This document shows positions 1-24,784 of a stretch of DNA of 24,784 nt, piece by piece. A program made the position numbers and the translations under genes. The notes below the pieces were generated by a model, which was not told the DNA's origin, did not search any database, and was given only the letters and a program-made list of their open reading frames with translations. The stretch comes from a virus: IMG/VR virus record IMGVR_UViG_3300009418_000113, positions 1 to 24,784 of that record; one strand, given 5' to 3'. Within the stretch, counting starts at the first letter, position 1. Every line of letters starts with the position of its first letter.

Positions 1-108
1 CCAAAGCACCGAAACTCCAGCGGAGTAGCTGGGCGTATCGACTTCTGTCACCACACCCAGGCCCAACGAAGTAGCGTTAATGTGTTTTACTAAATCACCG
101 ACTTTCAT
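1..108 (-). CDS. GDLV-family small protein, 3' end cut by window edge
   Basis: The first 36 codons of a small protein start at ATG 108-106 and run off the left edge. The visible protein begins M-K-V-G-D-L-V-K and continues with a short hydrophobic strand (GLGVVTEVD), the layout seen in the other GDLV proteins here: a V-G-D-L-V strand followed by a G-(I/V)-(V/I) strand. It starts 4 nt after the stop of the preceding gene (113-274). The family looks like a small SH3/KOW-like beta barrel by its pattern of hydrophobic strands and glycines; that is inference. Function is unknown. It is the most downstream member of the unit that begins with the zinc-knuckle gene. Confidence 0.75.
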   Translation of the reverse strand, partial: MKVGDLVKHINATSLGLGVVTEVDTPSYSAGVSVLW

Positions 109-112
109 TAGT

Positions 113-274
113 TTAAACTACCTTTACATTCGACGGGCGGATACTGTGAGTGCGCTGCCCGGTCGTTAGACACAGAATATTCAATCTCGGTCCTCCATGT
201 TCGTTGCGGTAGATTTTCATAATCTGATAAAATCCTCCATGCATCCGAACCGTAATTAAATCACCGACTTTCAT
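113..274 (-). CDS. GDLV-family small protein (53 aa)
   Basis: A short ORF starts at ATG 274-272 and ends with TAA 115-113. The protein opens M-K-V-G-D-L-I-T-V-R and has a second strand region rich in basic and hydrophobic residues (FYQIMKIYRNEHGG). Its start overlaps the stop of the zinc-knuckle gene in an ATGA junction, which indicates translational coupling. The DNA around the start (AAA GTC GGT GAT TTA) is nearly identical to that at 108-94 and 6235-6221, so these copies are recent relatives at least at the 5' end. No catalytic motif is visible. Function is unknown; a small beta-barrel fold is my inference. Confidence 0.8.
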   Translation of the reverse strand: MKVGDLITVRMHGGFYQIMKIYRNEHGGPRLNILCLTTGQRTHSIRPSNVKVV

Positions 275-891
275 TGGTCTGAAAACCTCCATGGTCGCGA
301 CTGTCCCTTCGGGAGATAGTCCTCTTCCTTATAATCATTTCCATTTTTCCACCTTATCGGTAGCGCTGTCTCCACCAATTCGGGGGCGATAGGGGACAGA
401 ACCATTATTGAATTATAGACCTTATTGTCGAGCCTCTCAATATCAATTTCACGATATCCGGTGGTTTTTCCCGCAACGGTTTTCACTGAAAGTTTTACCT
501 GGCTTGCCTTATCAGTCTCAGACCATAATACATCTTCAACAAGACCATATACAGGTTGGCTATCCCAATAACCTTTATGAAGACAAACGAGGGAGCCGAT
601 GCCAATACCTCGTTCAATGAGAATTTTGCCAATGTTGGCACGCTGATTTTGGAGACGCTCTTTCAAAGTTATCTTATCAGCTTTCAGGACCGGGCAAGTT
701 CGACGAGTGTGTTGTGGTTCTTTACAATAAGAACACTTACGATTTTGAATTTTACTTTTTCGCGCTGTCTCTTGGTGTGCATCATAGCTATCAGGATTTT
801 CCTTTATCCATGTTTTACGTTCTTCGCAGCCTCCCTTATTGTGCCCTCTTTTGCCGCACCAGGAACAATGTACTGACCCGTGATAACTCAA
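271..891 (-). CDS. Double CCHC zinc-knuckle protein with C-terminal GSLV-like domain
   Basis: A 206-aa protein with two CX2CX4HX4C zinc knuckles near the N-terminus: C9-C12-H17-C22 and C53-C56-H61-C66. Spacing is exact in both, and basic residues surround them (GKRGHNKGGC, KEPQHTRRTC). CCHC knuckles usually bind single-stranded RNA or DNA, so nucleic-acid binding is the likely role. The second half contains I-G-S-L-V-C-L-H-K-G followed by V-Y-G-L-V-E-D-V-L-W, which resembles the small GDLV proteins next to it. The protein may therefore join a knuckle module to that domain. The start is TTG at 891-889, with GGGAG eight bases upstream; no ATG exists before the knuckles. A promoter lies at 927-955. 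The gene heads a unit with at least two GDLV genes. Confidence 0.8.
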   Translation of the reverse strand: MSYHGSVHCSWCGKRGHNKGGCEERKTWIKENPDSYDAHQETARKSKIQNRKCSYCKEPQHTRRTCPVLKADKITLKERLQNQRANIGKILIERGIGIGSLVCLHKGYWDSQPVYGLVEDVLWSETDKASQVKLSVKTVAGKTTGYREIDIERLDNKVYNSIMVLSPIAPELVETALPIRWKNGNDYKEEDYLPKGQSRPWRFSDQ

Positions 892-926
892 AATTGTTTC
901 TCCCTTCTCTGATTGTTTCTAAGACT

Positions 927-955
927 ATTATCTCATACAAAAGACAAATTGTCAA
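927..955 (-). promoter_or_regulatory. Sigma-70 type promoter for zinc-knuckle unit
   Basis: Reading the minus strand, TTGACA at 955-950 is followed by a 17-bp spacer and GATAAT at 932-927. The bases TGA just before GATAAT make an extended -10. The predicted start of transcription is near 920, about 28 nt before the TTG start codon. The same TGAGATAAT box occurs at 2207 and 4167. Confidence 0.8.
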
Positions 956-970
956 GATGTTTTTTCTTTT

Positions 971-2200
971 TTATTCTTCACAATCAATCGCTAGGGTGCG
1001 CTCATTTGTTTTGAAGTAGGGGCGATTAGCATAGTAGGCAGTGGTCATCCACATTCTCTGGCACTTGCTGGCCTTTGGTTTGGGAGCTAACATATCTGTA
1101 AGGATAATATGACCATCGAAGCCATGCTTATTGACGTATTCCGTGGGAGCGTCAAAGTTAGTACCACCGCACAAAACACGCTCCCACTTTTTATTCTCAC
1201 CCTTCTTCCAGACATAAACCTTTTCTTCAAAGACTTTATCATCGAAAGGAATAACAGTAAACTCCGCCAACTTAGCTAACTTGTTGAGTTCACTAAAGAA
1301 AGCGGCCAACATTTTATCACTGACAGAGCCGCTTTGGTCAATACTAATCGCGATGTTCGCTCGTCGAGTGACCTTTTTACCTGCGTGGATGTAAGCGTAA
1401 CGCTTGTTCAATCGTTTCACGGTGCTGCGTTTGGAAGCGCGGCGCGAAGTCTTGACAAAGTAACGAAGAACCTTTTTCCAGTCAACCTTCGTCGTCATGC
1501 GTGCCATAATCTCACGCTGCATGGCACTGGTAACCGTACCCCATCCTCCAGCCTTCTGAGCCTCGGTGGCGGCATCTTTCAAGTATTCCTTCACACGCTC
1601 TTTTGCAATCTCGGTCGATGTTGGATCGCCTTCGCCCCACCCATCATGACTATCAAAAGAATCCTCCGGCAATCCCTCGGAGCTTTCTCCAGAGTCTTCG
1701 TCGCCCTTTTCGCCTTCTTGGCTTGATTGCTCTTTATTCTCTTCCTCTTGCTTTTGCAGAAGATTCAAATATGCTTCCGCTGACAAAGAGCGCTCAAAGT
1801 CAACAAACGGTCCTTCCCCTGGCTTGCAAGCCATCTCTGGAAGATTTTGAATGTGTGAATTGATTGCCAAGTCGCACGCGATGTTCCATTGGCGAGCCTC
1901 TTTGGGCTTCACATCCTGCCCTGTCCAGGGCTTGCGATCCGTCACATGCTGAAAAATGAGATGATAGAACTCGTGAATGAGAACGGCAGTGCGCTCGGCA
2001 TCTGTCAGCTTCTCGAAGAATTCTGGATTGTAGAGCATCTCAAATCGAGCAGTTTCAGGATTAACGCGGACTCCCGCAGTGGGAATGGCATTACTCGCAG
2101 CCTTCGTCACGCGACGGCTGAGAGAGGCGAAAAACGGCTCCTGCATCAAAAGTCGAGCAGTGTGCATGTTCAGGTCAAACGTTTGTTTTGTCTCATTCAT
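971..2200 (-). CDS. VWA-like protein with HExxH metallopeptidase domain (DUF2201 type)
   Basis: A 409-aa protein of the two-domain DUF2201 type. Residues about 10-130 form the metallopeptidase-like part with H76-E-F-Y-H80 and a further His85, then C-D-L-A-I-N (109-114). Residues 150-195 are an acidic, low-complexity linker. Residues about 280-409 form a VWA-like domain with a MIDAS pattern: D288-Q-S290-G-S292, T347 and D369. Proteins of this kind usually pair with a MoxR-like AAA+ ATPase, and such a gene lies directly upstream (2284-3366). Zinc binding and proteolysis are inferred from the motif only. The ATG start is 6 nt past the -10 box, with no ribosome site in between, so the mRNA may be leaderless. 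Upstream in frame a TGA rules out an earlier start. Confidence 0.88.
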   Translation of the reverse strand: MNETKQTFDLNMHTARLLMQEPFFASLSRRVTKAASNAIPTAGVRVNPETARFEMLYNPEFFEKLTDAERTAVLIHEFYHLIFQHVTDRKPWTGQDVKPKEARQWNIACDLAINSHIQNLPEMACKPGEGPFVDFERSLSAEAYLNLLQKQEEENKEQSSQEGEKGDEDSGESSEGLPEDSFDSHDGWGEGDPTSTEIAKERVKEYLKDAATEAQKAGGWGTVTSAMQREIMARMTTKVDWKKVLRYFVKTSRRASKRSTVKRLNKRYAYIHAGKKVTRRANIAISIDQSGSVSDKMLAAFFSELNKLAKLAEFTVIPFDDKVFEEKVYVWKKGENKKWERVLCGGTNFDAPTEYVNKHGFDGHIILTDMLAPKPKASKCQRMWMTTAYYANRPYFKTNERTLAIDCEE

Positions 2201-2206
2201 AAGGAT

Positions 2207-2235
2207 ATTATCTCACAGATATTGCAAAATGTCAA
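2207..2235 (-). promoter_or_regulatory. Sigma-70 type promoter abutting VWA gene start
   Basis: TTGACA at 2235-2230, a 17-bp spacer, and GATAAT at 2212-2207 preceded by TGA (extended -10). Only six bases lie between the -10 box and the ATG at 2200, so transcription should start at or next to the start codon. The promoter begins one base after the T-run of the terminator that ends the MoxR gene. Confidence 0.8.
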
Positions 2236-2236
2236 G

Positions 2237-2277
2237 AAAAAAATGAAGCTCCCCACCATTTTTTTGGTGGGGAGCTT
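2237..2277 (-). terminator. Strong bidirectional intrinsic terminator after MoxR gene
   Basis: The arms 2246-2257 and 2266-2277 form a perfect 12-bp GC-rich stem (AAGCTCCCCACC with its complement) around an 8-nt A/T loop. On the minus strand the stem is followed by CA and then seven Ts (2243-2237). On the plus strand it is followed directly by a T-run, so it could act both ways. It sits 7 nt past the stop of the MoxR gene and separates it from the VWA promoter. It is the only classic terminator I find in the window. Confidence 0.88.
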
Positions 2278-2283
2278 TTTTCT

Positions 2284-3366
2284 TTACTCGGTTTTGTTTC
2301 CTGTGAGAACTTCCACAATGTAAGAAGAGACACGCACACCCGTAACAGAGGTGGCCATATGAAGTCGTTTGGTGTTTTCTAACACATCGCCTTTTCCAAT
2401 GAGTTGCCACAACTTCATGAAAGCTTCAGAAGGAAGCGATACCGCATAATCAGCTAGATGCTGAATCCCAGTCGCAGATAATTCTTCTTGGAAAGTATCT
2501 TCTGCTTCCATTTTCTCAATAAGCGCACAATGCTCATTCAGGTCAAACTTGGAGGTAGCATCGATTTTGCCATGCACCAGAATATCCTCTGTCGTCACCA
2601 CCCTCTCGTAATTCTTTACGAAGTCATTGAAAGAAACCGCAGCTTCAAATCCAACGAACCCAGTTGCAAGATTAAAAAGGAGGGGAGACGACTCTTGAAG
2701 GAGCCCAGCCTGGTCGAGACAGTCGCTCAGACGCTTCCATGAGCGTCGCGAAGGGTATACCTTGTTTGGCTCGTAGTCGTCCTTGTGTTCAAGGTGCATA
2801 CGATTCTGGTTGATGAAGTCCCAAACGATGCCAGCTACCTCATTTTTGCCCCACTCCAACCAATCTTCAACGGATGGCTCCACGTCAAAAACTGTGTATC
2901 GGTCCAATTCGGCTGGGTCCATTTCATTAACTTGGTACTGGTCCCCATGTTCACCACCATTAACGGCAGCAATCACAATCGTGTCCTTATGTAAAGTCCA
3001 CCCAGCAATCTTGCGGCTATCGGTTAGCTCAAAGATACCCTGACGCACTTCTTGGGTTGCCCGGTCAACCTCGTCCAAGAAGAGAACGACTGGTTCAGTG
3101 CAAGACTGAATGAGCCAGGAGAAAGGGCGAAAAACAGAAGCCTGTTCTCCATTGACTTCAATCAACTCAGGAGAAGGCATCCCCAACAAATCACCTTCTG
3201 TCATCTGAGATGCGCGACGTTCGACGACCGGCAGGTCCATACTTTTGGCCACCTGATAAACAACCTCAGATTTTCCTACTCCATGGCGACCACGGAGAAG
3301 GATGGGCTTTCGGACTGCTACTACGTGCGGCGCACAAGAAAGAAAAGTTTTAAAATCAATTGCCAT
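2284..3366 (-). CDS. MoxR-like AAA+ ATPase
   Basis: A 360-aa AAA+ ATPase of the MoxR type. Walker A is G26-R-H-G-V-G-K-S33. Walker B is V93-V-L-F-L-D-E-V-D-R102. Sensor 1 is A-A-V-N136-G-G, and the segment M149-D-P-A-E-L-D-R156-Y fits the arginine-finger region of the family. The C-terminal half (about 180-360) is helical. MoxR ATPases act as ring chaperones that work on a VWA partner, and the VWA/HExxH gene follows immediately. The two genes have separate promoters, with a terminator between them, so their amounts can be set independently. The ATG start has AGGAG upstream. The protein substrate cannot be told from the sequence. Confidence 0.9.
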   Translation of the reverse strand: MAIDFKTFLSCAPHVVAVRKPILLRGRHGVGKSEVVYQVAKSMDLPVVERRASQMTEGDLLGMPSPELIEVNGEQASVFRPFSWLIQSCTEPVVLFLDEVDRATQEVRQGIFELTDSRKIAGWTLHKDTIVIAAVNGGEHGDQYQVNEMDPAELDRYTVFDVEPSVEDWLEWGKNEVAGIVWDFINQNRMHLEHKDDYEPNKVYPSRRSWKRLSDCLDQAGLLQESSPLLFNLATGFVGFEAAVSFNDFVKNYERVVTTEDILVHGKIDATSKFDLNEHCALIEKMEAEDTFQEELSATGIQHLADYAVSLPSEAFMKLWQLIGKGDVLENTKRLHMATSVTGVRVSSYIVEVLTGNKTE

Positions 3367-3410
3367 GGTAAGTGTCGCTCCTTTTGTGTTTCCCGACCTT
3401 TATATACATA

Positions 3411-3439
3411 ATTATACCCCAAGATTCACTTTTTGTCAA
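3411..3439 (-). promoter_or_regulatory. Sigma-70 type promoter for MoxR gene
   Basis: TTGACA at 3439-3434, 17-bp spacer, and a consensus TATAAT at 3416-3411. Both boxes match the sigma-70 consensus fully. The predicted 5' leader is about 38 nt and contains the AGGAG ribosome site. Confidence 0.85.
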
Positions 3440-3467
3440 TAACTTTTTTCACTTTTTTCACTTTTTT

Positions 3468-4136
3468 TTAAAAAGGGATCTCAGCAGTCTTGTCATCGGC
3501 CTTGTCGTCGCTCTTAACAATCTTTTTGTAGCGACACTTTTTAATGTGCCTTTCTTCAACTGTGAGGAGCGTTCCTTCGCCATAGGGAAGAATATTGTAT
3601 CGCTTTGCACCCTTGGCTGGACTGAAGACCTCTGACAACACCTCAACCACTAAACATGGGGTATTCGCCAGATGCCGCGTGCGGTAACCCAGCGCAGGGC
3701 GGCGAAATTCGACATCCGTCCCCACCGGGAAAGCAGCGGGCGCTTTCGCTGTAGCCAATACTTTTTGAGCATATTTATTTTCGCACATTTTCTTGTGCTT
3801 ATTCGGTTCTGGGACAAAATCTGGGTCTTCTAATATTCGAGTAGCTAGCCCCAGGTAATAGCCAGCATTTCTGTAATATTTAGCAATGATAAGGGTATCT
3901 TCGCGCCATTTTTCTTTATAAACCGACGCCCAATTCAAACTGGTTTCAACAGCAGCGGGCGTGCATTTTTCTTCAATTTTTTTCACAAAACCAAGCTGCT
4001 TTTCCGAAAGAGTACGATTACGCTCTAACTGATCTAGCAACGATTCACAGAAACCCACCTCCCAATCAGACAAAATTGAATGTTGTTGGTGAACGTCTAG
4101 GGTTTTAGTAATTTGAGAAATGAGTTGGTCTTTCAT
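3468..4136 (-). CDS. Uncharacterised 222-aa protein with C-terminal SH3-like region
   Basis: I do not recognise a named family. Residues 1-100 are helical and contain W-E-V-G-F-C-E-S-L-L-D-Q-L (25-37) and L-S-E-K-Q-L-G-F-V-K-K-I (43-54), a pattern I associate with small phage proteins of unknown role. Residues about 135-205 look like beta strands: V-G-T-D-V-E-F-R-R, P-C-L-V-V-E-V-L, R-Y-N-I-L-P-Y-G, then V-E-E-R-H-I-K-K-C. This resembles the opening of the GDLV proteins nearby, so a related barrel fused to a helical domain is possible. The tail is rich in Lys and Asp. The gene has its own promoter (4167-4195), lies just upstream of the MoxR/VWA pair and could be a third part of that system; this rests only on position. 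Confidence 0.8.
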   Translation of the reverse strand: MKDQLISQITKTLDVHQQHSILSDWEVGFCESLLDQLERNRTLSEKQLGFVKKIEEKCTPAAVETSLNWASVYKEKWREDTLIIAKYYRNAGYYLGLATRILEDPDFVPEPNKHKKMCENKYAQKVLATAKAPAAFPVGTDVEFRRPALGYRTRHLANTPCLVVEVLSEVFSPAKGAKRYNILPYGEGTLLTVEERHIKKCRYKKIVKSDDKADDKTAEIPF

Positions 4137-4166
4137 ATGGGTTTTCTCTCCAGCGTTTATACAAGT

Positions 4167-4195
4167 ATTATCTCATAAACAACTAGCTTTGTCAA
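4167..4195 (-). promoter_or_regulatory. Sigma-70 type promoter for the 222-aa protein
   Basis: TTGACA at 4195-4190, 17-bp spacer, GATAAT at 4172-4167 with the extended TGA in front. It is the third copy of the TGAGATAAT box. The leader to the ATG at 4136 is about 24 nt and contains GGAGAG. Confidence 0.8.
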
Positions 4196-4213
4196 CCAAA
4201 AAAAATGAAAAAA

Positions 4214-4411
4214 TTAAACTTTACTCAAGACTGCTAAACTTGAGCGTCGAGGGAATTGAAGGGTGCCCGTGGGATCAACAACCACCATATGAAATGGGCC
4301 TGGGCCAAACTCCACCACCACCATGGGAGTGCGATTCTGCCAAAATTTTACCACCCAGTGACCATCTCCAGGGTTCACGTTTTCAAACACCACAAGGTCA
4401 CCAACTTTCAC
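4214..4411 (-). CDS. GDLV-family small protein (65 aa)
   Basis: The protein begins M-K-V-G-D-L-V-V-F-E-N-V. It continues with strands H-W-V-V-K-F-W, P-M-V-V-V-E-F and F-H-M-V-V-V-D, and ends in a basic R-R-S-S segment. Alternating hydrophobic residues support an all-beta fold. An ATG exists seven codons upstream (4432), but GTG at 4411-4409 fits better: it follows GGTGG, starts the family motif exactly, and overlaps the stop of the preceding gene as GTGA. The last gene of the unit driven from the promoter at 4808. Function is unknown. Confidence 0.8.
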   Translation of the reverse strand: MKVGDLVVFENVNPGDGHWVVKFWQNRTPMVVVEFGPGPFHMVVVDPTGTLQFPRRSSLAVLSKV

Positions 4412-4617
4412 TGGCCCACCACCTTCAGCCAACGCTTCATCGAACCATCACACAAACTCGGCCAGTCTTCACCAATAATATGAACCTCAAAATTGGTGAT
4501 AATGGTGCCGTCTTCCCTATGGAGTGGACGCTCGCCAAGATAAATAGCCATCTTATTATTTATATGGCGTGTGTGACCGTTAACGTAATCGAACTTCACC
4601 AAGTCTCCGGCTTGCAT
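4408..4617 (-). CDS. GDLV-family small protein (69 aa)
   Basis: The protein begins M-Q-A-G-D-L-V-K-F-D-Y-V, followed by strands K-M-A-I-Y-L-G and F-E-V-H-I-I-G-E-D-W. It ends with W-L-K-V-V-G-Q. The ATG at 4617 has AGGGGA eight bases upstream. It is the first gene after the putative structured RNA (4652-4768), and its stop overlaps the GTG of the next family member. Strand pattern and glycine positions match the other copies. No enzyme motif is visible. Confidence 0.82.
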   Translation of the reverse strand: MQAGDLVKFDYVNGHTRHINNKMAIYLGERPLHREDGTIITNFEVHIIGEDWPSLCDGSMKRWLKVVGQ

Positions 4618-4651
4618 ATTTTTCCCCTAGATAAAAACAAATATAAAAAGA

Positions 4652-4768
4652 GGGGGGTCGCTCCGCTGTCTTCGCCGCGAATCGCTAGATACCTTTCGAT
4701 TATGTTCCCCTCACGAGTATCATTGAAGGTTGGTTAATCCATTATTGCCTATTGTTTAGCGACCCCCC
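4652..4768 (-). ncRNA. Putative structured RNA or leader element (117 nt)
   Basis: A perfect 11-bp inverted repeat (GGGGGGTCGCT at 4768-4758 and AGCGACCCCCC at 4662-4652 on the minus strand) closes a 95-nt interior. The interior can form at least a GAUAC/GUAUC helix and a UUCG/CGAA hairpin. An internal AGCGA could compete with the 3' arm for pairing with UCGCU, and AAGGU and GUAUC share bases, so two mutually exclusive folds are possible. The closing stem is followed by a U-rich stretch (UCUUUUU). A consensus promoter lies about 40 nt upstream and the first GDLV gene begins 35 nt downstream. I do not recognise a tRNA, tmRNA, SRP RNA or known riboswitch core. It may be a free small RNA, an attenuator or a leader that controls the downstream genes. 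Confidence 0.5.
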
Positions 4769-4793
4769 AAGTATTACTCAAGGCTACTCTCAT
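4749..4793 (-). CDS. Possible 14-aa leader peptide
   Basis: An ORF from ATG 4793 to TAG 4751-4749 reads M-R-V-A-L-S-N-T-W-G-V-A-K-Q. It begins about 8 nt after the predicted transcription start and runs through the 5' arm of the 11-bp stem, so ribosomes translating it would open that stem. There is no Shine-Dalgarno sequence. It could be chance; the position is the only reason to list it. Confidence 0.15.
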   Translation of the reverse strand: MRVALSNTWGVAKQ

Positions 4794-4807
4794 AGTTTAT
4801 AGTGGCC

Positions 4808-4836
4808 ATTATACTATTTTCACCTTCTCTTGTCAA
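4808..4836 (-). promoter_or_regulatory. Consensus sigma-70 promoter for structured RNA and two GDLV genes
   Basis: TTGACA at 4836-4831, a 17-bp spacer and TATAAT at 4813-4808. Both hexamers are perfect. Transcription should start near 4801, leaving an unusually long leader of about 185 nt before the ATG at 4617. That leader holds the 117-nt inverted-repeat element. Confidence 0.85.
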
Positions 4837-4860
4837 CAAAAAAATATAAAATTAAAATAA

Positions 4861-5067
4861 TTACGCTGAGTTAATAAGAGACGCAGCCCAAAAGGGTTCA
4901 TCAAAATCCCTCTCCCCTCCCTCTACATATATCGTAAAAATACGATGTGCATTAACATTAGAAGTTTTCTGGTTTATCTTAATAAGAATTCCCACAACAG
5001 AATAGGGGATTCCATCCATTTGATTTTCATCTGGATCATAAATCTTAACTAAATCACCCGGCTTCAT
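4861..5067 (-). CDS. GDLV-family small protein (68 aa)
   Basis: The protein begins M-K-P-G-D-L-V-K-I-Y-D-P-D, then P-Y-S-V-V-G-I-L-I-K-I, a spacer, and R-I-F-T-I-Y-V-E-G-G-E. It ends W-A-A-S-L-I-N-S-A. The ATG at 5067 follows AGAGG by six bases and overlaps the previous gene by 14 nt. It is the last gene of the unit that starts at 6235. All-beta in appearance, without catalytic residues. Confidence 0.82.
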   Translation of the reverse strand: MKPGDLVKIYDPDENQMDGIPYSVVGILIKINQKTSNVNAHRIFTIYVEGGERDFDEPFWAASLINSA

Positions 5068-5263
5068 TAATAACCTCTATTCCTTTCCCAAAGGTGCAAG
5101 TCGAAAGAGGTTTTTGACTGCTTGGTATCCAATCTACAATCCAACGCTCTGGAACCGCAGGATTCCAGCCAGGAAGGTGTTGGGTGACCAACCCTATGCG
5201 ACCATTGTCTATCCCGCCGCAGGCGCGTGGCTCTATAACTTGAACTAAGTCACCCACCTTCAC
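5054..5263 (-). CDS. GDLV-family small protein (69 aa)
   Basis: Starts at GTG 5263-5261 with GGAGG six bases upstream. The protein reads M-K-V-G-D-L-V-Q-V-I-E-P, then G-R-I-G-L-V-T-Q-H-L-P-G-W and E-R-W-I-V-D-W-I-P. Its C-terminus V-I-N-E-A-G is encoded by the DNA that holds the ribosome site and start of the next copy, and its TGA lies inside the next copy's GGT GAT (Gly-Asp) codons. Function is unknown. Confidence 0.82.
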   Translation of the reverse strand: MKVGDLVQVIEPRACGGIDNGRIGLVTQHLPGWNPAVPERWIVDWIPSSQKPLSTCTFGKGIEVINEAG

Positions 5264-5441
5264 TTATCACCTCCACCTGATCGGCTTCTCGATAAGAAAC
5301 ATATGGATAAGTCCTTAGCCTCATTCCTTTCGCTGGCTGGAACCAAAAAACCCTCCATTCTACCGGATCTGAGTCCTTCCTGACTCCAAAAATAATCCCA
5401 AGTAGGTGTGAAGGCGGATCTTTTACGAGGGATCCTATCAT
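5250..5441 (-). CDS. GDLV-family small protein (63 aa, GSLV variant)
   Basis: The protein begins M-I-G-S-L-V-K-D-P, a variant of the family start in which Asp is replaced by Ser. Strands follow as L-G-I-I-F-G-V-R and W-R-V-F-W-F-Q-P. The C-terminus Q-V-E-V-I-S-E-G-G overlaps the next gene by 14 nt. The ATG overlaps the preceding stop as ATGA, with GGGTGG upstream. The G-S-L-V form is shared with the second half of the zinc-knuckle protein (271-891). Confidence 0.8.
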   Translation of the reverse strand: MIGSLVKDPPSHLLGIIFGVRKDSDPVEWRVFWFQPAKGMRLRTYPYVSYREADQVEVISEGG

Positions 5442-5680
5442 TCTACCACCCTCACAGAGCCGTTCTCAAAGGCTACATAATCAACTCGTGAAGGGGTGGT
5501 ATCACCCGCCCACAATACATCGATGCATCGAGCGTTCCATCCCCACCCATCATCATGACGACTACTAATATTGTAGGCCAATCGCGTAATTATACCATAA
5601 CGGATCGCGCCCGTCCACTCACCCTCGTTAAATATTTTTACCAAATCACCGACTTTTACTAATGATTTTTGCGTATCCAT
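5438..5680 (-). CDS. GDLV-family small protein with N-terminal extension (80 aa)
   Basis: The family motif K-V-G-D-L-V-K-I-F starts at residue 9, after M-D-T-Q-K-S-L-V. At the place where the other copies have their ATG, this DNA reads GTA, so the usual start codon appears lost. Translation now begins at an ATG 24 bases further upstream, inside the previous gene, with AAGGA at good distance. Later strands are Y-G-I-I-T-R-L-A and C-I-D-V-L-W-A. The protein ends G-S-V-R-V-V-E. It overlaps the preceding gene by 35 nt, more than other copies. Confidence 0.8.
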   Translation of the reverse strand: MDTQKSLVKVGDLVKIFNEGEWTGAIRYGIITRLAYNISSRHDDGWGWNARCIDVLWAGDTTPSRVDYVAFENGSVRVVE

Positions 5681-5816
5681 TTTCTATTTCCTTTTCGTCG
5701 AATGAAATGAAGTAGGGCAAGTCATTCCACTTTACCTCCCAAAACGTTTCCCAGTGGTGGCCTACAACAATAGCCAATATCCCGTCAGAATCCATAAGTA
5801 AATCACCGATTTGCAT
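5646..5816 (-). CDS. GDLV-family small protein (56 aa)
   Basis: An ORF from ATG 5816 to TGA 5648-5646 encodes M-Q-I-G-D-L-L-M-D, then G-I-L-A-I-V-V-G-H-H-W and W-E-V-K-W-N. The end is acidic then basic (F-D-E-K-E-I-E-N, I-I-S-K-S-R). Upstream is AAGGTGA as ribosome site. It overlaps the end of the GIY-YIG gene by 14 nt and the start of the next family gene by 35 nt. Without it, 5681-5802 would be an unexplained gap in an otherwise gapless array, which supports it as a real gene. Confidence 0.75.
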   Translation of the reverse strand: MQIGDLLMDSDGILAIVVGHHWETFWEVKWNDLPYFISFDEKEIENGYAKIISKSR

Positions 5817-6063
5817 CAATCACCTTTAATTTTTCTTTCCGCGTCAAGCGTTTGAATGCATATTCTGCTTTCTGAGCCTCTGAACGACCTTTAAAAGCCG
5901 TCGAATAAACTAGGGTGATAGGACGTCGGGTTTTAGTATATTTCGCCCCCTTACTGCCGCTATTGTGTTCATTTAAGCGCCTATCTATATCGGTAGTAAC
6001 CCCGGTATAAAGGGTGCCATCGGCGCACCTTGCCACGTATAAAAACCAATTAATTGCTTTCAC
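5803..6063 (-). CDS. GIY-YIG nuclease-domain protein (UPF0213/YhbQ-like)
   Basis: An 86-aa single-domain GIY-YIG protein. The GIY part is W-F-L-Y9-V-A-R-C and the YIG part is T-L-Y19-T-G-V-T-T. Then come D-I-D-R28-R-L-N-E-H-N with the conserved Arg, and E67 in Q-K-A-E-Y as the probable catalytic acid. Length and the P-I-T-L-V-Y segment match the small UPF0213 group rather than long homing enzymes. It starts at GTG 6063 with GAGGG upstream and overlaps both neighbours by 14 nt, exactly as the GDLV genes do among themselves. Its place in the middle of that array may mean it helped to move or multiply the copies, but it could also be a plain DNA-processing nuclease. Confidence 0.88.
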   Translation of the reverse strand: MKAINWFLYVARCADGTLYTGVTTDIDRRLNEHNSGSKGAKYTKTRRPITLVYSTAFKGRSEAQKAEYAFKRLTRKEKLKVIDANR

Positions 6064-6235
6064 TGATAACCCTCATTTCATCTTGACCAAACCACTGGCG
6101 GGAGTGTGCCCACTGTACCTCAAAAAAAAGTAATCCATCTTCATCTTCATAACTATCTAATATCACACCGATTCCGTAGTAAACACGTTCTACCATAAAC
6201 TTGTCATAAGGCTCAACTAGATCACCGACTTTCAT
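6050..6235 (-). CDS. GDLV-family small protein (61 aa)
   Basis: The protein begins M-K-V-G-D-L-V-E-P-Y-D, then Y-G-I-G-V-I-L-D-S-Y and F-F-E-V-Q-W-A-H-S. It ends M-R-V-I-S-E-S-N. It heads a unit of six genes that continues through the GIY-YIG gene to 4861. Its ATG lies only about 6 nt after the predicted transcription start, and there is no clear Shine-Dalgarno sequence, so it may be translated from a near-leaderless mRNA. Confidence 0.82.
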   Translation of the reverse strand: MKVGDLVEPYDKFMVERVYYGIGVILDSYEDEDGLLFFEVQWAHSRQWFGQDEMRVISESN

Positions 6236-6247
6236 TAATCACTTTTT

Positions 6248-6276
6248 ATCCTAACACAAAAATTAAAATATGTCAA
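6248..6276 (-). promoter_or_regulatory. Sigma-70 type promoter for the GDLV/GIY-YIG unit
   Basis: TTGACA at 6276-6271, 17-bp spacer, TAGGAT at 6253-6248. The -35 box overlaps the TGA stop of the LeuA-like gene. The predicted start is near 6241, only six bases before the ATG at 6235. Confidence 0.65.
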
Positions 6277-6866
6277 CCTTTATCTAAAACTTCTTCATAC
6301 GTGGTGATTCCTACTAACTGCACCATCTTATCAACATAAACGTCCATTACATCTATTCTTTCTCTTTGACGAGCATCAGCAATAAAATCGCGTAACTGGA
6401 GGATGGCTCGCTCGGCGTTTATTAAATATTCACAGGCAGTTGTCACCACAGAAATTGCACCCCCCACCATCGAATGAGATTCTGAAGAGAAATATATATT
6501 CCTATCATTTCCATTTTTCAGGGATAGTTTAATCTCTACTGGAGATGCTGATTTTCTCGAACTGTTTTTAAATTTAACTTGCATAACAAAGTCATCAAAA
6601 GAAACATTCTTGAGGGAAATAAATTTAGGTGCAAAATGATCTATCATGGCGGTGTAAAGAGCATCTACTGGGCCATGACCCTCGCCTACAATAAAAATAT
6701 CCTCCCAGTCATTAGAAAAAAAAACATTACATTCAATTGTTGTTTTCAAGCATTCCCTCAAAATAAAATCTCTCACCGACAATTCAACATATTTTTCTTT
6801 TAATATTTCTTTAACAATCAACTGGCACTTCTTTTGCAGAAGTTCCTCTGGGTATGAAATCAACAT
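6273..6866 (-). CDS. Free-standing LeuA regulatory (dimerisation) domain-like protein
   Basis: A 197-aa protein whose centre resembles the C-terminal allosteric domain of 2-isopropylmalate synthase. G61-E-G-H-G-P-V-D-A-L-Y-T-A-M matches the family's G-N-G-P-V-D-A-x-x-x-A-I signature. It is followed by a strand/loop region, then I124-Y-F-S-S-E-S-H and an alpha helix C145-E-Y-L-I-N-A-E-R-A like the family end. No TIM-barrel catalytic domain is present, so it cannot make isopropylmalate. A ligand-sensing, scaffold or inhibitory role is conceivable but not shown. As drawn, the ATG at 6866 overlaps the PAP2 gene by 56 nt and lacks a ribosome site. A TTG at 6821 would reduce the overlap to 11 nt, so the start is uncertain. 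Confidence 0.72.
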   Translation of the reverse strand: MLISYPEELLQKKCQLIVKEILKEKYVELSVRDFILRECLKTTIECNVFFSNDWEDIFIVGEGHGPVDALYTAMIDHFAPKFISLKNVSFDDFVMQVKFKNSSRKSASPVEIKLSLKNGNDRNIYFSSESHSMVGGAISVVTTACEYLINAERAILQLRDFIADARQRERIDVMDVYVDKMVQLVGITTYEEVLDKG

Positions 6867-7497
6867 CTGTAATAACTAGCTTCGAGGTCCGGTGAAACAA
6901 ATACACCTTTCGAGATATATAAAAAATAATTGAAGCTAGGGCGACGCCCGACAAAACATCAATCAAATAATGTTGTTTAAGTGTTAAAGTGGAGGCGGCT
7001 ATTAGCGCGGCCCAACAAAAATACGCCACTCGCAGGCTTAAATATTGTTTACCTTTTTCGGACAATCCCACAAAATATGCCAAAAGCCATGAAAATGTAA
7101 CATGGCCAGAGGGGAAAGTGTTGTTTGCTCCGTCGATCCCTCGCGTTAGTTCAACTAGCATACCAGAAATAGTGCTGGTATCTACATAAGCCTCGCGAGG
7201 ATAATACGAAGGAATGAGAACATAAAATATACACAGTACGGCCCCAGCGGCTAAATTACCATACGTCATTAATGAAAATAATTTTTTGTCGTGAAATAAT
7301 ATAAAACAAGTTGCAGCCGTTACCGGAATTAGTGTATGATATATCCATACAAACTCAGGCACAAAGGGGATTTCAGTATCCATCCCTATTAATAAATCAT
7401 ATTCATGTGGAAGGATTCCCGTTTGGAAGAAGAGGTAAAGGACAGAGTAAGGTACAAAGGCTAAAAAAAGATATTTAGCTTTCACCCCCAATGACAT
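6811..7497 (-). CDS. PAP2-superfamily membrane phosphatase
   Basis: A 228-aa integral membrane protein with about six hydrophobic segments (near 8-26, 49-68, 76-97, 133-147, 156-172, 180-196). The PAP2 core is N-N-T-F-P129-S-G-H132, followed by L-K-Q-H176-Y-L-I-D180-V-L-S-G. These two blocks supply the catalytic histidines and Asp. The first classical motif (KX6RP) is not obvious, which fits the PAP2_3/sphingomyelin-synthase-like branch. It should remove or transfer phosphate groups on lipids or lipid carriers in the host inner membrane. The start ATG at 7497 has a near-perfect AAGGAGG five bases upstream; a GTG at 7503 lies within that ribosome site and is rejected. A membrane phosphatase could alter host phospholipids or undecaprenyl-phosphate during infection (inference). 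Confidence 0.85.
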   Translation of the reverse strand: MSLGVKAKYLFLAFVPYSVLYLFFQTGILPHEYDLLIGMDTEIPFVPEFVWIYHTLIPVTAATCFILFHDKKLFSLMTYGNLAAGAVLCIFYVLIPSYYPREAYVDTSTISGMLVELTRGIDGANNTFPSGHVTFSWLLAYFVGLSEKGKQYLSLRVAYFCWAALIAASTLTLKQHYLIDVLSGVALASIIFYISRKVYLFHRTSKLVITDVDFIPRGTSAKEVPVDC

Positions 7498-7507
7498 ATA
7501 CACCTCC

Positions 7508-7591
7508 TTATACCAAATACTCCCGAAGCTCTGGAGGGCTCTCCCTCAAAACATCGCAAAGTGTGAAAAAAAGTTCACACTCCCTATTCAT
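7508..7591 (-). CDS. Possible 27-aa upstream ORF before PAP2
   Basis: An ORF from ATG 7591 to TAA 7510-7508 reads M-N-R-E-C-E-L-F-F-T-L-C-D and ends P-P-E-L-R-E-Y-L-V. Its stop is directly before the AAGGAGG of the PAP2 gene, a position suited to translational coupling. No ribosome site precedes it, and it contains a hairpin. It could be a real small peptide, a leader peptide or chance. Confidence 0.25.
   Translation of the reverse strand: MNRECELFFTLCDVLRESPPELREYLV
7560..7581. repeat. Perfect 8-bp hairpin upstream of PAP2
   Basis: AGTGTGAA (7560-7567) and TTCACACT (7574-7581) are exact inverted copies around a 6-nt loop. There is no T-run after it on the minus strand, so it is unlikely to be an intrinsic terminator. 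It may be an mRNA structure in the PAP2 leader. Confidence 0.5.
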
Positions 7592-7602
7592 ACATATGAA
7601 TA
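7585..7602. repeat. 18-bp near-perfect palindrome upstream of PAP2
   Basis: TATTCATA and TATGAATA flank a 2-bp centre. An 18-bp interrupted palindrome in a short non-coding stretch has the size of a repressor operator. It lies 4 bp from the hairpin at 7560-7581 and overlaps the start of the possible 27-aa ORF. In AT-rich DNA some such palindromes occur by chance. Confidence 0.35.
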
Positions 7603-7628
7603 AATTTATAAAAAAGAAAAAATATTAT

Positions 7629-7895
7629 TTATTTAAAAACTTTTTCTTTAGCTGTAGAAAAAAGATCTTTTAAAAAGGATTTTTTTAATCTTATCAGCCT
7701 CTCGAATTTTACCTTCTGACGCGCATCGGTATAAAGCGCAGTGGGCTTACTAATCTGGCCATCTACCAATTGATCACTAAAATCATAAAATTTTGTTTTA
7801 GGGGAAGACTTCGAAGCTGCCCGTGGCGACCCAGCAAAAAAAATAAGAAATGCAAAGGCTATTATTAAAATAAAAATATAAAAGCCCAATAGCAT
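7629..7895 (-). CDS. Small membrane-anchored protein (88 aa)
   Basis: An N-terminal hydrophobic segment (about residues 3-21, with L-G-F-Y-I-F-I-L-I-I-A-F and F-L-I-F-F) is followed by a polar, basic tail of about 65 residues, including K-K-S-F-L-K-D-L-F near the end. There is no cleavage site after the hydrophobic part, so it is probably a membrane anchor with the basic tail in the cytoplasm. No ribosome site is visible before ATG 7895, and a TTG directly precedes it. Translation may depend on coupling with the gene 10 nt upstream. I do not recognise a family. Confidence 0.6.
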   Translation of the reverse strand: MLLGFYIFILIIAFAFLIFFAGSPRAASKSSPKTKFYDFSDQLVDGQISKPTALYTDARQKVKFERLIRLKKSFLKDLFSTAKEKVFK

Positions 7896-7905
7896 CAAAA
7901 ATGAT

Positions 7906-8292
7906 TTATTTGGTTTTATACCACTGGCCCTCCCAACAAATTACTTGACTGTTAACCACTTTAACAGGCCATTCAACAATTATCCCGTTAATATTGGGGA
8001 ATTCATTTGCATAATAATCGCGCAACCAAAAAACAGCCTCCCTCCCCTCTTGTAAGTGTCCCTGATTAGATCGCCAATAAAAATTCCCACAAAAATAAAG
8101 AACGACGCCTATAAAAAAGGCCGGTTGAATAAACAAAAAAATTGCATGTGCCCATATCAACATAGAGGGGGCAAATATTTCTTTTGTGGGAGTGCCACCC
8201 TCACTCTGATGAATCTCGTAAGCGCGAGTCCATACAAAAGCATAAATAAATGCTAACATTATCCAGAAGCCAATATATATAAATTCGATCAT
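7906..8292 (-). CDS. Two-TM membrane protein (128 aa)
   Basis: Residues about 5-22 and 42-68 are strongly hydrophobic, separated by a polar loop with E-I-H-Q-S-E-G-G. The C-terminal 60 residues are soluble and contain aromatic strands ending in C-W-E-G-Q-W-Y-K. No known motif is visible. It could be a superinfection-exclusion or lysis-related protein, as many small phage membrane proteins are, but nothing specific supports this. The ATG lacks a Shine-Dalgarno sequence; the leader before it is AT-rich. It lies in the unit with glutaredoxin and PAP2. Confidence 0.65.
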   Translation of the reverse strand: MIEFIYIGFWIMLAFIYAFVWTRAYEIHQSEGGTPTKEIFAPSMLIWAHAIFLFIQPAFFIGVVLYFCGNFYWRSNQGHLQEGREAVFWLRDYYANEFPNINGIIVEWPVKVVNSQVICWEGQWYKTK

Positions 8293-8306
8293 GTTTTAAA
8301 TAGATA

Positions 8307-8654
8307 TTAGTGTAACGAAATAGAACAATTATTCTCAGTAACGATTTCTTTAGACAGCACCAAAGCCTGCATAAAAAGAGAAAATTGAAAAGCTAAACCC
8401 TCTGAAACAATAAAGCTTTTTGTTGCTGAATCATAATTTTCATCGTCAGCCATTTTATGGATTATCTCTTCTAAACAATAAAGAATGCTATAATATTCAC
8501 ATAATTTACTTTTATTATATAGTGAAAGGGGATCGCTGCTTCTAAATAAAAGATTATCAAGGATAGTTCTATCGCTCTCTATCTTTTGCACATATGTTAA
8601 CCATGTATTTTCTTCCAGAGTAAATACTACATTCTTTTCTTTGTTAGACGACAT
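8307..8654 (-). CDS. Uncharacterised helical protein (115 aa)
   Basis: A soluble, mostly helical protein with segments W-L-T-Y-V-Q-K-I-E-S-D-R-T-I-L-D-N-L-L-F and Y-S-I-L-Y-C-L-E-E-I-I-H-K-M. A final helix is F-Q-F-S-L-F-M-Q-A-L-V-L. No membrane segment, metal site or known motif is visible. ATG 8654 is 8 nt after the glutaredoxin stop, and the GGGGGA upstream is farther than usual. Function is unknown. Confidence 0.65.
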   Translation of the reverse strand: MSSNKEKNVVFTLEENTWLTYVQKIESDRTILDNLLFRSSDPLSLYNKSKLCEYYSILYCLEEIIHKMADDENYDSATKSFIVSEGLAFQFSLFMQALVLSKEIVTENNCSISLH

Positions 8655-8662
8655 GAATAACT

Positions 8663-8935
8663 TTATTCCCCCAGGTCACCTTCTTTATCGGTAAAATAAG
8701 TTTTTAATTCTGTATAGCCACCGATTAACAGAGCGGGGCCTTCCCCTGCGTCCGGGCTACACAGAACTATTGGTACCGTGGGGTGGCCCCATTTTTCCTT
8801 TACAGATTTTAACTCATCCAAATCGTTATCCATAATATAGGTGGTGTGGTTTACTTTTTGTTTCACAAGCTCGTGTTGTGCTTTAATACAAAAGCAACAC
8901 TCCGATTTAATATACATAGTAATATGTTTATCCAT
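8663..8935 (-). CDS. Glutaredoxin-like thiol-disulfide protein
   Basis: A 90-aa thioredoxin-fold protein. The active site is S-E-C13-C-F-C16, a CxxC with an extra Cys in the middle. The cis-proline motif is T53-V-P55, and the glutathione-binding G72-G follows in L-I-G-G-Y-T-E-L. Strand I-T-M-Y-I opens the fold. It likely reduces disulfides, for example those of ribonucleotide reductase, and phage genomes often carry one. An upstream in-frame start exists at 8974, but ATG 8935 is preceded by AAGGAG at seven bases and matches the family's N-terminus. The start overlaps the preceding gene by 8 nt. Confidence 0.88.
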   Translation of the reverse strand: MDKHITMYIKSECCFCIKAQHELVKQKVNHTTYIMDNDLDELKSVKEKWGHPTVPIVLCSPDAGEGPALLIGGYTELKTYFTDKEGDLGE

Positions 8936-9203
8936 GCAGCAACTCCTTTTGCGGGCTTTTGAGCTTCGACTCAATTAATGCCGGCGCTCCTACCACCACT
9001 ATTTCTAGCCCTGTAAACCCCTTATCTAGCGTTAGCCTTGTGAAAAGGTGAGTATCATCCAACTCGGAAGGAAGTTGTCCTTCTTCAAGTTTTTGTCGGA
9101 ACCTCATATCTTCTCTCAATGACACAACGTGTTTAGGGCTTACATATACTTCTCTTAATATATGTCCCTTAGACGTTTCATGAATTTCTATTAATTTAAT
9201 CAA
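8928..9203 (-). CDS. Small beta-rich protein of unknown function (91 aa)
   Basis: The sequence M-I-K-L-I-E-I, V-Y-V-S-P-K-H-V-V-S-L-R, L-F-T-R-L-T-L-D-K-G and G-L-E-I-V-V-V-G-A-P gives the layout of short proteins of the FlbD-like type (strand, V-x-x-x-x-V-x-x-I, strand, G, valine-rich strand). That comparison is weak. The start is TTG 9203, overlapping the preceding stop as TTGA, with GAGGG six bases upstream. It ends inside the glutaredoxin start. No charge cluster or catalytic motif points to a role. Confidence 0.72.
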   Translation of the reverse strand: MIKLIEIHETSKGHILREVYVSPKHVVSLREDMRFRQKLEEGQLPSELDDTHLFTRLTLDKGFTGLEIVVVGAPALIESKLKSPQKELLHG

Positions 9204-9448
9204 AATATTCCCTCTGTTGTATTAACGTCGTTTTCGTCGACATACCACTCGTCCCCGTCATATAAAACCTTTAAATATTTTTCATATGTCGTCTTTGCTT
9301 CAGTCAACAAAAGATTGGTGGGAGCTTTCAGTCTGTAAACTTTTGTTGGTGTATTTCTTCGCGATGGATATTCTGTATATTCTTCATCATGAAACTTCAA
9401 TAACCTTACTTCAGAAGGCGCATAGACTAAATCACCTACCTTCAACAT
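9200..9448 (-). CDS. GDLV-family protein outside the main array (82 aa)
   Basis: The protein starts M-L-K-V-G-D-L-V-Y-A-P and later has K-V-Y-R-L-K-A-P, Y-L-K-V-L-Y-D-G-D-E-W-Y-V and D-E-N-D-V-N. The end pattern (strand, W-Y-V, acidic turn) fits the same beta layout as the main array 3 kb downstream. It overlaps the preceding gene by 17 nt, and its GGT GAT codons again hold that gene's TGA. Its longer middle makes it one of the larger family members. Function is unknown. Confidence 0.8.
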   Translation of the reverse strand: MLKVGDLVYAPSEVRLLKFHDEEYTEYPSRRNTPTKVYRLKAPTNLLLTEAKTTYEKYLKVLYDGDEWYVDENDVNTTEGIF

Positions 9449-9746
9449 TCACATTCTCTTCTGGAGTGTCCTTTGCAGCCATATTTCTAAGCTGCAACGT
9501 TGCTTGTTGATAACCATTGAGAATATTCCGAGAATCAAAAAGGGCATGATCTAGGTTCATAATATTCTGGCGACACGTTTCAATCAGTTGCACCGCTTTG
9601 CTTTCTTGTTCTTTATTAATGCTTTCCTGAATTACTGGAAAGAGTTCATTAATTTGCTCCACATCATCTTCTACTTTTAAAAGCAACTCCTGAACTAGTT
9701 GCCTTATTTCAGCCAATTGGACTGAATAGGTTACGTTAACTCGCAT
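9432..9746 (-). CDS. Helical coiled-coil protein (104 aa)
   Basis: Nearly all helical: I-R-Q-L-V-Q-E-L-L-L-K-V-E-D-D-V-E-Q-I-N-E-L, then K-A-V-Q-L-I-E-T-C-R-Q-N-I and A-T-L-Q-L-R-N-M-A. No membrane segment or metal site is visible. It is the first gene after the promoter at 9768-9795 and has AAGGAG before the ATG at 9746. It may be a small structural or adaptor protein; I do not recognise a family. Confidence 0.75.
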   Translation of the reverse strand: MRVNVTYSVQLAEIRQLVQELLLKVEDDVEQINELFPVIQESINKEQESKAVQLIETCRQNIMNLDHALFDSRNILNGYQQATLQLRNMAAKDTPEENVNVEGR

Positions 9747-9767
9747 AAAAAACTCCTTGTTTCCATA

Positions 9768-9795
9768 AGTATAACATATAAAAAGGATTTGTCAA
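9768..9795 (-). promoter_or_regulatory. Sigma-70 type promoter, extended -10
   Basis: TTGACA at 9795-9790, a 16-bp spacer and TATACT at 9773-9768, with TGT just before it (extended -10). The predicted leader to ATG 9746 is about 15-18 nt and contains AAGGAG. It drives the unit from 9746 toward the PAP2 and LeuA-like genes. Confidence 0.72.
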
Positions 9796-9803
9796 CAAAA
9801 AAA

Positions 9804-10070
9804 TTAAAATAAAGTTTTATATACTGTAGCCACTGTAAGACCCACAATTGCCGTGATTATAATCCATATAAGACGCGAAGAGGTGGCTTGCCAGCCCTCA
9901 AGTTCGCGAAGGCGCGCATATAACCCTTCATCGGGATGATAAACAGCTTCTTTAATTTTAGCAATATCCTGGGCCATCTCATCTTGTTTTTCATTTACTA
10001 CTTCTAATTTTTGCATAATTTGATCAAATTTTCCATTCATCTCAGCATGAACAACAGCATCCGCAGACAT
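9804..10070 (-). CDS. Coiled-coil protein with C-terminal TM (XhlA-like layout)
   Basis: An 88-aa protein: residues 12-42 form an amphipathic coiled coil (F-D-Q-I-M-Q-K-L-E-V-V and I-A-K-I-K-E-A-V), residues 46-62 contain D-E-G-L-Y-A-R-L-R-E-L-E, and residues 67-84 form one membrane helix near the C-terminus. This layout resembles haemolysin XhlA and phage holin-accessory proteins. A role in lysis is possible but not proved. It follows groEL by 29 nt without a terminator and so is in the groEL unit. GGGGGA precedes the ATG. Confidence 0.72.
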   Translation of the reverse strand: MSADAVVHAEMNGKFDQIMQKLEVVNEKQDEMAQDIAKIKEAVYHPDEGLYARLRELEGWQATSSRLIWIIITAIVGLTVATVYKTLF

Positions 10071-10099
10071 TGGTACTTTCCCCCTCTGTGCAATATTAA

Positions 10100-11674
10100 C
10101 TAGTCAAGGCTCTCGATAATAGCATAGTTGGTTGTAATTAAAATTGAAGCCACAGAAACTGCATTCTGAATGGCGCAACGAGTTACCTTGGCTGGATCTA
10201 TGATTCCCTTTTCAAGCAAATTAGTTAATTTGCCGGTATTAAAATCAATACCTTTATCGCCTTTTGCTTTTTCTACTAATGATATTAATATGTCAGGAGA
10301 ATATCCGGCGTTTAAGGCCATCTGTTTTAAGGGCTCCTTAATCGCTTCACAGATAATTTTAGCTCCTAATTTTTGATCGGAGCTTTTTGTATCAATTTTT
10401 AAATTTTTTGCAGCGCGAATTAGAGCAACTCCGCCACCAGGGACAATTCCTTCTAATTGTGCAGCATTAACTGCCTCTAAAGCATCTTCAATTCTATGCT
10501 TCTTTTCAACCATTTCGACGTCGCTAGCGGCACCCACTCTAATTACAGCAATTCCACTGGCTAACCTCGTAATTCTTTCTTGAATTTTTTCGGCTTCCTG
10601 CATACTATCGGCTTCTTTTATTTCTGCTTTTAGTAGGTCGATTCTTTTTTCGGTATCGTCCATATTTCCCTTACCCCCCACAATCGTGGTCAGAGACTTT
10701 GAACTTTCAATAGTTTTTGCCTTGCCAAAGTGGGTCAATTTTACATCTCTCAATCTCAAATTATTTTGACGTGTAATAAAAGTTGCCCCCACCGAAAGGG
10801 CCAAATCCTTGAGAATGTTACGTCGTTCTTCTCCATAACCGGGAGCCCTGATTCCCACCACTCGCATTGTTCCTCGCAGAGCATTCATAATAAGCGCCGC
10901 TAGAGCTTGTCCTTCAATATTCTCAGCTATAATAATAAAGGGGCGTGCCTCTCTAGCGGCAATTTCCAAAGCAGGCATTAAATCATCTACAGAATCAATT
11001 TTTTCATCAGTAACCAAAATAATGGGCTCATCATATTTTACAACCCCTCTTTTTTCATCAGTAACAAAAGCACTAGCTAAATATCCTGAATTAAATCTAA
11101 ATCCTTCTACCAATTCTAAGCTAGTTTCGATGGATCGCGCTTCTTCGATTGTAATCGCTCCATCCTTACCTGCTAAATCAACGCCCTTCGCAATTAGTTT
11201 ACCTATCTTTTCATCATTGTTAGCAGAGATTGTTGCAATGTGTGTTATCTCCTCTATGGACCTAATCGGCGTGGCCATGTCCTTGATATTATTAACAATT
11301 TTTTCAACCGCCTTATCCATTCCACGTTTAAGTTCGATTGGGGCAGAGCCGGCCATTAAATACTTCTGAGCTTGGGCGAGAATTGCCCTAGCTAAGACTG
11401 TGGAAGTGGTAGTTCCATCCCCCGCTTCTGAATTGGTTTTAGATGCAGCCTGTTTAATAATTTGAGCGCCGGCATTTTCAAAAGGATCTTTAAGTTGTAC
11501 AAATCTTGCAACAGTTACACCATCTTTTGTGATAACGGGCATTTGCTCCGGGTGGTGAAGAATAACATTTCTCCCACGGGGGCCTAAAGTCGAAGCAACA
11601 TTATCGGCTAATATGTTGGCTCCATTTAATATTTTCTGGTGGAGATTTGTACCAGACTCATATTTGCGTGACAT
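10100..11674 (-). CDS. groEL: GroEL-type group I chaperonin
   Basis: A 524-aa chaperonin. ATP-site blocks are intact: T-L-G-P-R-G-R-N-V near the start, T-K-D-G-V-T-V-A-R with the Asp equal to E. coli D52, G-D-G-T-T-T-S-T-V-L-A (D87), R-I-E-D-A-L-E-A-V with the hydrolysis Asp (D398), and G-G-G-V-A-L-I-R-A. The protein stops just after the final conserved region (I-L-I-T-T-N-Y) and lacks the Gly-Gly-Met tail of about 20 residues that lines the E. coli cavity. Phage chaperonins help fold capsid or other phage proteins. No groES gene is visible beside it, so it would use a co-chaperonin from the host or from elsewhere on the phage. GGAGG lies five bases before the ATG. It has its own promoter. 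Confidence 0.96.
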   Translation of the reverse strand: MSRKYESGTNLHQKILNGANILADNVASTLGPRGRNVILHHPEQMPVITKDGVTVARFVQLKDPFENAGAQIIKQAASKTNSEAGDGTTTSTVLARAILAQAQKYLMAGSAPIELKRGMDKAVEKIVNNIKDMATPIRSIEEITHIATISANNDEKIGKLIAKGVDLAGKDGAITIEEARSIETSLELVEGFRFNSGYLASAFVTDEKRGVVKYDEPIILVTDEKIDSVDDLMPALEIAAREARPFIIIAENIEGQALAALIMNALRGTMRVVGIRAPGYGEERRNILKDLALSVGATFITRQNNLRLRDVKLTHFGKAKTIESSKSLTTIVGGKGNMDDTEKRIDLLKAEIKEADSMQEAEKIQERITRLASGIAVIRVGAASDVEMVEKKHRIEDALEAVNAAQLEGIVPGGGVALIRAAKNLKIDTKSSDQKLGAKIICEAIKEPLKQMALNAGYSPDILISLVEKAKGDKGIDFNTGKLTNLLEKGIIDPAKVTRCAIQNAVSVASILITTNYAIIESLD

Positions 11675-11701
11675 TTGTCCTCCACATACACGTTAGCTTA
11701 A

Positions 11702-11730
11702 ACTATAATGCATTATACACCAAATGTCAA
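11702..11730 (-). promoter_or_regulatory. Sigma-70 type promoter for groEL
   Basis: TTGACA at 11730-11725, 17-bp spacer, TATAGT at 11707-11702. A TATAAT within the spacer (11717-11712) is too close to this -35 box to be used with it. The 14-bp palindrome at 11704-11717 covers the -10 box and half of the spacer. Confidence 0.7.
11704..11717. repeat. 14-bp perfect palindrome over the groEL -10 box
   Basis: TATAATGCATTATA is its own reverse complement. It covers the -10 box and part of the spacer of the groEL promoter, a natural place for a repressor to bind. It is AT-rich and could be chance. No CIRCE element is present. Confidence 0.4.
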
Positions 11731-11765
11731 GCTATTTTAATTTTTATAAATTAAAAATGTAGCTT
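11729..11765 (-). repeat. AT-rich hairpin after the 503-aa gene
   Basis: AAGCTA/TAGCTT at the base, then TTTTAATTT/AAATTAAAA after a 3-nt bulge, gives about 15 pairs directly following the stop codon at 11765. No T-run follows on the minus strand. It may slow or end transcription of the long right-hand operon just before the groEL promoter, but it is weak. Confidence 0.3.
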
Positions 11766-13276
11766 TATGCATCGCCTTCGATGTGAGCAACCGCGTTGTT
11801 GGTAGCCGTTTCGAGTGCCTTAGCATTTTCAATAGCAGCCGTAGCATATTGTTTTCTATCTTGAGGCGCAGCTTCGTCATGAACACCCAAGAAATAATCA
11901 TTGACATTGTTCGTAAAAAATTGTAATTGCTCGTATACTGGAGATATCGTCGCTGTTAACAAATCAGCATACATAGCAAAAGTATTTTTCATATATTTTT
12001 CACCAATCATTAATGTCCCCACTTCCCTAAAATTACCAATATCTTCAGCTTGGTTTCTTGTAAAAACAAACTGTTGTTCATTCTCGTATCCAGGCGTTAG
12101 TTCCAACGCATCAAGAATAGCTTTTTTATTCTTTTTAACCCCGACACCAATTTTTCTCTGGAGTTGTTCTACAACCGCGTAAGAACCAAACAACTTTTCA
12201 GCTTTGGTTCCCTCAAACTTGCTTTCCGCATAGGTCACAGCAAAATTTGCATAATTCTGTAATTCTTTAGGATCGGCGTTGATAATCTCGCTCGCCAATT
12301 CTGCCATGTCTTGAGGGAGTAATTTTCCCTCCTCCAATATTTCTTCGACAGCTTCTTCTTTTTTGCGCGTTTTGCCCGTTGAAAAATCAAAGACAGCCCA
12401 GTTTGGATGTTCTGCTGAAAAGCCGGCCCTTCCAAAGGATATTCGCTTTATACCCACATTCGCACTTTGCAACTCAGCTATTTTTTTCTGGAAAGATATT
12501 GCATCTTCAAACCGATCAGCCTCTCTTCTCCAAACCGTTTTTAAGAAGGGGGTTACAAAAACATCTAAAAAGCCTTCCAAAGTAATAGTAAATTCACCAA
12601 ATTGAAGCCCCTGATCACCATCCACGCGTCGCGCATCCAAATAAATCACATGGTCGAGTGTCCTAAAGTGGTTAACCATGTTACGAAAAGAGCCTTTCAC
12701 CTCAGTGGTTTCCCCAAGGAGCTTCAACGAATAATGTTTGCCCCCAAGAACAACATCAGTAATTGGCTTTCCTGTTGCATCCATACCTTCAATCTGCTCC
12801 GGAGTCGTAATTTGAATAGATTTGCCACCAAATAATCCAGCAAGGAAGCCTTCAAAAATAAAACCTCCCGCTGATTCGGTAAAGTTTGTAATAATAGCTG
12901 AAAGTATTTCACAGGTAACCATCGTTGAAAGAATTTCTGCGATGGTGGCGCCTTCTTTTCTGGTTGTCAAGATATTGTTAAGCGCTGCCAGTTTTGCCTC
13001 TAAAGTATCGCCAGGAATTTGGGTGGTAAACTTTTCTATGAGAGCGCGATCATCAGTTCCAAGTTTTCCAAAATCTTCAGTGATACGAATTTTGGGGAAA
13101 GAGATATTAATGTCTTTCATATCCTCCCCCGGATCCACCTTTATACTAGCTTTCTCATTTAACATAGACAATTGAGCTAGATCATCAATTTGCCCTTCAA
13201 TTAATTTTAAAAGATTATTAAAATTTAAATTTTTTGAATTATAATAGTTGTTCACCATGTTATTAATATCAACCAT
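11765..13276 (-). CDS. 503-aa phage protein, weak PD-(D/E)XK nuclease-like core
   Basis: No named family is certain. The part from about 112 to 215 recalls PD-(D/E)XK enzymes: a helix with F-E142-G-F-L-A-G-L-F-G-G, then P-I-T-D174-V-V-L-G-G-K-H-Y-S183-L-K185-L-L, then V-K-G-S-F-R-N-M-V-N-H-F. In a true active site the order is E, D, (D/E)xK; here Ser replaces the usual acid two residues before Lys, so activity is doubtful. The rest has long helical regions (310-360) and an Ala-rich C-terminus with N-D-Y-F-L-G-V-H. It lies between the amidase and groEL in the long operon, so a virion protein is an equal possibility. The GGAG before the ATG is farther than usual and overlaps the previous stop. 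Confidence 0.85.
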   Translation of the reverse strand: MVDINNMVNNYYNSKNLNFNNLLKLIEGQIDDLAQLSMLNEKASIKVDPGEDMKDINISFPKIRITEDFGKLGTDDRALIEKFTTQIPGDTLEAKLAALNNILTTRKEGATIAEILSTMVTCEILSAIITNFTESAGGFIFEGFLAGLFGGKSIQITTPEQIEGMDATGKPITDVVLGGKHYSLKLLGETTEVKGSFRNMVNHFRTLDHVIYLDARRVDGDQGLQFGEFTITLEGFLDVFVTPFLKTVWRREADRFEDAISFQKKIAELQSANVGIKRISFGRAGFSAEHPNWAVFDFSTGKTRKKEEAVEEILEEGKLLPQDMAELASEIINADPKELQNYANFAVTYAESKFEGTKAEKLFGSYAVVEQLQRKIGVGVKKNKKAILDALELTPGYENEQQFVFTRNQAEDIGNFREVGTLMIGEKYMKNTFAMYADLLTATISPVYEQLQFFTNNVNDYFLGVHDEAAPQDRKQYATAAIENAKALETATNNAVAHIEGDA

Positions 13277-13284
13277 AAATATAA

Positions 13285-14181
13285 TTAGTCTCCTAGTTCT
13301 TTCAATACCCTATCCCAATCAAGATTTGCAGTATCAATTTTTCCCCTAGTCACGTGGAAATGATTAGCAATTCCACAAAACTTACCCCTGCGTACATTTT
13401 TACTAACGGCGCGCAAAACAGTGCCGTCCTTAGCCATGGGCATCTCAAGGGGAATATCATAAAAATCGCAAAGGGTTTTTACTAGAGTTTTATACGCTTC
13501 AATTTGGACGGGATAAAACCCCAAACAATCCTTCAATTGCACGCCATGAACCTTGACATCCTCAAGGATGGGCCTACTGCCAAATCCCTTGCGCCTATAC
13601 CAACTCTGATATTTGGTGTAGTACGCATTTGATATATCAACCCCAATTGAAGCGCGATTCACAGCCCTTTTTCCAGCGTGCCATGCACTGTTTTGGGGAT
13701 CTACCATTTGACATATCGTACCGTCATTATCAATAACAAAATGGCTGGATATACCTTTCTTTTCCAAAACACGCTTGCAGGAAGCCGCCGATAGACACAC
13801 ATCAAAGTGGGTAATAATCATTTTGATGTCTCTCTTCTTGGGTTTATATTTTCTATAACAGTTGGAAGGGAGCGCATAGTTATCAACCTCATATATATTA
13901 TTTACTTTATCCCATTGGATGGGCACCTTGCGGCCACCGCAAATAATATATTTACATTCGCCTTCTGAGGGCATATTATCTTGAGCGGCCTCCCGGGTGG
14001 CCAATATGAGCCGATAAGTGATTGGGCCACACAACCCATCTTGGGTCTGACTGTGGTTCAGTTGAAAGTTTTTTATATTTTCAGCCAGTTCATCATTAAA
14101 ACCATCGGCTTCAAACCAGTGAGGGAACCACCCGTACTTTTTTGCCGACCGCTTATTATAAAGATTTTGTCTCCAACCCAT
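13285..14181 (-). CDS. Peptidoglycan amidase with N-terminal PG-binding domain
   Basis: A 298-aa hydrolase. Residues about 30-62 match a peptidoglycan-binding domain (I-K-N-F-Q-L-N-H, D-G-L-C-G-P-I-T-Y-R-L-I). Residues about 118-295 form an amidase_2/PGRP domain: M-I-I-T-H125-F-D, S-S-H-F-V-I-D-N-D-G-T-I, S-A-W-H168-A-G and N-H-F-H276-V-T-R-G-K-I-D. H125, H168 or H276 and D283 are candidate zinc ligands or catalytic residues. It should cut the MurNAc-L-Ala bond. There is no signal peptide, so as an endolysin it needs a holin, or it could be carried in the particle. The N-terminus G-W-R-Q-N-L-Y-N-K-R-S is basic. GGGGA precedes the ATG. Confidence 0.9.
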   Translation of the reverse strand: MGWRQNLYNKRSAKKYGWFPHWFEADGFNDELAENIKNFQLNHSQTQDGLCGPITYRLILATREAAQDNMPSEGECKYIICGGRKVPIQWDKVNNIYEVDNYALPSNCYRKYKPKKRDIKMIITHFDVCLSAASCKRVLEKKGISSHFVIDNDGTICQMVDPQNSAWHAGKRAVNRASIGVDISNAYYTKYQSWYRRKGFGSRPILEDVKVHGVQLKDCLGFYPVQIEAYKTLVKTLCDFYDIPLEMPMAKDGTVLRAVSKNVRRGKFCGIANHFHVTRGKIDTANLDWDRVLKELGD

Positions 14182-14195
14182 AATAATTCCCCTTT

Positions 14196-14891
14196 TTAAA
14201 CAATAATGTCTGCGATGCCGTATTCTATCGCCTCTTTTGCTGTAAGGTAAACGTTTACCTTCCTGTCCAAAAGCTTTTTAAGATGTTTTTTGCTCAGATC
14301 TGACTCTTCTACTAAGGCATTAATATGCTGTTCTTGTAGCCATTTGGTTTCTTCAAACTCATTTTCAAGATTATGGATTGCCCCAAATTGATCAGCTCGA
14401 ACGCTGTGTATCATCACTCGACAATTTTTGCCAATTTTACGTGAGCCTTTGGTGCCTGCCGCCAATAGCAAAACGCCGGCAGACATAACCTTTCCCAAAC
14501 CATAAGTTATTATCTCACACTCCTCTCTCACGCTTCGCATTGCGTCATAAACCGCAAACATTCCCCTTGCACAGCCGCCCCACGTTGAAATATTAAATTC
14601 AATAGGCTTATAGGTCACCTCTTTTATAGGAGAGTCTGGATCCTCGGGATCTTCATGAATATTCTCTGCACCATATTGATGTAAAGCAAAAAGGCCCTGC
14701 ACTAAATCAGTTACTTTCTCTTCATTTAAGTCTCCAAAGAGCCCAAGCATTCTTAATTTTGGTGATTCCTCTTTGAGAGAATTCAATAAAATAATGGGAG
14801 ATACCTCTGGTTCTGGTGAAGAATCGAGAGGGAGAGATTCTTTCTCTTCTGGAGTTTCTGTCTCTTCTGTCTCTTCTGTCAGGCGTTTCAT
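14196..14891 (-). CDS. ClpP-like serine protease with Asn at the Asp position
   Basis: A 231-aa S14-family protein. After an acidic N-terminal part of about 45 residues, the fold runs M-L-G-L-F-G-D-L-N, F-N-I-S-T-W-G-G-C-A-R-G, G-K-V-M-S137-A-G-V-L-L-L with the nucleophile, V-M-I-H162-S with the catalytic His, and V-N213-V-Y-L-T-A-K-E-A-I-E-Y-G-I-A-D. In ClpP the residue two before the aromatic of this last block is the catalytic Asp; here it is Asn. The Ser and His remain, so weak or altered activity is possible. Phage ClpP-like proteins are often head-maturation proteases; the acidic scaffold-like gene in the same operon fits that, but no capsid gene is visible. The start has AAAGGA upstream. 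Confidence 0.87.
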   Translation of the reverse strand: MKRLTEETEETETPEEKESLPLDSSPEPEVSPIILLNSLKEESPKLRMLGLFGDLNEEKVTDLVQGLFALHQYGAENIHEDPEDPDSPIKEVTYKPIEFNISTWGGCARGMFAVYDAMRSVREECEIITYGLGKVMSAGVLLLAAGTKGSRKIGKNCRVMIHSVRADQFGAIHNLENEFEETKWLQEQHINALVEESDLSKKHLKKLLDRKVNVYLTAKEAIEYGIADIIV

Positions 14892-14909
14892 ATAATTCCT
14901 TTGTTAAAA

Positions 14910-15197
14910 TCATAATTCTTCAAATAATGGTTCACTGTCAGCGCTAGTTGTTGATACTATTTCTATTCTACCGTCAGCCCATTTTAGTTCTAGCTGGTTT
15001 TGTAAAAACAATCTTACCGTTTTCATTATATATTCTATTTCTTCTTGTTTTAAGGTTGAAGATTCTGTTTTAACCCAATTAATAATTGAATTTGCCACAA
15101 AAACTCGTGGCGCCGTATAAATATTGTCCTGCTGAGTTAAAGCGCCCTCTTTTATAAACCACTCTAATGCTTTGTTACCTGTTTTAAAGTCTGTCAC
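14910..15197 (-). CDS. Uncharacterised 95-aa protein
   Basis: A small soluble protein with helix N-K-A-L-E-W-F-I-K-E-G-A-L, a strand R-V-F-V-A-N-S-I-I-N-W-V, a helix I-E-Y-I-M-K-T-V-R-L-F-L-Q-N, and the strand R-I-E-I-V-S-T-T. No motif is recognised. It begins at GTG 15197, overlapping the gene before by 14 nt, with AAGGA upstream. It lies just before the ClpP-like gene in the transcript. Confidence 0.72.
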   Translation of the reverse strand: MTDFKTGNKALEWFIKEGALTQQDNIYTAPRVFVANSIINWVKTESSTLKQEEIEYIMKTVRLFLQNQLELKWADGRIEIVSTTSADSEPLFEEL

Positions 15198-15561
15198 TCT
15201 TCTGGTCCTTATAAAATTTGTTCATAAGATTCATTCCCTCGTTCCAAGTAGAAAACGAGGGCTTGATATAGCGTGGTGTCGATGCACGCATATTATAAAT
15301 ACAAGAAATTTTCCATGCATCGAAGAACTCATCATCAAGCGCACGATTCTTTTCTATTTGCTCCGGATCTGCGCCGGAATCTTTCATTGTTTTATATCGA
15401 AGAGTCTTAATAAACGAAATATCTTCCGTCAAAGAGGCCAACACGACTAAAATATTAATTTCAATATTTTTAAATACAACAGCAGCTTGCCCTAAAGCAA
15501 GCCACTTTGAAAGAAACTTATAAGTGATGGCGCCGGAGACGAACCATATCAACTCATACAT
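15184..15561 (-). CDS. Small protein with N-terminal membrane segment (125 aa)
   Basis: Residues 2-20 (Y-E-L-I-W-F-V-S-G-A-I-T-Y-K-F-L) are hydrophobic and may anchor it to the membrane; a second, weaker hydrophobic helix is N-I-L-V-V-L-A-S-L. The remainder is polar and helical (A-L-D-D-E-F-F-D-A-W-K) and ends K-D-Q-K-S-D-R-L. It begins 5 nt after the acidic gene without a clear ribosome site, so translational coupling is likely. Family unknown. Confidence 0.7.
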   Translation of the reverse strand: MYELIWFVSGAITYKFLSKWLALGQAAVVFKNIEINILVVLASLTEDISFIKTLRYKTMKDSGADPEQIEKNRALDDEFFDAWKISCIYNMRASTPRYIKPSFSTWNEGMNLMNKFYKDQKSDRL

Positions 15562-15566
15562 TTAAA

Positions 15567-16166
15567 TTAGCGTAGCTTCTTGGAAACGCGACCAGCTAGC
15601 CTTTGAGCCAACCTTTCAGCTACGGCATCGGCGCGCTTTTCTTTAAGCAGTCGCGACGCAACGCGCTTGTATACCTTTTCCATCAAGACGTCTTCATCGA
15701 TGTAGGTGATCTCTTGAAGTGCCTCTAAAGCTGCCTCATCATCTTCCTCTTCAACTTCCATCTCTTCATCGCCAGGACCAAGCTCTCCTCCAAGGTCGTC
15801 TTCTTCAACTTCCATTTCACCGACTTCTACTTCTTCAGGCTCTTCACCTTCTTCAACTTCAATGTCAACGCCATGGTCTTTGGCAACACGGGCAACTGCG
15901 TCTAAAGTATCGCGTGCAAACGCTTCAATAGAGCCTTCGTCTTCGGGTTCTTCTTCAACCTCTTCTTCAACTTCTAGTTCAACGCCTTCTGGCTCGCCAG
16001 GTAACTCTTCTTCGACTTCGACTTCAGCCTCAAGTTCATCTTCGGGGGCCTCAGTAAGCTCCTCATAATTCTCTTGTAAAAAGCCGCTCCCGATAGCCTG
16101 TGTACCGGCCAGTTTCATAAAGCGCCGAACTGTATTTTCTTTTAGTAAGTTCTTTTTATTGCTCAT
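15567..16166 (-). CDS. Highly acidic scaffold-like protein
   Basis: A 199-aa protein. The basic N-terminus N-L-L-K-E-N-T-V-R-R-F-M-K-L-A-G resembles the start of small acidic proteins I associate with structural clusters of myovirus-type phages. Residues 35-80 and 100-145 are almost wholly Glu, Asp and Val in short repeats (E-V-E-V-E-E, E-M-E-V-E-E-D). The C-terminal 40 residues are basic and helical (V-Y-K-R-V-A-S-R-L-L-K-E-K and R-V-S-K-K-L-R). Acidic middle with helical ends is typical of prohead core or scaffold proteins, which a ClpP-like protease may cut. That role is inference. AAGGAG precedes the ATG. Confidence 0.78.
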   Translation of the reverse strand: MSNKKNLLKENTVRRFMKLAGTQAIGSGFLQENYEELTEAPEDELEAEVEVEEELPGEPEGVELEVEEEVEEEPEDEGSIEAFARDTLDAVARVAKDHGVDIEVEEGEEPEEVEVGEMEVEEDDLGGELGPGDEEMEVEEEDDEAALEALQEITYIDEDVLMEKVYKRVASRLLKEKRADAVAERLAQRLAGRVSKKLR

Positions 16167-16228
16167 TGGAAAAATCTCCTTTTTATGATCTGTGTGCCAG
16201 CACCTCTGGCGTTTCCTTTAATAAATAG

Positions 16229-16468
16229 TTACAAGACCTTTAAACGTCTGTTTTTTTGCAATTTTTGTATGGCACGATCCTGTAACTGTTTTACACGCAC
16301 AATGCTCAAATTTAATCTCTTTGCTGTCTCTTCTAACGTGAGGTCACCATGCTTCTGTACCGATAAAAGAGAACAATTCAAATCCACTTCATAATTTATC
16401 CATAGCCGACACTCTTTTTGTTTACATTTTATATTATTTTTAACACATTTTTCTAAACATTCTCTCAT
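16229..16468 (-). CDS. Cys-rich protein with sigma-70 region 4-like HTH
   Basis: A 79-aa protein. Residues 41-72 read G-D-L-T-L-E-E-T-A-K-R-L-N-L-S-I-V-R-V-K-Q-L-Q-D-R-A, the helix-turn-helix pattern of sigma-70 region 4 (T-L-E-E-V-G...R-V-R-Q-I-E...A). The first 32 residues hold five cysteines (C4, C8, C15, C20, C32) that may bind zinc or form a redox switch. There is no region 2, so it is not a full sigma factor. It could recognise -35 DNA or redirect host polymerase. It overlaps the upstream gene as ATGA. Most similar proteins I can think of are uncharacterised. Confidence 0.8.
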   Translation of the reverse strand: MRECLEKCVKNNIKCKQKECRLWINYEVDLNCSLLSVQKHGDLTLEETAKRLNLSIVRVKQLQDRAIQKLQKNRRLKVL

Positions 16469-16791
16469 AACTCTGAATTCTCCTTTTCTATTATATCAAA
16501 GATATTTTCAATTTCATCTTTATTCAAGCCAAATTGATTAATAATTTCTTTTTGTTTTTGGCGCGCCTTAGAAACTTTCTTTCTAATATTTTTAGAGATG
16601 CCCTTTCTTTCTTTTAGTTTCTCGACAAATCCTATTAAATGATCATCTCGCTCCACATAAGCCCTTGCTACTTCATTAAAAAATTCTTTAATTTTTATAT
16701 TATCATTATGTAGTCTTATTTTAAGGTCAGCGTGTAATTTTGTTACGCTATCAAAACAAATTTGTTTTTTTTCACGTCCATATTCTGACAT
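16465..16791 (-). CDS. Possible ribbon-helix-helix protein (108 aa)
   Basis: The N-terminus K-K-Q-I-C-F-D-S-V-T-K-L-H-A-D-L-K-I-R-L followed by K-I-K-E-F-F-N-E-V-A-R-A-Y-V resembles an RHH fold (strand, helix, helix). The rest is basic and helical (S-K-N-I-R-K-K-V-S-K-A-R-Q-K-Q-K). A DNA-binding role is likely by charge and fold guess. It is coupled to the sigma region 4-like gene after it (ATGA), and the two may act together. The ATG has AGGAAA upstream and lies one base after the stop of the GMPR/IMPDH-like gene. Confidence 0.72.
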   Translation of the reverse strand: MSEYGREKKQICFDSVTKLHADLKIRLHNDNIKIKEFFNEVARAYVERDDHLIGFVEKLKERKGISKNIRKKVSKARQKQKEIINQFGLNKDEIENIFDIIEKENSEL

Positions 16792-16792
16792 C

Positions 16793-17827
16793 TTATTTCC
16801 TCATAATATGAGTAGAGCTTTCTAGCCTGCCGGCAGACGTTTGTCGAATAAACTTCGCCTTAATCTGTAACTCTTTTAAGGTCCGAGCGCCAGAATAGCT
16901 AAATCCACTCCTAATACCACCCAAAAGATTATCCAATATAGGAGCAACCTCTCCTTTGTAGGCCACTGTAGTTGAAATTCCTTCCGGTGTGGAGGATTTT
17001 CCTCTCCAATCTGTTTGGGCCTTAGCCGACGCCATTCCCCTATAAATTTTATAATTTTTCCCTTCTTTCGACGTAAATACATTTCCCGGTGTCTCCCTTG
17101 TGCCAGAGAGCATTGAACCAACCATCACAAAATCTGCGCCTGCGGCCAGTGCTTTTACAATGTCTCCGCTTGTTTTAATTCCGCCATCAGCAATAATCTT
17201 TGCTGAATATCCGGTTTGGGCACAGTCTATAATACTTTCTAGAGTGGGCATGCCATGGCCGCTCACAAGACGAGTGGAGCATATGCTACCCCCTCCAATC
17301 CCTACACGAATGCTATCTGCGCCCCATTCAGCAAGACTATTAAATCCCTCCAGTGTTGCCACATTCCCAGCCATGATATGGATGGTGCTTCCATAATTGT
17401 CTTTTAGAGTCTTTACGGCGCGTTCCATTGCCAAATGATGACCATGCGCCGTATCAATGCATAATATTTTTATACCTAAACGGATGTTTCTCTCAGCGCG
17501 ATCAAGATAATCCCCAGAGGCGCCAACGGCAATTGCCACTGGAATATCTTTATTAGTCTCCCGAACAGCTTTAACAATATTGGCTTGCTCATTAATCGAA
17601 TTATATCTATGAACAATACCTAAACCGCCACCTTTATGAAGGGCTTCAACCATTGACTTTTCTGTAATGGTGTCCATGGGGCTAGAAATAACAGGAAGCG
17701 AAAAATTAAGATCCGGACCTAGCCTGCTACTTGTGTCTACCTGTGATCGACTTTCAATATCGCTGTATTGAGGTACAAGAAGAACATCATCAAATGATAG
17801 GGTCTCCCTAAAATTTTTAAAGTTCAT
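16793..17827 (-). CDS. IMPDH/GMP reductase family enzyme, no CBS domains
   Basis: A 344-aa TIM-barrel enzyme. The catalytic loop is G-G-G-S-I-C183-S-T185-R; phosphate-binding parts are I-I-A-D-G-G-I-K and V-M-V-G-S-M-L-S-G. The flap is T-P-E-G-I-S-T-T-V-A-Y-K-G, and L-L-G-G-I-R-S-G-F-S-Y-S-G-A follows. It lacks the CBS pair of most IMP dehydrogenases, and its length equals GMP reductase (about 345). The P-E-G and R-S-G-x-x-Y-x-G-A pieces are shared by both enzymes, so I leave the reaction open: IMP to XMP, or GMP to IMP. Either would change guanine nucleotide supply during replication. The start at ATG 17827 has GGAGGG upstream and an ATGA overlap. An in-frame start at 17875 is rejected. Confidence 0.9.
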   Translation of the reverse strand: MNFKNFRETLSFDDVLLVPQYSDIESRSQVDTSSRLGPDLNFSLPVISSPMDTITEKSMVEALHKGGGLGIVHRYNSINEQANIVKAVRETNKDIPVAIAVGASGDYLDRAERNIRLGIKILCIDTAHGHHLAMERAVKTLKDNYGSTIHIMAGNVATLEGFNSLAEWGADSIRVGIGGGSICSTRLVSGHGMPTLESIIDCAQTGYSAKIIADGGIKTSGDIVKALAAGADFVMVGSMLSGTRETPGNVFTSKEGKNYKIYRGMASAKAQTDWRGKSSTPEGISTTVAYKGEVAPILDNLLGGIRSGFSYSGARTLKELQIKAKFIRQTSAGRLESSTHIMRK

Positions 17828-18252
17828 TTGCCCTCCGCTTTCTTCAAGCTGGCTAAAGATCTTTGGAGATACCAAATCGCTTTTTCAATATCTTGTATGG
17901 AATTCCCCTTATATTGGTGTCTAGCAATATATTTAATTGCATTCCCATCATTGAACCCAAGATGCCAATCTTCAATGGCGTCGATAACTTCGATTTTCCC
18001 AATGTTATAATGAGGGGGGCTGTTGACTTTTTCAGGGATAATTGTCTCCGCGCTCTTTTCCTTCCCGCACTTCTTACATCCTTTCTTTTTCTTTTCCATG
18101 CCGCAATTCTCCTCTCCTGTAATAACAGTTATAGCAGTCCCGTTAATACGTGCGAGATCCGCCGCGGCATCGCCCTGTGTAAAAATAGGATCTTCTCCGA
18201 CAGTTCCAAACCCAAAATCATGGCCGGCCAAGATGCTGTTTTTATTCTTCAT
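17824..18252 (-). CDS. DUF3310-domain protein with N-terminal extension
   Basis: A 142-aa protein. Residues about 75-138 are the DUF3310 domain common in phages: V76-N-S-P-P-H-Y-N, I-E-V-I-D-A-I, N-A-I-K-Y-I-A-R-H, D-I-E-K-A-I-W-Y-L. Its role is not established; it is often near nucleotide genes. Residues 1-50 (H-D-F-G-F-G-T-V, A-A-A-D-L-A-R-I, I-T-V-I-T-G-E-E) are of unknown type, joined by a Lys-rich linker with C59-K-K-C62. A second in-frame ATG with GAGGAG before it lies at residue 52 and would give a shorter DUF3310-only protein; both may be made. It overlaps dut by 11 nt. An open frame upstream of 18252 is inside dut and is rejected. Confidence 0.85.
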   Translation of the reverse strand: MKNKNSILAGHDFGFGTVGEDPIFTQGDAAADLARINGTAITVITGEENCGMEKKKKGCKKCGKEKSAETIIPEKVNSPPHYNIGKIEVIDAIEDWHLGFNDGNAIKYIARHQYKGNSIQDIEKAIWYLQRSLASLKKAEGK

Positions 18253-18766
18253 CTTCCCAGCCCTCACCTTCATCTTCATCCTCGTCTTCATAATCATCGT
18301 AATCATCGGCATCATCGGTACTCCCTAGCGCGGCGCTTCCACGATTAGATAAAGCAATGGGATACTCCTCATAAAGGTCTTCTTCATCCACTTCACTTAT
18401 TCTGAAGTGGATGACTGGCACCAAAACAACCTGTGCTATTTTATCGCCCGGACTTATAATTTGGGTCATATTGCCTATATTATGTAAATCAACAAAAACT
18501 TCTCCATCGTATCCCGAATCAACAACATGTGCGCCGACGACGAGATCTCTTTTGGCGGCGATGCTCGATCGGTTCATAACTTGTAACATATAACCATGAG
18601 GAATACCAAATTTTAAACCAGTTTGAAGGCGCTCACTAAAAGAAGGATCAATCCAAACCTCACTCCCGTTGGCTGGGCTGTAATATACATCCAGTCCCGC
18701 GTCGCTTGGGTTTGCCCGGGACGGATCCTCTACATCAGGCCGAACTTTACTATATTCAAGAATCAT
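18242..18766 (-). CDS. dut: dUTPase with acidic C-terminal tail
   Basis: A 174-aa trimeric-type dUTPase that cuts dUTP to dUMP. Motif I is D22-A-G-L-D-V. Motif II is N65-R-S-S. Motif III is V-V-D83-S-G-Y-D-G-E, motif IV is G107-D-K-I-A-Q, and motif V is R142-G-S-A-A-L-G-S-T. The Phe that stacks on the base in motif V is Leu here. After motif V comes a 24-residue tail made almost only of Asp, Glu, Tyr and Gly, which is not part of the family. The enzyme feeds dUMP to ThyX, encoded upstream in the same operon. The ATG has TTGGAG before it. A possible internal promoter sits at 18901. Confidence 0.93.
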   Translation of the reverse strand: MILEYSKVRPDVEDPSRANPSDAGLDVYYSPANGSEVWIDPSFSERLQTGLKFGIPHGYMLQVMNRSSIAAKRDLVVGAHVVDSGYDGEVFVDLHNIGNMTQIISPGDKIAQVVLVPVIHFRISEVDEEDLYEEYPIALSNRGSAALGSTDDADDYDDYEDEDEDEGEGWEDEE

Positions 18767-19040
18767 TTTTTTTCTCCAAGTGTTTTTTAAAGTCTTCTAT
18801 AACTAGTTTTGCTCTTTCCCAGCACTCTGGGCAATAGAGATTTACTTTTTCTTCTTTTTCTCGCACAACAACACTCCATGACATTACATGCTCTTTGTTC
18901 ATTTTATCAAAAGGTTCTTCGCATGTCAAACAATTTGAAGCAATTTTCCCAAAAAGTGCAATTTTTGTTGCCATCTCTTTTTCAGCATTCTTTTTTAATT
19001 TGTTTGCGCGCTTACGCCGCAGTTTTCTAGAAAAGCTCAT
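18756..19040 (-). CDS. Zinc-ribbon protein (94 aa)
   Basis: Basic N-terminus (K-L-R-R-K-R-A-N-K-L-K-K), then C37-L-T-C40-E-E-P-F-D-K and, about 27 residues on, Y-C70-P-E-C73-W-E-R-A. Two CxxC pairs at this distance form a typical zinc ribbon. Between them are the strands V-M-S-W-S-V-V-V-R-E and K-V-N-L-Y. It may bind nucleic acid or RNA polymerase. It sits between dnaE and dut. AGGAAG precedes ATG 19040, and it overlaps dut by 11 nt. Confidence 0.82.
   Translation of the reverse strand: MSFSRKLRRKRANKLKKNAEKEMATKIALFGKIASNCLTCEEPFDKMNKEHVMSWSVVVREKEEKVNLYCPECWERAKLVIEDFKKHLEKKNDS
18901..18929 (-). promoter_or_regulatory. Possible internal promoter ahead of dut
   Basis: TTGACA at 18929-18924, 17-bp spacer, TAAAAT at 18906-18901, inside the zinc-ribbon gene. 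It would start transcripts about 130 nt before dut. It could be chance, because the protein-coding motif C-L-T-C-E-E-P-F-D-K fixes most of these bases. Confidence 0.25.
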
Positions 19041-19057
19041 TTATCTTCCTATCTTAA

Positions 19058-22000
19058 TTAGGCTAACATCCTAAAATTATATTTAATTGAGCGAGTGCTA
19101 AACCCCCACTGCTCATCATAATCAAGTTTACTCATATACGGGTGATTTAAATATATTTCATCCCGCTCTGGATTAACGCCCCAACACTTAATTGAAGTAA
19201 CAGTTGAAGTGTCATCAATCACTTTAAGAATCCAATATGTTTTACCATTCTTTGTTTTCTTTGGGATCACTTCTCTTGGAATAAACCAGGCCACTCCTAA
19301 ATCGTTGTCCCACTCTCCGATAGGCGGCACCTTATAATGGGCCAACCTTTGTTTAACGGCACCATCTAAAACCAAGTTCATAGGAAATATGCCGGTAAGA
19401 GAAACGAGATTATTAATTTTTTCTTCATCATTAAAATCACCCTCCGGAGAATACAGTCCTATGTTTTCTTCAAATTTCTTCAAACTTTTTGGACGATCAA
19501 CAACTGCCGCAGACCAAAAATGTTTTAATCCAGTAAAGCGATCGTCAACAAGGTTGCTTACGGCGCCGCTTCGGACTAGAACGTCCAGCGCCTTTTTATT
19601 TAATTTACTGTATATAATATTATCATTAAAAAGAAACTCTTCCACAGTATTAAAAGGTCGATTATTAATAATCTGCTCAATTGCTTTATCTCCCAGCCCC
19701 TTTAATGAAGTTAGGGGCTGAATTAAAGTTTTATTATCTGAATCAATTTCCCAAACAATACCAGAATTATTAATATCAATTGGCTTCACCTTAAATTTAA
19801 ATTTCTTTGCCAAGTTAATTGCTTTCTCTTTTCTAGTTTCAGGCTCTTTGTCCAAAAATGCAGCCATCCACTCTGCGGGATAATAATTAAAAAGCCATGC
19901 ACACTGATAAGAAATGACTGAGTAAGAAACAGCATGGGATTTGTTGAAGCCGTATCCAGAAAAGAACTCAAATTTTTGCCACATTTCGTTAGCCCATTTT
20001 TTAGTTAAGCCCTTTTCTATGCAGCCTGCAACAAACTTAAGTTTTAGTTTAGTTTTCTGTTTTTCGACTGCTCCAGTTCCCTTTTTTGTGAGAAGTTTGC
20101 GAAGTTTGTTGCCCTCGTCCAAACTAAAGTCCTTACCAAGTTTGTGGGCTAAAAGAGCAATTTGCTCTTGAAAAATAAGAAAGCCATAAGTTTCTTCGGT
20201 CAAGTCTTTGACATGATCATGTTCATACGAAATATCTTCCGGTGCCCTCTTCGCTCTTACGTAAAGCTTATCAACATTTGCTCCAAGTGGTCCGGGCCGG
20301 TAAATAGAAGTAATGGCGGCAACATCAATAATGTTTCTAGGTTTTGCTTTCCGGCAAAATTTTTGAGCGCCATTTTCAGTGAATTGGAATATGCCAGCCC
20401 ACTTCCCCTTATGAAAAATGTTTTCATAAACCTTCTGATCATAAAGATCTATTTTGTCTGGGTGTAAAATATTATCATAATACTTTTTTATGTCCTCAAA
20501 TGTAGGACTTTTAACACCATGGTGTCGCTTTAATATGTGACCTATCGCGCCTTCAATCATTTTAAGGGTGGAGAGGCCAAGAACATCAAATTTAATAAAA
20601 CCCATTGGCTCCAAATGACGCACATTTTGCCCTTCGGACCATGGCGTTTGAGTTATACCTCCGCTATTAATCAAAGGCATATACTTATCTAAGTCTTCTC
20701 CAATAACAATGCCGCCGGCGTGGCGAGAAACAGAGCGCATTTGGCCATATAAAATCTTAATATGATTTGCAACATGTGGATATTTATGAAGAAAATTCTT
20801 AAGTGATTCTGAAAACTCCATAACCTCTTCAAACGTAGGGTTATAAACGCCAGACTTAATACCATGTTTTTTCTTAGCGACAGGAGTCGCTTCCTTCAAC
20901 ATCCGAGAAGTAACTCCATTAACTTCCGTGAATGGAATCTCATAAAACTTAGAAATATCTTTAATTAACGATCGCAATTGAAGAGTGTTAAAATTTGATA
21001 TGGGTACAACCTTGTCTCCTCCCCATTCCTCAATCAACATTTCCTTTAGTTCCATTGGGTCCGATACATCATAATCAATATCAGGATAATCTTTAGTATC
21101 TCTGCGTAAAAAGCGCGAGAAAAGAAGATTGTATTTGATAGGATCAATTTGTGTAATTCCCAGTGCATATGCAACCAGAGAGCCGGCAGCAGATCCTCGG
21201 CCTGGACCTGTTAATTGTACTGAATTTGCTTTATCAACTACTGCTTTCATTGTGAGAAAATATTTACTAAATCCTCTTTCTTCAATGACCCCCAACTCCT
21301 CTTTGAGGCGAGTTGTATATATATCGTTGGTATACAAATCTAAAGTGCGAAGACCTTCAAAACAAAGTTGAGAGAGTGTCTGCGGAGCAGTAAACCCGGG
21401 TGGTACCACAAAGTCTGGTAATCTTACTGTACTATCTGGCAAAAACGCCTCTATGCGATTATGCGCTATATTATGTGTTTCTTTAATTGAAGCGAGGACA
21501 AGATCATCATCGTAGCTGGCGCCACATTCCTTAGAGTACTTCTTATAAGATTCCCACATTTGATCGCCATTTTTTGGGTAAAGCTCATAACCAATTTCTT
21601 GAATACCAATTGGAAGCTCAGAAGTCATCCATGATGGCATTCCCCCTTTGCCAAGCCATCCTAAGCGCTTATATAATTCTCTGTCCTTCCACGCCTGCGG
21701 AGATGGATAGTGACTATCCGCTGTAGATATTAAACTAAAACCATATTTTTCAGAAGTTTGAATAATAAAGTTATTTAGTTCATGTTGTTCGGGTACATTA
21801 TTCCATTGTAACTCCCCATACCATCTATCTCCAAAAATATCCATCATCTTTTCTGTGGTTTTTCTCATGGCCTCTAAGACGGCGGCTTGGCCACTTTCTC
21901 TATTTTCCCAATAATTTCCAGCGTATACACCACCAAGACATGCGCTTGCTGCAATAACGCCTTCATTATGTTTTTTCAGCATCTTATAATCAACGCGAGG

Positions 22001-22489
22001 AAAGCGATAAAAGCTTTCCTTCGAGAAAGATTTTGAAACCATTTTGAAAATATTAGTAAGCCCAATCTGATTTTGGGCCAATAAGATTAAGTGGCGCCTC
22101 CTGTTTAATATGTTTTTAACTGTCGCCTTTGATGAGCCCTCATCCTCAATTGTTGTAGCAGATCTGGAATCGTCTAAACCACGTTTCGCCTTTTTATCTT
22201 CCTTTGCTCGTTCGTATTCTTCTTTCCACTCTGAAATGCTCGGTAGAAAATATGCCTCTACTCCAAAAATAGGTTTAAAGTTTTTACCTTCTTCTTGCAT
22301 TTTTTTGGCGTGCAATACCTGATATGCCATTCCATTCATGTTTCCATGATCTGTTAAAGCCAGCGCGTCGCAGCCATTCTCATATGCAAAATTCATATGT
22401 TCTTGAGGGTATCCAAGTCCATCAAACGGTGACCCTACCCCACTATGAGCGTGCAACCCAACAAAAGGTATTTTACTTGTCTTCTTCAT
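19058..22489 (-). CDS. dnaE: DNA polymerase III alpha subunit (family C, DnaE type)
   Basis: A 1143-aa family C polymerase. The PHP domain has H13-A-H15-S, T-D47-H48-G-N, E78, H133, C184 and D258-S-H260, so its metal site looks complete and might support proofreading. The polymerase centre has G-P-G-R-G-S-A-A-G-S (428-437) and the catalytic Asps D470-I-D472 and D635 (K-F-D-V-L-G-L). Other family blocks are Y-R-P-G-P-L-G (730-736), F-Q-E-Q-I-A and G-F-N-K-S-H-A-V-S-Y. A helix-hairpin-helix (L-K-G-L-G-D-K-A-I) and an OB-like end follow. No separate exonuclease gene is visible. It would be the phage replicase. The start is ATG 22489 with TTGGAG; the TTG at 22501 is rejected. It overlaps the preceding gene by 17 nt. 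Confidence 0.96.
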   Translation of the reverse strand: MKKTSKIPFVGLHAHSGVGSPFDGLGYPQEHMNFAYENGCDALALTDHGNMNGMAYQVLHAKKMQEEGKNFKPIFGVEAYFLPSISEWKEEYERAKEDKKAKRGLDDSRSATTIEDEGSSKATVKNILNRRRHLILLAQNQIGLTNIFKMVSKSFSKESFYRFPRVDYKMLKKHNEGVIAASACLGGVYAGNYWENRESGQAAVLEAMRKTTEKMMDIFGDRWYGELQWNNVPEQHELNNFIIQTSEKYGFSLISTADSHYPSPQAWKDRELYKRLGWLGKGGMPSWMTSELPIGIQEIGYELYPKNGDQMWESYKKYSKECGASYDDDLVLASIKETHNIAHNRIEAFLPDSTVRLPDFVVPPGFTAPQTLSQLCFEGLRTLDLYTNDIYTTRLKEELGVIEERGFSKYFLTMKAVVDKANSVQLTGPGRGSAAGSLVAYALGITQIDPIKYNLLFSRFLRRDTKDYPDIDYDVSDPMELKEMLIEEWGGDKVVPISNFNTLQLRSLIKDISKFYEIPFTEVNGVTSRMLKEATPVAKKKHGIKSGVYNPTFEEVMEFSESLKNFLHKYPHVANHIKILYGQMRSVSRHAGGIVIGEDLDKYMPLINSGGITQTPWSEGQNVRHLEPMGFIKFDVLGLSTLKMIEGAIGHILKRHHGVKSPTFEDIKKYYDNILHPDKIDLYDQKVYENIFHKGKWAGIFQFTENGAQKFCRKAKPRNIIDVAAITSIYRPGPLGANVDKLYVRAKRAPEDISYEHDHVKDLTEETYGFLIFQEQIALLAHKLGKDFSLDEGNKLRKLLTKKGTGAVEKQKTKLKLKFVAGCIEKGLTKKWANEMWQKFEFFSGYGFNKSHAVSYSVISYQCAWLFNYYPAEWMAAFLDKEPETRKEKAINLAKKFKFKVKPIDINNSGIVWEIDSDNKTLIQPLTSLKGLGDKAIEQIINNRPFNTVEEFLFNDNIIYSKLNKKALDVLVRSGAVSNLVDDRFTGLKHFWSAAVVDRPKSLKKFEENIGLYSPEGDFNDEEKINNLVSLTGIFPMNLVLDGAVKQRLAHYKVPPIGEWDNDLGVAWFIPREVIPKKTKNGKTYWILKVIDDTSTVTSIKCWGVNPERDEIYLNHPYMSKLDYDEQWGFSTRSIKYNFRMLA

Positions 22490-23363
22490 TATCAACTCCA
22501 ATCATATTCCACTCATGATATCCTAACACATCGCCCGCAGGTCTGTCAAGAGAAATATCACTTCCTAAAAAAGTTTTTAATCCGTGCCAGCTTCCTATAT
22601 TGTAATACCATGGTACCTCCAATTTGGTATCTTCCATCTTAACACATTTAAATATTTTGTCAAGCTCAAAAAACCTACCTGACCACCTCTCTTCTATCGG
22701 AATTCTTTTTGGCGCATCATAATCTGCAAACTCGCCCGTTCCTTCTTTTCTAATAATTTTGCGAGCTTCTTTAAAATCTTCAGCATCAAAAGTAAATCCT
22801 AAGTATTCATTATTTTTTATTGTTTTGTCCTTAAAAGAAACGTGAAAATCTTTTTTGCTGGATATTTTACTTCGATAGGGTATTACTAATGTAGGGTCAT
22901 AAATTCCATATGGAAATGCTGCATAATATTTATCAGGCACCACCCACTTACTTATGGTTTTACTTAGCCAATATGAAGTTAGGGCACCATAAAGCACGCT
23001 CCACCCCAGACAGTCTCTTTTGTCACGGTCCTTTGGGTGGATAGGAACATAATAAATTGGTATCGTTCTTTCAAATTGTTTGGGTGCGCGCTTTCTTGGT
23101 AAATCATATTTTAATGGATCTTGTACAAAGTCCCCAAGGCGATGTCTTATTAAAGGTTGCATATCGTCATGACAAACAATCCATATAGTTTCGCACCCTG
23201 CACAAGCACATTCCCAAACTGCCCTTTCAACAGCCAAATAATTTTCACTGATCGGCTGTAAACAATCATGCCATGGAAAATTAAAATCTAATTCCTGGCC
23301 CGCTACAGGAATGATACCTGATAAATGAAAACTGGTTGTAATTTGTATACCCCCTTCAATCAT
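22473..23363 (-). CDS. Nucleotidyltransferase-like protein (296 aa)
   Basis: The first 80 residues recall NTP-transferase (GlmU/RmlA-like) folds: S-G-I-I-P-V-A-G, then C-L-Q-P-I, L-A-V-E-R-A-V-W-E-C-A-C-A-G-C-E-T-I-W-I-V-C-H-D-D and P-L-I-R-H-R-L-G-D. The usual G-G-x-G-T-R-L loop is not present; V-A-G-Q-E-L-D replaces it. Later parts hold I-Y-Y-V-P-I-H-P-K-D-R-D-K-R-D and W-S-V-L-Y-G-A, and the C-terminal half is mixed. Substrate and reaction are unknown. It is coupled to the gene before (ATGA, with GGAG) and to dnaE after it, and the three may form one functional set. Confidence 0.72.
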   Translation of the reverse strand: MIEGGIQITTSFHLSGIIPVAGQELDFNFPWHDCLQPISENYLAVERAVWECACAGCETIWIVCHDDMQPLIRHRLGDFVQDPLKYDLPRKRAPKQFERTIPIYYVPIHPKDRDKRDCLGWSVLYGALTSYWLSKTISKWVVPDKYYAAFPYGIYDPTLVIPYRSKISSKKDFHVSFKDKTIKNNEYLGFTFDAEDFKEARKIIRKEGTGEFADYDAPKRIPIEERWSGRFFELDKIFKCVKMEDTKLEVPWYYNIGSWHGLKTFLGSDISLDRPAGDVLGYHEWNMIGVDNEEDK

Positions 23364-24100
23364 TTAAACTCCAACTTATCTGTATTCTCGTAGGTGTGCA
23401 TAGCTGCTTTCATTATTTCCCTCTTTGTAACCTCTAAGTTTAAAGCATATTGGTTATTACCCCCGCACTTTCTCCCTCCAATGCCCGCTTCTTTCATCAT
23501 CGCCATAACTTTAAATTTTGCATACGTGTCAGAATATTCAAAATCCTCCAACTGCTCCTTCTGCAAATAAGAAACGGCCACAATGTCCTTTCTGTTGGGG
23601 TGGTGGCCATCAATTCTATCGGATGGATAAAAATGAACCTCTTTTACAAAGTTGTCTTCAGTTTCCCAAAAAGTGTTTGGATGTGTCTGACATGATTTAG
23701 ATATAATCCAGTCTAACACTACAAAATCTTTATTTTCTTTTGTTGGGAGAGGGAGGCCCGCGACGTTTTCATCATCAAATAGAATAACATTGTTATAATC
23801 AAATTTAATGACACGAGCATCCTTTGTGGTAACACTTATGTCACCTTCTTTGATCCTCACATGTTGCGCCTTTGTTCCTAATAAATTTAAACCCGCGTTG
23901 GAAAGTAAATAATATAAATTATGCCATTTATATAAATTGTTCTCAGCGCGGGAAAGCCACCCTTCTTTTTCAAATCCATGTGGCTTCTGGACTTTGTTTA
24001 TTATTAAAGGAATATTATTTTCATAAGAATAAAGGAGAGCCGCTAAACTACCCCCCACCACCACCTTATTCAAATGGCGCTGTGGGATCTTAATCAGCAA
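23360..24100 (-). CDS. Rossmann-like protein of unknown function (246 aa)
   Basis: The N-terminus N-K-V-V-V-G-G-S-L-A-A-L-L-Y-S-Y-E-N-N-I-P-L-I-I resembles a dinucleotide-binding beta-alpha-beta (as in flavin or UDP-galactopyranose-mutase proteins), although only G-G-S is present instead of G-x-G-x-x-G. Middle strands V-I-L-F-D-D and F-V-V-L-D-W-I follow, then D-R-I-D-G-H-H-P-N-R-K-D and a Gly-rich G-I-G-G-R-K-C-G-G-N-N. The start may be GTG 24103 or TTG 24100; TTG has better distance from AGGA. It is coupled to the nucleotidyltransferase-like gene. Activity cannot be inferred beyond a possible cofactor. Confidence 0.68.
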   Translation of the reverse strand: MLIKIPQRHLNKVVVGGSLAALLYSYENNIPLIINKVQKPHGFEKEGWLSRAENNLYKWHNLYYLLSNAGLNLLGTKAQHVRIKEGDISVTTKDARVIKFDYNNVILFDDENVAGLPLPTKENKDFVVLDWIISKSCQTHPNTFWETEDNFVKEVHFYPSDRIDGHHPNRKDIVAVSYLQKEQLEDFEYSDTYAKFKVMAMMKEAGIGGRKCGGNNQYALNLEVTKREIMKAAMHTYENTDKLEFK

Positions 24101-24272
24101 CACTTTCCTGTAAACGCTTATCTATCTTTTTAAAGACTTCATGAAGCTCATCTAGGTTTTCTGTTTTTTTCCAGAAGGCCCACTCAGCCGGTCGAGAGGA
24201 AAAATATTTTAATTTTTTCGCTAGCTGGGTTCTGAGCGCAATTAGCTCTTCTCTTGAAATATCAAGATACAT
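24090..24272 (-). CDS. Small helical protein (60 aa)
   Basis: Two amphipathic helices: R-E-E-L-I-A-L-R-T-Q-L-A-K-K-L and L-D-E-L-H-E-V-F-K-K-I-D-K-R-L, joined by a loop with P-A-E-W-A-F-W-K-K. No motif is recognised. TGGAG lies six bases before ATG 24272. It overlaps the Rossmann-like gene by 11-14 nt and is 27 nt after the secreted protein. Confidence 0.65.
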   Translation of the reverse strand: MYLDISREELIALRTQLAKKLKYFSSRPAEWAFWKKTENLDELHEVFKKIDKRLQESVAD

Positions 24273-24299
24273 TTATAACTCCATTCTTTTATTAAAAAA

Positions 24300-24611
24300 T
24301 TATCGAACTTTATTTTTTCCAAAATTTTGGAACATTTTAGAGTATTTGGTGTCAACTTTTTTAAGGCCCTGGCCCCACTCTTGTAAGAGCAAAGAATAAC
24401 ACCCATTTTTAATGGCAGGCACACTGTTGCTACCCAGCGGGCTACATTTCTTTTTTCCCTGCTTATAAATGCTATGAATTGCATTGCGTTGTTTTATCAA
24501 ATGACGACTCCACTCCGCGACGATTTTATCATAATTTTTGTTTGTGGCTTCCGCATGTGTTGTTGCTGGTAGTCCCACCAAAATCAACATAATTATTAAA
24601 TATTTTACCAT
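24300..24611 (-). CDS. Small exported protein (103 aa)
   Basis: A clear signal peptide: K3, a hydrophobic core Y-L-I-I-M-L-I-L-V-G-L and a probable cut after T-T-H-A20. The mature part of about 83 residues is basic and helical, with two cysteines (C56 and C71) that could pair in the periplasm: K-K-K-C-S-P-L-G and N-G-C-Y-S. There is no lipobox. It may act in the periplasm or cell envelope of the infected host, but no family is recognised. AGGAG precedes ATG 24611, which overlaps the thyX stop by one base. Confidence 0.78.
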   Translation of the reverse strand: MVKYLIIMLILVGLPATTHAEATNKNYDKIVAEWSRHLIKQRNAIHSIYKQGKKKCSPLGSNSVPAIKNGCYSLLLQEWGQGLKKVDTKYSKMFQNFGKNKVR

Positions 24612-24784
24612 TATCTTTTCTCCTCGACTGTTATTTCCTTAAGGGCTTCAGTGCTCACTGGAAATAGATCTTTTGCTATAGTTAAACAAGCTTTCGCTAC
24701 TTTTTGTATTTCCCATTGTGCGCCTGAATGTGTACGTAATGTTATGAATTTAAATAGGTTATTTAAATTGCAAGTGCCATAATA
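24611..24784 (-). CDS. thyX: Flavin-dependent thymidylate synthase, C-terminal part
   Basis: The last 57 codons of a gene cut by the right edge of the window. The residues Y-Y-G-T-C-N-L-N-N-L-F-K-F-I-T-L-R and S-G-A-Q-W-E-I-Q-K-V-A-K match the ThyX C-terminal part (N-x-R-S-L-x-x-F-L-x-L-R, A-Q-W-E-I-R). ThyX makes dTMP from dUMP using FAD, NADPH and methylene-THF. The N-terminal flavin-site motif (RHRxxSxNE) lies outside the window, so activity cannot be judged. It shares the operon with dut, which makes dUMP. The stop TAA overlaps the next ATG (TAATG). Confidence 0.9.
   Translation of the reverse strand, partial: YYGTCNLNNLFKFITLRTHSGAQWEIQKVAKACLTIAKDLFPVSTEALKEITVEEKR

Follow-up and report, generated by a model that had tools for sequence, protein, structure and literature searches.

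Comparative evidence for a pseudoknotted RNA family of large marine phages that recurs upstream of phage tmRNA genes

Riboswitches of the preQ1-II type are built on H-type pseudoknots, in which a hairpin loop pairs with a downstream strand and an extra hairpin is inserted before the 3′ strand. In the marine phages Melnitz and Mosig, a glnA glutamine riboswitch resides beside the tmRNA gene, and the tmRNA of Melnitz is a two-piece (permuted) molecule (PMC9004378). GOLLD, ROOL and similar orphan RNAs, which are often carried by phages, are structured, ornate and much larger than the RNA described here, and have no assigned function (PMC12286853). The STAXI motif, a tandemly repeated pseudoknot located near DNA-handling genes, is an example of a structured RNA found by comparative genomics (PMC2864571).

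The element that we describe was noticed in a 24,784-bp IMG/VR fragment (the window, by which we mean the whole stretch of DNA analyzed), for which no near match was found among named phages. A preliminary description of the window had pointed to an exact 11-bp inverted repeat enclosing 95 nt, and this repeat is present as described (GGGGGGTCGCT at 4652-4662 and AGCGACCCCCC at 4758-4768). It lies in a 243-nt gap between two GDLV ORFs, 4408-4617(-) and 4861-5067(-), and the full-consensus promoter reported to stand across this gap from the GDLV gene does match at 12 of 12 positions. Transcription is predicted to start near 4801, which yields a leader of ~184 nt where ~185 nt had been proposed, and the U-rich tail said to follow the closing helix carries nine T residues in its first 12 nt. 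Counterparts of the promoter score 11/12 in locus L003 and 11/12 in L006 (TTGACA/TATGAT), and the U-run after P1 scores 10/12 in L003, 12/12 in L293 and 11/12 in L296. The downstream GDLV ORF has no Pfam match.

The 117-nt element folds with unusual stability (z = -4.5; 0 of 200 shuffles are equally stable), most of which is owed to P1, and the fold of the full leader is unremarkable (z = -0.6). The RNA of the plus strand was rejected as the functional form, as evident by its weaker fold (z -3.1) and by the U-G pairs of P2, which would become A-C on that strand. Judged from this single sequence alone, the case for a structured RNA would be moderate. What settles the matter is the comparison with relatives, in which the closing helix persists with an unrelated sequence and the internal helices covary.

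These relatives were gathered by several routes. The element of L003, recovered by a pattern scan, is 96.6% identical to that of the window. Eighty relatives of the neighboring MoxR-type ATPase (window 2284-3366) were fetched and the cores near them were compared, which exposed copies of the element with wholly different closing helices. Covariance models (R1 and R2) built from these copies were used to search the loci and whole contigs, and a pattern scan over all IMG/VR contigs added further members to give an aligned set of 29 loci. All derive from uncultured large marine phages, range in length from 110 to 165 nt and share one common architecture. A strict descriptor scan recovered members already known and a single false positive, in a coding sequence. 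No similar element was found in the named phages tested, and the genome-contig pattern scans yielded either nothing or chance coding matches. A search of 299 Pseudomonadota genomes likewise gave no match, under strict filters and without a positive control, such that absence elsewhere is not implied.

Two sets of loci carry RNAs that are related more distantly. In L033:7067-7165, L037:7071-7180 and L041:7067-7165, a divergent relative coincides with the very end of the gene for the MoxR-type ATPase, directly after the stop codon, with the stop codon included in the 5′ arm of its P1 (GAAUAG) and the 3′ arm entering a U-run. The window carries a hairpin terminator of the ordinary kind (2245-2278) at the corresponding site. 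A larger variant of ~150-180 nt with a 14-bp closing helix (L032:5405-5560 and L051:5400-5560) resembles the family in no more than the 3′ module GGCUGG..AUGUGGCGCGACGAGGACAGCGGC and the pseudoknot made by the hairpin loop.

Members of the family present, from 5′ to 3′, the P1 5′ arm, a linker, P2, a variable P3 hairpin, AAAGG, the 3′ strand of the pseudoknot, UAG/UGG, P4, the P1 3′ arm and a U-rich tail (Table 1). P2 is a CUUCA/UGAAG hairpin whose loop carries GRYNC, and this pairs with a downstream GNRYC to create an H-type pseudoknot, with AAAGG running directly into the 3′ strand. The loop of P4 varies with the type of member, being GYGAAGA in those linked to tmRNA and a purine-rich sequence of 10 nt, such as GACGAGGACA, in those that are free-standing.

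Table 1. Features of the RNA element and its surroundings in the window.
Feature	Position	Strand	Basis or remark
Structured RNA element, P1 to P1′, 117 nt	4652..4768	(-)	29-locus family; covariance models R1/R2
P1 5′ arm, GGGGGGUCGCU	4758..4768	(-)	Exact inverted repeat; relatives keep the helix with other sequences
P1 3′ arm, AGCGACCCCCC	4652..4662	(-)	Exact inverted repeat; relatives keep the helix with other sequences
P2 5′ strand, CCUUCA	4724..4729	(-)	96.6% of cells paired, 29 members
P2 3′ strand, UGAGGG	4708..4713	(-)	29-member alignment
Pseudoknot 5′ strand, GAUAC, within P2 loop	4717..4721	(-)	98.6% paired in 29 sequences; both-sided changes at 4/5 pairs
Pseudoknot 3′ strand, GUAUC, overlaps conserved AAAGG	4688..4692	(-)	UAGC comes next, where the consensus of the family is UAG/UGG
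P4 5′ strand, UCGC	4677..4680	(-)	P4 covaries in tmRNA-linked members
P4 loop, GGCGAAGACA	4676-4667	(-)	
P4 3′ strand, GCGG	4663..4666	(-)	
Sigma-70 consensus promoter	4808..4836	(-)	TTGACA 4836-4831, 17-nt spacer, TATAAT 4813-4808; 12/12 match
U-rich tail after P1, terminator-like (UCUUUUUAUAUUUGUUUUU)	4630..4651	(-)	First 12 nt: 9 T
Downstream GDLV ORF, 69 aa	4408..4617	(-)	Start codon 34 nt past P1

Compensatory base changes in homologues, which had been named beforehand as the test of a structured RNA, are abundant in P2, the pseudoknot and P4. P2 and the pseudoknot together hold 35 cells changed on both sides, compared to 11.1 after shuffling, and none of 500 shuffles reaches 35. Strand pairs that are exactly complementary include GAUAC/GUAUC, GAUGC/GCAUC, GAUUC/GAAUC, GACUC/GAGUC, GGUUC/GAACC, GGCUC/GAGCC and GGCUU/AAGCC, among others; two members carry one mismatch, and in an earlier set of 17 sequences the pseudoknot was 100% paired. 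P4 is 98.6% paired in ten tmRNA-linked members, with both-sided changes at five of seven pairs (1/500 shuffles), and the short P4 of the window (4 bp) draws its support more from the family than from its own sequence. The sequence of P1 differs in almost every member, and pairing is nevertheless far better between a member's own flanks than between swapped ones (26.4 versus 17.2; 0 of 20,000 permutations). Sequences that are kin can beat such shuffles even when no structure is present, and controls with slid columns agree with the flank-swap test. Alignment A4 fuses the strands of the hairpin and the pseudoknot, omits the variable middle and so counts pairs in strands chosen beforehand; the unjoined alignment (A3) gives the same outcome.

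From these data, we are nearly certain that the element encodes a genuine structured RNA that is conserved. L006 retains the same downstream GDLV gene as the window and also retains the repeat arms, with a different sequence. Not all details of the preliminary description fared as well. Copies of AGCGA had been proposed to offer an alternative pairing, which is not conserved because the P1 arms of other members are unrelated in sequence. An overlap of AAGGU with GUAUC had been proposed in the same sense, but a switch there is unsupported, as GUAUC (4692-4688) instead pairs with GAUAC (4721-4717) in the pseudoknot helix that the family maintains.

The genomic placement of the element is varied. 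In 11 of the 29 loci, a phage tmRNA gene begins 14-35 nt downstream of the element, which in most of them is preceded by a TTGACA promoter; nine of these tmRNAs are confirmed by ARAGORN or Rfam, and those of L281 and L284 are recognized by the 5′ motif only, the latter being cut by the contig end. The remaining 18 loci are elsewhere. The GDLV array emphasized at the outset is the setting in the window, but the family is not confined to it, and other copies close operons. The element is preceded by its own promoter in the window, L003, L006, L024, L099 and L287, and free-standing copies mostly end in a U-run, which is weak in L007, L008, L012, L010, L011 and L013. Signals for a free-standing small RNA gene, namely its own promoter and a terminator, are evident from sequence in the window and in L287, and not in every member. 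In L287, transcription from the promoter would begin at about P1, and P1 is trailed by a U-run, such that by its signals this is a complete small-RNA gene.

Genome G004 carries two copies of the element, one at tmRNA and one near MoxR, and in G005, G008 and G075 no element precedes the tmRNA and the element is located 35-45 kb away. Because tmRNA and element are kept apart in the latter genomes and both types of copy coexist in the former, the RNA is an independent unit that has shifted from locus to locus. Such varied placement argues against a leader dedicated to a single gene, and favors a free-standing non-coding RNA that is sometimes co-transcribed with tmRNA.

Within this phage group, tmRNA scores above the cut-off in 21 of 41 records. 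Most large members encode a one-piece tmRNA (e.g. L114:1611-2021 and L100:1614-1921) with tags such as ANDNVEFDYALAA, and upstream of several of these tmRNAs come a small gene, whose product ends like KYNTESFFEE, and then a promoter. The window also has other features of note. A 25-nt AT-rich stretch with TTGACA (9789-9813) matches the upstream portion of the promoter at 4836 with 92% identity, which suggests that this phage reuses an extended promoter element. A further 12/12 sigma-70 consensus promoter (3439-3411, minus strand) is located directly upstream of the MoxR-type ATPase gene. Within two adjoining GDLV ORFs is a 16-nt inverted repeat (88% complementary, 5565-5580 and 5758-5773, 177 nt apart), and a stand-alone GIY-YIG endonuclease (5803-6063) is embedded in the GDLV array; the endonuclease is also present in L004, followed by a GDLV gene.

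We modestly favor the view that the element represents a new family of free-standing, pseudoknotted non-coding RNAs of large marine phages that are released and act in trans. This provides the best fit because the closing helix is variable, the knot is conserved, a dedicated promoter and U-run are frequent and no neighboring gene is constant. The window RNA would be transcribed leftward from the promoter at 4836-4808, whereupon P1 would close the RNA on itself and the P2/pseudoknot unit and P4 would generate a compact three-way arrangement. Owing to P1 and the U-rich tail, some or all transcripts would end near 4640-4630, yielding an RNA of ~150-170 nt, and read-through transcripts would serve to express the GDLV gene. 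The released RNA would show a conserved surface comprising CUUCAAUG...UGAAG, AAAGG before and UAG/UGG after the pseudoknot, and a P4 loop of GNGAAGA or GACGAGGACA, and this surface would most likely bind a protein or ribonucleoprotein. Repeated co-transcription with phage tmRNA may point to a role in translation or RNA processing during infection. Our data establish the fold, the family, where its members lie and the signals of promoter and U-tail; termination and release we infer, and trans action and a link to translation are suggested by placement only.

Weak U-runs in several members count against this free-standing mechanism, as do several copies positioned 20-40 nt ahead of a start codon, where leaders would reside; moreover, full termination upstream of tmRNA would starve the tmRNA. 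A search for a partner gene by co-occurrence, in which RNA-positive and RNA-negative genomes were compared, gave only neighborhood and phylogeny signals. Pairing with the neighboring tmRNA is not preferential (-57 kcal/mol with its own, -60 kcal/mol when swapped). A doubtful extension is that the RNA acts in trans with or against ribosome rescue, whereby the phage tmRNA and the RNA would be a paired module that, in infected cells, shields the translation of the phage or remodels that of the host.

The main and serious rival is a riboswitch-like element acting in cis, which we regard as possible. As an aptamer, the pseudoknot would recognize a metabolite or protein, and the expression platform, made of P1 and the U-run, would control transcription of the downstream tmRNA or GDLV gene. 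An H-type pseudoknot with a conserved core and a variable P1 is indeed typical of aptamers, and in many loci the element is situated between a promoter and one of these genes. Coupling of this kind exists, given that control of a marine phage tmRNA by a glutamine riboswitch is published (PMC9004378). However, in L007, L008 and L021 the element closes an operon and the next gene has its own promoter past the element, the downstream genes are of differing kinds, no Rfam riboswitch matches, and a distant GDLV orthologue in L004 (68% identity) manages with no element in front of it. This orthologue and the operon-end copies weaken the cis reading.

It is rather unlikely that the element is instead a 3′-end or processing element. 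On this view it would serve as a structured terminator, or as a knot that blocks exonucleases, to protect or mature a neighboring RNA (mRNA 3′ ends or the 5′ side of tmRNA), and would have no trans function. In the sequences of L010, L011, L015 and L021, as in the variants L033, L037 and L041, the 5′ arm of P1 shares sequence with the end of the upstream gene (in the first four, with its last codons), U-runs come after several members, and 11 phages have the element immediately 5′ of tmRNA. Yet a simple terminator would have no need of a conserved pseudoknot core, and many members are directly behind a promoter with no upstream gene in the transcript.

The proposal that a degenerate or permuted piece of tmRNA (the acceptor half) was duplicated beside tmRNA and then spread is largely refuted and very improbable. 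The permuted tmRNA model (RF04321, tmRNA_permuted) passes its cut-off across element plus tmRNA in four loci (L100, L298, L301 and L114), but only when the true tmRNA 5′ piece, which matches well, is included. On the side of the element, the alignment shows a weak match with gaps. Searched by itself, the element gives no match; it has no UUCGA T-loop and no CCA end, and the adjacent tmRNA is complete. A chance inverted repeat in an AT-rich gap has virtually no likelihood, given 29 homologous loci with covarying helices, even if the window holds many inverted repeats of 10-12 nt.

The suggestion that this could be a new structured RNA of no known class, either a regulatory leader or a small RNA, is therefore supported by 29 covarying loci and by the Rfam search that had been proposed with it: Rfam 15 at gathering cut-offs gave no matches in the window or in eight loci, and permissive searches of three members returned chance matches only. 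Literature searches, partial in their coverage, revealed no description of such an element. Very probably, this is a new and previously uncatalogued RNA family present in ~30 related uncultured phages. We rate the family as categorically new, a claim that does not extend to its mechanism. Covariation this strong is uncommon in new RNA families, and selection for function is indicated because the RNA, so far seen only in phages and at one or two copies per genome, is kept despite changes in sequence and location. Its repeated coupling to tmRNA makes testable the questions of why a large phage should bring a tmRNA of its own and what accompanies it, and the core pattern and structure allow the element to be annotated in other viromes.

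Among known systems, preQ1-II riboswitches share with the element the pairing of a loop to a downstream strand and the extra hairpin before the 3′ strand. However, the element has another sequence core, a long closing P1 and a hairpin P4, and no conserved ribosome-binding site is formed by the 3′ strand of its pseudoknot, where GGUAUC, GGCAUC and GGAACC all occur. Like GOLLD and ROOL, it is a structured orphan phage RNA, but one of only 110-165 nt that no Rfam family matches. Like STAXI and other metagenomic motifs, it is a pseudoknot found by comparative genomics, although the families entered into Rfam from that study (PMC2864571) do not match it. With tmRNA (RF00023 and RF04321), it has in common a pseudoknot, adjacency and probable co-transcription in 11 phages, whereas it has no tRNA-like domain, tag frame, T-loop or CCA end, and alone does not match. 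The permuted two-piece tmRNA and known riboswitch family of Melnitz contrast with the one-piece tmRNA and the absence of any Rfam riboswitch match here, and many copies of our element are far from any tmRNA, unlike the glnA riboswitch of Melnitz and Mosig. What these phages and ours have in common is a structured RNA adjoining the tmRNA gene of a marine phage.
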